64,000 nucleotides of DNA from contig NZ_CP060828.1 of the NCBI RefSeq assembly GCF_014489635.1, forward strand, positions 1,984,001 to 2,048,000, in the 5' to 3' direction. Of this stretch, positions 1-64,000 are shown one piece after another. Numbering within the stretch: position 1 is the stretch's first letter; the number at the start of each line of letters is the position of its first letter. The notes under the pieces are model-generated. The model saw nothing but the letters and a program-made list of their open reading frames with translations, ran no database searches and was not told where the DNA came from. The DNA comes from Streptomyces roseirectus. Lineage in GTDB: Bacteria > Actinomycetota > Actinomycetes > Streptomycetales > Streptomycetaceae. The translations under genes were made by a program, and so were the position numbers.

Positions 1-1
1 C

Positions 2-976
2 ACGCTCAGCAAGGGGTTCGGTCCCGGTTTCAACGGGCCGCTGACCGTCGTCGTCGACGCGCGCGGCAGTGACGACCCGAAGCGGGCGGCGGCGGACGCG
101 TTCACCCTGCTCCAGGGGCTCGACGACGTCGTCAGCGTGCGCCCGGCCGCCTTCAACCAGGCCGGTGACGTCGCCCTGCTCGGCGCGGTCCCGAAGTCCT
201 CGCCGAGCAGTGCGGCGACGAAGGAGCTGGTGGGCGACATCCGCGAGCACAGCGCCGAGCTGAAGCGGGAGACCGGTGCGGTGCTGATGGTGACCGGTAC
301 GACGGCCGTGAACATCGACGTGTCGCAGAAGCTGGGCGACGCGATGGTGCCGTACCTCGCGATCGTCGTCGGGCTCGCGCTGATCCTCCTGCTGCTGGTG
401 TTCCGCTCGGTGCTGGTCCCGCTGAAGGCGGCGGCCGGGTTCCTGCTGAGCGTCGTCGCGACGCTGGGCGTGCTGGTCGCCGTGTTCCAGTGGGGGTGGC
501 TGAAGGACCTGTTCGGCGTCGAGCAGACCGCGCCGATCGTGAGCATCCTGCCGATCCTGCTGATCGGCGTGGTGTTCGGGCTCGCGATGGACTACGAGGT
601 GTTCCTCGTGACGCGGATGCGGGAGGAGTACGTGCACGGGGCGGAGCCGGTGGAGGCGGTCGTCGCGGGGTTCCGGCACGGGGCGCGGGTGGTCACGGCC
701 GCCGCGGTCATCATGATCTCCGTGTTCGCCGGGTTCCTCCTCGACGACACCGCGCTGGTGAAGTCCATCGGTCTCGGCCTCGCCTCCGCTGTCCTGTTCG
801 ACGCGTTCGTCGTGCGGATGACGATCGTCCCGGCGGTGATGGCGCTGATCGGCCGCAGGGCGTGGGCGCTGCCGGGGTGGCTCGACCGGGTGCTGCCGAA
901 CGTGGACGTCGAGGGCGAGAAGCTGCGGCACGTCCTCGACGAGCGGCCCGAGCCGGTGCCCGCACGGCAGGGCTGA
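2..976 (+). CDS. MmpL/RND-family membrane transporter, C-terminal part (5' end outside window)
   Basis: The reading frame is open from the first bases of the window, so this is the last ~324 residues of a larger gene. MmpL proteins are inner-membrane RND exporters of lipids or hydrophobic compounds. The fragment holds the end of the second extracytoplasmic domain (GFGPGFNGPL near its start), then five hydrophobic helices: VPYLAIVVGLALILLLLVF, a VLVPLKAAAGFLLSVVA segment, APIVSILPILLIGVVFGLAMDYEVFLVTR (the typical MmpL TM segment with its DYE motif), VVTAAAVIMISVFAGFLL and the last helix. It ends in a short charged tail. The substrate cannot be told from this part. A two-component system follows 70 bp downstream on the same strand and may regulate it. 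Confidence 0.9.
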   Translation, partial: TLSKGFGPGFNGPLTVVVDARGSDDPKRAAADAFTLLQGLDDVVSVRPAAFNQAGDVALLGAVPKSSPSSAATKELVGDIREHSAELKRETGAVLMVTGTTAVNIDVSQKLGDAMVPYLAIVVGLALILLLLVFRSVLVPLKAAAGFLLSVVATLGVLVAVFQWGWLKDLFGVEQTAPIVSILPILLIGVVFGLAMDYEVFLVTRMREEYVHGAEPVEAVVAGFRHGARVVTAAAVIMISVFAGFLLDDTALVKSIGLGLASAVLFDAFVVRMTIVPAVMALIGRRAWALPGWLDRVLPNVDVEGEKLRHVLDERPEPVPARQG

Positions 977-1046
977 CCAGGGATGTCACCTCCCGCGCCG
1001 TAGAGTCGTACGGCATTCCTCCCGGCGAAGGACGAAGGGCGGCTCC

Positions 1047-2324
1047 GTGACCACAGGGCCCGGCATCCGTGAGCGGCCCCGGCTGCCCGAGTCGCTGGCC
1101 GACGACCCGGACCAGAAGGTGATCATCCCGATCATCAACCGGCTCGGGGCGTGGCGGACGGCGGACCTGGCGCACCCGTGGGTGCGGCGGTGCGCGGTGC
1201 CCGCGTTGTGCGCGCTGCTGGGGGTGCCGTCGATCGTGAACCCGGCGAACGACGCGCCCTGGTGGATCCACGTGCTCCTGATGACGGCGTTCTGCGTCCC
1301 GCTGCTGTGGCGGGAGAGCCGGCCCGCGACGGTGTTCGCGTTCACCACCGGGGTGTCGGCGCTCTCGCAGGCGCTCGTGGTGTTCAACGGCGCGGACGCC
1401 GCGCGGGCCGTCGCCCTCTACAGCGTCGGCCGGCACGGCACACCCCGGCAACTGGTCGTCGCGGTGAGCGTGACGATGCTCCAACTCCTCGCGTGGGCCG
1501 CTGTGTTCTGGACGTCCGGGCAGCTGGAGTACGTGTCACGGCCCGAGGTGGCGGCGCTCCTGGCGATGGCGGCGATGGCCGCGTTCGCCGGTCTCGGGCT
1601 CGCCGGGCGGCTCGTCAACACCGTGATCGCCGCCCTGCAGAAGGAGCGCGACCAGCAGGCGCAGCTCGCCGCCGCCGCCGAACGGGCCCGGGTGGCGCGG
1701 GAGATGCACGACATCCTCGGCCACACCCTCGCCGTCATCGTCGGCCTCGCGGACGGCGCCGCCGCGCTCGCCGCGACCAGGCCCGAGCGGGGTGCCGAGA
1801 CATTACGGATCATCGGCGAGAGCGGGCGCGACGCGCTCGGCGAGCTGCGGCGGCTGCTCGCCGTCGTCGACGTGGACGGCGCACCGCGCGGCGAGGCGCC
1901 GCTCGCGCCGCAGCCGGGGGCACGCGATCTGGACGCCCTGCTGGACCGGGTCCGGGCCGCCGGGCCCAGTGCCCGGCTGCGCACCGAGGGTCAACTGGAC
2001 GCGCTGTCACCGGGGTTGCAGCTCGCCGTCTACCGCATCGTGCAGGAAGCGCTCACCAACACGCTCAAGCACGCGGCGCCGGACACGGACGTCTCCGTCA
2101 CCGTCACGGCCGGTGCGGACGCCGTTCTCGTCGCCGTCGAGGACACCGGGCCGTCGCTGGCCGGGGCGTCGCGCGGGCGGGCCGGACAGGGGCTCGTCGG
2201 GATGCGGGAGCGTGCCGCCCTCTACCAGGGCGAGGTCACCGCGGGGCCCAACTCCCGTGGTGGCTGGGCCGTTCGGGCCCGGCTGCTGCCCACCACCACT
2301 CACCCGGAGAACCACCACCCATGA
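1047..2324 (+). CDS. Sensor histidine kinase, HisKA_3 (NarL-partner) type
   Basis: Predicted membrane sensor kinase of 425 residues, GTG start. The N-terminal half has about five hydrophobic helices (residues ~45-190) and no large sensory domain. The dimerisation/phosphoacceptor segment follows, with the conserved His in EMHDILGHTLAVIVG (around residue 225). The C-terminal HATPase domain has the N box in VQEALTNTLKHA and the G-box region GQGLVGMRERAALYQGEV. This is the kinase class that pairs with NarL/LuxR-type response regulators, and such a regulator starts inside its stop codon (ATGA overlap). The signal is unknown. Proximity to an MmpL exporter suggests envelope or drug stress, which is only inference. 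Confidence 0.93.
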   Translation: MTTGPGIRERPRLPESLADDPDQKVIIPIINRLGAWRTADLAHPWVRRCAVPALCALLGVPSIVNPANDAPWWIHVLLMTAFCVPLLWRESRPATVFAFTTGVSALSQALVVFNGADAARAVALYSVGRHGTPRQLVVAVSVTMLQLLAWAAVFWTSGQLEYVSRPEVAALLAMAAMAAFAGLGLAGRLVNTVIAALQKERDQQAQLAAAAERARVAREMHDILGHTLAVIVGLADGAAALAATRPERGAETLRIIGESGRDALGELRRLLAVVDVDGAPRGEAPLAPQPGARDLDALLDRVRAAGPSARLRTEGQLDALSPGLQLAVYRIVQEALTNTLKHAAPDTDVSVTVTAGADAVLVAVEDTGPSLAGASRGRAGQGLVGMRERAALYQGEVTAGPNSRGGWAVRARLLPTTTHPENHHP

Positions 2325-2977
2325 CCACCGTGCTCATCGTCGACGACCAGGCCCTCCAACGCCTCGGTTTCCGCATGCTGTTGGAGGCGCAGCCCGATCT
2401 CAGCGTCGCCGGCGAGGCGTCCGGCGGCAGCGAGGCCGTCCGCCTCACGGCCGAACTGCGGCCCGACGTCGTCCTCATGGACGTCCGGATGCCCGGCATG
2501 GACGGCATCGAGGCGACCCGCCGCATCGTCGGGTCCGGGGGGCGGTCCCGGGTGCTGGTGCTGACCACCTTCGACCTCGACGAGTACGCGTACGACGCGT
2601 TGCGCGCCGGGGCCAGCGGGTTCTTCCTCAAGGACGTGCGGCCCGAGGAACTGGTCGTCGGGATCCGGGCCGTCGCCGCCGGGGACTCCGTCATCTCCCC
2701 CGGCCTGACCCGCAAGCTGATCGACGCGTTCACCACGCGGATGCCGCGGGTCGGGGCCGGGGAGGACCGCCGGCTCGGTGAACTCACCGAGCGGGAGCGG
2801 GAGGTGCTGACCGCCGTCGCCTCCGGCTGGACCAACGGGGAGATCGCCGAGCGGCTGCACCTCGCGGAATCGACCGTGAAGTCGCATGTCAGTCGGGTGA
2901 TGGCGAAGATCGGGGCGAGGGATCGGGTGCAGGCGGTGATTTTTGCGTATGACGTGGGGTTGGTGCGGCCGGCGTGA
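2321..2977 (+). CDS. NarL/FixJ-family response regulator
   Basis: 218-residue DNA-binding response regulator. The receiver domain (1-~120) has the acidic pocket at VDDQ, the phospho-acceptor Asp in VLMDVRMPGMDG, the Thr in LTTFDLDEYAY and the Lys in FFLKDVRPEEL. The C-terminal LuxR-type HTH (about 150-210) starts at LTEREREVL and includes IAERLHLAESTVKSHVSRVMAKIG. The ATG overlaps the kinase stop by 4 bp, so the pair should be translationally coupled. A longer reading frame in the same phase starts at 1151, but it lies inside the kinase gene and its product there is Arg-rich out-of-frame sequence. Confidence 0.95.
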   Translation: MTTVLIVDDQALQRLGFRMLLEAQPDLSVAGEASGGSEAVRLTAELRPDVVLMDVRMPGMDGIEATRRIVGSGGRSRVLVLTTFDLDEYAYDALRAGASGFFLKDVRPEELVVGIRAVAAGDSVISPGLTRKLIDAFTTRMPRVGAGEDRRLGELTEREREVLTAVASGWTNGEIAERLHLAESTVKSHVSRVMAKIGARDRVQAVIFAYDVGLVRPA

Positions 2978-3075
2978 GGGGGGGGCGGCGTGTGGGGGGG
3001 GTAGGGCGCGTGAGGGGGCGGGGCGGCTCGTGAGGGGGAGCGGGGCGTGTGAGGTGTGGGGCGTGTGAGGTGTGG
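2978..3075. repeat. G-rich tract with a tandem 16-bp duplication
   Basis: Between the convergent response regulator and thioesterase genes the plus strand is almost pure G runs (several runs of five to eight G). It contains an exact tandem duplication of a 16-bp unit (ggggcgtgtgaggtgt) at 3042-3057 and 3058-3073. It could form G-quadruplex structure and act as a transcription end or replication-slippage site; that is inference. Confidence 0.6.
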
Positions 3076-3140
3076 GCCGCCATGGCAGTGCCGCCCGCGT
3101 GGCAGCGCCGGTCGCGTGACGGTGGCGGTGGCTGTGCCGG

Positions 3141-3632
3141 TCAGGTGGTGAGCGGGAACACCAGGCAACTGCTCGTCGCGTGGGCGAGTTTGCGGTCGGC
3201 CTCGTCCAGCAGGACGGCCTCGGCGAGTGCCGTCGTCCGGCCCGCGTGCAGCACGGTGCCGATCGCCCGTACCCGGCCCGTCTCCGTCGTGATCCGCCGC
3301 AGGAACTTCACGTTCAGGTCCAGCGAGGTGTAGCCCGTCGCCGGCGGGAGTACCGACTGCACCGCGCAGCCGGCCGCCGAGTCGAGGAGCGTCGCGTACA
3401 CGCCCCCGTGCACGCTGCCGATCGGGTTGTAGTGCTCCTCCCCCGGGACCAGTGAGAAGACGACCCGGCCCTCCTCGACCTCGTCCAGCCGGAAGTCGAG
3501 GGTGGCGGATATCGGGGCGGCGGGAACGGTGCCGGCCTGGATGCTCCGGAGGAAGTCGAGCCCGCTGCCCTTGCCGACGGCGGCCGCCGTGATCGCCGGG
3601 TCTCCCCATTCGTACGTTCTGCTGCGTCCCAT
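3141..3632 (-). CDS. PaaI-family hotdog thioesterase
   Basis: 163-residue hotdog-fold acyl-CoA thioesterase candidate. The signature is the loop-helix YNPIGSVHGGVYATLLDSAAGCAVQ (about residues 68-92). Its HGG turn and following Asp are typical of the PaaI/4-hydroxybenzoyl-CoA thioesterase group. The second half has the usual LDLNVKFLRRIT strand and the conserved AxGTVLHAGRTTALAEA region. Length fits a single hotdog domain, active as a dimer or tetramer in the cytoplasm. The substrate acyl group is not predictable from the sequence. It stands alone, convergent with the response regulator. Confidence 0.9.
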   Translation of the reverse strand: MGRSRTYEWGDPAITAAAVGKGSGLDFLRSIQAGTVPAAPISATLDFRLDEVEEGRVVFSLVPGEEHYNPIGSVHGGVYATLLDSAAGCAVQSVLPPATGYTSLDLNVKFLRRITTETGRVRAIGTVLHAGRTTALAEAVLLDEADRKLAHATSSCLVFPLTT

Positions 3633-3654
3633 GCGGCGACCGTAGCAGGGGTGT

Positions 3655-4066
3655 TCACGCGCCCGGGGCCGGTCCGCTCACGGGCTCCGTCCACACCCCG
3701 AACCACTGCTCGGCCCCGAACTCCTCGAACCGCGACACCTCGCTGAACCCCAGCCGCCGCGCAAGCCGCAGGGAGCGGACGCACATGCCCCGACCGCTCG
3801 GCCCCACGCCGATCCAGGGACACCGTCCCGACCATCACCCCGTCGAGTTCGACGACGAAGCACCCAGCCCGCTGACCGGGCACAGCCGGCCCGCCCCTCT
3901 CGAGCTCCCCCCGATCCCGAGGCCCCCCGAGATACGCCTGCACCTCACCCGACGCCAACAACTCAACGAACACCCCCCGATCCCGCCCCTCCGACTCCCG
4001 CAACACCAACCGCTCAGTCCTGACAGGAGCAGGCGGCCAAACAACGGATCCAAGCCCAGTAGTCAT
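3655..4066 (-). pseudogene. GNAT N-acetyltransferase pseudogene with central deletion and frameshift
   Basis: The N-terminal part reads from an ATG at 4066: PVRTERLVLRESEGRD, typical of RimJ/RimL-type GNAT enzymes, up to about VSLDRRGAERSGHVRP. The expected stretch with the acetyl-CoA pyrophosphate-binding loop (Q/RxxGxG/A, here usually GRGYAAEA) is missing. The frame then changes and the usual GNAT C-terminus resumes in another phase: RSLRLARRLGFSEVSRFEEFG, then EQWFGVWTEP, to a TGA at 3655-3657. About 110-130 bp appear to be lost around 3790-3800. Without the CoA loop the product cannot be a working acetyltransferase. Sequencing error is unlikely to explain loss of a whole motif. Confidence 0.8.
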
Positions 4067-4109
4067 ACCGTCCAACTTATAAGCGCCCCCCACACGAGAA
4101 CCGCCCCCA

Positions 4110-4617
4110 TCACCCCGCCCGCAACACGAAGCACCGAACCCCGCCGACCCCCAGGTCGTACCAGGCGCCCTCGCCCCACCCTTCCGTGAACTCGGCCACC
4201 TCCTCCGCACTGACCCCGATCCCCCGCCGCTCCGGCACCAGCCGCTCGGCCAGGGAGGTCGTCACCACCCACGCCCCGCCGGGCGCGAGGAGCCGCCTCA
4301 CCCGTTCCCCGACGGCTCGCTTGTCCGGCAGGAAGGCGAGTACGAGGCGCATGGTCACCAGGTGGAACGCGCCGGGCGGCAGCTCGCGGGCGACCGCGTC
4401 CGCGTCGGCGAAGTCCAACCGCCGTACCCGCAAGCGGGGTTGGAGGTCCGTGTACCGGTCGCGGGTGGCGGCGACGGCGGATTCGGCCCAGTCGACGGCC
4501 AGGGTGTCCCATCCGAGAGCGGCGAGGCAGGCGGCGTAGTTCGGAGGGGTCGGGGAGCAGGAATCCGTCGCCGGCGGCGAAGCGGGTCTCCCAGGCGGCG
4601 AGGGTTCCTCCCGGCAC
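4110..4617 (-). pseudogene. Class I SAM-dependent methyltransferase pseudogene, motif I deleted
   Basis: From a GTG at 4617 the frame reads AAWETRFAAGDGFLLPDPSE, the start of a small class I methyltransferase of the thiopurine-methyltransferase-like group. At about 4539 the frame is lost by one base. The downstream part continues in another phase as EYAACLAALGWDTLAVDWAE, then the post-I acidic loop LDFADADAV, FHLVTMRLVLAFLPDK and the C-terminal LLAPGGAWVVTTSL. The SAM-binding glycine-rich motif I that should precede EYAACL is absent, so a deletion joined DPSE to the later EYAACL. Together with the neighbouring GNAT remnant this makes two adjacent genes with lost centres. Confidence 0.78.
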
Positions 4618-4620
4618 CCC

Positions 4621-5061
4621 TCACACCCCCCGCAACAGTCGGTTGATCGCTCGGCCGAAGATGGAGCGGGCCGCCGTCCGCAATGCTGGATCGAAGGCGT
4701 TCGGCAGGAAGCGCACCGCCAGTTCCTCCCGCCACACGACGTGGGCGCGACCGCCGGGGCCTGTTCCCACCTCGATCTCGGCCCGGCCGAGGACGACGCG
4801 ACCGCGTTTTTCCAGGCGGCAGAGGCCGGGGGTGGTGGGGGACGGGGGGTGCCAGAGGGTCACCTCCATGCGGTCGTCGAAGGAGAGGGGGCCGAGGCCG
4901 GTGCGGGCGACGAAGACCGTGCCCTCGGTGGTGGGGGCGGGGGTGAGGACGGTGACCCGGGTGAGGGGGACGACGTCCCCGTGCCGGTGCCAGGCGGTGA
5001 GCCGGTTCCAGGCTTCCTCGGGCGGCAGCGGAACCGTGCGGTGGAGCTCGAAGGTGACCAC
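4621..5061 (-). CDS. SRPBCC-family protein (START/polyketide cyclase-like fold)
   Basis: 146-residue single-domain protein. It opens with a beta strand and helix typical of SRPBCC proteins (TFELHRTVPLPPEEAWNRLT). Strands VVPLTRVTVLTPA and VFVARTGLGPLSFDDRMEV follow, and it closes with a long amphipathic helix (AFDPALRTAARSIFGRAINRLL) that would cap the hydrophobic cavity. Family members bind lipids or small hydrophobic ligands, or act as cyclases/aromatases; no catalytic residues can be assigned here. It ends 4 bp before the GTG of the broken methyltransferase, so the two were probably one operon. Confidence 0.85.
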   Translation of the reverse strand: MVTFELHRTVPLPPEEAWNRLTAWHRHGDVVPLTRVTVLTPAPTTEGTVFVARTGLGPLSFDDRMEVTLWHPPSPTTPGLCRLEKRGRVVLGRAEIEVGTGPGGRAHVVWREELAVRFLPNAFDPALRTAARSIFGRAINRLLRGV

Positions 5062-5176
5062 GGCCCGATCGTAGGACGCACCGGTGTCGGAGTAACGCGG
5101 CGATCAAGGCCGACATCCCTCTACCATCACCGCAGAGCCGGGCAATCCGCCCGCGTCACGGGGGAGTTGATCACCC

Positions 5177-6187
5177 ATGCCATTGAAGACCTATGGCGTC
5201 CTGATCGCCCGTGCGGTGGACACCCGCCGCGAGGGCGCCACGGACACCCCGCACTACCAGATCCACCTGAGGGACGAGACCGGCACGAACTACCGCGCCT
5301 CCGTGAACGTCCTCTCCCAGGAGCGCCCGTCGGAGCTGCTGTACCTGGTCGACGACGACTTCACGCACCCGGTCACCGCCCGTCTGACGGGCCTGACCCC
5401 GGGCTGGACCAAGCTCCCGGCGGGCCCCGGCGGCCCGAACCTGGACTTCATCAGGGGCAACCTGTTCGACCCGGCGAAACTGCGGACGCTCCCGCCGGAG
5501 GTGAGCGGCCCGGACAACGACCTGGCCGACCTGCTGGACCACTACGTGCGCCGGGCGGTGGCCGCCCCCGAGGCCCGGCTGCACGTCTTCGGCGAGCGCT
5601 GGGGCCCCGAGACCGGCGTCCGGGACAAGGTGTTCGGCTTCCTCCCCGGCAACGGCGTCCACGACGTCCACATGAACCAGGGCAACAGCGCCCGTTTCCG
5701 CAAGGACGACGGCGTCTGGCAGGACGGCGGCCTGCTGATCCACTTCCCCGGCGAGAACCGCTGGGTCGCGATCTTCCTGGCGTTCCAGAGCCAGGCGTGG
5801 CACACGGACGACGTGACGGGGCACGCCCTGACCGACACGGACGGCAGCCGCCCGAAGCCCGGCACCGAGCCGGTCCGCGTCCTGACGGCCCTGGTCAACC
5901 CGCGCGGCCCGGCCCCCGAGGCGGAGCGGGTCACGCTCCTGAACGCCTCCCCGGACACCCGCGACCTGACGGGCTGGTCCCTGGTGGACCGGGCGGGCAA
6001 CAACACCCCTGTGCCGCCGGGCGAGTTGGCGGCGGGCGCCATCCTGCCGGTACCGCTGGCGGGCGGCGCCCAACTCCCCAACAACGGCGGCGAGATCACC
6101 CTCCTGGACGCCAAGGGCCTGAAGGTGCACGGGGTTTCGTACACCGCGGCGCAGGCGGGCCAGGAGGGCTGGACGATCACGTTCTAA
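5177..6187 (+). CDS. DUF2278 (YukJ-like) protein with C-terminal lamin-tail-like domain
   Basis: 336 residues. The first ~215 residues match the DUF2278 family: PLKTYGVLIARAVDTR at the start, HYQIHLRDETG, and a stretch that reads ARLHVFGERWGPE, then the HDVHMNQGNS motif with its conserved His/Asn and GGLLIHFPGENRWVAIFLAFQSQAWHTD. The last ~95 residues (VRVLTALVNPRGPAPEAERVT to the end) look like a lamin-tail/Ig-like beta sandwich: ERVTLLNASPDTRDLTGWSL, PNNGGEITLLDAKG and VHGVSY are its usual landmarks. The biochemical role of DUF2278 is not known to me. There is no signal peptide, so the product is probably cytoplasmic, which is unusual for a lamin-tail module. Monocistronic. Confidence 0.88.
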   Translation: MPLKTYGVLIARAVDTRREGATDTPHYQIHLRDETGTNYRASVNVLSQERPSELLYLVDDDFTHPVTARLTGLTPGWTKLPAGPGGPNLDFIRGNLFDPAKLRTLPPEVSGPDNDLADLLDHYVRRAVAAPEARLHVFGERWGPETGVRDKVFGFLPGNGVHDVHMNQGNSARFRKDDGVWQDGGLLIHFPGENRWVAIFLAFQSQAWHTDDVTGHALTDTDGSRPKPGTEPVRVLTALVNPRGPAPEAERVTLLNASPDTRDLTGWSLVDRAGNNTPVPPGELAAGAILPVPLAGGAQLPNNGGEITLLDAKGLKVHGVSYTAAQAGQEGWTITF

Positions 6188-6191
6188 GCAT

Positions 6192-7640
6192 TCACTGGCG
6201 GTAGAACGTCGCGTCGGCGCGGTCCGTCGCCGTGCCGGGCGCCTGCGTATACAGCAGGTAGTCGTAGTGCCGGAGGTACCGGCCGGGCGTTCCGTACGAC
6301 TCGTACGACACCCCGGCCGCGTCCGCGAGCCCGGCCCGGCCGAAGAAGCTCGCGCCGGCCGCGAACGCGGCCGTCCCGTCGTTCTTCTCCACCCGCACCT
6401 CGCCCGCGCTGGTCGAACGCAGGTAGTAGCCGGGGAAGTTGGCGGACTCCAGGGACACCGTCCCGCTGCCCGCGAGCCCGGTCACCGTGCGGAACTGCGA
6501 GTCGGCGAGCGGGGAGACGTTCGCGTCGATGCGGGCCCGGTAGTCGTAGTGGCGGACGAACCGGTCGGGGTAGTTGTACGAGGACAGGCGGTGCGGGGTG
6601 ACCCCGTCGGCCACCGGGATCCCGAAGTCGGGGGTGCCGTCGGCCTTCCAGTAGACCTTCTGCACGCGGGTGCGGCGGTTGGGGTCGTTCAGCGGGTCGC
6701 CGGTGATGTCCTTGTAGCTGCGGTCGTGGTAGACGAGGATGTCCGACCGGCCGTCCTCGGAGACGGTGAACGAGTTGTGGCCGGGCCCGTACTGCGAGGT
6801 CGCGGCGCTGCTCTGGAAGACGGGGGTCGAACTCTTCGTCCAGGAGGCCGGGTTGGTGAGGTCGGCGGTCGCGGACGCGGTGAGCATCCCCATGCAGTAG
6901 TTGGCGTCGGTGGCGCTCGCCGAGTACGTCATGAAGACCTTGCCGCCGTGCTGGATCAGCGCGGGACCCTCGTTCACCTTGAACCCGATGGTCTCCCAGG
7001 GCAGCGTGGGCTGCGAGAGTTCGGCCGGGGTGCCCTGGATCGTCCAGGGGTTGGCCATCTTCGCGATGAACAGGCTGGTGTTGTTGTCCTCGGCGGGGTT
7101 GCGCTGCGCCCAGGAGAGGTAGCGCACACCGTTCACGACGAACGTCGTCGCGTCCAGGGAGAACGTCTCCCACGTGGTCTTGATCTGGCCCTTCTCGGTC
7201 CAGGTCGCGGTCAGCGGGTTCGCGCCGGTGCCCTCCAGGACGTACATCCGGATCGCCCAGATGTCGTCGGTGGCTCCGGCCGCGAAGTACACGTACCACT
7301 TGCCGTCGATGAAGTGGATCTCCGGCGCCCAGATGTGCGCGCCCATGACCCCGCTCGCGTGCTTGGTCCAGATGGTGACCTCGGGGGCCGCCGCGAGGCC
7401 CTGGATGGTCGTCGCGCGGCGCAGCACGATGCGGTCGTAGGCGGGGACGGTCGCGGTGAAGTAGTAGTAGCCGTCCGTGTGTTTGAAGATGTGCGGGTCG
7501 GCCCGCTGTTCGGCGATCGGGTTGGTGTAGGTCACGGCGGGCGACTCCGGCGCGGCGGCCTGGGCGGGGGCGGGGCCGGTGAACACCCCGGCCAGGGCGA
7601 GGAGTACGGCCGTCAGCAGCCGTACGGCGTTACGTCTCAA
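6192..7640 (-). CDS. Secreted GH43 glycoside hydrolase (arabinanase/arabinofuranosidase-like) with AbfB domain
   Basis: 482 residues from a TTG start at 7640, chosen because a GGAGAA lies 5 nt upstream and a signal peptide follows directly (RRNAVRLLTAVLLALAGVFT, cleavage after AQA). The catalytic five-bladed propeller carries the GH43 landmarks: the general-base Asp in RADPHIFKHTDGYYYFT, GAHIWAPEIHFIDGKWYVYF and the acid Glu in KVNEGPALIQHGGKVFMTYS. The last ~140 residues are an arabinose-binding AbfB (CBM42) beta-trefoil with repeats such as RFVRHYDYRARID and RYLRHYDYLLY. It should release arabinose units from plant arabinan or arabinoxylan. A longer frame runs upstream through the remnant gene but is out of its coding phase there. 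Confidence 0.9.
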   Translation of the reverse strand: MRRNAVRLLTAVLLALAGVFTGPAPAQAAAPESPAVTYTNPIAEQRADPHIFKHTDGYYYFTATVPAYDRIVLRRATTIQGLAAAPEVTIWTKHASGVMGAHIWAPEIHFIDGKWYVYFAAGATDDIWAIRMYVLEGTGANPLTATWTEKGQIKTTWETFSLDATTFVVNGVRYLSWAQRNPAEDNNTSLFIAKMANPWTIQGTPAELSQPTLPWETIGFKVNEGPALIQHGGKVFMTYSASATDANYCMGMLTASATADLTNPASWTKSSTPVFQSSAATSQYGPGHNSFTVSEDGRSDILVYHDRSYKDITGDPLNDPNRRTRVQKVYWKADGTPDFGIPVADGVTPHRLSSYNYPDRFVRHYDYRARIDANVSPLADSQFRTVTGLAGSGTVSLESANFPGYYLRSTSAGEVRVEKNDGTAAFAAGASFFGRAGLADAAGVSYESYGTPGRYLRHYDYLLYTQAPGTATDRADATFYRQ

Positions 7641-7660
7641 GGGAGTTCTCCAGGAAGGGG

Positions 7661-8062
7661 TCAGGCGGCGGGCACGAGGCGCCACTGCCGGCAGGTGTTG
7701 TTCAGCCACGTCCACTGCCGGACGTTCGCCCCGTCGGCGTTCGAACCGCCGCTGACGTCGAGGCACTTGCCGCTGTCGCGGTCGACCAGCGTGCAGGCGG
7801 TGGGGGTGTTGGCGCTCTCGCCGGAGGGGCCGGGGAGGGTCGGGCCGGTGGCGACGGGGGTGCCGAAGTCCGGGGTGCCGTCGGCGTTCCAGGTGAACTT
7901 CTGGGCCCGCGTGGTCCGTCCGTTGCCACAGCCGCCGGACGAGGAGGAGGCGCTGAGCGGGTCGGCGCCGGCGCTCTCCAGGACGTGCGCGGTGGCGGCC
8001 GGCAGGCCGAGCAGCGTCAGTACGCGGACCAGAAGGTTCCGGCCGCGATACATCCGAGGCAT
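7661..8062 (-). pseudogene. Remnant of a secreted GH43/ricin-lectin enzyme
   Basis: A 133-codon open frame starts at an ATG (8062) with a plausible RBS. After a short hydrophobic leader (VLTLLGLPAATAHV) it jumps to FTWNADGTPDFGTPVATG, which is the extreme C-terminal strand of a GH43 catalytic domain (compare the complete neighbour, which has YWKADGTPDFGIPVADG). It ends with about one third of a ricin-type beta-trefoil (DRDSGKCLDVSGGSNADGAN, WTWLNNTCRQWRLV). The propeller and two trefoil repeats are gone, so I read it as an in-frame deletion derivative of a paralogue of the adjacent GH43 gene. A functional small secreted lectin is possible but less likely. Confidence 0.7.
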
Positions 8063-8080
8063 ACAGGACCGTCCCTTGTC

Positions 8081-8109
8081 CGTAATTTCGAACGTAGTTC
8101 GTAACTTCG
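8081..8109. promoter_or_regulatory. Repeat/palindrome in the divergent GH43-remnant / tetR promoter region
   Basis: In an AT-richer stretch between the divergent genes, the decamer cgtaaYttcg occurs at 8081-8090 and 8100-8109, 19 bp apart (about two helical turns). Between them lies the palindrome GAAC-gta-GTTC (8090-8100). This is a plausible operator for the TetR protein encoded to the right or for a sugar regulator. No experimental basis. Confidence 0.4.
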
Positions 8110-8226
8110 GCCAGAACATAAAGGTCCGGCATGATCCCGTCAATGATTTCGACTTCGGAAACCGGTCGGTCTACAGCGATGTGCGTCCGGTTCGGACCGT
8201 GACCCACCCCGCATTAACCTCTCCCC

Positions 8227-8793
8227 ATGACCACCACGGACAAGCCCGACACCCGGGACCGCCTCCTGGCCGCCGCCGCCGACCTCTCCTACCGACAGGG
8301 CGTCGGGATCGGCGTGGAAGCCCTCTGCAAGGCCGCGGGTGTGTCCAAGCGCTCCATGTACCAACTCTTCGCCAGCAAGGACGAGTTGCTGGCGGCGAGC
8401 CTTCAGTCGAGGGCAGCGGCCTACACAGCCCACCTCCTGCCCCCGGCGGACACCGAGGACACCCCGCGCGACCGCATCCTCCACATCTTCACCCAGGTAC
8501 AGACCCACGCCTCCGCCCCCGACTACAAGGGCTGCCCCTTCCTCGCCGTCCAGGTCGAACTCAAATCCGCCGACCACCCCGCGAGCAAGGTCGCCCACAC
8601 CGTCAAGGAAAACCTCCGGAAGTACTTCAGGGCCGAGGCGCAAAAAGGCGGAGCCCCGGACCCCGACCTCCTCTCCCGCCAGCTCATCCTGATCTTCGAC
8701 GGCGCGAGCGCGAGGGCGGGAATCGGCGCGGACGATCTGACGGGCCTCCTCCACCCCCTGGTGGAAACGCTGCTGGAGAAGGCGGGCCTGTGA
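8227..8793 (+). CDS. TetR/AcrR-family transcriptional regulator
   Basis: 188 residues. The N-terminal HTH is clear: DRLLAAAADLSYRQGVGIGV, then EALCKAAGVSKRSMYQLFASKDELLAA (residues ~10-55). The C-terminal ligand domain has the GCPFLAVQVELKSADHPA segment seen in a common TetR subgroup with small-molecule ligands. It is divergent from the GH43 remnant and ends at a repeat element facing the xdhC gene. Target and ligand are unknown; TetR proteins usually repress themselves and the divergent neighbour. Confidence 0.92.
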   Translation: MTTTDKPDTRDRLLAAAADLSYRQGVGIGVEALCKAAGVSKRSMYQLFASKDELLAASLQSRAAAYTAHLLPPADTEDTPRDRILHIFTQVQTHASAPDYKGCPFLAVQVELKSADHPASKVAHTVKENLRKYFRAEAQKGGAPDPDLLSRQLILIFDGASARAGIGADDLTGLLHPLVETLLEKAGL

Positions 8794-8826
8794 GGCTGCG
8801 CCGCGTTCAGGTGCGGGAGCGTCGTG

Positions 8827-8997
8827 GCTGATCGCGCAGTTCCCCGCGCCCCTAAAAAGGCGGGCTGCTGTGGTCTTTTGTCTGCGGAAGGAAGCGCGGG
8901 GCCCTGCCGACATACGGCTCACCGACTTCAGGGGCGCGGGGCTGTATTCGATATGCGGCTCCGCCGCGTGGGCGCGACCAGCCACAACAGACCCGCA
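8827..8997. repeat. Dispersed Streptomyces-type intergenic inverted repeat, copy 1
   Basis: This segment begins with the same 21-bp arm (cgcgcagttccccgcgcccc plus t, 8833-8853) seen at 16814-16834. It ends with a diverged partner arm (aggggcgcgggg at about 8930-8941) followed by the shared gcgaccagccaca. Both copies lie between convergent genes, here tetR and xdhC, so a bidirectional terminator role is likely. In this copy the right arm has decayed and the loop is longer. Confidence 0.7.
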
Positions 8998-9007
8998 GCC
9001 GCCGAAC

Positions 9008-10141
9008 TCAGCGCATGACCCGAGCTCTTGGGCGAACCGGCACCCCCGACGGAGGCTCATGGTGGATGGGCGTGTGAGCCCCGGTAAGTGACACCCCGCT
9101 CCCGCCCCTGCGTTCCGCGATGATCTCCGCGGCGATGGAGAGGGCCGTCTCCTCGGGGGTACGCGCGCCGAGGTCGAGCCCGATCGGGGAGTGGAGGCGG
9201 GACAACTCCGGTTCGGTCACGCCGACTTCACGGAGGCGGGTCAACCGGTCGAGGTGGGTCCGGCGGGAGCCCATCGCCCCGACGTACCCGACAGGCAACC
9301 GCAGGGCGAGCCGAAGCAACGGCACGTCGAACTTCGCGTCGTGCGTGAGAACGCACAGGACAGTCCGGCCGTCCACCTCGGTGCGGGCCAGGTACTCGTG
9401 GGGCCAGGAGACAACGACCTCGTCGGCTTCCGGGAAGCGTTCCCGCGTCGTGAAGACGGGCCGCGCGTCGCACACCGTGACGTGGTACCCGAGGAACTTC
9501 CCGACCCGCACGAGCGCCGACGCGAAGTCGATCGCCCCGAACACGATCATCCGGGGCGCCGGCACGGACGACTCGACCAGCAACGTCAACGGCACAGCGC
9601 ACCGCAACACCTCCAGCGTCCCGGTCCGCCCGGCATCGAGAAACGCCCGCACCTCGGCGACGACCGCCCGGTCAAGCGCGCCCCCAGCGGCACCGAGAGA
9701 CCCCTCCCAGCCCCCGTCCCCGCGCACCACCAGCGCCCGCCCCACCACCTCGGACGGCCCCCGCACCACCCGCGCCAGCGCCAAACACTCCCCCGCAGCC
9801 ACCGCCCGCACCGCCCCCACCTCGACCCCCCGCACCGGCGTCACCAGCACATCGATGACACCCCCGCAGGTCAGCCCCACGGCGAACGCGTCGTCGTCGC
9901 TGTACCCGAACCGCTCGACAACCGCCGAACCACTGCGCAGCGCCTCCCGGCACAGCTCGTACACGGCCCCCTCGACGCACCCCCCGGACACGGACCCGAC
10001 AGCGACCCCGTCGGCGTCGACGGCGAGCGCGGCGCCCGGCATCCGGGGCGCGCTCCCGCTGACGGCGACGACGGTCGCGACGGCGAAGTCCCGCCCCTCC
10101 TCCGCCCAGCGGCTCAGCTCCCCGGCGATGTCGAGCATCAC
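9008..10141 (-). CDS. xdhC: XdhC/CoxI-family molybdenum cofactor maturation protein
   Basis: 377 residues. The N-terminal XdhC_CoxI domain includes VATVVAVSGSAPRMPGAALA and SVSGGCVEGAVYE. The middle has LTCGGVIDVLVTPV with the conserved Cys-Gly-Gly. The C-terminal Rossmann domain begins at MIVFGAIDFASALVRVGKFL and includes YVGAMGSRRTHLDRL and LDLGARTPEETALSIAAEI. XdhC proteins bind sulfurated molybdenum cofactor and insert it into xanthine dehydrogenase-type enzymes. The ATG at 10141 overlaps the stop of the molybdenum subunit by 4 bp, so this is the last gene of the operon. A His/Pro-rich tail of ~20 residues follows the domain. Confidence 0.92.
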   Translation of the reverse strand: MMLDIAGELSRWAEEGRDFAVATVVAVSGSAPRMPGAALAVDADGVAVGSVSGGCVEGAVYELCREALRSGSAVVERFGYSDDDAFAVGLTCGGVIDVLVTPVRGVEVGAVRAVAAGECLALARVVRGPSEVVGRALVVRGDGGWEGSLGAAGGALDRAVVAEVRAFLDAGRTGTLEVLRCAVPLTLLVESSVPAPRMIVFGAIDFASALVRVGKFLGYHVTVCDARPVFTTRERFPEADEVVVSWPHEYLARTEVDGRTVLCVLTHDAKFDVPLLRLALRLPVGYVGAMGSRRTHLDRLTRLREVGVTEPELSRLHSPIGLDLGARTPEETALSIAAEIIAERRGGSGVSLTGAHTPIHHEPPSGVPVRPRARVMR

Positions 10142-12519
10142 GCCGTCCCGGTGAGGTGTTCCGGCCGGACCGGCGTCCGGTTCAGCTCAAGCCCCGTGGC
10201 CGCGCGCACGGCCGCGAGGACGGCGGGCGTCGAGGACAGGGTCGGCGCCTCCCCCACCCCCCGCAGCCCGTACGGCGCGTGCTCGTCGGCGAGTTCGAGC
10301 ACGTCGACGGGGATGGTCGGGGTGTCGAGGATCGTCGGGATCAGGTAGTCCGTGAAGGAGGGGTTGCGCACCTTCGCCGTCACGGGGTCGACGACGATCT
10401 CCTCCATGACGGCGATCCCGAGCCCCTGCGCGGTACCGCCCTGGATCTGCCCGACGACGGACAGCGGGTTGAGCGCCTTGCCCACGTCCTGCGCGCAGGC
10501 CAGCTCGATCACCTTGACGAGCCCCAGCTCGGTGTCGACCTCGACGACGGCCCGGTGCGCGGCGAAGCTGTACTGGACGTGCCCGTCGCCCTGCCCGGTG
10601 CGCAGGTCGAACGGGACGGTGGGCCGGTGGCGCCACTCCCGTTCCAGTTCGACGGCCTCGTCCCCGAGGACGTCGACGAGGTCGGCCAGCACCTCGCCGC
10701 CGTCGGTGACGACCTTGCCCCCTTCGAGCAGCAGCTCGGCGTGGGCCCAGGCGGGGTGGTACGACCCGAACCTGCGCCGCCCGAGCTCCAGCACCCGTTC
10801 CCTGACCAACTCGCAGGCGTGCTTGATCGCCCCGCCGGTGACGTACGTCTGCCGGGACGCGGACGTCGAACCGGCGCTGCCGACCCTCGTGTCGGCGGGA
10901 TGGATGGTCACCTGCGAGACGCCCAGCTCGGTCCGGGCGATCTGCGCATGTACAGTCACCCCGCCCTGCCCGACCTCGGCCATGGCGGTGTGGACGAGGG
11001 CGACCGCCTCTCCCCCTACGACTTCGAGGCGGACACGAGCGGTTGAGTAGTCGTCAAAACCCTCCGAGAACCCGACGTTCTTGATGCCGACCGCGTACCC
11101 GACCCCGCGCACGACCCCTTCGCCGTGCGTCGTGTTGGACAGTCCGCCGGGCAGCTGCCGTACGTCGACGCCCTCGCTGCTCTCCCACTGCCGCTCCGGC
11201 GGCATCGGCAACGCCTTGACACGGCGCAGGAGTTCGGCGACCGGCGCCGGGGAGTCGACGACCTGCCCGGTGGGCAGCCGCGAGCCCTGTTCCATCGCGT
11301 TGAGGCGCCGGAACTCGACGGGGTCCATGCCGAGTTCGGCGGCGACCTTGTCCATCTGGGCCTCGTACGCGAAGCACGCCTGCACCGCCCCGAAGCCGCG
11401 CATCGCGCCGCAGGGCGGGTTGTTGGTGTAGAGGGCGAGCGCTTCGATCTCGACGTCGTCGACGACGTAGGGCCCGACCCCGAGGGAGGCCGCGTTGCCG
11501 ACGACGGCGGGGCTCGCGGAGGCGTACGCGCCGCCGTCGAGGACGATCCGGGCCCTGACGTGGGTGAGCTTGCCGTCGCGGGTCGCGCCGTGTTCGTACG
11601 TCAGCCGCGCGGGGTGGCGGTGGACGTGCCCGAAGAAGGACTCGAAGCGGTTGTAGACCATCTTGACCGGCTTGCCGGTGCGCAGGGCGAGCAGGCAGGC
11701 GTGGATCTGCATCGACAGGTCCTCGCGCCCGCCGAAGGCGCCGCCGACGCCCGCGAGGGTCATCCGGACCTTCTCCGGCGGCAGCCCGAGGACGGGCGCC
11801 ATCTGGCGGAGGTCGGAGTGGAGCCACTGGGTGGCGATGTAGAGGTGGACGCCGCCGTCCTCCTCGGGCACGGCGAGCCCGGACTCGGGGCCGAGGAACG
11901 CCTGGTCCTGCATGCCGAAGACGTACTCGCCGGTGACGACGACGTCGGCCCGCCGGGCGGCCTCGGCGGCGTCGCCCCGGACGATCGGCTGCCGGTGCAG
12001 CACGTTCGGATGAGGTACGTGTCCGGCGTGGTGGTCCGTACGGTTCTCGTGCACCAGCACCGCGTCCGGCGCGGTCGCGGACGACTCGTCGGTGACGACG
12101 GGGAGTTCGCGGTACTCGACGCGGATCTTCGCGGCGGCGCGGCGCGCGGTCTCGGGGTGGTCGGCGGCGACGAGGGCGACGGGTTCGCCGTGGTGGCGGA
12201 CCTTGCCGTGGGCGAGGACGGGGGTGTCCTGGACCTCCAGGCCGTAGTGGCGGACGTCGGTGGGCAGGTCGTCGTAGGTCAGGACGGCGTGCACGCCGGG
12301 CAGGGCCAGCGCTTCGGAGACGTCGAGGGAGACGATGTCCGCGTGGGCCACCGGGGAGCGCAGGAGCTGGCCCCAGAGCATGTCCTCGTGCCACATGTCC
12401 GAGGAGTAGGCGAACTCGCCGGTGACCTTGAGGGTGCCGTCCGGGCGGAGGGTCGATTCGCCGACGCCGCCCTTGGTGGGGGTGCCCTGGGTGAGTCCGG
12501 CGGGGGTCGTGCGGGGCAT
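10138..12519 (-). CDS. Xanthine dehydrogenase-family molybdopterin-binding (large) subunit
   Basis: 793 residues. ATG 12519 has GGGAG 7 nt upstream. A GTG at 12525 that overlaps the previous stop is an alternative. The a/b hammerhead domain (GESTLRPDGTLKVTGEFAYSSD) is followed by the molybdopterin-binding region. Typical landmarks are DQAFLGPESGLAV, GGAFGGREDLSMQIHACLLA, CGAMRGFGAVQACFAYEAQMD, AEVGQGGVTVHAQIA and the C-terminal LRGVGEAPTLSSTPAVLAAV, whose Glu corresponds to the catalytic Glu of this family. With the FAD and iron-sulfur subunits it should form a cytoplasmic hydroxylase of purines or other N-heterocycles. A PucR regulator alongside supports purine catabolism. Confidence 0.93.
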   Translation of the reverse strand: MPRTTPAGLTQGTPTKGGVGESTLRPDGTLKVTGEFAYSSDMWHEDMLWGQLLRSPVAHADIVSLDVSEALALPGVHAVLTYDDLPTDVRHYGLEVQDTPVLAHGKVRHHGEPVALVAADHPETARRAAAKIRVEYRELPVVTDESSATAPDAVLVHENRTDHHAGHVPHPNVLHRQPIVRGDAAEAARRADVVVTGEYVFGMQDQAFLGPESGLAVPEEDGGVHLYIATQWLHSDLRQMAPVLGLPPEKVRMTLAGVGGAFGGREDLSMQIHACLLALRTGKPVKMVYNRFESFFGHVHRHPARLTYEHGATRDGKLTHVRARIVLDGGAYASASPAVVGNAASLGVGPYVVDDVEIEALALYTNNPPCGAMRGFGAVQACFAYEAQMDKVAAELGMDPVEFRRLNAMEQGSRLPTGQVVDSPAPVAELLRRVKALPMPPERQWESSEGVDVRQLPGGLSNTTHGEGVVRGVGYAVGIKNVGFSEGFDDYSTARVRLEVVGGEAVALVHTAMAEVGQGGVTVHAQIARTELGVSQVTIHPADTRVGSAGSTSASRQTYVTGGAIKHACELVRERVLELGRRRFGSYHPAWAHAELLLEGGKVVTDGGEVLADLVDVLGDEAVELEREWRHRPTVPFDLRTGQGDGHVQYSFAAHRAVVEVDTELGLVKVIELACAQDVGKALNPLSVVGQIQGGTAQGLGIAVMEEIVVDPVTAKVRNPSFTDYLIPTILDTPTIPVDVLELADEHAPYGLRGVGEAPTLSSTPAVLAAVRAATGLELNRTPVRPEHLTGTA

Positions 12520-12521
12520 GG

Positions 12522-12992
12522 TCACTCTCCCTGCCGGGCCGCCGCGAGGCGTACGGCGTCCATGATCTTCTCGTAGCCGGTGCAGCGGCACAGGTTGCCG
12601 GACAGCGCCTCGCGGATGTCGGCGTCGGAGGGGCTGGGGTTGTGCTGGAGCATCTCGTCGGCGGCGACCAGGAGCCCCGGCGTGCAGAAGCCGCACTGGA
12701 CGGCGCCGGCGTCGATGAACGCCTGCTGGATCGGGGCGAGTTCACCCTCGCGGGAGGCGAGTCCTTCGACGGTGACGACGTCCCGGCCCTCGGCCTGTCC
12801 CGCCGCGACCAGACAGGCGCAGACGGGGACGCCGTCGAGGCGGACCGTGCAGGATCCGCACTCGCCCTGTTCGCAGGCGTTCTTGGAGCCCGGCAGTCCG
12901 AGCCGTTCACGCAGGACGTAGAGCAGGGACTCGCCCTCCCAGACGTCGTCGGCCTGCTGCGGCCGTCCGTTGACGGTGAGGTTGACGCGCAT
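12522..12992 (-). CDS. Xanthine dehydrogenase-family [2Fe-2S] subunit
   Basis: 156 residues with two [2Fe-2S] clusters. The plant-ferredoxin-type cluster uses the Cys of GSKNACEQGECGSCTVRLDG plus the Cys in VPVCACLVAA. The C-terminal helical cluster domain has QCGFCTPG and NLCRCTGYEKI. The ATG shares one base with the stop of the FAD subunit (TGATG), and the stop overlaps a possible GTG of the large subunit, so the operon is tightly coupled. Role: electron transfer from the molybdenum site to FAD. Confidence 0.95.
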   Translation of the reverse strand: MRVNLTVNGRPQQADDVWEGESLLYVLRERLGLPGSKNACEQGECGSCTVRLDGVPVCACLVAAGQAEGRDVVTVEGLASREGELAPIQQAFIDAGAVQCGFCTPGLLVAADEMLQHNPSPSDADIREALSGNLCRCTGYEKIMDAVRLAAARQGE

Positions 12993-13879
12993 CACGCGAC
13001 GCCCCCTTTCCGAAGAGAGGCCCGGTACGACTCCCAGGTCCAGGTCAGTGTGCGGCGGGCGAGGATGCCGACCGCGTGGCGGCGGTAGCTCGCGGTGCCG
13101 CGTACGTCGTCGATGGGGTTGCAGGCGGCGGCGCAGAGGTTCGCGAACTCCTTGGCCAGCGAGGGGGTGACGATCCGGCCGTCGTCCCAGAGGCCGTGCT
13201 CGTCCAGTGCGGCGGCGAGGAATTCCTCGGCGGCCTTGGCCCGGACGGGGGTCGGGGCGGCGGAGCCGATGCCGGTGCGCACGGTCCGGGTCTCGGGGTG
13301 CAGGGCGAGGCCGAAGGCGCAGACGGCGATGACCATCGCGTTGCGGGTGCCGACCTTGGCGTACTGCTGGGGGCCGTCCGCCTTCTTGACGTGCACGGCG
13401 CGGATCAGTTCGTCGGGGGCGAGGGCGTTGCGTTTGACGCCGGTGTAGAAGTCGTCGATGGGGATGCGGCGGCTGCCGCGCACCGACTCGACCTCGACCT
13501 CGGCTCCGGCGGCGAGGAGCGCGGGGTGGGCGTCCCCGGCCGGGGAGGCGGTGCCGAGGTTGCCGCCGACGCCACCCCGGTTGCGGATCTGCGGGGAGGC
13601 GACGGTGTGCGCGGCCAGGGCGAGGCCGGGCAGTTCGGTGCGCAGGTGCTCCATGATCCGCGTGTAGGGGACGGAGGCGCCGAGCCGTACGGAGTCCTCG
13701 CCGGTCTCCCACTCGTACAGGTCGCCGATGCGGGTCAGATCGAGCAGGTGTGTGGGGCGGCGGTGGTCGAAGTTGATCTCGACCATCACGTCGGTGCCGC
13801 CCGCGATGGGTACGGCGGTGGGGTGCTCGGCCTTCGCGGCAAGCGCCTCATCCCAGCCGGCGGGGCGAAGGAAGTCCAT
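12992..13879 (-). CDS. Xanthine dehydrogenase-family FAD-binding subunit
   Basis: 295 residues, CO-dehydrogenase flavoprotein (CoxM-like) fold. The FAD-binding N-terminus contains VPIAGGTDVMVEINFD and the second FAD motif TVASPQIRNRGGVGGNLGTASPAGD. The C-terminal CO_deh_flav_C domain has KVGTRNAMVIAVCAFG. First gene of the four-gene operon. Its promoter should lie in the 260-bp region shared with the divergent pucR-type gene. Confidence 0.94.
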   Translation of the reverse strand: MDFLRPAGWDEALAAKAEHPTAVPIAGGTDVMVEINFDHRRPTHLLDLTRIGDLYEWETGEDSVRLGASVPYTRIMEHLRTELPGLALAAHTVASPQIRNRGGVGGNLGTASPAGDAHPALLAAGAEVEVESVRGSRRIPIDDFYTGVKRNALAPDELIRAVHVKKADGPQQYAKVGTRNAMVIAVCAFGLALHPETRTVRTGIGSAAPTPVRAKAAEEFLAAALDEHGLWDDGRIVTPSLAKEFANLCAAACNPIDDVRGTASYRRHAVGILARRTLTWTWESYRASLRKGGVA

Positions 13880-14062
13880 GACCGGGTCTCCCGTCCGGAT
13901 CTTGCCGTGTTCAGGTGTTGTTCACGGGGTTCACGGCCAGTACACAAGCCGCCGCTCCGGCCGGGTCAGTCACCGAATCTCCGAAGGAGTTGGCTGGTCG
14001 CAGCGGTCATCTTGTAGATTCGTATGAACAGAAGACCACAGAAACCTCCCTGACTTCCCGCT

Positions 14063-14082
14063 GAAACACGGGGAAACACGGG
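14063..14082. promoter_or_regulatory. Tandem decamer in the xdh/pucR divergent promoter region
   Basis: The decamer gaaacacggg is repeated head to tail at 14063-14072 and 14073-14082. The same region holds two copies of a gtagatt(t)cg motif (about 14033 and 14104). These direct repeats lie between the divergent xdh operon and the PucR gene and are candidate PucR binding elements; this is inference. Confidence 0.35.
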
Positions 14083-14139
14083 AAGCGATTCCCGACCTCC
14101 ATCGTAGATTTCGAGACACGGAAACGGCGGCGACGAACC

Positions 14140-15867
14140 ATGCGGCTGCGCGCACTGCTGGACACCGACGCGCTGGGCCTCAGGCTGCTCGGCGGCGGGG
14201 ACGAACTGGAACGAACCGTGCGCGGGGTCATGACGACCGACCTGCGCGACCCGAGCCGCTACCTCTCCGGCGGCGAACTGGTCCTCTCGGGGCTCGCCTG
14301 GCGCCGGGACGCCGCCGACTCGGAGCCGTTCGTCCGGCATCTCGTGCAGGCCGGGGTCGTCGCGCTCGCGGCGGGCACCGCCGAGTTCGGGGAGGTGCCG
14401 GAGGACCTGGTCGTGGCGTGCGCGAAGCACCGGCTGCCGCTGCTCCGGGTCGACGAGTCGGTGTCGTTCGCGGCGGTCACCGAGCACGTCGTGCGGCAGG
14501 TGTCGGGCGAGCGCGCCGGGGACCTCGCGGCGGTCGTCGACCGGCACCGGCGGATGATGACGGCCGGTCCCGCGGGCGGGGGCCCCGAGGTCGTCCTCGA
14601 CCTGCTCGGCTCCGACCTGGACCTGCGGGCGTGGGTGCTGTCGCCGACCGGGCGGCTCGTCTCGGGCGCCAAGGGGGCCCCGCTGCCGCAGGAGGCGCGC
14701 ACCCGGCTCGCGGCCGAACACCTCGCGGCGGCGCGCACCGGCCGGCGCGGGCCGCAGCGCGTGCAGGTCGGCGCGGTGACGTACTCCCTGTTCCCCGTCC
14801 GGGGCGGCGGGCGGCCCGCGCAGTCGCCGCGCGCGATCCGGGAGACGGCCCTCGCGGACTGGCTGCTGGCCGTCGAGGCGGACGCCGGGGACTGGCCCGA
14901 CGAGCGCATGGACCTCCTGCACGGCGTCACCCAGCTGATCGCCGTCGAACGCGACCGCCGCGACGCGGCCCGCACGGTACGGCGCCGGCTCGCCCAGGAA
15001 CTCCTCGAACTCGTCCAGACGGGCGCGGCCCCGCCGGAGATCGCCGCCCGCCTGCGGGTGGCGGCCCCCGTGCTGCTGCCGGGGGTGGGGGCCGCGCCGC
15101 ACTGGCAGGTGGTGGTGGCCCGCGTGGAGTGGGCGGACCCGGGTGCGGGACGCGCGCCGGGCTCCGAGGCCGGTGCCGGGCGCGGCGAGTGGGGTGACGG
15201 GGACGGCGGGACCGGCGCCGTCGCGCAGGCCCTGCTGGAGGAGATCCTGGTCGGCCGGTTCACGGCCGGAGTCGAGCCCGCCGAGCGGATCGCCGTCGCG
15301 CACACCGGCGAGGAGGCGGTCGCGCTGGTGCCGCTGCCGTCGGTGTCGAGCGAGCACGACGGCTCGGAGGCCGGTGTCCTCGCGGACGCCCTCCTGGACG
15401 CCGTGCGCGAGCCGCTGGCCACCGGGCTCGACGGGGAGGGGCGGCTCACGCTGGGCGTCAGCGCGGCCGTCCACTCGGCGGAGGGGCTGCGCGGGGCGCT
15501 GGAGGAGGCGCGGCACGCCCGCCGGGTCGCGGCGGCGCGTCCGGGTCCGGTGTCGGCGGCCGGACACCAGGAGCTGGCCTCGCACGTCCTGCTGCTGCCG
15601 TTCGTCCCGGACGACGTGCGCCGCGCGTTCACCGCCCGGCTGCTGGACCCGCTGCGCGAGTACGACCGGCGCCACCGCGCCGAGCTGATCCCGACGCTGG
15701 AGGCGTTCCTCGACTGCGACGGCTCCTGGACGCGGTGCGCGTCCCGGCTCCACCTGCACGTCAACACACTGCGCTACCGGGTGGGCAGGATCGAGCAGTT
15801 GACGGGTCGTGACCTCGCGAAGCTGGAGGACAAGCTCGACTTCTTCCTGGCGCTGCGCATGAACTGA
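14140..15867 (+). CDS. PucR-family transcriptional regulator
   Basis: 575 residues. The N-terminal PucR domain (about 1-130) has RGVMTTDLRDPSRYLSGGEL and ends near LPLLRVDESVSFAAVTEHVV. A central GGDEF-like/CdaR region carries an Ala/Gly-rich insertion with PGAGRAPGSEAGAGRGE. The C-terminal PucR HTH is CDGSWTRCASRLHLHVNTLRYRVGRIEQLTGRDL. In Bacillus PucR activates purine (urate) degradation genes, and here it is divergent from a xanthine dehydrogenase operon, so it probably controls purine use. A GACGAACC upstream of the ATG is only a weak RBS. Confidence 0.93.
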   Translation: MRLRALLDTDALGLRLLGGGDELERTVRGVMTTDLRDPSRYLSGGELVLSGLAWRRDAADSEPFVRHLVQAGVVALAAGTAEFGEVPEDLVVACAKHRLPLLRVDESVSFAAVTEHVVRQVSGERAGDLAAVVDRHRRMMTAGPAGGGPEVVLDLLGSDLDLRAWVLSPTGRLVSGAKGAPLPQEARTRLAAEHLAAARTGRRGPQRVQVGAVTYSLFPVRGGGRPAQSPRAIRETALADWLLAVEADAGDWPDERMDLLHGVTQLIAVERDRRDAARTVRRRLAQELLELVQTGAAPPEIAARLRVAAPVLLPGVGAAPHWQVVVARVEWADPGAGRAPGSEAGAGRGEWGDGDGGTGAVAQALLEEILVGRFTAGVEPAERIAVAHTGEEAVALVPLPSVSSEHDGSEAGVLADALLDAVREPLATGLDGEGRLTLGVSAAVHSAEGLRGALEEARHARRVAAARPGPVSAAGHQELASHVLLLPFVPDDVRRAFTARLLDPLREYDRRHRAELIPTLEAFLDCDGSWTRCASRLHLHVNTLRYRVGRIEQLTGRDLAKLEDKLDFFLALRMN

Positions 15868-16012
15868 CGCACGGCCGTCCAAACCCCGGCGCACCGACTT
15901 CCCCCGACTTTGTGAAATCCTTCACCCGCCCCCTTGGCCCCGTGCCAGGATCCGTGCTGAGATGCGGCCACCACTCACTCAACAGCTCGATGGCGTGCTC
16001 GGGGAGGGCAAC

Positions 16013-16786
16013 GTGGCGCACACCGCCATGTCTGGTTACGGAACGACTCCTGGTGACGATCCCCTCCAGACCGCGGTGTGGCGGCTGCGGTCGCGCGCCT
16101 GCTGGGCCGACGCGGTGGCACTGCTGCCTCCCGATACGCCGTCCGGCTCGCTCCAGCGGGCCTCGCTCCTGGTCGAGCGGTGCCTCTACACGGAGCAGGG
16201 GTGGGCCGACGCGGAGGACGCGCTGCGGGCCGCCGAAGCGCTCGCCCACACGGACGCCGAGCGGGGCGCCGCCGCTTGTGAACGCGGGTACTTGGCCTAC
16301 GCGTCCACGATCCACGGGGTGCGTGACCGCACGGACGAGGCGCGGGCCGCGCTCGGGCGCACCGCCGCGCTCGTCCCTCCGGGGAGTGCGCTGCGGGGGC
16401 TGCTCGACTACCGGCGCGGGCTGCTCGCCGAGAACCTGTCCCGCTCGCCGCAGTCCGCGCGGGCCGCGTACCGCCGGGCCCATGCGGCGGCCTCGGACGC
16501 GTCCGACACCCTTCTCCTGTCGTCCACGTGGCGCCATCTCGCCGGACTCGCCCTCCGCGAGGGCGAGTTGGCCGAGGCGCGGCACGGCTTCGCCGAATCC
16601 CTGCGGCTGCGGGAGGAGTTGGGGTACCTGGTGGGGACCGCCCCCGCGCTGGCCTCGCTGGCCGACGCGGAGACCGAGCCGGAGGCGTCACGGCTGCGGG
16701 AGGAGGCGCGGCGGTTGTTCCAGCTCCTGGGGGGCGTACCGACGTGGCTGGCCCGGCAGTTGGGGGCGGTGAAGGACGCGTCGTAG
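16013..16786 (+). CDS. TPR-like helical repeat protein
   Basis: 257 residues if translation starts at GTG 16013, which has GGGGAGGG 4 nt upstream. An in-frame ATG at 15962 would add 17 residues. The protein is all helical, with Ala-rich helix pairs spaced like tetratricopeptide repeats: ASLLVERCLYTEQGWADAE, ERGAAACERGYLAYASTIHG, GLLDYRRGLLAENLSRSPQS, and a stretch reading LAGLALREGELAEARHGFAE then SLRLREELGY. No enzymatic motif or membrane segment is seen. TPR proteins usually serve protein-protein contact; the partner is unknown. Confidence 0.75.
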   Translation: MAHTAMSGYGTTPGDDPLQTAVWRLRSRACWADAVALLPPDTPSGSLQRASLLVERCLYTEQGWADAEDALRAAEALAHTDAERGAAACERGYLAYASTIHGVRDRTDEARAALGRTAALVPPGSALRGLLDYRRGLLAENLSRSPQSARAAYRRAHAAASDASDTLLLSSTWRHLAGLALREGELAEARHGFAESLRLREELGYLVGTAPALASLADAETEPEASRLREEARRLFQLLGGVPTWLARQLGAVKDAS

Positions 16787-16807
16787 GTCGGGTGCGGGCG
16801 GGTGGGG

Positions 16808-16912
16808 GCCGATCGCGCAGTTCCCCGCGCCCCTAAAAGCAAAAGACGGCGGGGTGCCCCGGCGTTTTCAGGGGCGCGGGGAACTGCGCGACCAGCCACA
16901 TCCAACCCGCAC
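16808..16912. repeat. Dispersed Streptomyces-type intergenic inverted repeat, copy 2 (likely bidirectional terminator)
   Basis: Perfect 21-bp arms face each other at 16814-16834 and 16870-16890. The loop itself can pair further (aaaa-gacg with cgtttt near its edges). The element sits between the convergent TPR and GntR genes, and its left arm is identical to that of the element at 8827-8997. The position and the strong hairpin fit a transcription terminator working for both genes. Confidence 0.75.
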
Positions 16913-16939
16913 CCGGCACACCACCGAACCCCCTCCCCC

Positions 16940-17728
16940 CTACCCCGCGAAATGCTCACCCACCAGAACCCTCACCATCTCCAAGTCCCGCCCCACCAAC
17001 GCGTCCACCAACCGCACATGTCCCACCGCGTCGGCCATGAGATCCCCCCGCCCCGGCAGCGCACGCCAGTGCAAGTCCTCGGCGATGCGGACGAGTTGAC
17101 CGTTGCCGGCGTAGCCGAGGAGCGCGCCGTGGAAGGCGCGGTCGGCCTCGGCATAGGTGGCCCGGCAGCCGGAGGCCGCCGCGTGGACGCCCGCGTCGGC
17201 CAACGGCCGCAGATCGGCCCAGCGTTCGGGGGAAACGGTCCGCGCGAGCCGGAGTATCACCGGCACTTCGATGAGCCCGCGTATCTCGGCCAGCTCGGCG
17301 AGCTCACGGGCCCCCCGCTCGACGACCCGGAACCCCCGGTTGGGGACGACTTCGACGGCCCCTTCGAGCGCGAGCTGCTGCATGGCCTCCCGCACGGGCG
17401 TCGCGGAGACCCCGAACCGCTCGCCGAGGACGGGCGCGGAGTACACCTCACCGGGCAGCAGCTCACCGGAGACCAGCGCGGTGCGCAACGCGTCGAGGAT
17501 CTGCCCCCGGACGGAGGCCCGCTGGACGACGGGCCGGGGCGAGGGAATGGGCACCTCACTGTGGGTGTGCTCACCACGGGCGGAACCCTGAGACACGGCG
17601 TCCTGCGGAGCACCTTGCTGCGGCACCGTCGTCCGGCGTTCGGCGGCACACCCGTACGGCGCACCCCCCTGTAAGCGCGCGGCGGCGCTGCCGTACGACT
17701 CGGCGGAGCCCTGTGGGGCCTGGTTCAC
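16940..17728 (-). CDS. GntR-family regulator, FCD subfamily
   Basis: 262 residues. A low-complexity N-terminal stretch (~65 residues) precedes the winged HTH: VRGQILDALRTALVSGELLP and FGVSATPVREAMQQLALEGAVEVVPNRGFRV. The C-terminal FCD helical ligand domain includes ADRAFHGALLGYAGNGQLVRI and RGDLMADAVGHVRLVDALV. FCD regulators respond to organic acids or related metabolites and usually repress. No obvious target operon is adjacent; the FhuF-like gene is divergent but has its own iron box. Confidence 0.9.
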   Translation of the reverse strand: MNQAPQGSAESYGSAAARLQGGAPYGCAAERRTTVPQQGAPQDAVSQGSARGEHTHSEVPIPSPRPVVQRASVRGQILDALRTALVSGELLPGEVYSAPVLGERFGVSATPVREAMQQLALEGAVEVVPNRGFRVVERGARELAELAEIRGLIEVPVILRLARTVSPERWADLRPLADAGVHAAASGCRATYAEADRAFHGALLGYAGNGQLVRIAEDLHWRALPGRGDLMADAVGHVRLVDALVGRDLEMVRVLVGEHFAG

Positions 17729-17839
17729 GAGGGTCTCCTCCGGGCTTGTCGGTACTTGGGGCCATTACGACCGGTTGTTACTCGTCCGTCAAGCACCTTA
17801 GGCCCACTGGCGGTCAGTTCAAATCCCAACGACCATGGA

Positions 17840-17858
17840 TAAGGTTAGGCTTACCTAC
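17840..17858. promoter_or_regulatory. Iron box (DmdR/IdeR/DtxR-type operator)
   Basis: The 19-bp site taaggttaggcttacctac matches the actinobacterial consensus TTAGGTTAGGCTAACCTAA at 16 of 19 positions. It is partly palindromic and ends 26 bp before the ATG of the FhuF-like gene. It predicts repression by ferrous-iron-bound DmdR/IdeR and expression under iron limitation. Confidence 0.85.
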
Positions 17859-17884
17859 AAACCTCGTGGATCGGTGGCCCCGGC

Positions 17885-18730
17885 ATGCCCACTCCCCCGC
17901 CCGTCACGCACGACGCCTACGCCCGCCTCACGGAGGTCTGCCCGAGCGTCACGGTGCGGCACGTCGGGGAGGGTGAGCCGGCGCCGTCGGGCGGCGGCTG
18001 GGTGTCGGCCGCGGGACTCGCCGAGGGCGGCGCCGAGCTGGCACGATTCCTCGCCTGGGACGACGCCCAGGTGCTGCGGGACCACGGGAAGAAGGGCCGC
18101 CCGGACGTGGTCGCGAGCTTCGGCCTGCACCGCTACTCCTGGCCGGCCTGTCTGCTGTTCACGATCCCCTGGTTCCTGCACCGCAGGGTCCCCCGCCTCC
18201 CCGTGACGCATGTCTCCTACGACCGCACCGACGGCATGCGCCTCGCGGTGCGTACGCCGGACTCGTTCGCGTGTCTGCCGGGCGACCCCGCGGCGGCGCA
18301 CCCGGGCGCACGGGTCGTGCCGGACGAGGAGGCACTGCGGGCGGAGCTGCGGTCGGCCGTCGCCGAGCACCACGAGCCGCTGCTCGCCGGGTTCGGCCCC
18401 CGGATGCGGCGGCGGGGGCGGGCGCTGTGGGCGACGGTGACGGACGAGATCGTCGAGGGCGTCTGGTACGTCGCCGCGCTCCTCGGTGACGAGGAGAAGG
18501 AACGGGCCCGGCGCGAACTGGAGTTGCTGCTGCCGGGGGCGACGCGCCCGTACGTCGGGACGGCGGCGTTCCGTGAACTCACCGGCCCGGACGGTCAGGC
18601 GCTGCCGACGCGGGACCGGGCGAGCTGCTGCATGTACTACACGATCGACGCGGACGACCCCTGCGTGACCTGTCCGCGCACCTGTGACGCCGAGCGGATC
18701 GCCAAGCTCACGGCCGCCACGGCGAGTTGA
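17885..18730 (+). CDS. FhuF-like [2Fe-2S] protein, probable ferric-siderophore reductase
   Basis: 281 residues. The C-terminal cluster motif is Cys-Cys-X10-Cys-X2-Cys: Cys248, Cys249, Cys260 and Cys263, in ASCCMYYTIDADDPCVTCPR. This is the hallmark of FhuF-type ferric siderophore reductases, which release iron from imported hydroxamate siderophores in the cytoplasm. The N-terminal ~200 residues have the helical FhuF-like region (AELARFLAWDDAQVLRDHGK, WPACLLFTIPWFLHRR). Control by the iron box just upstream fits this role. No siderophore transporter or biosynthesis gene is adjacent. Confidence 0.88.
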   Translation: MPTPPPVTHDAYARLTEVCPSVTVRHVGEGEPAPSGGGWVSAAGLAEGGAELARFLAWDDAQVLRDHGKKGRPDVVASFGLHRYSWPACLLFTIPWFLHRRVPRLPVTHVSYDRTDGMRLAVRTPDSFACLPGDPAAAHPGARVVPDEEALRAELRSAVAEHHEPLLAGFGPRMRRRGRALWATVTDEIVEGVWYVAALLGDEEKERARRELELLLPGATRPYVGTAAFRELTGPDGQALPTRDRASCCMYYTIDADDPCVTCPRTCDAERIAKLTAATAS

Positions 18731-19034
18731 CGCCCCCTTGGTTCGGGGCGCGTCCGGTGCTGTCGTAAGATCATCGCCGAACGGGACAGCCGTACGGTCA
18801 CAGGGGATTCACAATTTCCTCACGAGCCGCGGGAACTTTCCGTGGAACCATCCGTACGGGTAGTCTTGTTCGAACTCAACTCCCGCCGCTCAAGCAGCAG
18901 TTCGAGCAGAACGTCGCCGTGGGCATCCCCTTGCACCTCCTTGGCGGCCTCTTGTCCCGAAACCCCCTTGAGGGCCGGTGGGATTGGGCCACTATGGCGG
19001 GCGATACGCCCTATCCCAATGCAAGGGACTCCAG
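18731..19034. other. Intergenic region without recognisable gene
   Basis: 304 bp between the FhuF-like gene and the DUF2637 gene, locally less GC-rich (for example cacaatttcctcacgagcc). It should hold the promoter of the DUF2637 gene; tagtct at about 18860 could serve as a -10 element. I found no convincing ORF or structured RNA. Confidence 0.4.
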
Positions 19035-20111
19035 ATGAGACTGACCGACATATCGCTGAACTGGCTGCTTCCGGGCGCCGTACTGCTCCTGGGCCTGCTG
19101 GCGGCGATTGCGGTGCTCGCGCGGAGCAAGCGGTCCGGCGGGGAGCATGCGAAGGACGACTCCTGGGAGCGCAGCGAGGAGCGGCGTAGGCGCAAGGAAG
19201 CGTTCTACGGCATGGCCTCCTACGCCCTGCTCTTCTGCTGCGCCGCCGTCGCCGCGGCGCTCTCCTACCGAGGGCTGGTCGGCTTCGGCCAAGAGAACCT
19301 CGGCCTCTCCAACGGGTGGGAGTACCTCGTCCCGCTCGGCCTCGACGGCGCGGCCATGTTCTGCTCGGTCCTCGCGGTCCGCGAGGCGAGCCACGGTGAC
19401 GCGGCGCTCGGCTCCCGGATACTGGTGTGGACGTTCGCCGGTGCCGCCGCCTGGTTCAACTGGGTGCACGCACCCCGGGGCCTCGGTCACGACGGCGCCC
19501 CGCAGTTCTTCGCCGGGATGTCCCTGTCCGCCGCCGTCCTCTTCGACCGCGCGCTGAAGCAGACCCGCCGTTCCGCGCTGCGCGAGCAGGGTCTGGTGCC
19601 GCGTCCGCTGCCGCAGATCCGGGTCGTGCGCTGGATAAGGGCGCCGCGCGAGACGTACAAGGCGTGGTCGCTGATGCTCCTGGAGAACGTCCGCAGCCTC
19701 GACGAGGCGGTCGACGAGGTGCGCGACGACAAGGCGCGCAAGGAGGAGGCCAAGCGGCTGCGGCGTGAGCAGCAGCGCGTGGAGAAGGCCCAGCTCAAGG
19801 CGATCAGCCGGGGGCACCGGGGGTTTCCGGGGCGGGGTGGCCGGCCGATGGAGGCGCCGCCGGAGGTCGCTCTTGAGCGGGTCGGCGGCGGCACTTCGGA
19901 GCCTGCCATAGCGGCCTCCGCCGCGCCGGAGCAGCTTCCCGTCCGTCAGCGTCCCTCGCTCTCGCCCGTCCGTCCCGGGGCGGAGGCGCCCAGCGCCTCC
20001 GCCGCGTCCACGTCGACCGTCGACCTCACGGCCGAGGACGACACCATGGCGCTGCCCCGGCTGGACTCGCTGGAGCGCAAGCTCAAGGATCTGGAGCAGC
20101 AGTTCGGCTGA
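19035..20111 (+). CDS. DUF2637 membrane protein
   Basis: 358 residues from ATG 19035, with AAGGGA 9 nt upstream. An upstream in-frame GTG at 18978 has no RBS. There are four or five TM helices: SLNWLLPGAVLLLGLLAAIA, ASYALLFCCAAVAAALSYRG, LVPLGLDGAAMFCSVLAV, ILVWTFAGAAAWFNWVHA and FFAGMSLSAAVLFDRAL. A charged cytoplasmic region follows (EVRDDKARKEEAKRLRREQ), then a Pro/Ser/Ala-rich tail ending in a small coiled coil (LDSLERKLKDLEQQFG). DUF2637 is an actinobacterial family also found on conjugative elements; its function is not established. No transfer genes surround it here. Confidence 0.88.
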   Translation: MRLTDISLNWLLPGAVLLLGLLAAIAVLARSKRSGGEHAKDDSWERSEERRRRKEAFYGMASYALLFCCAAVAAALSYRGLVGFGQENLGLSNGWEYLVPLGLDGAAMFCSVLAVREASHGDAALGSRILVWTFAGAAAWFNWVHAPRGLGHDGAPQFFAGMSLSAAVLFDRALKQTRRSALREQGLVPRPLPQIRVVRWIRAPRETYKAWSLMLLENVRSLDEAVDEVRDDKARKEEAKRLRREQQRVEKAQLKAISRGHRGFPGRGGRPMEAPPEVALERVGGGTSEPAIAASAAPEQLPVRQRPSLSPVRPGAEAPSASAASTSTVDLTAEDDTMALPRLDSLERKLKDLEQQFG

Positions 20112-20178
20112 GCGAGGATCTGGAGCAGCGGCTCACGCCGCACCATGAGCACGTCACGGCGTGAGCCGTGAAGCACCT

Positions 20179-20223
20179 CGGGGCGGGGGCGCGACCTTCC
20201 AACAGGGCCGCGCCCCCGCCCCG
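20179..20223. terminator. Bidirectional stem-loop terminator
   Basis: Perfect 15-bp arms (cggggcgggggcgcg at 20179-20193 and its complement at 20209-20223) with a 15-nt loop, placed between the convergent DUF2637 and ATP-binding protein genes. Confidence 0.8.
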
Positions 20224-20243
20224 TTGTCCTGCCCGCCGGTGAA

Positions 20244-20744
20244 CTAGGCGGCGTCCGCGTCCAGTTCGAACCAGACCGCCTTGCCGATGCCGTGCCGGCG
20301 TACCCCCCAGGCGTCCGCGAGGGACTGGACGAGGAGGAGGCCCCGGCCGTGGGTGCCGTCGTCGGGGTGGGGGGCCCTCGGGGTGGGGAGCTGGGGGACG
20401 AAGTCCCGTACCTCCACCCGGAGTCCGTCCGGGCCGACCGTCGCCGTCAGGACCGCGTCGTCGTCGGTGTGGAGCAGCGCGTTGGTGACCAGTTCGCTGG
20501 TCAGCAGCTCCGCGATGGCCGAGCGTCCTGGCTTGCCCCAGTTGCGCAGGAGTTCCCTGAGCGCGTGCCGGGCCTCGGGGATCGCGGCCAGGTCCGCGCG
20601 TCCCAGGTGGCACCTCAACTGCCCCGTGTCGTCCGGGTTCTCGCCTGTCCGCGCCGCGTGTCCCTGTGGGGAGCGCGGCGCCTGCGGTGTCGCCGAGGAG
20701 GCCCCGATCGCCATGGGACCGCCCCCTCGTGCCTGCCTTTTCAT
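20244..20744 (-). CDS. ATP-binding anti-sigma-type regulator (HATPase_c_2, RsbW-like)
   Basis: 166 residues. After a ~40-residue disordered leader the GHKL domain runs from LGRADLAAIPEARHALRELL. The N box is ELLTSELVTNALLHTDDDAV, and the G box is HGRGLLLVQSLADAWGVRRHG. Streptomyces encodes many such single-domain kinases. Some bind sigma factors or anti-anti-sigma proteins; most are uncharacterised. No sigma factor or STAS partner is adjacent, so the target is unknown. Confidence 0.9.
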   Translation of the reverse strand: MKRQARGGGPMAIGASSATPQAPRSPQGHAARTGENPDDTGQLRCHLGRADLAAIPEARHALRELLRNWGKPGRSAIAELLTSELVTNALLHTDDDAVLTATVGPDGLRVEVRDFVPQLPTPRAPHPDDGTHGRGLLLVQSLADAWGVRRHGIGKAVWFELDADAA

Positions 20745-21463
20745 GACCCCCGCCCGCGCGCCGATGTCGGTTTCCCTCCTGCTCGAACACGTTCACGGGG
20801 ATCCATGCCCCGTGCGGCCGCCCGCAGTCCTGCGCGGCCGCGGGGCCGCCGGATGTTCGGCCATGTTCCCGGCACCGCGTGCCGCGCCCGCCGTCGCGCC
20901 TCTGACCAGCCCACAAGGGCCCCCGGCATATGCCAAGGGCCTTCTCCGCCGCGTCTTCGGCGACACCGGGTCCCCCCGCGACGTATAGCCGAGCGCGAAC
21001 GGGGTACCGCACCCGTTCTCCGCCGCCCCCGCCCCCGCGGTCTACGCACCCCCGCGCGCGACCCGGTCCCCACCGTCGACCGCCCCCTCCCGAACCCGGC
21101 GTATCCCACCCGGAGCCACCCGTCGGCCCCGACTGCCCCGCACTCCGCCCAACTTGGCCAAAAACCACCGCGCCCACCCGAGGCGATCTGGTGCGGCCGG
21201 GGTCCCGGTGCTGCTCACACGGGGGTGAAGGGAACGTGAACGGTGAGGCGGGAAGGGGGACGGGGGCCGCGGGCGACGGCGAAGGGGGCGCGGCCGGCGT
21301 GCCGGGACCCGGTTCCGGTGGGCGGAGATTCGGACGGCTCCGCTCCGAGGCGACGGTCCCGGAGGCGGCTCGGAACCGGCGAGGTGAACGGGGTGGCGTG
21401 GGGGGAGGTACGGGGCCGCCCTCTCGTCCCCCATGCGTGAGGGCGGCCCCGGTTTTCGGATGG
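20745..21463. other. 719-bp intergenic region without supported gene
   Basis: Open frames exist in several phases, as expected at this GC content, but none has a good start, family resemblance or consistent third-position bias. The region holds the promoter of the minus-strand ATP-binding protein (right of 20744) and, at its right end, the terminator at 21412-21450. The stretch 21236-21400 is dominated by G/A-rich low-complexity sequence. Confidence 0.45.
21412..21450. terminator. Stem-loop terminator of the secreted-protein gene
   Basis: 12-bp perfect arms ggggccgccctc (21412-21423) and gagggcggcccc (21439-21450) lie just past the stop of the minus-strand gene at 21464. Confidence 0.75.
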
Positions 21464-22084
21464 TCAGCGCAGCTTGTTCACCGCCGTGACGGTGGTCTTC
21501 TTGAACGCCTTCACCGGGGCGTTCGCGAACGAGCCCAGCTCGCCCCAGTCGACGACCGTCACCCGGGTGCCGTCGCGGCCGACGCCGAGGAGGCGGACGT
21601 CCGTGGCGCCCCAGTCGCCGACGGTGTGCAGGCCGAAGACGTGCGCGCCCTCCTCGACCTTGACGGCGCCGTAGTCCTTGAACTCGGCCTGGACGTCCGG
21701 GTACTTGTCCTCGATGCGGGCCGCACAGGTGCGGATGTCCTTCTCGATGCGCGCGTAACGGCCCTTGGCGGCACGCTCGTCGGGCAGGACGACGCTCACC
21801 TGGACGGCGCCGGTGTCGAGTTCGGTGCGGAAGGTGCGGTGCCAGGTGGCGTCGCCGCCGCCCAGCGCCATGCCGAGGCAGGTGTCCACCTCGATCTCCT
21901 CGGGCACGCCCGCGGTGACCGGGCCGGCCGTCCAGGCGGACGAGGCGTGCGGCGGGAGGTCGCCCGGCGCGAGGAATCCGGGCGGCGCGGGGTTCGCCGC
22001 CGCCGGGACGGCCGTCGCCGTGACGACGGTGAGGCAGGCGGCGGAGAGTGCGGTGAGCACGGCCGCGTGGACGCGAGTGCGCAT
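21464..22084 (-). CDS. Secreted protein of unknown function
   Basis: 206 residues from ATG 22084, chosen because a GGGGGA lies upstream and a clean Sec signal peptide starts there (RTRVHAAVLTALSAACLTVV, likely cleavage after VPAAA). The mature part has three Cys (DTCLGMAL; RTCAARIED) and the segments WHRTFRTELDTGAVQVSVVL and TRVTVVDWGELGSFANAP. Part of the C-terminus (DWGATDVRLLGVGRDGTRVT) looks like a beta-rich domain. I do not recognise the family. Monocistronic, ending at a terminator. Confidence 0.8.
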   Translation of the reverse strand: MRTRVHAAVLTALSAACLTVVTATAVPAAANPAPPGFLAPGDLPPHASSAWTAGPVTAGVPEEIEVDTCLGMALGGGDATWHRTFRTELDTGAVQVSVVLPDERAAKGRYARIEKDIRTCAARIEDKYPDVQAEFKDYGAVKVEEGAHVFGLHTVGDWGATDVRLLGVGRDGTRVTVVDWGELGSFANAPVKAFKKTTVTAVNKLR

Positions 22085-22326
22085 GAGTGGTCCCCCGTGG
22101 GTGTCGTACGTGGATGTGAACTCGGCGCACCTCGGCGTACCTTCGGTCGGGACGGGTCGGGTCCCGGCGGGGCCGTTCGGTGCGACACCACGAGCATCAC
22201 GGGTCACGGCGGACCGGGGCAAGCGGCACCGCCCGTCCGCCGGGGATGGAACCATCCCACCCCGGCTGACGTGCAGTTACATGAGTGCCTGGGATACCGT
22301 CCCGGGCCCGGCGAACCGGGGGAACG

Positions 22327-23862
22327 GTGACCAGCGGCCAGCACGCGGCAACCTTCGCGGCCCATCTGCGCGACCTGAAGTCCCGCACCGACCGCAGCTA
22401 CGGCTCCCTCGCGCGCCGCCTCGGCATGAACACCTCCACCCTCCACCGCTACTGCGCCGGCGAGGCCGTCCCCCAGGACTTCGCCCCCGTCGAACGCCTC
22501 GCGGGCTTCTGCGGCGCGAGCCCGGCGGAACGCCTGGAACTCCACCGCCTGTGGCTGCTGGCGGTGGAGGAGAGGCAGGGGCGGGGACGCAGGGAGGAGG
22601 GAGCGGAGGGGGCAGAGGGGGTAAAGAGCGGGGCGGACCTCAACGCCGGAGGCGGGGTGGGCGACGGGGCCGGTGCGGTGGCTGACGCCGAGGCGGGCGT
22701 GAGCGGATCGGAGGGCGAGGGGGGCGCAGGCGCCGGGGCGGGTGGCCGGGGTGAGGGTCGGGCGGAGGTCGACGCCGAGGGCAGTGTGAGCGAGGCGAGT
22801 CCAGGGGGACCCGGTGTCGGTGAGACCGATGCCTTTGCCTCCTCCGGCTCCGGTGCGCACTCCCCGTCCGCCGATGACCCCGTCGTGCATGACGCCGTGC
22901 CGGCTCGCGCCCGTCCCTGGTATCGGCGGCGGGCCGCCGTCTTCGGGGCCGTCGCCTGTGTCGTCGCCGCGACGGTCGGGACGTTGGCCGCGTTGCCGGA
23001 TGGGCGGCGGGATGTGCCTCCGGGGGTGACGGCGCAGGGTGGGGAGGAGGTGCCGGGGGTGGTCGTCACGCCGGGGGGTGGGTCGCCGAGTGCGAGTGCG
23101 GCGCCGAGTGGGAGCCCCGGGGCGTCCGGGTCGCCGTCGCCGTCGCCGTCCGCGAAGGGGGCCTCGCCCTCACCCGGCGGGAACGGTGGGAGCGGTGGGG
23201 GTGGCTCCGCTTCTCCGTCCGCCGGTAAGCCCTCCTTCGCCGGGACGCCGCTCACCTGGACCGCCGACTCGCATGTGTGGGCGAACGGCTGCGCGCACTA
23301 CTACGTGGTCGACCGGCCGCCCGCGCAGGTGCCCCCGCCCCCGATGTCCCAGGACGCGCGGGCCTGGGCGGCGGCGGAGGGTGCCCTGCACGGGAAGGAG
23401 ACGATGGTCCGGATCACCGTCCAGGGCCGTTCGGAGACGGCGGTCGTCCTGGAGGCGCTGCGCGTGCGGGTGGTGACCCGCACGGCGCCCGCCCCCGGCA
23501 ACGCGTACGCCACGGACCAGGGCTGCGGCGGCTCCCTCACGCCCCGCGAGTTCGCCGTCGACCTGGACAAGGACCGCCCGATCGCCCGCTCGATGCCGGG
23601 CAACGACGCCGGCACCGTCCTCCCGGCCGTCAGCTTCCCCTACCGGGTCTCGGCGAAGGACCCGGAGGTGCTGCTGGTGTCGGCGCGGACGGCGGGCTGC
23701 GACTGCTCCTGGTACCTGGAGCTGGACTGGTCATCGCAGGGCAGGACGGGCACGGTCCGGATCGACGACGCGGGCACCCCGTTCCGCACGACGGCCATCG
23801 CGCACCTGCCGAGGTACGAGTACGACACCCTGGACCGGGGCTGGCGCCCGCGCGAGTACTGA
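22327..23862 (+). CDS. Membrane-anchored XRE-type HTH protein with extracytoplasmic domain
   Basis: 511 residues from GTG 22327, with GGGGGA just upstream. An in-frame GTG at 22285 is an alternative. An N-terminal lambda-repressor-like HTH (AAHLRDLKSRTDRSYGSLAR, RLGMNTSTLHRYCAGEAVP) is followed by a Gly/Ala/Glu-rich linker. One TM helix comes next (AAVFGAVACVVAATVGTLAA, about residue 205-225), then a Ser/Pro/Gly linker (SPSPSPSAKGASPSPGG). The outside domain of ~190 residues has paired Cys (WANGCAHYYV, DQGCGGSL, TAGCDCSWYLEL). It resembles one-component transmembrane regulators that couple an outside domain to a cytoplasmic HTH. Ligand and targets are unknown. Confidence 0.85.
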   Translation: MTSGQHAATFAAHLRDLKSRTDRSYGSLARRLGMNTSTLHRYCAGEAVPQDFAPVERLAGFCGASPAERLELHRLWLLAVEERQGRGRREEGAEGAEGVKSGADLNAGGGVGDGAGAVADAEAGVSGSEGEGGAGAGAGGRGEGRAEVDAEGSVSEASPGGPGVGETDAFASSGSGAHSPSADDPVVHDAVPARARPWYRRRAAVFGAVACVVAATVGTLAALPDGRRDVPPGVTAQGGEEVPGVVVTPGGGSPSASAAPSGSPGASGSPSPSPSAKGASPSPGGNGGSGGGGSASPSAGKPSFAGTPLTWTADSHVWANGCAHYYVVDRPPAQVPPPPMSQDARAWAAAEGALHGKETMVRITVQGRSETAVVLEALRVRVVTRTAPAPGNAYATDQGCGGSLTPREFAVDLDKDRPIARSMPGNDAGTVLPAVSFPYRVSAKDPEVLLVSARTAGCDCSWYLELDWSSQGRTGTVRIDDAGTPFRTTAIAHLPRYEYDTLDRGWRPREY

Positions 23863-23878
23863 CGTCGCGGGCGCACGC

Positions 23879-25996
23879 TCACGTCTCCCAGACGGCCGCC
23901 GCTGTCCGGTCGTCCGCGTAGCCCTTCACCCTGATCTGGACGTCCGCGAGGAATTCCGCGAGGCCGGGGGCGGGGGCGCCGGACCAGCGGGCGGTGAGGT
24001 GACCGGCGAACTCCAGCTCGCCCCGCAGGGGGTCGGCCAGGCCCGAGGTGCACATCAGCAGGGTGTCCCCGGGGCGGGCGAGGGAGGTGCGGAAGCGGAA
24101 GGGGTCGGGGGGCGGGAGCTGGTCGTAGGGGGTGGTGGACTCCGGTGGGTAGGGGCCGGACGCCGGGTCCTGCGCGTACGGGCCCGCCGCCGCGCCCGGC
24201 AGGGGACGTTCGGGGTCGCTCGCGGGCTCGCCCGCCGCCGGTTCGATGTCCTGCCACTCGCCGCCGCGCAGGCGGAACAGGCCGCCGTCGCCGACGCCGA
24301 AGAAGACGCGGGTGCGGCACTCGGGGTCGGCGGGGAGGAGGAGACAGCGCAGGGTCGCCGTGTACTCCTGGGGAGCGAGGCCCTGTTCGGCGGCGCCGGC
24401 GCGCAGTCGGCCGAGGCTGCGGTCGGTGAGGCGGTGCAGACCGGACTTCAGGTCGCCGCGCCGGCCCGCGCGGATGTCCTCCGCGAGCCGCACGTGGCTG
24501 CGGCCCACCGCGCGGCCGATCCACCGGCACACCTCGGCCGCCGCCCGGTGCGCCCCGACGGTCGCCCGCGCGCCGGTCGCCATCGCGATCAGCACCAGCG
24601 CCTGGTCCCCGTACCCGAACCGTGCCGTCAACAGCGCGTCGCGCCTCGGCTCGCCCCGGTACCTCGCGGAGTCGCCGCGCAGCGACACCGCCCGGACCGT
24701 CCCGCTCCCGTACCGGGCGCCGTCCAGCACGGTGTCCGCGACGAGGTCGTCCAGCGCGTCCGGGTCGGCCAGGGGCAGGGCGGTGGGGTTGGCGTCGTAG
24801 GTGGGCGGGCCCGAACCGACGTACTCCTTGAGGGCGGGGCGCGGCGGAGGGGCTGCGGCCGGCGCCTCGGTCTCCGGGGCGGGCGGCTCGGGGCGCTCGG
24901 CGAAGCCCGGGGGGAGGGGGCCGGGCGGGAAGGTCGTGGGTCCGGTGGGGGTCTCGGGCGGGGGTTCCCAGGGGGCGCGGGGGGAAGGGGGCGGGGGTGA
25001 GGCGGGCGCGGGCTCGGTGGCGGGGCGAGGTGAGGCTGGCTCGGGTGGGGTGACAGGACGAGGTGCGGCGAGCTTGGGCTCGGTGGCGGGGCGAGGTGCG
25101 GCGGGCTTGGGCGCAGCGACGGGGCGAGGTGCGGCAGGCTCGGGCGCAGCGACGGGGCGAGGTGCGGCAGGGCCGGGAGAAGCAGCGGGACGTGGCGGGG
25201 TGACGGGACGCGGTGGGGCCGACTCCGGCGGGGCCGGTCGCGGCGAGGCTGCGGGCTCGGGCGGCGACGGCTGTGACGGGACCGGCTGCGGCGGTCCGGC
25301 GGGGTGAGGCGGGACGGGGCGGGGTGAGGTGCCCGGCCTGGGCGGGGCCTGCTCCGGTGGAGCCGGTCGCGGCGAGGCGCTGGGGTGGGGCGGGGCGGAC
25401 GGGGTCGGCTCGGGTGGGGCGGAGGCCGGCGGGGTGGGGCGTGCCGAGGCGGCGGGGCCGGACGGCGCGGGAGGCGGCGAGGTCGGCTGAGGCGTCGCGG
25501 GCGGGGTGCGGCGGACCGGGGTGAGGTGGACCGTGTCGTCCGGCTCCTCGGGCCCGGCGTCCGCTCGCGGCGGGGTGTCGCGGACGTCTGCTCCGGGGCC
25601 GGCGTCCGCTTGCGGCGGGGTGATTCGGGCGTCCTCGGCTCGCGCGTCCTCTGCCGGGTGGTCGTCCTCGGTGGGGCTCGGCGTGCGCGGGTACGCCTTC
25701 CGGGCGGGGCTGGCCGGTTTCCCGGCGATGGGCTCGATGTCCGCGTCCCCGGCGGCCTTGTACCCGGCGTCCCCTGTGACCTCGTCCCCATGGTCGGCCG
25801 GCGTCAAGGGGCCGGACGGGTCGCGTGGCCCCGGTACCGTCGCCGTGCCCGGGTTGACCGTGCCGGAGGCCGAGGCGAAGCGGTCGTCCAGGGAGTCCGG
25901 GGTGGTGGTGGGGCCGGTGTCGTCGGCGGTGTCGTCGTACAACTGCCCCCACCAGTCGTCCTGGTGACCGATGGGACTTCCCCCCTGCTGGCTCAT
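23879..25996 (-). CDS. Proline-rich protein with a degenerate PP2C phosphatase domain
   Basis: 705 residues from ATG 25996. The first ~400 residues are low complexity, Pro/Ala/Thr-rich, with PxPAAPRPVAAPEP-like repeats around residues 280-360. The C-terminal ~290 residues have the PP2C/SpoIIE pattern: SLRGDSARYRGEPRRDALLT, then ALVLIAMATGA, VFFGVGDGGLFRLRGGEWQD, DTLLMCTSGLADPL and YADDRTAAAVWE. Canonical metal ligands look replaced: the usual xxDG(H/M)G is MATGA, and the usual SDGL is TSGL. Only the Asp in GEPRRDA and that in DDRT remain. It may therefore be a pseudophosphatase or scaffold. It is convergent with the HTH protein, 16 bp apart. Confidence 0.82.
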   Translation of the reverse strand: MSQQGGSPIGHQDDWWGQLYDDTADDTGPTTTPDSLDDRFASASGTVNPGTATVPGPRDPSGPLTPADHGDEVTGDAGYKAAGDADIEPIAGKPASPARKAYPRTPSPTEDDHPAEDARAEDARITPPQADAGPGADVRDTPPRADAGPEEPDDTVHLTPVRRTPPATPQPTSPPPAPSGPAASARPTPPASAPPEPTPSAPPHPSASPRPAPPEQAPPRPGTSPRPVPPHPAGPPQPVPSQPSPPEPAASPRPAPPESAPPRPVTPPRPAASPGPAAPRPVAAPEPAAPRPVAAPKPAAPRPATEPKLAAPRPVTPPEPASPRPATEPAPASPPPPSPRAPWEPPPETPTGPTTFPPGPLPPGFAERPEPPAPETEAPAAAPPPRPALKEYVGSGPPTYDANPTALPLADPDALDDLVADTVLDGARYGSGTVRAVSLRGDSARYRGEPRRDALLTARFGYGDQALVLIAMATGARATVGAHRAAAEVCRWIGRAVGRSHVRLAEDIRAGRRGDLKSGLHRLTDRSLGRLRAGAAEQGLAPQEYTATLRCLLLPADPECRTRVFFGVGDGGLFRLRGGEWQDIEPAAGEPASDPERPLPGAAAGPYAQDPASGPYPPESTTPYDQLPPPDPFRFRTSLARPGDTLLMCTSGLADPLRGELEFAGHLTARWSGAPAPGLAEFLADVQIRVKGYADDRTAAAVWET

Positions 25997-26242
25997 GCCC
26001 CTAATTGTCCACCGCGCGGGCCGGAAGAAAACGGGGCAACGGGAAAATGCGAGCCATGGGGAACGGATCGCACGGCGTGTCACGGGTTCACTCGAACACG
26101 CGCCCGGGAAGCGGGACGCCGGACGACCCCACCCCCCACGGGAGGGCCGCCCGGCGTCGCGAGTGTGCGGGAGTCACCTGGCAGCCGGCTGTGAACGCCC
26201 GTCTGACCTGCGCGGCGTCCGGGGCTCGGGCACCCTGGGCAG

Positions 26243-26725
26243 ATGGGAGCGTGGGAACTCCTGCCGGTCGGCCTGGTCATCCTGCTCGGCCTGTGCGGAG
26301 TACTGGTGCCCGGCGTGCCGGGGTCGTGGCTCGTGTGGGCCGGGGTCCTGTGGTGGGCGCTGAAGGACCCCCAGCCGGTCGCGTGGGCGGTGCTGGTCGG
26401 GGCGACGTCCGCGTTGCTGCTCGCGCAGGTCGTCCGCTGGGCCCTGCCGCCGCGCCGGCTGCGGGGCAGCGGCGCGAGTCCCCGGATGGCGGTGTACGCC
26501 GGGCTCGGCGCCGTCCTCGGTTTCGTCCTGCTCCCCGTCCTCGGCGCGCTCCCCGGCTTCGTCGGCGGCGCCTGGCTCAGCGAGCGGCTGCGGCTGGGCG
26601 ACGACAGGGCGGCGCGGTCGTCCGTCCGGACGGTGCTGCGGGCGGGCGGCTGGAGCGTCCTGACGGAACTGTTCACGTGTCTGCTGATCGCGGGGGCGTG
26701 GGTGGGGGCGGTGGTGTGGGGGTGA
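26243..26725 (+). CDS. DUF456 small membrane protein
   Basis: 160 residues, four hydrophobic segments. The first, LLPVGLVILLGLCGVLVPGVPGSWLVWAGVLWWAL, carries the VPGVPGSWL signature of the DUF456 family. A glycine-zipper stretch (YAGLGAVLGFVLLPVLGALPGFVGGAWLSE) follows, and a C-terminal helix (LFTCLLIAGAWVGAVVWG). The function of the family is unknown. It stands alone. Confidence 0.85.
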   Translation: MGAWELLPVGLVILLGLCGVLVPGVPGSWLVWAGVLWWALKDPQPVAWAVLVGATSALLLAQVVRWALPPRRLRGSGASPRMAVYAGLGAVLGFVLLPVLGALPGFVGGAWLSERLRLGDDRAARSSVRTVLRAGGWSVLTELFTCLLIAGAWVGAVVWG

Positions 26726-26832
26726 GCGCGTTGAACTCAGGTCAACCTCGTGCAGGGGCGCTTGACGGGGTGCGGAACTCGGGCGCTACTTATCGGTGCT
26801 CACTACACACAAGCCGATCAAAGGGGGCTCAA

Positions 26833-27186
26833 ATGGGAAAGATCACGCGATCGAGGCTGACTGTCACGCTGGCGGTCGCCGCCACCGTCGGCCTTGCCCT
26901 TCCGGGAGTTGCCGGTGCGGCGGACGGCTCACCCCAGCTCAGGACCAACACGGCCTGTACCGACTTCAAGGCGACAGCAAGGGAAAACGTGTCCATCCGC
27001 GCCGAGCGCGATACCGGTTCCCGTCTGGTGACCACTGCCCTGAAGGGGGAGACGTGGGCCTGTGGCTCAAACAGCGTCACCCTGGGCGACCGGTACACCG
27101 CTTGCGGGACAACGAACGGCAACGGTTGGTTCTACGTCTACAACAACAACGCCTGGGGCTGGAGCGTGTCAGCCTGCTGGGCGTGA
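26833..27186 (+). CDS. Small secreted SH3b-like protein
   Basis: 117 residues from ATG 26833, with AAGGGGG 6 nt upstream. The signal peptide (TVTLAVAATVGLALPGVAGA) is cleaved near AGAA-DG. The ~85-residue mature part resembles a bacterial SH3 domain: NVSIRAERDTGSRLVTTALK, then GETWACG and GNGWFYVYNNNAWGWSVSACW. It has four Cys, so two disulfides are possible. Such secreted SH3b proteins usually bind the cell wall. GC content is visibly lower than in neighbouring genes. Confidence 0.85.
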   Translation: MGKITRSRLTVTLAVAATVGLALPGVAGAADGSPQLRTNTACTDFKATARENVSIRAERDTGSRLVTTALKGETWACGSNSVTLGDRYTACGTTNGNGWFYVYNNNAWGWSVSACWA

Positions 27187-27188
27187 CG

Positions 27189-27668
27189 TCACAGGCTGCC
27201 CTCCAGCGTCAGCAGGCTCACCTTTCGTTCCAGTCCGCCCGCGTACCCCGTCAGTGTCCCGTCCGCGCCGATCACGCGGTGGCAGGGGCGCAGGATGAGC
27301 AGGGGGTTGGCCCCGATCGCGCCGCCGACGGCGCGTACGGCGGCGCGTGAGGCGTCGATGCGGGCGGCGATCTCGCCGTATGTGACGGTCGTGCCGTAGG
27401 GGACGTCGTCCAGGGCGGCCCAGACGCGCTCGCGGAACGCGGTGCCCGAGGCACGCAGGGTGAGGTCGAACTCCTTGAGGTCGCCGGCGAAGTAGGCGTC
27501 GAGTTGGATCCGGACGTCCCGGAAGGGGCCGGTGTCCTCTCGCCAGCCCGGTTCGGGGACGCGTCCGCCCTTCTGGCCCGGCACGGAGAGGGAGGTGAGG
27601 GCGCCGTCGGGGTCGGCGGTGAGGATCAGCTCGCCGAGGGGGCTGGGGATCCGGGTGTACGTGCTCAT
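27189..27668 (-). CDS. ogt: Methylated-DNA--[protein]-cysteine S-methyltransferase
   Basis: 159 residues. The active-site motif ILRPCHRVIGADGTLTGYAGG (Cys acceptor in PCHRV, about residue 126) and the preceding DNA-binding helix (VWAALDDVPYGTTVTYGEIAARIDASRAAVRAVGGAIGANP) identify the suicide alkyltransferase that repairs O6-alkylguanine and O4-alkylthymine. The N-terminal ribonuclease-like domain is normal. Convergent with the SH3b gene, 2 bp apart. Confidence 0.95.
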   Translation of the reverse strand: MSTYTRIPSPLGELILTADPDGALTSLSVPGQKGGRVPEPGWREDTGPFRDVRIQLDAYFAGDLKEFDLTLRASGTAFRERVWAALDDVPYGTTVTYGEIAARIDASRAAVRAVGGAIGANPLLILRPCHRVIGADGTLTGYAGGLERKVSLLTLEGSL

Positions 27669-27778
27669 CGCGCTTCCTCAGGTCGGTCGGCCCGCGCCGG
27701 GCCCTCGTACCGTCCAGTGTGAGCGGTACGGGGGCCCGGGGCTGGCGGAAATCCGACATGGGGTTCGGGGGGCGGGGC

Positions 27779-28915
27779 TTACACCTCCCACCCCCGCTTG
27801 GCCGCCCGCCTGGCCCGCCCCTCCGCCCCCTTCGCCTTCCACTCACGTCGGATCTCGGCCCGTAGCCGGGCGTCGGACTTGGCGACGATCCACTCGTTCT
27901 CGCGGACGAGCTTGCGGTAGCTGTCCAGCCGCCGCACGGCGAGCGCGCCGTCCTCGACGGCGGCCAGGACCGCGCAGCCGGGCTCGGCATCGTGGGCGCA
28001 GTCGTGGAAGCGGCAGTCACGGGCCAGTTCCTCGATCTCGGAGAAGACCTGCCCGACCCCGCCGCCCGCGTCCCAGAGGCCGACGCCGCGCAGTCCGGGG
28101 GTGTCGATGAGGACGCCCCCGGTGGGGAGGGTGAGGAGGTTGCGGGTGGTCGTGGTGTGCCGCCCCTTGCCGTCGACGTCGCGCGCGGCCCGGACGTCCA
28201 TGGCATCGACGCCGACGAGCGTGTTGGCGAGCGTCGACTTGCCCGCCCCGGAGGCGCCGAGCAGGACGGAAGTGCCGCGCCGGACAAGGGAGTTGAGGTG
28301 GTCGACGCCTTCGCCGGTGTGCGCGCTGACGGTCAGCACCGGCACCCCGGGCGCGGTGGTCTCGACGTCCCGCACGAGGTGCGCGAGGACGACGGGGTCC
28401 CCGACGAGGTCGGCCTTGCTGAGGACGACGACGGGCCGCGCGCCGGACTCCCAGGCGAGCGCCAGGTACCGTTCCACGCGCCCGAGATCGAGTTCGACGG
28501 CGAGCGAGACGGCGATCACGGCGTGGTCGACGTTGGCGGCGAGGACCTGTCCCTCGGACCGCTTGGACGAGGTGGACCGCACGAACGCGGTCCGCCGGGG
28601 CAGCAACTCCCGTACATAGCGCGGGTCTTGCCCGGCGGGGTCGACGACGGCCCAGTCCCCGGTGCACACGACCTTCATCGGATCGCGCGGCACGACGAAC
28701 TCGGTGTCGGCGCGCACGACGCCCTCGGCGGTGACGACGTCGCACAGCCCCCGGTCGACGCGCACCACGCGCCCGAGGACGGCGCCCGTCGCCCGGTGGG
28801 ACGCGAACGCGTCCTCCCAGCCCGTGTCCCACCCGTAGGCGGCGAGCGGATGCGGGAGGGCATCGGAAGGAGACGTTCCGGCGGGCGAAACGTCGGGAAA
28901 AGCGGAGAAACTCAA
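27779..28915 (-). CDS. rsgA: Ribosome small subunit-dependent GTPase A
   Basis: 378 residues. An N-terminal OB domain (LGRVVRVDRGLCDVVTAEGVV) precedes a circularly permuted GTPase. The NKxD-equivalent VVLSKADLVG comes before the P-loop LLGASGAGKSTLANTLVG, then TTTTRNLLTLPTGGVLIDTPG. The C-terminal zinc-binding region has CRFHDCAHDAEPGCAV. It assists 30S subunit maturation. A 23-residue ORF with a strong RBS lies just upstream, so translation may be preceded by a leader peptide. Confidence 0.95.
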   Translation of the reverse strand: MSFSAFPDVSPAGTSPSDALPHPLAAYGWDTGWEDAFASHRATGAVLGRVVRVDRGLCDVVTAEGVVRADTEFVVPRDPMKVVCTGDWAVVDPAGQDPRYVRELLPRRTAFVRSTSSKRSEGQVLAANVDHAVIAVSLAVELDLGRVERYLALAWESGARPVVVLSKADLVGDPVVLAHLVRDVETTAPGVPVLTVSAHTGEGVDHLNSLVRRGTSVLLGASGAGKSTLANTLVGVDAMDVRAARDVDGKGRHTTTTRNLLTLPTGGVLIDTPGLRGVGLWDAGGGVGQVFSEIEELARDCRFHDCAHDAEPGCAVLAAVEDGALAVRRLDSYRKLVRENEWIVAKSDARLRAEIRREWKAKGAEGRARRAAKRGWEV

Positions 28916-28968
28916 GGGAAACCCTTCACAAGGGCGGCCCCGGCAGCGCGCTCAGCGCGTCTTGACTG

Positions 28969-29040
28969 TCAGCCGACGACCGCGGAAGTGGAGCAGAACA
29001 CCTGGTTGCCGCGGGACACACCCGCCTGGAAAGCAGTCAT
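28969..29040 (-). CDS. Putative 23-residue leader peptide upstream of rsgA
   Basis: ATG at 29040, TGA at 28969-28971. A near-ideal Shine-Dalgarno (CCGGAGGTG) lies 6-7 nt upstream of the ATG, better than that of most real genes here. The product would begin MTAFQAGVSRGNQVF and contains one Cys. It ends 53 bp before the rsgA start. It may be a leader peptide or a short conserved microprotein; I do not recognise it. Confidence 0.5.
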   Translation of the reverse strand: MTAFQAGVSRGNQVFCSTSAVVG

Positions 29041-29345
29041 GACGCACACCTCCGGATCTTTCCTCGACGTCCTGTACGGGGCCCGCACAGCGTAGAGAAG
29101 CGGCGAAAGCGTTCACCACCGAATTTCCGCGTCCGGCACCCTTTTCTCAGAGCCGCATCAGAGCCGCATCGGAATGTGCTCGGAGTTTGCGGTCTGCGCC
29201 CTGTCGTACCGGCCCGTCACCTTCCAATACCCCTGGTAACCGCACGAGTTCACCACACGGCGCCCGTACGATCCACTCCCCGCCCCGGGCGTGTCGTCGC
29301 CGCCCGTTCACCCCCCACCGCTCTTTTCGCAGTCCGGAGCCGCCC

Positions 29346-31238
29346 GTGTCCTCGCTCTATCCGCTCGCGTCCACCCTGATCGACGGGATCGAAACGCCGG
29401 TCGTGCGGCCGGAGATCGTCCGGGACGGGGAGGGCGCGGTCCGGGAGGTGTCGGTGCCCGCGCTGGTGCCCGCGGTGGGGTACGGGTCGCTGGCGGACCT
29501 GCCGTTCGACAACGCGACGCGCGCGCCCGGCGATGTGGTGTTCAGCCGGCGTGCGGGGGACGGGAGGTGGACGGACGTGACGGCGGAGCGGTTCGCCGGG
29601 GAGGTCACGGCGCTCGCCAAGGGGCTGATCGCGGAAGGACTTTCGCCGGGTGACCGGATCGCGGTGCTGGCGCGTACCTCGTACGAGTGGACCTTGACGG
29701 ACTTCGCGGCGTGGGCGGCGGGGCTGGTGACGGTGCCGGTGCACCCGGGGTTCTCGCCGCGCCGTATCCAGTGGGTGCTGCGGCACTCGGGGGCGGCGGC
29801 GCTGGTGGCGGACAGCGTGGCGCAGGCGGCGGTCGGCCAGGAGGCGGGGCTGCGGCGCGTGTGGGTGATCGAGCGGGGGAATCTGGCGCATCTCGCGGCG
29901 CTGGGCGCGGACGTGCCGGACGGGGAGGTCGGGGTGCGGCGCGGGATGCTCGGCCCGGGGACGCCGGCGTCGCTGGTCTACACGTCGGGGACGACGGGCC
30001 GGCCCACGGCGTGCGCGCTGACCCACGGCAATTTCTTCGCGCAGGTCGACAACGTCGTGGAGTTGCTGTTCCCGGCGCTCAAGTCGGCGGCGGGCAAGGA
30101 CACTTCGGTGCTGCTGTGCGCGCCGCTCGCGCACGTCTTCGGGCGGGTCGCGGCGCTGGCCTGTGTGCGGGCGCGGGTGCGGGCGGGGCACGCGCCGTCC
30201 ACGGCGGCGGAGGAACTGCTGCCGCTGCTTGAGGAGTTCAGGCCGACGGCGCTGTTCGCGGCGCCGACCGCGCTGGAGAGCCTGTTCGGTCATCTGCGGG
30301 CCAGGGCCCAGGAGTCGGGGAAGCTGACGGCGTTCGACCGGTCGGCGCGTATCGCGGCCCGGTTCGGGGAGGCGGAGCAGCGTCAGCGGCTGGGCCGGGG
30401 CGAGGGTCCGGGGCGGACGCTGCGGGCGGCACGCGCCGTCTACGACCAGGGCGTGTACCGCCGGCTGCGTACCTCGCTGGGCGGGCGGGTCGGGCACGTG
30501 GTGTGCGGCGGGGCGGCGCTGCGGCGGCAGTTGGCGGCGTTCTACACGGGCGCGGGCGTCCCGGTGTTCGAGACGTACGGGCTGACCGAGGCGACGGGCA
30601 TCGCGACGCTGGCCCCGCCGCTGCGGCCCCGGCTCGGGACGGCGGGCCAGCCGCTGCCGGGGACGGCGGTGAGGATCGCCGGGGACGGCGAGATCCTGGT
30701 GTCGGGCGGCCATGTCCTGCACGGCCGGTGGGATCCGGGGGCGAGCAAGCTGCTGCCGGCGGCGCCGGGCGGCTGGCTGCCGACCGGTGACCTCGGGCAT
30801 CTCGACGAGGAGGGGTATCTGGTGGTCGCCGGGCGGCGCGCGGACACGCTGACGCTGCTGGACGGCACCCGGGTGGCGCCGGTGGCGGCCGAGAACCGGC
30901 TGCGGGCCCACCCGTTGGTCTCCCGCGCGGTCCTGGTCGGCGACGCCCGCCCCTACGTCGCCGCCCTGCTGACCCTCTCCCCGGCGGGCCTCACGCACTG
31001 GCGCCGGACCGAGAAGCGCACCGCCACACCGTACGAACTGCTGCTGGGCGACGCCGAGTTGCGGGAGGTGCTACAGGCGGCGGTGGACGAGGCGAACGCG
31101 GCGACCGGCGCCGGCATCCGCAGGTTCGCGGTGCTGCCGGGGGACCTCGCGGCGGGGCATCTGACGCCGGTGGGGACGTTGCGGCGGGAGCGGATCCTGG
31201 GGGACTTCGCGGGGGAGGTGGAGGGGCTGTACCGGTGA
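29346..31238 (+). CDS. AMP-dependent long-chain acyl-CoA synthetase (FadD-like)
   Basis: 630 residues from GTG 29346 (GGAG 6 nt upstream). The ANL-family core motifs are present: A3 LVYTSGTTGRPTACALTHGNF (about residue 213), A5 VFETYGLTEATGIATL, A7 WLPTGDLGHLDEEGYLVVAGRRAD. The C-terminal region has TPYELLLGDAELREVLQAAV, as in FadD15-type enzymes. The conserved GRxKD region reads GRRADTLTLLDG, so the usual Lys-Asp differs. It should activate fatty acids with ATP and CoA. The upstream in-frame extension to 29187 is intergenic sequence. No partner genes are adjacent. Confidence 0.88.
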   Translation: MSSLYPLASTLIDGIETPVVRPEIVRDGEGAVREVSVPALVPAVGYGSLADLPFDNATRAPGDVVFSRRAGDGRWTDVTAERFAGEVTALAKGLIAEGLSPGDRIAVLARTSYEWTLTDFAAWAAGLVTVPVHPGFSPRRIQWVLRHSGAAALVADSVAQAAVGQEAGLRRVWVIERGNLAHLAALGADVPDGEVGVRRGMLGPGTPASLVYTSGTTGRPTACALTHGNFFAQVDNVVELLFPALKSAAGKDTSVLLCAPLAHVFGRVAALACVRARVRAGHAPSTAAEELLPLLEEFRPTALFAAPTALESLFGHLRARAQESGKLTAFDRSARIAARFGEAEQRQRLGRGEGPGRTLRAARAVYDQGVYRRLRTSLGGRVGHVVCGGAALRRQLAAFYTGAGVPVFETYGLTEATGIATLAPPLRPRLGTAGQPLPGTAVRIAGDGEILVSGGHVLHGRWDPGASKLLPAAPGGWLPTGDLGHLDEEGYLVVAGRRADTLTLLDGTRVAPVAAENRLRAHPLVSRAVLVGDARPYVAALLTLSPAGLTHWRRTEKRTATPYELLLGDAELREVLQAAVDEANAATGAGIRRFAVLPGDLAAGHLTPVGTLRRERILGDFAGEVEGLYR

Positions 31239-31261
31239 AGTGCCGGGCGGGCGGCGGGCGT

Positions 31262-31957
31262 TCAGTCCACGCAGAGCCGGTAGCCCACCCCCCGTACCGT
31301 CCTGATCAGGGTGTGTCCCGGGTCGCCGAGCTTGCGCCGCAGGTAGTAGACGTACGTCTCCACGCTCCCGGATCCCTCGAACCGCCGGTGCCACACGCGC
31401 TCCTGCAGCTGTTCGCGGGTCAGGACGCGGCCGGGGTTCTCCAACAGGCAGCGCAGGAGGGCGAATTCGGTGCTGGTCAGCTCCAACGGCCGTCCGGAGA
31501 CGCGGACCTGGTGCGCGTCGACGTCCATCTCGACCTCCCCGGCACTGAGCCGGCCCGGCCCGGCGGCGGCGTCGCGGATCCCGCTGCGGCGCAGCAACGC
31601 CCGTACGCGTGCGGCGACTTCGCGCAGCTCGAAGGGTTTGGTGACGAAGTCGTCGCCGCCGAGGTCGAGTCCACGCACGAGGTCGTCGACGCCGCCGCGG
31701 CCGGCGAGGAAGAGGACGGGGACGGTGACGCCCCTGGCGCGCAGGATGCGGCAGACCTGGAAGCCGTCGACGTCGGGGAGGCGGACGTCGAGCAGGACGA
31801 GGTCGGGTGGGACGCGGGCGATGAGTTCGAGGGCCTGGCGGCCGGTCGCGGCGGCGCTCACCCGGAAGCCGGCGAACTCCAGCGCCATGGTGAGCAGGCC
31901 CCGGACGCTGTCCTCGGCGTCGACGACGAGGAGGCGTGCGGGGACAGGGGTGGTCAT
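31262..31957 (-). CDS. OmpR/PhoB-family response regulator (orphan)
   Basis: 231 residues from ATG 31957 (AAGGAACAGGAC upstream). The receiver domain has VVDAEDSV at the acidic pocket, the phospho-Asp in LVLLDVRLPDVDG and the Lys in DDFVTKPFELREV. The C-terminal winged helix has LTSTEFALLRCLLENPGRVL, then TREQLQERVW, and TVRGVGYRL at its end. The conserved Thr/Ser of the receiver is Ala (VLFLAGRG), which may alter the switch mechanism. No histidine kinase is adjacent. Confidence 0.92.
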   Translation of the reverse strand: MTTPVPARLLVVDAEDSVRGLLTMALEFAGFRVSAAATGRQALELIARVPPDLVLLDVRLPDVDGFQVCRILRARGVTVPVLFLAGRGGVDDLVRGLDLGGDDFVTKPFELREVAARVRALLRRSGIRDAAAGPGRLSAGEVEMDVDAHQVRVSGRPLELTSTEFALLRCLLENPGRVLTREQLQERVWHRRFEGSGSVETYVYYLRRKLGDPGHTLIRTVRGVGYRLCVD

Positions 31958-32090
31958 GTCCTGTTCCTTCATCCGCAGGGGTACTTGAGTCATCAAGTTC
32001 TACGGAACGTATCGTCACACATACCGATGGGTAACTGAACTTGCCCCTGGCATCCCCCACCGCCTCTGGCGCCCCCGCCACGCGCGAAAC

Positions 32091-32116
32091 GCCCCGGACC
32101 TCGGAAGGCCCGGGGC
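32091..32116. terminator. Stem-loop terminator of the zinc-finger/CBM2 gene
   Basis: Arms gccccgg (32091-32097) and ccggggc (32110-32116), extended by a CCT/AGG step after one mismatch, lie 16 bp beyond the minus-strand stop at 32132. Confidence 0.65.
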
Positions 32117-32131
32117 GCATGTCAACTCACC

Positions 32132-33610
32132 CTAGTCGCACGGGTGTCCGTTCAGCGTGAAGCCGTAGGGCGCCGTGTTCTTGCCCTCCCAGGAGGCGAG
32201 GAAGCCGAAGGAGAGGGTGCCGTCCGCCGCGACCGACTTGTTGTAGTCGGCGGCGGTGGCGATGACCCGGGAGCCCATCTGCGCGACGGACGCGTCCCAC
32301 ATCTGGTCGACGTGCTGGCCGTCCTTGAACGACCAGGAGACGTGCCAGTCGGTGAGCTGTTCGACGGTCGTGACGGTGACGGTGGCCTGGAAGCCGTCCG
32401 GCCACTGGTTGACGAGGTCGTAGGTGACCGCGCACAGCGGCTTGCCGGTGCCGGTGCCACCGGAGGAACCGCCCGTGGCGCCCCCGGGCGCGCTCGGGGA
32501 CTCGCTCGCCGCCGACGACGAGGTGCCCTGCGGCTCCGGGTCGGTGCGGGTGGCGCCGTCCGTCGGGGTGGGGCTGTCCGACTTCGGCGTCGGCGACTCG
32601 AAGGAGGGCCCGCCGCCGACGACCGGCATGGAGTCGGTCGGCGTCCCCCGCGAGGCGGTCTCGTCGCGCGTCTCGCCGCCGAACGGCATCAGCGACACGC
32701 CGAGCGCGAGGACCGACACCAGCACGGCGGCCACGAGCAGCCCGCCGCGCAGTGCCTTCGCCTTCGCCGCCGCGGCCTTGGCCGCCTCGCTCTCCGGGTC
32801 GGCCAGGTCGGGCCGTCCGGCGCCGAGCCGCACCTCGGCGGCGCGCCGGCGGCGCTCCAGGTAGGCGAGCCCGCCCCAGCCGATGACGCCCCCGGCGAGC
32901 GCGGCCGGCAGCCCGCCGCCATGCAGCCGCAGACACGCGGCGGCCTCGGCGCACTCGACGCAGGTCGCGAGGTGGCGGGAGAGGTCTTCGGGCGCGTCGG
33001 CGGTGGTCGAGCGGGTGACGGCGTCCAGGAGGCGGACGTAGGAGCGGCACTCCGCGTCGAGCGGCGTGTCGAGGTGGTTGCGGTGGCAGCGGTCCCGGAA
33101 GAGTCCGCGCACCTCGTTCAGCTGCTCGGCGGCGTCCTGCGGGTCGAGGCCGAGGCGGCGGGCGACGGCGCGCAGCGGCAGCGCCTCCACCTCGGCGAGC
33201 CACAGCAGCGCGGCGTCCGGCTCCTGCATGTCGCGCAGGCCGCGCAGGGCGATCGGGCGGCGCAGGGGCGGGCCGGTGTAGCGGGCGGCCTTCTCCGAGT
33301 TGAGCCACAGGCGCAGATCGGGGTCGAGGCGGTGCCCGTGGCCGCCGGCCTCCCAGCCGGCGGCGGTGGTGCGGACGGCCGTCAGCAGCAGGGGTATGCG
33401 GGGCAGCCGCGCGGAGCGGCGGCCCATGCTGCGGGTGCCGTCCTCGGCGGCGCGGGCCTCGCGGATGCCGAGGGCGAACGCCTGGCGGGCCAGCTGGTGG
33501 GCGGCGGTCGAGCCGGCCGTGCACAGGTCGGCGTACGAAAGGACGGCGTCCCAGCACTCGGAGAACAGCGCGGCTTCCGCGGCGTCCTTCGGGGTCGGCA
33601 GGTCGGGCAT
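32132..33610 (-). CDS. Sigma-factor-like/zinc-finger membrane protein with extracellular CBM2-like domain
   Basis: 492 residues. Residues 1-~185 look like a degenerate sigma-70-type region (ADLCTAGSTAAHQLARQAFA, then LWLAEVEALPLRAVARRLGLD resembling region 4). Next is an anti-sigma-like zinc-finger motif HLATCVECAEAAACLRLH (HxxxCxxC). A TM helix follows (LLVAAVLVSVLALGVSLMPF, about residue 295), then a Ser/Pro/Thr linker (SPTPKSDSPTPTDGA). The C-terminal ~100 residues are a CBM2-like cellulose-binding sandwich: CAVTYDLVNQWPDGFQATVT, LTDWHVSWSFKDGQ and YGFTLNGHPCD, with Cys at both ends that can form the CBM2 disulfide. The architecture suggests a surface sensor that links polysaccharide binding to cytoplasmic regulation. 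RBS GCAGGAGAC precedes the ATG. Confidence 0.82.
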   Translation of the reverse strand: MPDLPTPKDAAEAALFSECWDAVLSYADLCTAGSTAAHQLARQAFALGIREARAAEDGTRSMGRRSARLPRIPLLLTAVRTTAAGWEAGGHGHRLDPDLRLWLNSEKAARYTGPPLRRPIALRGLRDMQEPDAALLWLAEVEALPLRAVARRLGLDPQDAAEQLNEVRGLFRDRCHRNHLDTPLDAECRSYVRLLDAVTRSTTADAPEDLSRHLATCVECAEAAACLRLHGGGLPAALAGGVIGWGGLAYLERRRRAAEVRLGAGRPDLADPESEAAKAAAAKAKALRGGLLVAAVLVSVLALGVSLMPFGGETRDETASRGTPTDSMPVVGGGPSFESPTPKSDSPTPTDGATRTDPEPQGTSSSAASESPSAPGGATGGSSGGTGTGKPLCAVTYDLVNQWPDGFQATVTVTTVEQLTDWHVSWSFKDGQHVDQMWDASVAQMGSRVIATAADYNKSVAADGTLSFGFLASWEGKNTAPYGFTLNGHPCD

Positions 33611-33790
33611 GGGTCTCCTGCATTCGAATGCGAGGTCAACTCACCATAGCGGCAATGGAGTTGGGGGGAACCTCGCGGCAGGGCCGAAGCTTTTCACGTC
33701 ATCGACACAACTGACAAGCGCGGTATTCAAAAGCGTCACCGTGCGTTGCCGCTATGCGCCGAAGACCGGCAAAGCGCCCTGACGTGAAAC

Positions 33791-33844
33791 GCGGCCGGCC
33801 CGTACGAGAGGCCCGACGTCGGTCCTTCATACGGGGCCGGCCGC
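33791..33844. terminator. Strong stem-loop terminator of the radical SAM gene
   Basis: Arms gcggccggcccgta (33791-33804) and tacggggccggccgc (33830-33844) pair over 14 bp with one extra G. They lie 28 bp past the minus-strand stop at 33872. Confidence 0.75.
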
Positions 33845-33871
33845 GCTCGCGCTCAACCCGTGTCCTGTCCG

Positions 33872-35191
33872 TTACACAGCAGCTTCATCTTTCGCGGGCA
33901 GGCTGTCCATGAAGGAGCTGACCGAGAAGACGGCGCGGCCGGGGCCGGGCGGGCCGTAGCCGGGGGGCGAGGAGAGGCCGAAGTCCTCCATCGTCTGCCG
34001 GTACGCCTGGAGCAGGCGGATGTGGTACTCCAGCGGAGCGCCCGCGGGGTTGGCCTTGCCGAGCGGGGTCGTCGGCTCCGGGCACCAGGTCGTGAACCTC
34101 GGGGTGATGCCGTTCGACATGAAGAAGCGCAGGCCCTCGGTGGTGGAGTCGATCGCCTCGTCGACCGTCTTGAAGCCGAACGGCTCCGCCATCTCCACGC
34201 CGGCGACGAAGTTCGGGATCACGTTGCGGGCGCCGAAGACCTCCGCGGAGTCCAGGATGCGGCGGTGCCACTCGTCGCGGCCGACGTACCTCTCCTTGCC
34301 GGGGCAGTACATCTTGAACAGGTACTCGTCCCACACCTCGTAGTTGGGGTGGTAGATCTGCACGCCGTAGTCCTTGAAGCGCTGGACGTCGTCCTTCGGC
34401 AGCGCCTGGGCCACGACCTTGCCGATCCAGCGGCCGGGGAAGCGTTCCTCGATGGCCTTCGCGTAGTGGCCGTAGAAGTCGGCCTCGTCCCGGCCGGAGA
34501 CCGTCTTGGTGATCGCGCCGCCGGTCAGCGTGTAGGCGGTGGACGCCTTCGCCGTGTCGTACCGGTCGATGATCTCCAGCGCCTCCAGGACCTCCTCGAC
34601 GTCCTTGACGCCCGTGTAGGGGCGGCCGGCCGCCTTGTGCTGGCGCCAGTTGTGGTTGATGTCGCAGTACTGGCACTCCTCCTTGGCGCCGAAGTACTGG
34701 CACACCCGGAAGACGGTCAGGTAGATCAGGTAACCCCACTGGATGGTGGGCGCCACCTCCATCACGGACTTCCCGTTGGACAGCTTGTGCCGGTAGTACT
34801 CCGGCATCGGCGGGACACCGACGTCCGCGATCCGCTTCCCGTCCAGGTAGAGCCCGAGCATGCCCTCCTCGTCCGCCGCGACCCGGTACGGGGACGCCGG
34901 GTTGACCCGTACGGAGACGACCGTCCGCCGCAGGTCGTACGGGCCGCCGGTCAGGATGATCTCCTCCGGGGGCCTCCTCAGCGCGGCCTCGCCCAGTTCG
35001 GGCAGGGTGCCGTGGTCGAACGAGAAGATGAAGTACGACTTCGGCTTCACCTCCCCGCCCTCGTTGTCACTCAGTGCGGAGGGGTCGAAGGCCACTCCCC
35101 CGCGCAACAGGTCCTCCTTGAAAACGGCCTCCCGAGGCACCCCAGGAAACCGCTCCATCAGATCCTCGACCAGCGCGGTACGGCTGCCCAT
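33872..35191 (-). CDS. Radical SAM protein with atypical CX8CX2C cluster motif
   Basis: 439 residues from ATG 35191 (GGGAGGAG upstream). After a ~155-residue N-terminal domain comes the cluster segment VFRVCQYFGAKEECQYC: Cys164-X8-Cys173-X2-Cys176 instead of the common CX3CX2C. The last two Cys are followed by DINHN, a typical radical SAM context. The core continues with YTLTGGAITKTVSGRDEADF (the GGE-like region), YGVQIYHPNYEVWDEYLFKM and an ITPRFTTWCPEPTTPLG stretch. The substrate is unknown. It is a single gene with its own terminator, so neighbours give no hint. Horizontal origin is not suggested by base use. Confidence 0.85.
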   Translation of the reverse strand: MGSRTALVEDLMERFPGVPREAVFKEDLLRGGVAFDPSALSDNEGGEVKPKSYFIFSFDHGTLPELGEAALRRPPEEIILTGGPYDLRRTVVSVRVNPASPYRVAADEEGMLGLYLDGKRIADVGVPPMPEYYRHKLSNGKSVMEVAPTIQWGYLIYLTVFRVCQYFGAKEECQYCDINHNWRQHKAAGRPYTGVKDVEEVLEALEIIDRYDTAKASTAYTLTGGAITKTVSGRDEADFYGHYAKAIEERFPGRWIGKVVAQALPKDDVQRFKDYGVQIYHPNYEVWDEYLFKMYCPGKERYVGRDEWHRRILDSAEVFGARNVIPNFVAGVEMAEPFGFKTVDEAIDSTTEGLRFFMSNGITPRFTTWCPEPTTPLGKANPAGAPLEYHIRLLQAYRQTMEDFGLSSPPGYGPPGPGRAVFSVSSFMDSLPAKDEAAV

Positions 35192-35447
35192 CCCGTCACT
35201 CCTCCCACTCACACACGTACGACTCCTCACGGTATGCCCCCGAGGCGGGGGGTGTGGGGGCGGGGTGGGGTTGGGGTGGTGTCGGGGTGAGGACGGGTCC
35301 GGGGCCGGGGCGGGAGAAATGGCCGGCGGAGCCTTTGCGGCGAGGGGGTGAGGGGGCGGGCGGGGCCTTTACCTCGGGCGAAAGCAGCCGGGGCGAGCTT
35401 CGCCGCACAGGCGCGTGTGTGAGCTAATTCATGGGCCACGTATCCGT

Positions 35448-37704
<2,257 letters not shown>

Positions 37705-37725
37705 GTCCGGCGCCGGATCGGGCGA

Positions 37726-37780
37726 CTTTATAAAGCCCCTTTCCGAACCCTTGTCGAATGGCGGGACGCCCCCATAGCCT
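37726..37780 (+). promoter_or_regulatory. Candidate promoter of the ROK regulator with a CTTTATAAAG palindrome
   Basis: A perfect 10-bp palindrome (37726-37735) precedes a possible sigma-HrdB-type promoter: ttgtcg at 37751-37756 and tagcct at 37775-37780 with an 18-bp spacer. The start codon lies ~44 bp further on. Confidence 0.4.
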
Positions 37781-37823
37781 GGCGCGGCGCCGGAGCGACG
37801 CTGCTTCGGCGCGGGTGGAAGGG

Positions 37824-39083
37824 ATGGGGGCAACTCCGGTGAAGCGCACATCACGCGACATCCGCACCGCGAACCGTTACGAGGTGCTGCGCCAGATCAT
37901 CGCCAGCTCACCCACCTCGCGGCAGGAGCTGGCCGCCGCGACCGGCCTCAGCCTCGCCACCGTCGCGACCCTCGTCGGGGAGCTGCTGGACCTGCGCATG
38001 ATCACCGAGGTCGGTTTCGAGGACTCGGCGGGCGGCCGGCCGCGCGGCCTCGTCGCGGTGAACGCCTCGGGCGGCGCGCTGATCGGCGTCGACATCGCGG
38101 AGACGTACGTCTACGCCGAGCTGTACGACCTGGGGCTGAACGTCCTGGCGCGGGCGGAGGAGCGGATGCGGCCGGGGCAGAGCACCCCCGAGGAGGTCGT
38201 CGCCCATGTCGCGACGACCACCCGCTCGGTCGTCGCGCAGGCCGGGGTGGAGTCGGCGCGGGTGCTGGGCGTCGGGGTGAGCATGCCGGGGCAGGTGGAC
38301 CGGGCCACCGGGGTCTCCGAGTACGCGCCCAACTGGGACTGGCAGGACGTGCCGTTGCTCGACCTGCTCGCCGAACACATCCCGTACCCCCTGTACTTGG
38401 ACAACCCGCTGCGCGCCTGCGCGGTCGCCGAGCTGTGGTTCGGGGCGGCGCGCGGGTACGGGGACGCGGTCGTGCTGATTCTCGGGACCGGGGTGGGCGC
38501 GGGTCTGATCCTGGGCGGGGCGGTGCACCGGGGGGTCAGTTCGAGCGCCGGGGAGTGGGGGCACTCCACGCTGGTGCTCGACGGGCGGCTGTGTCACTGC
38601 GGCAACCACGGGTGCGTCGAGACGTACGTCGGGGCGCCCGGAATCATGCAGAACATCAGGGAGTTGAGCCCGCGCAGCCCGCTGCTGCACCCCGGTGACC
38701 AGTCGGCGACGATCGACGCGCTCGCGGCGGGGCTCGCGGCGGGGGACCCCGACGCCGTCAAGGTCGTCCGGGATCTGGCGCGGTATCTCGGTGCGGCGAT
38801 CGCGGACTTGGTGAACGTGCTGAACCCCGAGGTCGTCGTGCTGGGGAGCTGGGTGGCGATCCGGCTCGGGACGCCGTTGCTGCGCGAGGTCCGCGCGGCC
38901 GTGGCCCGGCACGCGCTGAAGCGGCCGATGGCCGCGACCCGGATCGTCCTGTCGCCGATCCTCACCGACTCGGTCTGCATGGGCACGGCGACGCTGGCCC
39001 TGGAGGGCGCGTTGCAGTCGGTCGGGCAGACCACGGGCAAGCGCGCCACCAGGGCGAGGAGCCGCACCGCACCGCCTACGTAA
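37824..39083 (+). CDS. ROK-family transcriptional repressor
   Basis: 419 residues from ATG 37824. GTG 37839, which has GGGGG 7 nt upstream, is an alternative. The N-terminal winged HTH is NRYEVLRQIIASSPTSRQEL, AAATGLSLATVATLVGELLD. The sugar-kinase-like ROK domain follows with IGVDIAETYVYAELYDLGLN, ILGTGVGAGLILGGAVHRGV and the ROK zinc motif GEWGHSTLVLDGRLCHCGNHGCVE (HxnCxCxxxGC). It is followed 199 bp downstream by a galactoside uptake operon with two palindromes in the gap, so it is probably the local sugar-responsive repressor. Confidence 0.9.
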   Translation: MGATPVKRTSRDIRTANRYEVLRQIIASSPTSRQELAAATGLSLATVATLVGELLDLRMITEVGFEDSAGGRPRGLVAVNASGGALIGVDIAETYVYAELYDLGLNVLARAEERMRPGQSTPEEVVAHVATTTRSVVAQAGVESARVLGVGVSMPGQVDRATGVSEYAPNWDWQDVPLLDLLAEHIPYPLYLDNPLRACAVAELWFGAARGYGDAVVLILGTGVGAGLILGGAVHRGVSSSAGEWGHSTLVLDGRLCHCGNHGCVETYVGAPGIMQNIRELSPRSPLLHPGDQSATIDALAAGLAAGDPDAVKVVRDLARYLGAAIADLVNVLNPEVVVLGSWVAIRLGTPLLREVRAAVARHALKRPMAATRIVLSPILTDSVCMGTATLALEGALQSVGQTTGKRATRARSRTAPPT

Positions 39084-39122
39084 CGAGTGGAGAGCCGTCC
39101 TCAACTCCCCCATCTCGCCAGG

Positions 39123-39169
39123 CTGTTCGTGATACCGAACAGTCACAACGCTTCGAACAGACTTTGTTC
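39123..39169. promoter_or_regulatory. Two palindromic candidate operators in front of the sugar transporter operon
   Basis: Site 1 is CTGTTCG-N6-CGAACAG (39123-39142, perfect 7-bp arms). Site 2 is GAACA-N5-TGTTC (39155-39169, perfect 5-bp arms). They share the half-site GAACA/TGTTC and their centres are about 30 bp apart. They lie between the ROK gene and the ABC operon, so ROK binding is the simplest reading (inference). Confidence 0.65.
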
Positions 39170-39282
39170 AACCCCTTGCCGAAGCCTTAGCCGAAGGTTA
39201 ACGTCCCGCTCCGCAGCGCCTTTCGAGCCACCGAGCCAAAAGCCGTTGTGTCGCAGCCGCACTCAAGACAAGGACGTCAAGC

Positions 39283-40548
39283 ATGTCGGCATCGAGCATG
39301 AGCAACTGGAATCGTCGATCCGTCCTGCGGGCCGCGATGGGTCTGGCCGCCGCCGGCGGGCTGGCCGCGTGCGGCGGCAACAACGGCCGCGGCGGCGGTT
39401 CCGGTTCGGGCGCGAACCTCGTCCAGTACTTCCACGCCTACGGCGAGAACGGCGTCGAGGCGGCCGTGAAGAAGTACGCGAAGGCGTACAAGGGGGCGAA
39501 CGTCTCCACGCAGTGGATCACCGGCTCCAACTTCGAGCAGAAGCTGTTCGCGGCGCTGCTCACCGACAACGCGCCCGACGTCTTCGAGTTCCACCCGCAG
39601 ATCCAGCTCGTCAAGAGCGGTCAGGTGGCCGACCTGACCGACATCATCTCGCCGGTAAAGAGCGACTTCAACCAGGCCGACATCACCTCGCACACGGTCG
39701 ACGGCAAGATCTACGGCGTCCGCATGATCGACGACCCGCAGTTCTTCTTCTACCGCCCCTCCATGTTCGAGAAGGCGAAGGTCCAGGTCCCGACGACGCT
39801 GGAGGAGCTGATAGAGGCCACGAAGGCCCTCACCACCAGCAAGGTCAAGGGCGCCTACCTGGGCAACGACATCACCCCGGTGCAGTCCCCGCTGATCTGG
39901 TCGGCCGGCGCCGACACCCTGACCCCGGACAACAAGCCCGCGTTCAACACGGACGCCGTCGCGGCCGGCCTGAAGCAGATGCGCGGGCTGTTCACCAGCG
40001 GCAACCTGCTGCTGGGCGCCCCGACCGACTGGTGGGACCCGTCGGCGTTCACGCAGGGCCTGACCGCGATCCAGTGGTGCGGCATGTGGGCGATGCCCGC
40101 GATGCAGCAGGCGCTCGGCGACGACATCGGCATCTTCCCGTTCCCGAAGATCGGCGCGGCCGGCAAGCAGTCGGTGATCAACGGCGGCTGGTCGATGTTC
40201 GTGAACGCCAAGGGCAAGAACGTCGAGGCGGCCAAGGAGTACGTGAAGTGGCTGTGGATCGACCAGAAGCAGTACCAGGAGGACTTCGCGACCTCCTACG
40301 GCTTCCACATCCCACCGCGCACCTCGCTCGCCGAGAGCGCCACGAAACTCAAGACGGGCCTGCCGGCCGAGGGCGTCAAGCTCTTCAACCAGTTCGGGCA
40401 CTTCGACAACATCGGCTGGACGCAGGCCATGATCTCCTCGATCAACGACGTGATCGCCAACTCCATCCGTAAGGACGACGACCCGAAGGCGCAGCTCGCC
40501 GCCGCCGAGAAAAAGGTCGACGCCGAGCTGAAGAAGCTCTTCGGATAG
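39283..40548 (+). CDS. CUT1-type ABC sugar-binding lipoprotein
   Basis: 421 residues from ATG 39283 (AAGGA 8 nt upstream). The leader carries twin Arg (NWNRRSVLRAAMGLAAAGGL) and a lipobox LAAC, so it is probably a Tat-exported lipoprotein. The mature part is a family-1 solute-binding protein: VQYFHAYGENGVEAAVKKYA, YGVRMIDDPQFFFYRPSMFE and INGGWSMFVNAKGKNVEAAK. It delivers a sugar to the permeases encoded just downstream. The beta-galactosidase in the operon suggests a galactoside such as lactose or a plant galacto-oligosaccharide. Confidence 0.92.
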   Translation: MSASSMSNWNRRSVLRAAMGLAAAGGLAACGGNNGRGGGSGSGANLVQYFHAYGENGVEAAVKKYAKAYKGANVSTQWITGSNFEQKLFAALLTDNAPDVFEFHPQIQLVKSGQVADLTDIISPVKSDFNQADITSHTVDGKIYGVRMIDDPQFFFYRPSMFEKAKVQVPTTLEELIEATKALTTSKVKGAYLGNDITPVQSPLIWSAGADTLTPDNKPAFNTDAVAAGLKQMRGLFTSGNLLLGAPTDWWDPSAFTQGLTAIQWCGMWAMPAMQQALGDDIGIFPFPKIGAAGKQSVINGGWSMFVNAKGKNVEAAKEYVKWLWIDQKQYQEDFATSYGFHIPPRTSLAESATKLKTGLPAEGVKLFNQFGHFDNIGWTQAMISSINDVIANSIRKDDDPKAQLAAAEKKVDAELKKLFG

Positions 40549-40566
40549 TCCGGCGGAGAACCCGAC

Positions 40567-41532
40567 ATGTCGACCACCACGACGCGGAAGGCCGCCTCCT
40601 CCGCCCCGGCACCGGCCCCCAAGGGCCGGCCGAGGCGGAGGTTCTCGGCGAGCCCCACCGCGAACTTCTGGCTCTTCACCGGGCCCTTCCTCATCGGCCT
40701 GGTGATCTTCGTCTTCGTGCCGATCGGCTGGAGCATCTGGCTCAGCTTCTTCGAGGCACGCTTCACGGTCACCCCGAGCGAATTCGTCGGCTTCGAGAAC
40801 TACAAGTCGATCCTCACCGACGTCGACTTCCGCAACTCGCTGGTCACCTTCACCGTCTTCGCCGCGTTCATCGTGCCGCTCACCTGGGCGGTCTCGCTGG
40901 GGCTCGCGCTGCTGGTGAACCGGATCACGATCATGCGGGCGTTCTTCCGCTCGGCGTTCTTCCTGCCGACCGCGGTGAGCTACGTCGCCGCCTCGCTGAT
41001 CTGGAAGATGTCCCTGTTCAACGGCGTCCGCTTCGGCCTCGCCAACACGGTCATCGGCTGGTTCGGCGTCGACAACATCGCGTGGCTCGCGAGCCCCGAC
41101 CCGCCGTGGTACTGGCTGGTCATCGTCACCGTCCGGCTGTGGCTGCAGTCCGGGTTCTACATGATCCTGTTCATCGCGGCGCTGCAGAACATCCCGAAGG
41201 AGCTGTACGAGGCCGCGGCCATCGACGGCGCCAAGCCGGGCTGGCAGACGTTCCGCCACATCACGCTGCCCCAGCTGCGGGCCACCTCGACCGCCGTCAT
41301 CCTGCTCCTGCTGATCGCCGCCTACCAGGCGTTCGACGAGTTCTTCAACCTGCTGTCCAAGGCGACGTGGGGCCAGCCGCCGCTGGTGGAGCTCTACAAG
41401 ATGGCGCTGGGTGAGAACCAGAACTACGGCGTCGGCAGCGCGGGCGCGGTCGTGCTGACCCTGCTGATCTGCGTCGTCACGCTGATCCAGGGCAAGATCA
41501 TGGGCTTCGGAAGGGGGGAGGAGTCGAAGTGA
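40567..41532 (+). CDS. ABC sugar permease (MalF-like)
   Basis: 321 residues with six TM helices, the first being WLFTGPFLIGLVIFVFVPIG. The cytoplasmic coupling loop EAAAIDGAKPGWQTFRHITLP (the EAA motif) begins at about residue 218. It starts 18 bp after the binding-protein gene and overlaps the next permease by 4 bp. There is no ATPase gene in the operon; Streptomyces CUT1 systems commonly share the MsiK ATPase. Confidence 0.94.
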   Translation: MSTTTTRKAASSAPAPAPKGRPRRRFSASPTANFWLFTGPFLIGLVIFVFVPIGWSIWLSFFEARFTVTPSEFVGFENYKSILTDVDFRNSLVTFTVFAAFIVPLTWAVSLGLALLVNRITIMRAFFRSAFFLPTAVSYVAASLIWKMSLFNGVRFGLANTVIGWFGVDNIAWLASPDPPWYWLVIVTVRLWLQSGFYMILFIAALQNIPKELYEAAAIDGAKPGWQTFRHITLPQLRATSTAVILLLLIAAYQAFDEFFNLLSKATWGQPPLVELYKMALGENQNYGVGSAGAVVLTLLICVVTLIQGKIMGFGRGEESK

Positions 41533-42371
41533 AGGATCGTAAACGCGGCTCTGTCCTCGGCAACACCGGCCTCTACCTGGCGACCTCCGTGGCCGCCCTG
41601 CTCTTCCTCATCCCCTTCTACCTGATCGTGCGCAACGCGCTCATGACGGACAAGGAGATAACGGGCGAGAACTGGAAGTGGTTCCCGACCAGCATCCAGT
41701 GGGGCAACGTCAGCGAGCTGTTCGACGACCCGACGGTCGACTTCGCGCGCTCGCTGTGGAACTCGACGGTCGTCGCCGTCCTGTCGACGACCGGCATCCT
41801 GCTGGTGTGCTCGCTCGCCGGGTACGGCCTCGCGCGGATCCCGTACAAGCACGCCAACAAGGTGTTCTACGTCGTCCTGGCGACCCTGATGGTTCCCACG
41901 GCCGTCACCTTCGTGCCCAGTTTCGTCCTCGTCTCGTCCCTCGGCTGGGTGGACTCTTACCGAGGTCTCATCGTTCCGGGGCTCTTCAGTGGTTTCACCT
42001 GTTTCCTGTTCCGGCAGTACTTCCTGGGATTCCCCAAGGAGCTGGAGGAGGCGGCGCGCGTGGACGGGCTCGGTTACTGGGGCGCCTACTGGCGCGTCGT
42101 GGTGCCGAACTCGCTGAACTTCTTCGCGGCCATGGCGACCATCACGTTCATCAACGGCTGGAACTCCTTCCTCTGGCCCCTGGTCATCGGGCAGGATCCC
42201 AGTTCGTGGACGGTGCAGGTCGCGCTGTCCTCGTACATGACCAACCAGACCGTGAACTACCACCTGATCTTCATGGCCACGGCCGTGTCGATCCTCCCTC
42301 TCGTGTTCGTCTTCCTCTTCCTCCAGCGCTGGCTGGTGCAGGGGATCGCACAGACGGGCATCAAGGGCTGA
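41529..42371 (+). CDS. ABC sugar permease (MalG-like)
   Basis: 280 residues. GTG at 41529 lies within the stop of the first permease (GTGA overlap). Six TM helices run from TGLYLATSVAALLFLIPFYL to the last one, SILPLVFVFLFLQRWLVQGI. The EAA loop is EEAARVDGLGYWGAYWRVVVP. It pairs with the MalF-like subunit for sugar import. Confidence 0.94.
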   Translation: MKDRKRGSVLGNTGLYLATSVAALLFLIPFYLIVRNALMTDKEITGENWKWFPTSIQWGNVSELFDDPTVDFARSLWNSTVVAVLSTTGILLVCSLAGYGLARIPYKHANKVFYVVLATLMVPTAVTFVPSFVLVSSLGWVDSYRGLIVPGLFSGFTCFLFRQYFLGFPKELEEAARVDGLGYWGAYWRVVVPNSLNFFAAMATITFINGWNSFLWPLVIGQDPSSWTVQVALSSYMTNQTVNYHLIFMATAVSILPLVFVFLFLQRWLVQGIAQTGIKG

Positions 42372-45251
<2,880 letters not shown>

Positions 45252-45282
45252 TGTGATCCCCGTGGTTCGCTGATCCCCGTTC

Positions 45283-45314
45283 GAGGCCGGTCCGGCACGC
45301 TCCGGGCCGGCCTC
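45283..45314 (+). terminator. Stem-loop terminator of the galactoside operon
   Basis: Arms gaggccggtccgg (45283-45295) and ccgggccggcctc (45302-45314) pair over 13 bp with one G-U and a 6-nt loop, 31 bp past the lacZ stop. Confidence 0.8.
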
Positions 45315-45395
45315 GGCCGTGCGCCCAGCCCCCCTCCCCCGCCCTTCTCGTCTCCCCCTGTGTAACCGTCCCCGTGTTGTATGGAGGCTCATCGA

Positions 45396-46394
45396 GTGAG
45401 CGGCAGCATCGAGGTGCGCGGGCTGTCCCGCACCTTCCACACCACCGTCCGCCGGCCCGGTTTCGCGGGCGCCCTGCGTTCGCTGGTCGACCCCGAGCGG
45501 GTCGTCAAGCACGCCGTCTCGGACATCACCTTCGACGTCGCCGAGGGTGAACTCCTCGCCCTGCTGGGCCCGAACGGCGCGGGCAAGTCCACCACCATCA
45601 AGATGCTCACCGGCATCCTCACGCCCACCGCGGGCGAGGCGCGGGTCGCGGGCGTCGTGCCGTACCGGGAGCGGGAGCGCAACGCCCGCAACATCGGGGC
45701 GGTGTTCGGGCAGCGCACCCAGCTGTGGTGGGACCTGCCGGTGCGCGAGTCGTTCCAGATCCTGCGGGACATCTACGAGGTCCCCAAGGCCGAACACGCG
45801 GCGCGGCTCGCGGAGTTCGACGACCTGCTCGACCTGTCGTCGTTCTGGGACACCCGGGTGCGCCACCTCTCGCTGGGCCAGCGGGTGCGCTGCGACCTCG
45901 CGGCGGCGCTGCTGCACGATCCGGCGGTCGTCTTCCTCGACGAGCCGACGATCGGCATGGACGTCGTCGTCAAGGAACAGGTCCGGGAGTTCCTGCGGCA
46001 CCAGGTCGAACAGCGGGGCCGTACCGTCCTGTTGACGACGCACGACATGACGGAGGTCGAACGGCTCGCGGAGCGCGTGGTGTTGATCAACCACGGGCGG
46101 CTGGTCCTCGACGGGCCGCTGGAGGACATCCGGCGCAAGTTCGGCTCGACCTGGCAGGTGCGGGCGACCCTCGCGGATCCGCACACCGAGGTGACGGCGT
46201 TGCGCGGGATAGCCGTCGTGGGGCGTGAGGGTCCGCAGGTCGTGTTCGGGCCCGACGGGCCGGACGCGCCGACCGTGCACCAGGCGCTGAAGGCGGTCAT
46301 CGAGCGGTACGAGGTGACGGACATCGCGCTCGACGAGGCCGACCTCGAAGACGTCATGCGGGCCGCGTACGTGCACACGGAGGACGGGCGATGA
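45396..46394 (+). CDS. ABC-2-type exporter ATP-binding protein
   Basis: 332 residues from GTG 45396, preferred over ATG 45381 because GGAGG (45383-45387) is 8 nt upstream. Walker A is LLGPNGAGKSTTIKMLTG, the signature is VRHLSLGQRVRCDLAAALLH (LSLGQ), Walker B is PAVVFLDEPTIGMD, and the switch His is in LLTTHDMTEVERL. The C-terminal ~80 residues (WQVRATLADPHTEVTALRGI) are typical of DrrA-like exporters. First gene of a three-gene exporter operon. Confidence 0.93.
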   Translation: MSGSIEVRGLSRTFHTTVRRPGFAGALRSLVDPERVVKHAVSDITFDVAEGELLALLGPNGAGKSTTIKMLTGILTPTAGEARVAGVVPYRERERNARNIGAVFGQRTQLWWDLPVRESFQILRDIYEVPKAEHAARLAEFDDLLDLSSFWDTRVRHLSLGQRVRCDLAAALLHDPAVVFLDEPTIGMDVVVKEQVREFLRHQVEQRGRTVLLTTHDMTEVERLAERVVLINHGRLVLDGPLEDIRRKFGSTWQVRATLADPHTEVTALRGIAVVGREGPQVVFGPDGPDAPTVHQALKAVIERYEVTDIALDEADLEDVMRAAYVHTEDGR

Positions 46395-47191
46395 GCTCCT
46401 TCGCGTGGCGGGCCGCGCGGGTCACCCCGCTGGGCGAGCTGTACTCGCCGCCCCGGATGACGGGGGCGCTGCTGCGGCTGACCGTGCAGATCGTGCTCGT
46501 CGCCTCGCTGTGGCACGGCCTCTACTCGAACAACGGCACGACCGCCGGGCTCGACCGGGGGCAGGCGATCACGTACGCGGTGCTCGCCGTACTCAGCTCG
46601 CGGATCCGGGAGCTGGACCAGTACTCGGGGCGCGACACCGTCCAGCAGCACATGCACTTCGGGACGATCGTGTACTGGTGGATGCGGCCGACGCCGCCCC
46701 GGCGCTACTACGCGTTGCGGGCGCTGGGCGAGCAACTGTACGGGTTCGCCTGGGCGTTGGCGGGCTACGCGGTCTGTCTCGCGGCCGGTGTGGTGGATCC
46801 GCCCAAGTCGGCTGCCGTGGCGGGGGTGTTCGTGCTGAGCCTCGTCCTCGGGCAGTGGATCCTCTACTACATCATGCTGGTCATCGACCAGTGGTGCTTC
46901 TGGGCGCTGCGCAACGGGGCGGCCCTGCTGATCCTGGTCTTCGCGCAGAACCTGCTCTCCGGGGTGTACGCGCCGCTGTGGTTCTTCCCCGACTGGTTCG
47001 TGACCCTCAGCTCCTTTCTGCCGTTCCAGGCGACGCTGAGCGTGCCGCTCTCCCTCTACATCGGCCGCATCCCCCTGTCCGACGCCGGCTTCCAACTCGC
47101 CGTCCAGGCGGGCTGGGTGGCCCTGCTGGCCCTGTTCACCCGGTTCCTGTGGGCGCGGGCCGCCCGCCGGGTCATCGCGCAAGGAGGCTGA
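46391..47191 (+). CDS. ABC-2 family transporter permease 1
   Basis: 266 residues with six TM segments (LTVQIVLVASLWHGLYSNNG, YALRALGEQLYGFAWALAGY, AAVAGVFVLSLVLGQWILYY and a VTLSSFLPFQATLSVPLSLY stretch among others). Its pattern fits the ABC2_membrane_6 (former DUF990) group, where two non-identical permeases serve one ATPase. Starts within the ATPase stop (ATGA). Confidence 0.88.
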   Translation: MSSFAWRAARVTPLGELYSPPRMTGALLRLTVQIVLVASLWHGLYSNNGTTAGLDRGQAITYAVLAVLSSRIRELDQYSGRDTVQQHMHFGTIVYWWMRPTPPRRYYALRALGEQLYGFAWALAGYAVCLAAGVVDPPKSAAVAGVFVLSLVLGQWILYYIMLVIDQWCFWALRNGAALLILVFAQNLLSGVYAPLWFFPDWFVTLSSFLPFQATLSVPLSLYIGRIPLSDAGFQLAVQAGWVALLALFTRFLWARAARRVIAQGG

Positions 47192-47196
47192 TCCGC

Positions 47197-48009
47197 ATGT
47201 CCTCAGCGGTCAAGGCGGCGCGGATCGTCTGGCGCGTCACGCGTCTCAACTTCCGCGCGCAGCTCGAATACCGCGCCGAGTTCCTTCTCATGATCGTCAT
47301 CGGCGCGGTCTGGCAGGTCTCGGTGATCGTCTTCGCGACCGTCCTGCTCACCCGGTTCACCGGCATGGGCGGCTGGGACAGCCGTGACGTCCTCATGATC
47401 CCCGCGATCCGCATGCTGGCCCACGGGCTCTTCGTCCTCTTCCTCGGACGCGTCCACGGCATCGGGCGGTTCATCCAGGAGGGGAAGATCGATGCGTACC
47501 TGCTGCGGCCGTTGCCGGTGTACCGGCAGGTGCAGCTGGAGTACTTCCCTACCAACGCGATCGGTGATCTCACCGTCGCCGTCGGGCTGATGGTCGGGGC
47601 GCTCAGCCGCAGCCACCTCGACTGGGACCTCGCCCGGGTCGGCTACCTCATCGCCGCCGTGCTCGGCGGGATGCTCCTTGAGGCGGCCCTGTTCACCCTC
47701 GTCGCCTGCGCGTCTCTGCGCTTTCCCGCCGCCGACTACTGGGGGCGCTGGCTGGAGGAACTCCTCGGCACGTTCGGGAGCTACCCCCTCAACGTCCTCC
47801 CCAAGGCGGTGGGCGGGTTCCTCACGTACGGGCTTCCGCTGGCGTTCGTCGCGTACTTCCCGGCCGCCGTGCTGACGGGGCACGGGCATGGGACCGTCGT
47901 GCCGTACTGGGTGGCGGCGGTGTCTCCCGTGCTGGGGTTGCTCGCGTATCTCGGGACCCGGGTGTTGTGGAGGTGGAGTCTGCGGCACTACAGCGGGGTG
48001 AACGCGTAA
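47197..48009 (+). CDS. ABC-2 family transporter permease 2
   Basis: 270 residues from ATG 47197 with AAGGAGG 9 nt upstream. TM segments include FLLMIVIGAVWQVSVIVFAT, VLMIPAIRMLAHGLFVLFLG and VGYLIAAVLGGMLLEAALFT. The motif GRFIQEGKIDAYLLRPLPVY is typical of DUF990-type permeases. A longer overlapping frame that begins at 46405 is out of phase with the first permease and not coding there. Substrate unknown. Confidence 0.9.
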   Translation: MSSAVKAARIVWRVTRLNFRAQLEYRAEFLLMIVIGAVWQVSVIVFATVLLTRFTGMGGWDSRDVLMIPAIRMLAHGLFVLFLGRVHGIGRFIQEGKIDAYLLRPLPVYRQVQLEYFPTNAIGDLTVAVGLMVGALSRSHLDWDLARVGYLIAAVLGGMLLEAALFTLVACASLRFPAADYWGRWLEELLGTFGSYPLNVLPKAVGGFLTYGLPLAFVAYFPAAVLTGHGHGTVVPYWVAAVSPVLGLLAYLGTRVLWRWSLRHYSGVNA

Positions 48010-48051
48010 GGGGTTGGTTCCGGGCGGGCGTCGCGTAGGCGGGCCGGCTGG

Positions 48052-48861
48052 TCGTGCGGGCCGTCCTCGGGGGCGGGCTGTTGATGCCGGTCGGCATGGC
48101 GATGGTGCTCGCGCCGGCCGACCGGGGGCGGTTCGGGCGGACGATGGCACTGGTCGGGCTGCCCGTCCTGGCACTGGATCTTCCTCGTCAACCTGCCCGT
48201 GGGCGCCCTGGCGTCGGGGCTCGCCGCGCGGCTGCTGGTCCCCGACGCGCCCCGCGCCGACGCCGTGCCCCAACGGGACGTGCGGGGGCTGGTGTTGCCG
48301 CCGCCGGGGTTGGCCCTGCTGCTGTTCGGGCTCGCCTGTTGGATCTGCGGCTGTTGGGGGACCGGACGTTCGCCCTCGGGATCGGGACGCTCGCGCTGTT
48401 CGCCTGCGGGTACTTCGGCTCGGCGCCGCTCGGGCCCATGTACTGGCAGGGGGTGCGGAGTTGGGGCGCGGAGCGTGGACAAAGTGTCGCCCCGCGCGAT
48501 GATCGTGTCGGGCGCGGTGCCGGCGTCGGCCGGAATGGCGGCCACCGGGACGCAGATGGGCGTCGAGGGGGTGGCCGCCTGGCGGGTGACCGCGGCGTTG
48601 GCGGTGATGGGGGTCGGGGTCAGGATGGTGATGATGCCGACGATGACCGTCGCGAGCCGGGAACTGCCCAAGGACCGGATGGGCGCGGCCAGTACGGCTC
48701 TGACGATCGATCAGCAGGTGGCGGCGTCCGTGGGGGTCAGCCCTTCGGGGTTTCGGACGGTGTTTCTGGTGGCGGCGCCGCTGTCCGCGCCGGCCGTGGT
48801 TCCGGCGCTGCGGCTGCCGGGACGGCGCGACGGTCGCGGCCCGCGCGCCGGATCGGCGTGA
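48052..48861 (+). pseudogene. DHA2-type MFS drug transporter pseudogene with several frameshifts
   Basis: Fragments of one EmrB-like transporter lie in alternating phases. The first reads VLGGGLLMPVGMAMVLAPAD, then after ~48180 IFLVNLPVGALASGLAARLL. From ~48330 comes DRTFALGIGTLALFACGYFG, and from ~48480 SPRAMIVSGAVPASAGMAAT plus PKDRMGAASTALTIDQQVAA. At least three phase changes and missing helices exclude function. Its last ~125 bp overlap the 3' end of the opposite MFS gene. Confidence 0.75.
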
Positions 48862-50053
48862 ACAGGGCCGTCCCCGCGATCAGCACGCAGCAGACCCCGG
48901 CCACCGCCGCGACCGGCGCCGTGCCGTGCCGTTCCGCGAGCCAGGTGAGGACGGCCGCCCCGATCGGCGCCGCCGAGTACTGGAGCGTCCAGAACGCGGA
49001 CGTCACCCGCCCCAGCAGGGGTTCGGGCGTCACCTCCTGACGCAGGGACACCGAGCAGGTCCCGCCGATGGCGATGGAGGCGAGGAACAGGGCGGTGAGG
49101 ACGGCGACTTGGGCGACACCGGCGAACCCGAGACCGGCCACCGCGAGGCCGGCCACCGCGACGGACGCCGTCCACACCGGCCCGAACCCGAGCCGGCGGC
49201 GCAGCCGGGCGACCAGCAGGGAGCCGGTCACCGTGCCCAGCGCGCCGACCGCCATCACCGCCCCGACGGTGCCGTTGTCACGGCCGAGGTCGTGCTTGAG
49301 GTGGTAGATCACCAAGTCGGTCAGGCCGAGGGTCATGAAACTGAACAGGCACAGCAGCACGGTGAGCGACCGCAGCACCGGATGGCGGCAGAGGAACCCC
49401 ACCCCGGCCGTCAAGTCCCGCCAGATACCGGGCCGTTCGGCGCCACGGCCGGCAACTCCCTTCAGCCGTACGGCGAAGAGGCACGCGGCGGAGACGCCGA
49501 AGCTGGCCGCGTCCACGCCCACGGCGGCGGCCGGCCCCGTCCACGCGGCGAGCGCGCCCGCGCCGAGCGGGCCGAGGACGCCCGCTGCCGCCGCCGTCGC
49601 GTTGAGCCGGCCGTTGGCCTCGGTGAGGCGGGTGGTGCCGACGAGGCCGCGGACGGCGGTGACGTAACCGACCGCGAAGAGCATGCCGATCGCCTCGCAC
49701 AGCGGCAACACGACGTACAGCAGCCAGACTTGGGGTCCCGCGAGCCACACCAGGGGGATCAGGCCGTACAGCGCCGCGCGGGCGAGGTCGCAGCCGATGA
49801 GGAGCTTGCGGCGGTCGACACGGTCGACGATCGCGCCCGCGAAGACCGCCGAGAGCACCAGGGCCGCGCCGCCCGCCGCCGTCAGCAGGCCCATGCCGGC
49901 GATCGAACCGGTGGCTTCGAGGACGAGCAGCGGGAGGGCGACGAGCGCGAAGGAGTCGCCGAGGACGGAGAGGGTCTGGGCGATCCAGAAGGTGGCGAAG
50001 TCCCGCTGTCTCCACAGGGGTTGGCCGGCGTCCGGACCGAGCTTCTGGTTCAT
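48737..50053 (-). CDS. MFS transporter, probable drug exporter
   Basis: 438 residues, about 12 TM helices. MFS_3-type landmarks are FATFWIAQTLSVLGDSFALV near the N-terminus and the loop AGAIVDRVDRRKLLIGCDLA (motif A-like DRxDRRxLL). A central repeat has GSLLVARLRRRLGFGPVWTA. The last ~40 residues are a Pro/Ala-rich tail that overlaps the DHA2 remnant on the other strand. It starts immediately after the stop of the shortened MFS gene, in an operon behind the ArsR-type regulator. Confidence 0.9.
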   Translation of the reverse strand: MNQKLGPDAGQPLWRQRDFATFWIAQTLSVLGDSFALVALPLLVLEATGSIAGMGLLTAAGGAALVLSAVFAGAIVDRVDRRKLLIGCDLARAALYGLIPLVWLAGPQVWLLYVVLPLCEAIGMLFAVGYVTAVRGLVGTTRLTEANGRLNATAAAAGVLGPLGAGALAAWTGPAAAVGVDAASFGVSAACLFAVRLKGVAGRGAERPGIWRDLTAGVGFLCRHPVLRSLTVLLCLFSFMTLGLTDLVIYHLKHDLGRDNGTVGAVMAVGALGTVTGSLLVARLRRRLGFGPVWTASVAVAGLAVAGLGFAGVAQVAVLTALFLASIAIGGTCSVSLRQEVTPEPLLGRVTSAFWTLQYSAAPIGAAVLTWLAERHGTAPVAAVAGVCCVLIAGTALFTPIRRAGRDRRAVPAAAAPEPRPARTAAPPPETPSETPKG

Positions 50054-50755
50054 TCAGCCGGCTCCCTGCATCGTTCGCGGTGTGGGGATCGCCTGCGGCT
50101 CGCGCATCCCCGGTATCGGTGAGACCAGCAGCCACAGCACCGCCAGCGCGCCCAGGGGCCGGACCCCGTGGTTGACGGTCATGTACGCCCCGGTGACCCT
50201 CGCCCGCATCCCCTCCGAAACGGCCCCCACCTGAAGGGAGTTGAGGTTCACGTCGAACAGCATGACACCGAGGAACGAGAGGAAAAGGGCGCCGGCGAGA
50301 CAGCCCGCCGCGACCATCGGCGGGCCCCCGGCCGCCGCGCACAGAGCCAACGGCAGCGGGAAGAGAACCGAGCCGATCACGACGCTCCGGCCCGCGCCGA
50401 TCCGCCGCGTCAGCGCCGGTGCGAGGAACGCGCCCACGAGCGCGCCGACCCCGAACGCCGTCCCGATGACATCCGGCGCGAGGCCCCGTTCCCGGTCGGC
50501 GAACAGCACCGGTTCCCCGAGCGCACACCGGATGACCTCCCGGATGTGCCGGCCCCCCTTCGTCGGCGGGACGAGGCGCGCGAACACGGTGGACGACGCG
50601 CCGGTGACGAGGGCGACCTGGGCGGTGGTGGTGTGGAGGGTGGTCGCGGCGGTCAGGGGGATGGCCGACTCGGATATTCGCTCGCCGAGTCGGGAGGTCG
50701 TCTGGGCGGTCCAGAGGCGACGGAAGTCGGGGTTGCGCCCCAGGAGGCCGGTCAC
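50054..50755 (-). pseudogene. MFS transporter gene with in-frame internal deletion
   Basis: Open over 233 codons but about 180 residues shorter than MFS proteins of this kind. The N-terminus is intact (RNPDFRRLWTAQTTSRLGERISESAIPLTA, first helix region to ASSTVFARLV). It then jumps to the central cytoplasmic loop (REVIRCALGEPVLFADRERG) and C-terminal helices (FGVGALVGAFLAPALTRRIG, ALFLSFLGVMLFDVNLNSLQ). Helices 3-6 are absent. Start overlaps the regulator stop by 4 bp. It may be expressed but should not transport. Confidence 0.7.
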
Positions 50756-51342
50756 TGTCCGGGGGATTCGGGAAGTTCAGGCAGGAAGTTGGTCAACAGC
50801 CTTACCTGCCTGGCGTCCTGTGGTCGCTCGTCCGGCGTGCGGTGCACGTACGGGGCGATCAGTTCCTCGAACGCGTCGCGCAGGGCGGCCAGTTCGTCCG
50901 ACGTGACGGCGATCCGTGTGTTCAGGCCGCCCGCCAGTGCGACCCACTCCGGCTCCAGTTCCGGCGCGGTCTCCTCCAGCCAGCGCAGGGGGAGTTCGGC
51001 GACGCGTGCGTAGATCTCGCCGGCGAGCAGGTGTGCGGCCGAGCGGCCCTCGCCGTCCGGCGGGACCGTGAGCCGGAAACCGCGCGCGGCCGACTCCCAC
51101 CGCCGCTCCCTGCCGTCGGTGCCGCCCTCCGCGTCCCGCACCAGCCCGAACCCGGCGAGGTGGCGCAGATGCCAGCTCGTGACGGACGGCGTCGCCCCGA
51201 CGTGCGGCGACAGTTGCGAGGCGGTGGCGGGGCCGTGGCGCTGGAGCCGTTCCAGGACGGCGAGGCGGACGGGGTGGGCCAGGGCGCGCATCGCCTTGGG
51301 GTCGGTGATCTGGAGGTCGCCGAGGCGATTTCCTGAGTCCAT
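50752..51342 (-). CDS. ArsR-type winged-helix repressor
   Basis: 196 residues. The HTH region is KAMRALAHPVRLAVLERLQRHGPATASQLSPHVGATPSVTSWHLRHLAGFGLVRDAEG (residues ~14-72), the typical ArsR/HTH_20 arrangement. The C-terminal part (LAGEIYARVAELPLRWLEET) is helical and likely for dimerisation or ligand binding. No metal-binding Cys are seen, so a drug-like ligand is more probable. It leads an operon with two MFS genes. Two palindromes upstream are its likely operators. Confidence 0.9.
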   Translation of the reverse strand: MDSGNRLGDLQITDPKAMRALAHPVRLAVLERLQRHGPATASQLSPHVGATPSVTSWHLRHLAGFGLVRDAEGGTDGRERRWESAARGFRLTVPPDGEGRSAAHLLAGEIYARVAELPLRWLEETAPELEPEWVALAGGLNTRIAVTSDELAALRDAFEELIAPYVHRTPDERPQDARQVRLLTNFLPELPESPGQ

Positions 51343-51344
51343 GG

Positions 51345-51385
51345 TCTGAGAGTGTTCTCTCAGAAACTGTGAGAGTCAACTCTCA
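51345..51385. promoter_or_regulatory. Twin palindromic operators of the ArsR-type regulator
   Basis: Site 1 is TCTGAGAG-TGTT-CTCTCAGA (51345-51364, perfect 8-bp arms), ending 3 bp before the start codon on the minus strand. Site 2 is TGAGAGT-CA-ACTCTCA (51370-51385, perfect 7-bp arms). Both fit TGAGAG-N4-CTCTCA, and their centres are 23 bp apart, about two helical turns. Repressor binding here would cover the RBS and promoter. Confidence 0.85.
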
Positions 51386-51425
51386 GGAATGTCCGGTTGC
51401 GCGGGCCTGCCGGGGCGCGTGCACC

Positions 51426-51641
51426 ATGACCTGCGTGAACACCTCCTCCGGCCGTACGGTCCAACTCGGCGAGCACCCCGTGTGGGACGCCGCCCTCGCC
51501 CTCCTCAACCGCGAGCGGGTGTACGTGGTGATGCCGGACGGCACCTGGCACGGCAACGACCTCCCGAGCGGCTGTGGGAGGTGTGGCCGGTGTGCGATAG
51601 GTGAGTCGATACCCCGTCACAGAAAGCGGCGGGAGCGGTGA
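51426..51641 (+). CDS. Doubtful 71-residue ORF, possibly a gene remnant
   Basis: ATG 51426 opens a frame reading VQLGEHPVWDAALALLNRER, then VYVVMPDGTWHGNDLPSG and a Cys-rich GCGRCGRC, ending in a basic tail. The first half looks coding, the second does not. It is divergent from the ArsR-type gene and might be the broken start of a lost gene. I do not recognise it. Confidence 0.3.
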   Translation: MTCVNTSSGRTVQLGEHPVWDAALALLNRERVYVVMPDGTWHGNDLPSGCGRCGRCAIGESIPRHRKRRER

Positions 51642-51817
51642 AAAGAGCGGAAACGGCGCGCGGCGTGGCCACCGGTTGCTCACAGTTTCCCTGCGGTTCG
51701 CTCTTGCCCCTTGTGCGCGGCACCGGTCGCCTCCAACCTGAGCATTGCTCAATTCTCTTTACGCCTCGACGCCCATCCCTTTTCCCTTTCTTTTCGTCGA
51801 CCGGAGACTCCCCCACC

Positions 51818-53137
51818 ATGAGACGCATCATCGGCACCCTCACGGCGGCCGCCCTCGGCCTCGCCGGGCTGACCGTGGCCACGGCGGCGCCCGCGCAGGC
51901 GGCGACGTCGGGGACGTTCAACGTCCTGACGTACAACGTCGCGGGCCTGCCGGAGCCCCTGAGTTCGAGCAAGCCGGCGACCAACACCCCGTTGATCTCG
52001 CCCCGGTTGGGGGCCTACGACATCGTCAACGTGCAGGAGGACTTCAACTACCACGCTGCGCTGTACGAGCGCGACGACCACCCGTACCGCACGCCGACGA
52101 GCGGCGGCGTGCCGTTCGGGGACGGGCTCAACACGCTCTCCGACCTGCCGTTCGAGGACTTCGAGCGGGTCCGCTGGAACAGCTGCACCGGCACCAACTG
52201 CCTGACCCCGAAGGGCTTTTCGCTGGCCCGGGTGCGGCTCGCGGAGGGCGCCTTCGTGGACCTCTACAACGTCCACACCAACGCGGACTCCACCGAGGAC
52301 GCGCTCGCCGCGCGGCGCGCCAACATCACGCAGCTCTCCGACTTCATCCGGGCCAACTCGGCGGGCAACGCGGTGATCGTGATGGGCGACACGAACACGC
52401 GCTACACCCGCAGCGGGGACAACATCCGCACGCTGACCTCGGTGAACGGCCTCACCGACGCGTGGGTCCAGCTCGTCAGGGGCGGGACGGCGCCGACGCA
52501 GGGCGCGGACGCGCTGGTCTGCCCGACGAGCGCGCCGCCGAACACCTGCGAGGTCGTCGACAAGGTCCTGTACCGCGGCAGCAAGCTGATCGACCTCTCG
52601 GCGACCCGCTACAACAACGACTGGGCGAAATTCCTCGACTCCGCCGGCGGCAACCTCTCCGACCACTTCCCGCACGCCGTCGACTTCACGTACACCCTCA
52701 ACTCGGCAGTCCGGGCAAGCGACTTCTTCGGCGGTCCGCACGGCACGGCCTTCAACGACGCGGACGATCTGCCGGCCGCGCCCGCGCCCCGCACGCTCAC
52801 CCTGCGCGGCGACGCCCGCCTCGACGCCCTCTCCCTGACCCACGCGGACGGCACCGCCCTCACGCACGGCGGCACCGGCGGCACGGCGACGTCCCTCACG
52901 CTCACGGCGGGCGAACACCTCACCTCCGTCAAGCTGACACAGGGTCAGAAGGACGGCCACACGCGGATCTTCTCCGCCGACTTCGGTACGGACAAGGGGC
53001 GTTCCCTCTCCGCCGGGACAGCGACCTCGGACACCCGGACCTTCACCGCGCCGGCCGGGTGGCAGATCGTCGGCTTCACCGGGCGGGCCGGGGCCGAGGT
53101 GGACAAGCTGGGGGTGCTGTACGCGCCGATCAAGTGA
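51818..53137 (+). CDS. Secreted endonuclease/exonuclease/phosphatase-fold protein with jacalin-like domain
   Basis: 439 residues from ATG 51818 (GGAG 11 nt upstream). The signal peptide is RRIIGTLTAAALGLAGLTVA, cleaved near AQA-AT. The catalytic EEP fold has the landmarks FNVLTYNVAGLPE, DIVNVQEDFN (metal-binding Glu), LYNVHTNAD, AVIVMGDTNTRY (GDTN) and NLSDHFPHAVDF (terminal SDH). These match sphingomyelinase/DNase I-type phosphodiesterases. The last ~125 residues are jacalin-like (ARLDALSLTHADGTALTHGG, REWQ-like WQIVGFTGRAGAEVDKLGVL). It may be an extracellular phosphodiesterase acting on lipids or nucleic acids of other cells. Confidence 0.87.
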   Translation: MRRIIGTLTAAALGLAGLTVATAAPAQAATSGTFNVLTYNVAGLPEPLSSSKPATNTPLISPRLGAYDIVNVQEDFNYHAALYERDDHPYRTPTSGGVPFGDGLNTLSDLPFEDFERVRWNSCTGTNCLTPKGFSLARVRLAEGAFVDLYNVHTNADSTEDALAARRANITQLSDFIRANSAGNAVIVMGDTNTRYTRSGDNIRTLTSVNGLTDAWVQLVRGGTAPTQGADALVCPTSAPPNTCEVVDKVLYRGSKLIDLSATRYNNDWAKFLDSAGGNLSDHFPHAVDFTYTLNSAVRASDFFGGPHGTAFNDADDLPAAPAPRTLTLRGDARLDALSLTHADGTALTHGGTGGTATSLTLTAGEHLTSVKLTQGQKDGHTRIFSADFGTDKGRSLSAGTATSDTRTFTAPAGWQIVGFTGRAGAEVDKLGVLYAPIK

Positions 53138-53187
53138 GGCGCGGAGTCGTCGGCCTGAGGGGGCGCGGGCGGCGGACGGGATCGCCG

Positions 53188-53450
53188 TGAGCGGCCGGGG
53201 ACCTGGGCGGCGCGAGCAGCCGGGGACCTGGAGGGCGCGAGCGGCCGAGGACCTCGGCGGCGCGAGCAGCCGGGGACCTGGAGGGCGCGAGCGGCCGAGG
53301 ACCTCGGCGGCGCGAGCAGCCGGGGACCTGGAGGGCGCGAGCGGCCGAGGACCTCGGCGGCGCGAGCAGCCGGGGACCTGGGCGGCGCGAGCGGCCGAGG
53401 ACCTCGGCGGCGCGAGCGGCCGGGAGCCTGGGCGGCGTGAGCCGTCGTGG
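53188..53450. repeat. Non-coding 25-bp minisatellite with 50-bp higher order
   Basis: From 53201 about nine to ten 25-bp units follow head to tail, based on acct(c/g)ggcggcgcgagc plus (a/g)gccg(g/a)gg. Two variants alternate (one with ggagggcgcgagcgg, one with cggcggcgcgagcag), giving an exact 50-bp period over part of the array. As 25 is not a multiple of 3, each unit changes phase and the open frames across it are artefacts. A shorter 9-bp run (ggcgtcccc) follows at about 53650-53685. Confidence 0.85.
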
Positions 53451-53690
53451 GTCGGCGCGGGCGGCCGAGGGGTGCCTCAGCCTCGGTGAGCCCGACGCGA
53501 GCTGTCGCGGACGGCCGGGAGTCGCCGTGAACCGCCGCGCCCCCTGGTGAACCGCCGTGAGCTGCGGCGAGCCGGCGCGGTGTCTTCGTCCTCGGCGCCC
53601 TGAGGGAGTCCCCGGCACCCCCGGCGTCCTGAGGGTGTCCCCGGCGCTCCCGGCGTCCCCGGCGTCCCCGGCGTCCCCGGGAGCCTAGGT

Positions 53691-53712
53691 GTCCTAGGAT
53701 CCCGCCTAGGAC
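53691..53712. promoter_or_regulatory. Palindromic operator upstream of tetR-type gene
   Basis: GTCCTAGG-N6-CCTAGGAC, perfect 8-bp arms, ends 17 bp before the GTG start. A third CCTAGG lies just upstream (53684-53689). The placement predicts autorepression by the TetR protein. Confidence 0.75.
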
Positions 53713-53729
53713 ATGGACGGAGGTGCCGC

Positions 53730-54308
53730 GTGGCGCGTGCGGGGATCACGGTCGACCGGCTCGTGGAGGCCGCCGCCGAGCTGGCCGACGAGGTGGGGTT
53801 CGAGAACGTCACCCTGTCCGCGCTGGCCCGGCGGTTCGGCGTCAAGGACGCGAGCCTCTACTCGCACGTCAAGAACCTCCAGGAACTGCGCACCCGCCTC
53901 GCGTTCCTGGCCGGCGCCGAGATGATCGACCTCATCGCGACGGCGGTCGCGGGGCGCGCCGGCAAGGACGCACTGGTCGCGTTCGCGGACGCCTACCGCG
54001 CGTACGCCCGGCGCCACCCCGGCCGCTACGCCGCCACCCAGATCCGCGTCGACCAGGACCTCGTCGCCCAGGCCCCCGCCCTGCGCCGCACCGCCGACAT
54101 CACCTACGGCATGCTCCGCGCGTACGGCCTCGAAGAGCCCGACCTCACCGACGCCGTCCGCCTCCTGCGCAGCACCTTCCACGGCTACTGCGTCCTGGAG
54201 GCGTCCGGCGGCTTCGGCGCCTCCCGCGACGTCCAGGAATCCTGGGACCGAGCGGTCGCCGCACTCCACTCGGCCCTGGTCAACTGGCCCCGCAGAGAGG
54301 ACCGTTAG
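53730..54308 (+). CDS. TetR-family regulator with WHG-type C-terminal domain
   Basis: 192 residues, GTG start with GGAGG 6 nt upstream. The HTH is VEAAAELADEVGFENVTLSA, LARRFGVKDASLYSHVKNLQEL (residues ~10-50). The C-terminal part has AYRAYARRHPGRYAATQIRV and LRSTFHGYCVLEASGGFGAS, the pattern of the TetR_C_33/WHG group (GYxxLExxGGFG). The likely operator is the CCTAGG palindrome upstream. The neighbouring VOC gene is broken, so its target may be lost or elsewhere. Confidence 0.92.
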   Translation: MARAGITVDRLVEAAAELADEVGFENVTLSALARRFGVKDASLYSHVKNLQELRTRLAFLAGAEMIDLIATAVAGRAGKDALVAFADAYRAYARRHPGRYAATQIRVDQDLVAQAPALRRTADITYGMLRAYGLEEPDLTDAVRLLRSTFHGYCVLEASGGFGASRDVQESWDRAVAALHSALVNWPRREDR

Positions 54309-54314
54309 CGTTCC

Positions 54315-54521
54315 TCACACCACCCGTTCGGCCGCGCTGCGCTCCACACGGAACTCGTTGCCCTCGGGAACGGCGATGAAGAGGACCCCGGCGCCTTCGA
54401 TGAGGGCTTCGGGGTCACCGGGACGGCACTCCTCGTGGACGGGTTGGCCGAGGACCTGGGACCAGAAGCTGGCGAGGGCGTAGGCGTCATGGCAGTCGAT
54501 TCTCACACCGGCGACAGCCAC
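54315..54521 (-). pseudogene. VOC/glyoxalase-family gene with in-frame internal deletion
   Basis: 68 codons from GTG 54521. The N-terminal VOC module is normal (AVAGVRIDCHDAYALASFWSQ, then VLGQPVHEE and LLFIAVPEG-like VLFIAVPEG). It then joins directly to the last strand, NEFRVERSAAERVV, normally found at the end of a ~120-residue protein as DPEGNEFxVER. Both sides of the junction would carry PEG, so recombination between short repeats may have deleted ~50 codons. Family members need the lost metal-binding half. Confidence 0.75.
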
Positions 54522-54534
54522 CGCCGGGTCGGGA

Positions 54535-55422
54535 TCACCAAGTGGGCCGACGGGCCTCGCCGTTCACCCCGCCCGGTACAGGGCGCCCCACCGCCAGCAA
54601 CCGGTCCCGCAGCATCTCCGAGAGTTCCTGCCGTTCCTGCTGGGTGAGCGTGCCGAGCAGGCCCGCCATGTCCTCCTGCCAGTTCCCTTCCGGGCGTAGG
54701 AGTTTCTGGTGGCTGACCGACCACTCCAGCACCCGCCCGACCTCTTCCGGTCGGCGCGCCAGCCAGAGCGCGGCCAATGATGCCGGGCCGTCACGCAGGA
54801 CGCGCAGGCAGAAGTCGTATTCTTCGCGCGGGAGTACGGACCAGGAGTGCGCCGGAATCTGGCCGGGCTGCCCCAGGCTCAGTTCACCGGAGCCCTCGGC
54901 GCCGTACACGTCCACGAGACGGTAGGTCAGACCGACGTCGTCCAACATGAAGGAGTCGGCGGCCAGTTGGTGCATCACGCTCGCCGCGCTCACGTCGGAC
55001 TCGCCGGAACCGGCCAGCGCGCGCAGTCGCCGGTCGAGGTCGGCGCGTACGGCGCTCCAGCCCTCCTTCGTGCCCGAGCGCACGGTCCGCGCGGGGTCGT
55101 GGACCCACCACAGCACCCTGGCGTCCACCGACTCCGCGCCGTACATCGTGGGCAACGTGACGCGCCTGGTGCCGAGTTGTTCGTCGAGACGGACGTGGAA
55201 CGCCGCGTCGTACCGGCCCAGCAGGGACGGCGCCGGTTCTTCGGTGATGCGGCTGAGTTCGTCGACGGGGGTCGACTTCCGGTGCGGGGCGCCCAGTACG
55301 CGGTATCTGTGGTCGGGTGTCCTCAGGACGAGCGCCCGGTCCCGCCGTCCGGACCAGCGCTGGCCGAGGAGTTCGCGCCAGGGGGAACGGGGGGCGACGG
55401 TGTAGACGGGGGTGTCGGTCAT
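54535..55422 (-). CDS. Unrecognised protein, last gene of the cyclase/NTPase cassette
   Basis: 295 residues, ATG 55422 overlapping the NTPase stop by 4 bp. No TM helix, signal peptide or familiar motif. The N-terminal half is beta-rich (PVYTVAPRSPWRELLGQRWS, RALVLRTPDHRYRVLGAPHR, RYDAAFHVRLDEQLGTRRVT). The C-terminal half is helical and acidic (EEYDFCLRVLRDGPASLAAL, WQEDMAGLLGTLTQQERQEL). Translational coupling to the NTPase indicates a shared task. It could be an effector, adaptor or immunity-type protein; the sequence alone does not decide. Confidence 0.8.
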   Translation of the reverse strand: MTDTPVYTVAPRSPWRELLGQRWSGRRDRALVLRTPDHRYRVLGAPHRKSTPVDELSRITEEPAPSLLGRYDAAFHVRLDEQLGTRRVTLPTMYGAESVDARVLWWVHDPARTVRSGTKEGWSAVRADLDRRLRALAGSGESDVSAASVMHQLAADSFMLDDVGLTYRLVDVYGAEGSGELSLGQPGQIPAHSWSVLPREEYDFCLRVLRDGPASLAALWLARRPEEVGRVLEWSVSHQKLLRPEGNWQEDMAGLLGTLTQQERQELSEMLRDRLLAVGRPVPGGVNGEARRPTW

Positions 55423-57479
55423 CTCGGGGTCCCTTCCGGTGCCGGTGAACTGGCGCCCGCACGCCAGGCGTTGAGTGCGCGGCGGGCGGTGTCCCGGCCC
55501 GCGAGGTCGGGGGCCGAATGGCGGTCGATCTCGACGAAGAGCCGCAGGGTGCCGTGGCGCATGTCGCGGGCGAGGTGGTCGAAGAGCGTGGTCACGGCCT
55601 GGGCCCTGCGCTCGTTCCAGGTGCCCTCGCGGCACCAGCTCAGCAGGGCGCCCCCGGTGGGCCCGAACGAGGCGTCCCGGTCCAGGGCCCGGCGTACGAG
55701 GTCCACGATCGGCGCACTGAACTCCCCCTCGCCCAGCAGCTCTTCCCCGAACCACTCGCCGCCGTGCAGCAGCGAGGGCAGGACGGCGAACGCGAGGTCC
55801 GCCTCCCATTCCGGGTCGGCGTCGGCCCAGCCGAGGACGCACCGGAAGACCATCGGCCGGGTGTCCTCCGTGAAGAGTTCGGCCAGGGCGGCGCGGATCG
55901 CCCGGTTGACGTGCCGTTCCTCCTCGTCGGACTGCGGTGATCTGGGCAGCCCGCGCAGCAGGGACAGCGCGAGGTCGGGCCTCGCCAGCCCGAAGCGGGT
56001 GCCGCAGGCGTGGGCGACGGTGGTGCGCCGCTGCCAGCCGGCACGCCGACTCCAGTCGGTGAGACGGTACTTGACCTCGGTCGCGAGCACCGGGTCGTCG
56101 GCGGCCATGCCCAGCGCGTGCGCGGCGATACGCCTGCCGGTGCCGGTGTCGGAGCCCGCGAGGGTCGAGATGTGTCCCAGGGCCCGCCGTCCGCCGCCCC
56201 ATCCCGCCGCGAGGCCCATCACGTGCCCGGCCGGCGTGGCCAGTTCGGAGTCGTCCTTCACCCCTTCGAGCCAGGCGGTGAGGACGACGGACAGTCTGCC
56301 GTACTCCCGCCACACGTGCCGCAGGACTGTCTCGGCCTTCCGGTGCCGGGTGAAGCGCACCGGCTCCACGGCGTAGGTGAAGCCGCTCGCCGTGCGGATC
56401 TCCTTCGGCGCGCACTGGGCCCGGACGGTGCGCAGCAGGTCGTCCAGCGAGCGTCGGAAGACGAACCGCGGGTTGTCGCGCGGGACTTCGGAGGAGCCTT
56501 CGGTCGCCGGGAGGAGCGCGGCGAGCTGTCCGTCGGCGACCTCCAGGAGCCGGTCCGCCTCCTCCCGTACGACGCGGTGGTCAAGGCCCTCGAAGACGCA
56601 CGCGGCCATGAGGAAGGCGAGGCCGTCGGGGTCGTCGCGCAACGTGTCGATCAGTTCCGGTGCTTCGTCCTCGGCGAGGAAGCTGAGGCGGCTGCGGATG
56701 TCCTCGCCTTCCTGGTCCGGGCCGGTCAACAGGGCGACGAGTTCGGCGACTTCGGCGGGGACCAGCTCCGGTGCGAGCAGCTCGTCGACGAGGCCCGGTT
56801 CGAGGCGTTCCAGGAAGGCGGCCCGTTGTCCGGCGTCCGGGATCTCCGCTTCCAGGCGGGCGTCGAACACGGCCCGAGGCGGCGGCGGTTCGCAGCGGAC
56901 GGGGGTCAGGTGCAGGTCGCGTTCGACGCGGCGCAGGAGTTCGGGGTCGTCGGGGAGGATGATCACCATGCTGGCCCGCTCGGTGCGCAGGCGGTCGCGC
57001 AGGTTGCCCAGGACGGCGGGCTTGAGCGGCTGAGTGGGGACGAGCCCGTCGACCAGGTAGCCGAGGGTTCCTTTGTTCTTGGGCTGCCAGAGGTCGAGGT
57101 CCGTGCTTCCGTCGACGGCCCTGAAGTTCAGTCCGCCTCCGGTGTGCCGGCGCAGCAGGTTGAGCGCCGCCGTGCGGCGGCCCGTGCGGGGTGCGCCGGT
57201 CAGAAACAGGACTCCGGTGCCGAGTTGCGCCAACGCGGCGGGAAACCAAGGGGGTTCGGCGAATCCGCGTTCGGCCTCCAGGATCTCCAGGGAGGAGATG
57301 GGCCCTTCCAGGGCCTCGATGCGCTGGGTCTGCGTCGCCGTGATCCCGCTCTGTACCCGCTGACCGCCGTTCACCGTACCGGTGTTGATGTTCGCGTAGG
57401 ACGCGTAGATGACGGAGCGGGCGTCGGCGGGCAGGTCGTCCGTGTCGTCGTACCCGTCGTTCTCCCCGAGCGCGTTCAC
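55419..57479 (-). CDS. P-loop-like NTPase/STAND-type protein with N-terminal amyloid-like motif
   Basis: 686 residues from GTG 57479, overlapping the cyclase stop by 4 bp. Residues 29-45 (ANINTGTVNGGQRVQSG) nearly repeat a motif at the C-terminus of the upstream cyclase. A Walker A-like loop lies at 95-103 (GAPRTGRRT), with Arg where Lys is canonical. A hydrophobic strand ending in two Asp, MVIILPDD (171-178), may be Walker B. The rest is helical, including a HEAT/TPR-like stretch (RIAAHALGMAADDPVLATEV, RAIRAALAELFTEDTRPMVF). The order (short motif, NTPase, helical repeats) resembles bacterial NLR-like STAND proteins. Biochemical activity is not shown. Confidence 0.8.
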   Translation of the reverse strand: MNALGENDGYDDTDDLPADARSVIYASYANINTGTVNGGQRVQSGITATQTQRIEALEGPISSLEILEAERGFAEPPWFPAALAQLGTGVLFLTGAPRTGRRTAALNLLRRHTGGGLNFRAVDGSTDLDLWQPKNKGTLGYLVDGLVPTQPLKPAVLGNLRDRLRTERASMVIILPDDPELLRRVERDLHLTPVRCEPPPPRAVFDARLEAEIPDAGQRAAFLERLEPGLVDELLAPELVPAEVAELVALLTGPDQEGEDIRSRLSFLAEDEAPELIDTLRDDPDGLAFLMAACVFEGLDHRVVREEADRLLEVADGQLAALLPATEGSSEVPRDNPRFVFRRSLDDLLRTVRAQCAPKEIRTASGFTYAVEPVRFTRHRKAETVLRHVWREYGRLSVVLTAWLEGVKDDSELATPAGHVMGLAAGWGGGRRALGHISTLAGSDTGTGRRIAAHALGMAADDPVLATEVKYRLTDWSRRAGWQRRTTVAHACGTRFGLARPDLALSLLRGLPRSPQSDEEERHVNRAIRAALAELFTEDTRPMVFRCVLGWADADPEWEADLAFAVLPSLLHGGEWFGEELLGEGEFSAPIVDLVRRALDRDASFGPTGGALLSWCREGTWNERRAQAVTTLFDHLARDMRHGTLRLFVEIDRHSAPDLAGRDTARRALNAWRAGASSPAPEGTPR

Positions 57480-58408
57480 CGCGACCCCGTGTTCTTGTCG
57501 CCCTGCACGGTGTCGCCGAGATTGCCGTGCACGGTGCCCACCTTGTGTCCGCCGACCTGGTCCCCGCCGACATGGCTGACGTTCTGGTCCCCGCCGACGT
57601 TGCTGACGTGCTGACCGCCGTGCACCGTACCGCTGTTGACGTTTCCGTGGTCCGCGCGCTGGATCACCTTCCCGCCCCGCCGCCCCTTCGCCCGCTCCTG
57701 CGGCACGGCCTTCTGCTGGTCGTCCACCACGTGGTCCCCGAGGATGCGGCGGTCGTAGAGGTTCCCGGAGGGGGCGGGGATGTAGAGCCAGGCGCGTTGC
57801 GCGAAGCGCTTGCCCTCGACCGTGGCGGGGACTTCGATGAAGTGGTCGGGGTGGCGGCCGGTGTAGCCGCTGGCCACCGCGTCCTCGAAGCAGCGGTCGG
57901 AGACGATCGCCGCCACCTGGGTGATGTTCTCGCTGGAGGCCGCGAGCATCGCCTTCACCGGGCGGGAGTCGAGCAGCCGGTGGGTGTCGTTGCGGGGTGT
58001 GCCGTTGCCGTCGAACTCCTCGCCGGAGTCGGGCAGCGGGCCGATGTGGAGGCTGACGCGCAGGCGCAGACCCGCGACTCCGTTGGAGTGGACGTTGAAC
58101 TCGGTGAGGATGTCCTGGAGTTGGTGCAGCCAGGGGTGGATGACGAAGGGCATGGCCGCCGGGTCGAACCCGAACACGTAGCCGTCGCCGGTGGAGTTGG
58201 GGAAGCGGCGGTCGTTCCACAGCTCGTCGAGGCCGGACCGCTCCAGTGACATCCTGAGGAGCTGGGGGATGTTGCGGCTGATGGTGCCGTGCTCGATGGC
58301 GGGGTGGCCGGTGAAGTCCTTGGCGTCGACGGCGACGATGCCCCGGTAGGGCGGGAGTGCACGGCTGCGGCTGTACGGGGACGCGGTGGGCACGGGCAGG
58401 TCGGACAT
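57476..58408 (-). CDS. Class III nucleotidyl-cyclase-like protein with C-terminal GG/VN repeat tail
   Basis: 310 residues, ATG 58408 with GAGAGGA 6 nt upstream. Residues ~20-190 fit a class III cyclase fold. Metal-ligand candidates are Asp28 in GIVAVDAKDFTG and Asp75 in STGDGYVFGF (47 apart, as usual). LRVSLHIGPL precedes Asn140 and Arg144 in TPRNDTHRLLDS, the transition-state pair N-x3-R. The purine-specifying Lys/Asp cannot be assigned, so the nucleotide is open. The last ~57 residues are a repetitive tail: GNVNSGTVHGGQHVSNVGG, then QNVSHVGGDQVGGHKVG and TVHGNLGDTVQGD. It shares its first unit with the NTPase N-terminus. A cNMP-binding regulator is encoded immediately upstream. Confidence 0.82.
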   Translation of the reverse strand: MSDLPVPTASPYSRSRALPPYRGIVAVDAKDFTGHPAIEHGTISRNIPQLLRMSLERSGLDELWNDRRFPNSTGDGYVFGFDPAAMPFVIHPWLHQLQDILTEFNVHSNGVAGLRLRVSLHIGPLPDSGEEFDGNGTPRNDTHRLLDSRPVKAMLAASSENITQVAAIVSDRCFEDAVASGYTGRHPDHFIEVPATVEGKRFAQRAWLYIPAPSGNLYDRRILGDHVVDDQQKAVPQERAKGRRGGKVIQRADHGNVNSGTVHGGQHVSNVGGDQNVSHVGGDQVGGHKVGTVHGNLGDTVQGDKNTGSR

Positions 58409-58478
58409 GGTCTTCCTCTCGGATTCCTGAAGTGGGTCTGTCGGCCGGGCACTTCGAGAATCCGGGAAAGCGCTCGGG

Positions 58479-58510
58479 TCACCTGCTGCCCGAGTGCAGC
58501 AATCAGGTGA
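58479..58510. terminator. Stem-loop between the Crp/Fnr and cyclase genes
   Basis: Nested arms TCACCTG plus CTGC (58479-58489) and GCAG plus CAGGTGA (58496-58510), with a small bulge, overlap the Crp/Fnr stop codon. It may reduce read-through into the cyclase gene or stabilise the mRNA end; no U-tract is present. Confidence 0.4.
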
Positions 58511-59225
58511 CGCGGGTCACATTCGAGTGGTGTGACGGCGTCTCTCGCGCGGCGAACCGGCGCAGGGCGGGCAGGTCCCCGATCTCGATCCCGCCCCGGC
58601 CTCTGACGCGTACGGCCCCGAAGACCGGCTCCTGGGCGATCAGGCGGCCGACGGTGTTGCGGGACATCTTCAGATGTTGGGCCAAGTCCATGACGCTCAA
58701 GGGGAGTTCGACACCCTCCCGGACGCACGGACCGGGCCAGTACGAGATGTCGGCGATGCGCACGAGCGCCCCGGCAACCCGTTGCGGCGCCTCACCGGTG
58801 TGACGCCCCTCGGTGGTCTCACGAACCCGGATGATGGCGTGCCGTTCGAGGTGCGGGGCGAGCCGGTGGTCGTCGACGAACCGGCCGAACCGGGCCGCCG
58901 GCATGACCGCGACCCGGCAGGGGTCGAGCGTCTCCACACTCGCGAGCCGTCCACCCCCGCCCCGCACGGCCATCTCGCCGAGCAGTTCCCCCGGCCCCCG
59001 GAACGCCAACAGGTCCTTCGCGCCGTCGCGTTCGGCCCTGACGACCTTGGTCAGCCCGCTGAGCAGCACCAGTACATGCGAACCGTCCTCCCCTTGCCGC
59101 AGCAGGACGTCGCGGGCGGGGTGGAGGCGTTCGTGCGCGCCCTCCAGCAGTGCCGCCCAGACCCCCTCCCCCACGATGTGCCGCAGGGTGCGCCCCTCCC
59201 AGCCGGGGTGTGCCACGTCGCTCAT
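58503..59225 (-). CDS. Crp/Fnr-family regulator with cyclic-nucleotide-binding domain
   Basis: 240 residues from ATG 59225. The cNMP-binding beta roll runs from LRHIVGEGVWAALLEGAHER. It contains ARDVLLRQGEDGSHVLVLLSG and the phosphate-binding cassette region FRGPGELLGEMAVRGGGGRL (GELLGEMA, as in CAP), where the final Arg-Ser/Thr of classical cAMP binders is not obvious. The C-terminal winged HTH has LPLSVMDLAQHLKMSRNTVG, RLIAQEPVF. It lies 94 bp upstream of the cyclase-like gene on the same strand, which suggests that it senses that enzyme's product. Confidence 0.9.
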   Translation of the reverse strand: MSDVAHPGWEGRTLRHIVGEGVWAALLEGAHERLHPARDVLLRQGEDGSHVLVLLSGLTKVVRAERDGAKDLLAFRGPGELLGEMAVRGGGGRLASVETLDPCRVAVMPAARFGRFVDDHRLAPHLERHAIIRVRETTEGRHTGEAPQRVAGALVRIADISYWPGPCVREGVELPLSVMDLAQHLKMSRNTVGRLIAQEPVFGAVRVRGRGGIEIGDLPALRRFAARETPSHHSNVTRVT

Positions 59226-59274
59226 GACACCGACCTTAGAATCAATTCGCCGGTGCCGCAGCGGAGTCGGGTAA

Positions 59275-60957
59275 CTACAGATGGCGTTCGACCTCCACCT
59301 TCCCGTCGGCCAGCCGGACCTTGACCTCACTGCCGTCGGCCCACCGCACCGCCAACTCCCCCTCCCCGTACGTCTCGACAGTCGCCCCCTCCCCCAACTC
59401 CTCCGGCTCCGCCTCCCCCGTGAGGCGGGCGAGGGCGACGAAGAGGGTGGGTCCGGGGCCTGTGCGGGTGCCCTTGAGGAGAGTGAGATCGGCGTGGGCG
59501 CCTTCGGGGGCGGACCAGCCGGTGAGGTGGACGAGAGTGTTCTCGGGGGCGTCCGAGATGAGGAACGCGCGTACTTCCAGGGGGCCTTGGGCCAGGGTGA
59601 CGCTGGTGACGCGGGCGCCGGTGGCGGTGGTGTGGCGGGAGGCGATCCAGTCGTCGCCGGCGCCGAGGGGGGTGATGTCCGTGCGGGTGGGGTCGCCGCC
59701 GACGATGACGCTGTTGTCGGGGGTGGGGGACGAGGTCGGGGTTGTCACCGTCGAGTAGGCGAGGCGGGTGTAGTAGGGGTCGTAGCGGACGTCCTCGCTG
59801 CCGTGGTTGTGGAGGCGGACGATGCCGTCCGAACTGGTCGACTGGAGGAGCCAGTTGGGGGCCTTCAGCGGCGTCAGGGCGTCCTCGCGCTCCGCCGGGG
59901 ACGGGGTTTCCGTCGCGGTCCAGACCTCGTGCTCCGCGGGGAGGAGGAGGCCGAGGAAGCCCTTGCTGGCCCAGTACGGGGACGCCGGGCCCGAATAGCC
60001 TTGCAGGACCTCGGGGTCGGGACCGTGCCAGCCGAGGGTGAGGAGGCCGGTCGTGTCGTCCACCGCGTTCCGGTCCAGGAAGTACTTCAGGGCGCCCGAG
60101 GCGAGGCGGCGGGTCTCGCCGGGGGGCAGCGGGGTGCGGCCGGTGAGGGCGCCGAGCCACAGGGGGGCCGTCGTCGCGAAGCGGTACGTGAGGGAGCGGC
60201 CCTGGTGCAGCGGGGCGCCGTCGCCGCCGAACAGGCGGGCGTAGTCGGCGAGATGGCGTTCCAGGCGGCCGCCGTAGAGGTCGAGGAGGGCGGTGTCCTG
60301 GGTGAGCCAGGCGTGCAGGACCGGGTAGAGGTGCAGGGCCCAGCCGTTGTAGTAGTCGAACTTGCGGCCGTCGCCGTCGGTGTACCAGCCGTCGGCGACG
60401 TACCACCGCTCGATGCGCTCCAGGCCCTGGGTGATCGCGCGGCGGGAGGCTTCGGGTTCGTGGCCGATCGACTCCAGGAAACCGCCGACGGTGACCGGGA
60501 ACAACTCCCAGTTGCAGGGCCAGGGTTCGGCGGTGAGGGCGTCCGACAGCCAGGCGGCGGCGCGCTGTTGGACCGAGGGGGTCAGGCGGTCCCACAGGAG
60601 GGGGCGGGTGAGGTGGAGGGCGAGGGCGATGGAGGCGGCCTCGACGAGGGACTGGTGACGGTCCTCGATCTTCGGCCACACGCCCGCCGTGCCCGCCGCC
60701 AGGCCGTCCGCGTAGCGCTCCAACGCCGTCTCGTCGCGGCGGAACGCGGCCAGCAGGAGGGTCCGGGCGTAGCCTTCGAGGCCGTCGGAGAGGCGGCCCG
60801 TCCAACTCTGGCGGTCGCCGGGGAAGTGGTAGAGGGCGCGGTCGGGGGTGGCGTACGGCTCGGTCGCGGCGAGGAGGGTGTCGGCGGCCGTCTCCCAGTG
60901 GGCGCGGGTGTAACCGGTGACCGGGCTGCGGGCGGGGTCGGGCGGGGGGAGGTGCAT
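59275..60957 (-). CDS. DUF2264 family protein, probable sugar-degrading enzyme
   Basis: 560 residues. It has the (alpha/alpha)-barrel pattern of DUF2264: YTRAHWETAADTLLAATEPY, LFPVTVGGFLESIGHEPEAS, WYVADGWYTDGDGRKFDYYN and PLHQGRSLTYRFATTAPLWL. ASPYWASKGFLGLLLPAEHE comes next, and the C-terminus is beta-rich. The conserved acidic/aromatic residues in WYTDGDGRKFDYYNGWALH are candidates for the active site. No signal peptide, so it is cytoplasmic. Its position next to a rhamnogalacturonan acetylesterase and a rhamnogalacturonan lyase suggests action on pectin-derived oligosaccharides. Confidence 0.88.
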   Translation of the reverse strand: MHLPPPDPARSPVTGYTRAHWETAADTLLAATEPYATPDRALYHFPGDRQSWTGRLSDGLEGYARTLLLAAFRRDETALERYADGLAAGTAGVWPKIEDRHQSLVEAASIALALHLTRPLLWDRLTPSVQQRAAAWLSDALTAEPWPCNWELFPVTVGGFLESIGHEPEASRRAITQGLERIERWYVADGWYTDGDGRKFDYYNGWALHLYPVLHAWLTQDTALLDLYGGRLERHLADYARLFGGDGAPLHQGRSLTYRFATTAPLWLGALTGRTPLPPGETRRLASGALKYFLDRNAVDDTTGLLTLGWHGPDPEVLQGYSGPASPYWASKGFLGLLLPAEHEVWTATETPSPAEREDALTPLKAPNWLLQSTSSDGIVRLHNHGSEDVRYDPYYTRLAYSTVTTPTSSPTPDNSVIVGGDPTRTDITPLGAGDDWIASRHTTATGARVTSVTLAQGPLEVRAFLISDAPENTLVHLTGWSAPEGAHADLTLLKGTRTGPGPTLFVALARLTGEAEPEELGEGATVETYGEGELAVRWADGSEVKVRLADGKVEVERHL

Positions 60958-60972
60958 GTGCGGGTTCTCTCT

Positions 60973-61026
60973 GCCGGATTGCCGAATACTGCCGGATTTG
61001 CCGAGTACTGCCGGATCGCCGAGTAC
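60973..61026. repeat. Three tandem 17-19-bp repeats upstream of the DUF2264 gene
   Basis: Units gccggattgccgaatact, gccggatttgccgagtact and gccggatcgccgagtac follow each other at 60973-60990, 60991-61009 and 61010-61026, just before the DUF2264 start on the minus strand. This could be a reiterated operator half-site or a slippage product. Confidence 0.6.
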
Positions 61027-61034
61027 GTCATGGG

Positions 61035-61070
61035 CCTGGGGCGCCCCGGTTCCGGTCGGGACGCCCCAGG
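61035..61070 (-). terminator. Stem-loop terminator of the acetylesterase gene
   Basis: Perfect 9-bp arms cctggggcg (61035-61043) and cgccccagg (61062-61070) lie 30 bp beyond the minus-strand stop at 61101. Confidence 0.65.
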
Positions 61071-61100
61071 GGCTTGTACGGGCTCATTCCCCCTGCGGGG

Positions 61101-62165
61101 TCACCCCACCCTCACCAGACCCCGCGGTATCAACTCCCGCGCGGCCAGCTCGTCCCGGACGAGTTCCGCGTACAGGGTCGCCCCATGCACGGACGTGTGC
61201 GTGTTGTCGCGCTTCTCGTTGTAGAGGTAGACCGACTTGGACCCCTCCGGCCCCAGCGACTCCACCAGCGCCTTCGTCTTCGCCGTGAGGTCGATCAGCG
61301 GAACGCCCCGCGCCGCCGCCACCGAGCGGATCACCGCCGGATGGTCGACGCCGAGGCCGTTGACGAGGAGTGCGGTGCCGTTGTTCAGCGTGCCGTCGGA
61401 GTTGAACCAGCGCCGCACGATGGGGGTCACCAGCACGGGCCGCCCCTGCTGCGCGCGGACGCCGGCGACCAGGGCCTCCAGGTTCGCGCGGTACGTCGCC
61501 TCGTCGGTCGTCTTGTCGTTGTGCGCGAGCTGGATGAGGACGAGGTCACCGGGCCGGATCAACGGCTGGACGGTGGCCCAGAGTTGAGGGTTCGACAGAT
61601 AGGTGACCGTACTCTCTCCGGAATCCGCGTAGTTGGCGACGGAGAGGCCCTTGCGCAGGAACTGCGGGAGCTGTTGGCCCCAGCCGGAGTAGGGGTCGCC
61701 GGGCTGGTCGCAGACCGTGGAGTCGCCGACGAGGAAGATCTGGCGGGCGTGCCGGGCGGGGGTGACCTGGATGCCGGCGAGCGCGGGTGCTCCGCCGCCG
61801 AGGGCGAGGTCGAGACCGGGAGTGCCGGCGGGGCCGGTCGGCTCGCCCTCCGGCGTACGGACGTCGACGGTGAAGCTGCGGGCGATGCGCTCGCCCTCGG
61901 GGACGGCCGTCTCCGGGAGGAGCGAGCGGCGCGTCTCACCGGTGACGCTCGTGGCGGACGCCGCGTCGCCGCCGAGGAGGACCTTCACGTCGTAGGTGCC
62001 CGGCGGGACGTCGAAGTGGCAGGCGGTTGCGGTGCAGTTCTCCAGGCCGAGGCGCGGGGCACCGGAAGCGCCGGATGCCGGTCCAGAATAAGCCTGGGCG
62101 GGGACGGCGGACAGGGCGGTGCTCAGTGTCAGCGCGGCCAGCACGGCGATGTTGAAACGTCTCAC
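61101..62165 (-). CDS. Secreted rhamnogalacturonan acetylesterase (SGNH hydrolase)
   Basis: 354 residues from GTG 62165 (GAGGAG 6 nt upstream). The signal peptide is RRFNIAVLAALTLSTALSAV, cleaved near AQA-YS. An N-terminal ~110-residue beta domain (CHFDVPPGTYDVKVLLGGDA) precedes the SGNH core: the catalytic Ser in IFLVGDSTVCDQPGDPYSGW, the Gly block VANYADSGESTVTYL, the Asn block ILIQLAHND-like LVLIQLAHNDKT, and the Asp/His pair in DNTHTSVHGATLYAELV. It removes acetyl groups from rhamnogalacturonan I, preparing it for lyases such as the divergent PL4 enzyme. Confidence 0.93.
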   Translation of the reverse strand: MRRFNIAVLAALTLSTALSAVPAQAYSGPASGASGAPRLGLENCTATACHFDVPPGTYDVKVLLGGDAASATSVTGETRRSLLPETAVPEGERIARSFTVDVRTPEGEPTGPAGTPGLDLALGGGAPALAGIQVTPARHARQIFLVGDSTVCDQPGDPYSGWGQQLPQFLRKGLSVANYADSGESTVTYLSNPQLWATVQPLIRPGDLVLIQLAHNDKTTDEATYRANLEALVAGVRAQQGRPVLVTPIVRRWFNSDGTLNNGTALLVNGLGVDHPAVIRSVAAARGVPLIDLTAKTKALVESLGPEGSKSVYLYNEKRDNTHTSVHGATLYAELVRDELAARELIPRGLVRVG

Positions 62166-62221
62166 TCGCTGCTCCTCGATAGTGCGACAGGGCCTGGCCG
62201 CAGGACCGTACCCCCATCCGC

Positions 62222-62293
62222 AAGCGCTTTCTAGACTCTGGCGCCATTTCACATGATTGCCAACCTCCCGCAAGCGAAAGCCCTTTCGCGAAA
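62222..62293. promoter_or_regulatory. LacI-type operator candidates in the pectin-gene divergent promoter
   Basis: AAGCGCTT at 62222-62229 fits the LacI-family core AAnCGnTT. A second site has GCGAAAG-CC-CTTTCGC (62274-62289) overlapping TTTCGCGAAA (62284-62293). They lie between the divergent acetylesterase and lyase genes and could coordinate both in response to pectin sugars. Confidence 0.5.
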
Positions 62294-62426
62294 TCGATTC
62301 AACTGTCACTCTGCTGAAGCCCGGGTGCCGGACCCGCCGACGCCGGACCGGGCACCCGCACCCATCCCGCACCGACTCCGCACCCGCTCCCCCCACACCT
62401 CGAACCCCACCCGCAGGAGGCTCCCC

Positions 62427-64000
62427 ATGGCCGGAACACCCATGTCCGAAACTCCCCAGCCCGCCACCGGCGTCGGCCGCCGCGCCTTCGTCCTCGGCAC
62501 CGCCGCGGCGGCCGGCACGGCCGCGCTCGCCGGTCCGCTCGCCGCAGGCGCCTCGGCGGCGGGCTTCGGTTGGAGCGACGACGGCTCCAACTACGTCGTC
62601 GACACCGGCGCCAGCCTGGTCTTCAAGGTCAGCAAGTCCAACGGCGACCTGTCCTCGCTGGTCTACAAGGGCGTCGAGTACCAGGGCTACGACGGCAAGA
62701 ACTCGCACATCGAGTCGGGGCTCGGCTCCTCGACGGTGAGGATCACGCAGTCCGGCTCGACGATCCTCGTCTCGGTCGCGTACGGCACGCTCAGGCACTA
62801 CTACGCGGCCCGCAGCGGCGAGAACAACGTCTACCTGTGGACCAACCGCGCGGACACGTCGGTCGCCTCGACCCGCTTCATCCTGCGCGTCAAGGCGGGC
62901 CTGTTCCTCAACGACCAGCCGGATTCCTACACGTACGCGCCGACGGCCATCGAGGCGTCGGACGTGTTCCGCAAGTCCGACGGCCAGACCCGCTCGAAGC
63001 ACTACTCGAAGCTGCGGGTCATCGACTACGACTACGTCGGCTGGAGCGCGAACGGCGTCGGCCTGTGGATCGTCCGCTCCAACCACGAGAAGGCGTCCGG
63101 CGGCCCCTTCTACCGCTCCCTGCTGCGCCACCAGAGCGCGGACGGCGGCGGCCTGTACGAGATCCTGCACTACGCCCAGAACCAGACGGAGAACGAGCGC
63201 TTCGGTCTCCAGGGCCCGTACGTCATCGCCCTCACCGACGGCGGCGCGCCCTCCTCCTCGCTGTACCCGGGCACGCTGACGACGTCCTGGGCGGACTCCC
63301 TCGGCATCGCCGGGTACGTGCCGGCGAGCGGGCGTGGCAGAGTCGCGGGCGTCGGCATCACCGGGCGCGACACGGCGCACCCGTACACCGTGGGACTCGC
63401 CAACTCGACGGCCCAGTACTGGGGTTCGGCGCGTTCCTCGGACGGGTTCTTCTCGATCGGCGGGGTCCTGCCGGGGACCTACACGTTGACGGTCTACAAG
63501 GGTGAACTCGCCGTCCACACCCAGTCGGTGTCGGTGTCGGCGGGCGGGACGACGTCGCTGAACTCGATCGCGCTGGCCTCCTCCAACGACCCGTCCAACG
63601 CGGGCGCGATCTGGCGGATCGGCGACTGGAACGGGACGCCGAGCGGGTTCAAGAACGCCGACCTGATGACGTACGCGCACCCCTCCGACGTCCGGGCCTC
63701 GGCGTGGACGGGGAACGTCGTGATCGGCAGCGGGACCGAGACGTCCGCGTTCCCCTGCTACCTGTGGAAGGACGTCAACTCCGGGCTGATCGTGTACTTC
63801 AAGCTGACGGCCGCGCAGGCCGCCGCCGCGCACACGCTGCGGATCGGGGTGACGACGGCGTACGCGAACGGGCGTCCGCAGGTGGTCGTCAACGACAACT
63901 GGACGTCGGCGATCCCGACGCCGCCGGCCCAGCCGAGCACGCGGTCGCTGACGAACGGGTCCTACCGGGGCAACAACCACACGTTCACGTACAGCGTTCC
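62427..64000 (+). CDS. Rhamnogalacturonan lyase, PL4 family (3' end outside window)
   Basis: ATG 62427 with AGGAGG 6 nt upstream. The frame stays open to the window end (524 codons). A Tat signal carries twin Arg in GVGRRAFVLGTAAAAGTAAL and cleavage near ASA. The PL4 N-terminal beta-sandwich begins with FGWSDDGSNYVVDTGASLVF. Landmarks are GDLSSLVYKGVEYQGYDGKN and YSKLRVIDYDYVGWSANGVG, with LWIVRSNHEKASGGPFYRSL and LHYAQNQTENERFGLQGPYV nearby. An FnIII-like middle domain follows (GVLPGTYTLTVYKGELAVHT), then the start of the C-terminal CBM-like domain (AIWRIGDWNGTPSGFKNADL). The enzyme cleaves the rhamnogalacturonan I backbone outside the cell by beta-elimination. Confidence 0.92.
   Translation, partial: MAGTPMSETPQPATGVGRRAFVLGTAAAAGTAALAGPLAAGASAAGFGWSDDGSNYVVDTGASLVFKVSKSNGDLSSLVYKGVEYQGYDGKNSHIESGLGSSTVRITQSGSTILVSVAYGTLRHYYAARSGENNVYLWTNRADTSVASTRFILRVKAGLFLNDQPDSYTYAPTAIEASDVFRKSDGQTRSKHYSKLRVIDYDYVGWSANGVGLWIVRSNHEKASGGPFYRSLLRHQSADGGGLYEILHYAQNQTENERFGLQGPYVIALTDGGAPSSSLYPGTLTTSWADSLGIAGYVPASGRGRVAGVGITGRDTAHPYTVGLANSTAQYWGSARSSDGFFSIGGVLPGTYTLTVYKGELAVHTQSVSVSAGGTTSLNSIALASSNDPSNAGAIWRIGDWNGTPSGFKNADLMTYAHPSDVRASAWTGNVVIGSGTETSAFPCYLWKDVNSGLIVYFKLTAAQAAAAHTLRIGVTTAYANGRPQVVVNDNWTSAIPTPPAQPSTRSLTNGSYRGNNHTFTYSV

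Follow-up and report, generated by a model that had tools for sequence, protein, structure and literature searches.

The window analysed here is a 64,000-nucleotide stretch of Streptomyces roseirectus DNA, in which four minus-strand genes run from position 59225 to 54535 in the order Crp/Fnr regulator, cyclase, NTPase-like protein and a 295-residue protein. The first gene, crp (58503..59225), encodes a Crp-type cNMP-binding transcription regulator of 240 aa and is separated by 94 bp from cyc (57476..58408), which encodes a class III nucleotide cyclase of 310 aa with a long C-terminal tail. The cyclase gene is followed by a gene for a 686-aa STAND-like protein with a GTG start (55419..57479) and by one for a 295-aa protein with a predicted SPFH/Band-7-like structure (54535..55422). 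The last three genes overlap by 4 bp each, through GTGA and ATGA, and all coordinates, gene order and overlaps given in a first-pass annotation of this DNA were verified. The same annotation had asked whether the four genes co-occur in other genomes, and of the 16 nearest cyclase relatives that were fetched, 15 had the complete set. That search also included the flanking DUF2264 and TetR genes as queries, neither of which matched in any of the 40 loci, and because the nearest loci were so nearly all complete while the flanking genes had no match, the four-gene arrangement is not attributable to chance. Of the 40 fetched loci, 39 were kept as a first set (L062 was dropped, having no cyclase match by tblastn). 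A second set comprised 39 listed matches, mostly best-scoring and some of them close kin of one another, of which 12 had no Crp called directly upstream, eight had no NTPase match and only seven had a recognisable fourth gene.

A profile of the cyclase family matched class III cyclase structures (PDB 3mr7, E 2.3e-7), with 440 homologous proteins at E<=0.001, query included. The single window cyclase found nothing in the PDB by phmmer and had no Pfam match, and the family members had no Pfam cyclase match. In an alignment of the window protein with those of 37 of the 39 loci (38 sequences, down to 24% identity), D28, G74, D75, R117, G123, R144 and K200 were invariant; we take D28 and D75 to be the two metal-binding aspartates, R144 the transition-state arginine and K200 the phosphate-binding lysine. 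Asp28, Asp75, Asn140 and Arg144, which the first-pass annotation had singled out, all stand at those positions, but Asn140 is kept in only part of the family. The lysine that reads the purine, presumably three residues before the GD motif and different in non-purine cyclases, is replaced by Asn71 in the window cyclase, and the position varies in its relatives. The retention of the catalytic residues suggests that the protein makes a cNMP.

The window Crp matched PF00027 (E 9.7e-17) and PF13545 (E 1.6e-9), and its family profile matched PDB Crp proteins at E about 1e-42. Alignment of the window protein with 25 of the 33 same-strand Crp genes found (26 sequences in all; at one locus, L037, the crp match was split over two frames) revealed an invariant phosphate-binding cassette, G83, E84 and R93, in a cNMP domain followed by an HTH_Crp domain. 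This cassette, together with the catalytic residues and the 3mr7 profile match of the cyclase, sustains the earlier view that a class III cyclase adjoins a cNMP receptor; inspection of the Crp pocket by eye did not reveal which messenger it binds. A candidate Crp-type operator, TGTGACCCGCGTCACC (58506..58521, minus strand), lies within the 3′ end of crp, 113 bp upstream of where cyc starts, and agrees with the Crp consensus of S. coelicolor, GTG(N)6GNCAC, as given in an excerpt of PMC10033298. A Crp-type box occurred at −180 to −80 of cyc in 21 of 23 loci (the window and L032-L053) against a background of 0.012 per 100 bp, in a group selected after the boxes were first seen, and in only one (L054) of the 17 loci outside that group. 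With the interval widened to −230 to −60, 14 of the 39 second-set loci carried a box, with 0.012 expected per locus. Across the genome the consensus pattern had 62 strand matches versus 2 for the reversed pattern; as the box fits the global Crp consensus of this genome, the global Crp may be its binder. Given a DNA-binding Crp as receptor and a Crp-type operator before cyc, the readable output of such a circuit would be transcription.

The AlphaFold model of the NTPase-like protein (pLDDT 82.5) comprises a disordered head (residues 1-56, pLDDT<50), a P-loop domain at about 57-270 and a helical solenoid at about 380-686. At E<=0.001 the nSTAND3 model PF20720 was matched by three of 28 members, the best at 9.9e-8, and relaxing the limit to E<=0.5 raised this to 12; the window protein was in neither group. 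VIA-align matched AAA+ and HEAT proteins, with no NLR among the 50 matches listed, and the matches listed by Foldseek included NLRP7, NLRP9 and AVAST5, with a TM of about 0.2 to NLRs. On this basis the protein looks STAND/NLR-type, an assignment of moderate confidence. Its predicted Walker A motif, GAPRTGRRT at residues 95-103 (57171..57197, minus strand), is degenerate, with Arg for the usual Lys; of the 30 aligned NTPase-like proteins, 27 lack the Lys, among them that of the window, and L057, L061 and L066 keep it, which makes ATP hydrolysis doubtful. A family alignment (A2) took in 27 of the 35 NTPases called. Pfam gave no cNMP domain match in the window protein, the profile search against the PDB returned only weak or unrelated names, and the protein found no relatives when used as a probe of the genome contigs. 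Among 28 members, two weakly matched a TRIP13 model of the defence-protein library and one weakly matched the effector-associated domain EAD8 (E 0.13).

The fourth protein, previously listed as unknown, adopts an SPFH/Band-7 fold in its predicted structure. None of 21 members matched Pfam Band_7 (PF01145) at E<=1, and a PDB profile search gave only weak or unrelated names; its two alignments held 20 of 31 (A3) and 19 of 31 proteins (A4; the L042 protein was misframed).

A feature overlooked in the first-pass annotation links the cyclase to the STAND-like protein. The C-terminal tail of the cyclase carries a short Asn/Gly/Val-rich motif, ADHGNVNSGTVHGGQHVSN (residues 252-270; 57599..57655, minus strand), which matches ASYANINTGTVNGGQRVQS in the N-terminal head of the NTPase-like protein (residues 26-44; 57348..57404, minus strand), within the segment of pLDDT<50, with an ungapped score of 60. 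A loose form of the motif was present in 112 of 120 listed cyclase homologues, query included, and the motif varies between subfamilies, with the cyclase and NTPase tails usually agreeing within one locus. In 13 hand-picked subfamily representatives the paired scores summed to 711 versus 458 (sd 40) after re-pairing, a value reached by none of 100,000 re-pairings, and in the second set the sum was 1716 versus 1017 (sd 53), equalled by none of 20,000, although shuffles and re-pairings overstate independence because the loci are related. The first set provided 30 scored pairs, window included, and the second set 31, leaving 10 and 8 loci unscored for want of a suitable-length NTPase called as the next gene. 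In the second set, 23 of the 31 scored pairs matched at p<=0.05 and eight had no significant match; at L059, L064 and L067 of the first set and L147 of the second, the significant alignments fell in Pro/Ala/Ser/Glu-rich linkers rather than in the motif. The paired segments, with a median of 20 residues, were rich in N, F, I, V, H, Q and G and poor in P, E, R and K (24 pairs used of 25 picked by hand). A DNA-pattern search of the genome for further GTVxGGQ-motif proteins gave, besides the two tails, one match in a 45-codon stretch that we read as spurious.

The tail arrangement, the same short motif at the C-terminus of an effector-like protein and at the N-terminus of a putatively NLR-type protein encoded by an adjacent gene, is the layout reported for bacterial amyloid signalling sequences (BASS), in which, according to excerpts of PMC7889193, NLR N-termini are joined to effector C-termini in adjacent or overlapping genes. 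Adjoining or overlapping genes, one short motif shared by the N-terminus of a STAND/NLR-type protein (a putative one here) and the C-terminal end of the protein paired with it, a large number of motif families and an occurrence in filamentous bacteria are common to both, as far as the accessible parts of PMC7889193, PMC8086366 and PMC12261475 go. By contrast, the present locus pairs the motif with a nucleotide cyclase and has a Crp receptor gene alongside, whereas the partners named in those parts are BELL, CHAT and TIR, given as typical and not stated to be exclusive. No paper among the matches listed couples amyloid signalling to a nucleotide cyclase, a link that the founding BASS paper may mention, and the texts of the BASS papers searched name no cyclase. 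Both amyloid and cyclase terms occur in PMC8195603, the lone "amyloid" in the available text sitting in the reference list.

Other known systems share parts with this locus. VMAP/vWA-MoxR, iSTAND2 and TERNS3, the conflict systems of Kaur et al. 2020/2021, combine cNMP cyclases, Band-7 domains, STAND NTPases and occasional Crp-like factors, according to excerpts of PMC7159879 and PMC8195603, and so have these part types in common with the operon, but the coupling element here is a short motif; vWA, MoxR, VMAP and folded EAD had no Pfam match in the four window proteins, and folded EAD was found in none of the 38 cyclases. The Streptomyces cAMP-Crp regulator with its adenylate cyclase resembles the locus in Crp fold, cNMP cassette and operator type, as described in part of PMC10033298, and differs in that the present cluster has its own dedicated, divergent cyclase together with a STAND-like partner. 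Pycsar (PycC with PycTM or PycTIR) likewise has a class III cyclase gene beside a gene for a cNMP-binding protein, but here the cNMP domain is followed by HTH_Crp_2 rather than fused to TM or TIR, STAND-like and SPFH-like proteins are added, and none of the 38 cyclases matched any PADLOC model at E<=0.001. We therefore do not assign the locus to Pycsar, its receptor being a transcription factor. The absence of a defence-library match for both the cyclases and the window NTPase-like protein agrees with the earlier remark that the combination is unlike described systems.

Considering these features together, we slightly favour a relay in which a STAND-like sensor acts through a templated prion-like tail on the cyclase, whose cNMP acts through the local Crp on operon transcription. 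The N-terminal tail of the NTPase-like protein matches the cyclase tail, which places this protein beside, and probably upstream of, the cyclase. With its solenoid, P-loop core and unfolded tail, it would sense a cue and oligomerise, and the clustered tails would template the matching cyclase motif into one cross-beta assembly; the tail matching itself was observed, and NLR-effector amyloid signalosomes serve as the model for this step. Class III cyclases act as dimers, so clustering would join the cyclase domains, with their conserved catalytic residues, and a cNMP would be made. Crp, through its conserved cassette, would bind the cNMP and act at the predicted box before cyc, giving positive feedback on the operon and probably reaching other targets too, and the predicted SPFH-like protein probably acts as a scaffold or as a partner near the membrane. 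Amyloid formation, the messenger and any phage defence are what we infer, and parts of this kind would make a role in conflict or stress likely. More tentatively, and at somewhat less than even confidence, the loci may form a family of signalosomes leading from amyloid to second messenger to transcription, in which many orthogonal motif classes keep neighbouring circuits apart.

Several other readings bear on this relay. It is rather unlikely that the tails are a short docking motif (a beta-strand pair or small shared adaptor fold) and not an amyloid, which would leave the signalling order unchanged: the pairing statistics establish matching and not physical form, and related conflict systems couple STAND-type NTPases to cyclases through the folded adaptors EAD and bDLD3 (excerpts of PMC8195603), but the segments are short, predicted disordered in the NTPase and amyloid-like in composition, only the single weak EAD match was seen, and BASS pairs are themselves recognised by similar C- and N-terminal motifs of neighbouring proteins (parts of PMC7889193 and PMC8086366). 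That the match is a functionless by-product of DNA duplication or low complexity is the least probable reading. High codon identity in a few loci (9 of 10 in the window, 16 of 17 in L159) and the Gly-rich tails would suit it, but codons at identical tail residues agreed in 357 of 589 cases, near the 327.6 that codon usage predicts (in the 46 of 61 pairs above the score limit), so that the match is mainly at the protein level and a duplication origin is weak; matching also beat composition shuffles and re-pairing, and the motif is widely kept among the homologues.

A dead cyclase fold serving as an adaptor, with Crp answering cAMP from the ordinary cyclase of the genome, appears improbable. Asn71 in place of the usual adenine-reading Lys, the lack of a Pfam cyclase match and another cyclase above the PF00211 cut-off in the same genome would fit it, against which the presumed metal Asp pair, transition-state Arg and phosphate Lys are invariant in all 38 sequences. 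Pyrimidine cyclases also use other base-reading residues, according to part of PMC11224242. Still less probable is a Pycsar-like reading with the cyclase as sensor and the NTPase-like protein as a messenger-triggered effector, the latter role having been raised by the first-pass annotation. The cyclase does adjoin a cNMP-binding protein, and the cNMP domain of that protein has a weak match to PycTIR models (E 1.2e-4), but that domain is fused to a DNA-binding domain, and the NTPase-like protein, STAND/NLR-type in appearance, has a degenerate P-loop, no cNMP domain match and a tail suggesting direct contact with the cyclase; we thus judge it unlikely to be the effector. As to purpose, which is compatible with the relay mechanism, it is quite conceivable, though somewhat short of even, that the circuit is there for development or for nutrient/stress control and not for defence, with the local Crp sensing its own messenger and tuning the operon: the output is a transcription factor and not a toxin, the window copy sits on a 9.9-Mb contig, no copy was found in phage records, and plasmid records held distant relatives only. 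Against this, of 199 genomes of the genus 17 carry the close form (E<=1e-70), a patchy presence, and the variable neighbours and shifting motif classes are reminiscent of conflict systems; the cyclase family also includes other members with a TIR fusion (L166, L167).

If the relay is correct, it would unite two immune themes so far kept apart, NLR-type amyloid templating and cyclic-nucleotide messengers, and would add a nucleotide cyclase to the partners of bacterial amyloid signalling, for which the accessible parts of the papers name BELL, protease and TIR domains. It would also supply a predicted cause for cyclase activation and a paired motif set for tests of signalling specificity, with the self-contained receptor and operator making an easy reporter, and would point to functions for proteins mostly annotated as hypothetical in databases.

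The operon comprised four minus-strand genes encoding a Crp/Fnr receptor (59225-58503), a class III cyclase-like protein (58408-57476), a STAND-like P-loop NTPase with a GTG start codon (57479-55419) and an SPFH/Band-7-like fourth protein (55422-54535), with GTGA and ATGA overlaps joining the last three genes; their order and overlaps are those that the first-pass annotation described. Its reading of these genes as one cassette was likewise upheld by their co-occurrence: in the 16 nearest related loci (L032-L047), tblastn recovered Crp, cyclase and NTPase in 16 of 16, and the fourth gene was present in 15 of 16; the NTPase was partial in L046, and in L037 the Crp match spanned two frames. The genome around the window is a single 9.95-Mb contig. 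A gene for a DUF2264 protein lies immediately 5′ of crp (59275-60957, minus strand), and neither this nor the flanking TetR gene had a match in any of the 40 related loci fetched as a first set. At 51638-53137 on the plus strand lies a gene, unrelated to the operon, whose product combines an endonuclease/exonuclease/phosphatase fold and a jacalin-like lectin domain.

Among the best 120 cyclase matches, the closest protein came from Streptomyces sp. 4F14 (90% identity), and the remaining organism names were Streptomyces, Kitasatospora or Streptomycetaceae, with the proteins mostly annotated as hypothetical. Cyclase relatives occurred in 74 of 199 same-genus genomes at E ≤ 0.001, and the close form (E ≤ 1e-70) in 17 of 199, counting the source genome; across the class, 83 of 394 genomes carried a family member at E ≤ 1e-8, some of them several. 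The phylum sample gave matches in 32 of 396 at E ≤ 0.001, the weak ones being read as ordinary class III cyclases. Plasmids carried 11 relatives, all distant, and no relative was found in phage records. Of the 39 first-set loci with a cyclase match, 33 carried a same-strand Crp gene within 1.7 kb upstream, in four cases 700-900 bp away, and a divergently oriented one was present in two further loci. A second set, L132-L170 (39 loci), was drawn by a class-wide cyclase-profile search before the tails described below were inspected. Profile searches there found the NTPase in 31 loci and Crp in 32, immediately upstream in 27 of them, whereas a fourth gene was recovered in 7, making it the least constant part of the operon. 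A second, divergent NTPase copy, 31-32% identical, lay downstream of the four-gene set at L037:13083-15140 and L038:4525-2600. The window's NTPase-like protein lacks the Walker A lysine.

No Pfam model matched any of 38 cyclase members better than E 0.02, while the family profile matched structures of class III cyclases (3mr7, E 2.3e-7; Ma1120, E about 1e-3). D28, D75, R144 and K200 were invariant among aligned cyclases at identities as low as 24%; of the residues singled out in the first-pass annotation, Asp28, Asp75 and Arg144 thus stood, whereas Asn140 was kept in only part of the family. The window cyclase has Asn71 at what we take to be the position of the usual adenine-reading lysine, and this residue varies among relatives, so that the substrate is not readable from sequence. 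Pyrimidine cyclases likewise differ at the base-reading position, according to PMC11224242. Several relatives showed other architectures: a C-terminal TIR domain in the same chain (L166:7294-8451, minus strand, PF13676 E 2.5e-25; L167:7424-8620, plus strand, E 5.4e-22), and a fusion to a GUN4-like domain (L168:6056-7318, minus strand, E 1.8e-7) followed by a Band_7 protein (L168:4479-6107, minus strand), an independent cyclase-SPFH link. In L151 and L152 the cyclase tail is short and a 550-618-aa protein, hydrophobic by eye and with no Pfam match, takes the place of the NTPase.

Past the catalytic domain, a short motif in the cyclase tail recurred in the disordered head of the adjoining NTPase. 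In the window, tail residues 252-270 and head residues 26-44 read NVNSGTVHGGQHV and NINTGTVNGGQRV; the corresponding pairs are FSHTGEHGIQAYN and FSHSGEHGIQAYN in L051, AKAKGRARVVQVGGN and AKASGHAHVTQVAGD in L063, FSGASGTFVGVNQNSTNHGKQNY and FSSASGMFSGINQNSPNHGTQNY in L146, and VTISGDGAQSAFGNTV and VTITGDGAQSAFGNTV in L159. Against shuffles, 28 of 30 first-set pairs matched at p ≤ 0.05 and 22 of 30 at p ≤ 0.01, with the alignments of at least L059, L064 and L067 falling in linkers; 23 of 31 scored second-set pairs matched at p ≤ 0.05. True pairing summed to 711 versus 458 (sd 40) on re-pairing for 13 hand-picked representatives (0 of 100,000 reached 711) and to 1716 versus 1017 (sd 53) for the second set (0 of 20,000 reached 1716), statistics that overstate independence because the loci are related. 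The head of the cyclase's own neighboring NTPase ranked first in 7 of 13 and 14 of 31 cases, respectively, lower ranks often reflecting heads of the same motif class. Codon agreement at identical tail/head residues was near expectation (357 of 589 versus 327.6), indicating that the match is kept mainly at the protein level. The motif segments of 24 chosen pairs were enriched in N, F, I, V, H, Q and G and depleted in P, E, R and K, and a loose form of the motif was present in 112 of the 120 listed cyclase homologues, counting the query. In the window (57476-57600, minus strand) and in homologues, more GD-x-V-x-G repeats often follow the motif, one form occurring in 68 of the 120, reminiscent of the two-repeat effectors of the HET-s system.

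Other neighbors may carry the motif as well. In L055, L056 and L060 the cyclase motif resembled, by eye, the tail of an adjoining 152-aa protein, itself similar to the BELL proteins described with bacterial amyloid signalling sequence (BASS) motifs; a Pfam scan of two of these proteins matched no model. Divergent P-loop genes in the same loci carried Gly/Asn-rich heads, and that of the L056 P-loop/TPR protein, VTGPVVQAGTIHGDVSI, closely resembled some cyclase tails, for instance GQVVQGGTIHGGVNF of L136.

In the Crp receptor, the phosphate-binding cassette residues G83, E84 and R93 were invariant across 26 aligned sequences, accompanied by a Crp-type helix-turn-helix. A candidate operator box, TGTGACCCGCGTCACC (58506-58521), falls inside the final crp codons, 113 bp ahead of where the cyclase gene starts. 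With ≥8 of 10 consensus bases required, 21 of the 23 loci formed by the window and L032-L053, a group picked after a first look at the boxes, had a box between −180 and −80 relative to the cyclase start (0.012 expected per 100 bp), as did 1 of 17 loci outside that group (L054); over the wider interval of −230 to −60, 14 of 39 second-set loci had one (0.012 expected per locus). The window box agrees with the consensus GTG(N)6GNCAC that PMC10033298 gives for Crp of S. coelicolor, and TGTGA-N6-TCAC had 62 strand matches genome-wide versus 2 for the reversed pattern; hence its binder could be the local Crp or the global one.

Pycsar, which the first-pass annotation had named as kin, was rejected as the identity of this operon. 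Kaur et al. describe, in PMC7159879 and PMC8195603, STAND systems linked to cyclases by folded adaptors and Band-7 domains coupled to cyclases. In BASS pairs, encoded by adjacent or overlapping genes, the motif stands at the N-terminus of an NLR and at the C-terminus of its effector (PMC7889193); further pairs, as PMC8086366 relates, were recognised through local alignment of adjoining proteins. The operon has the same layout, with a cyclase as the partner. Taking these observations together, we rate the operon as a probable case of amyloid-type NLR signalling whose output is a second messenger, possibly in defence. In the best-supported order, the STAND-like protein would act first as sensor and template the cyclase tail in a presumably amyloid form, and the cyclases would cluster and produce a putative cyclic nucleotide messenger, through which Crp may control transcription of the operon.
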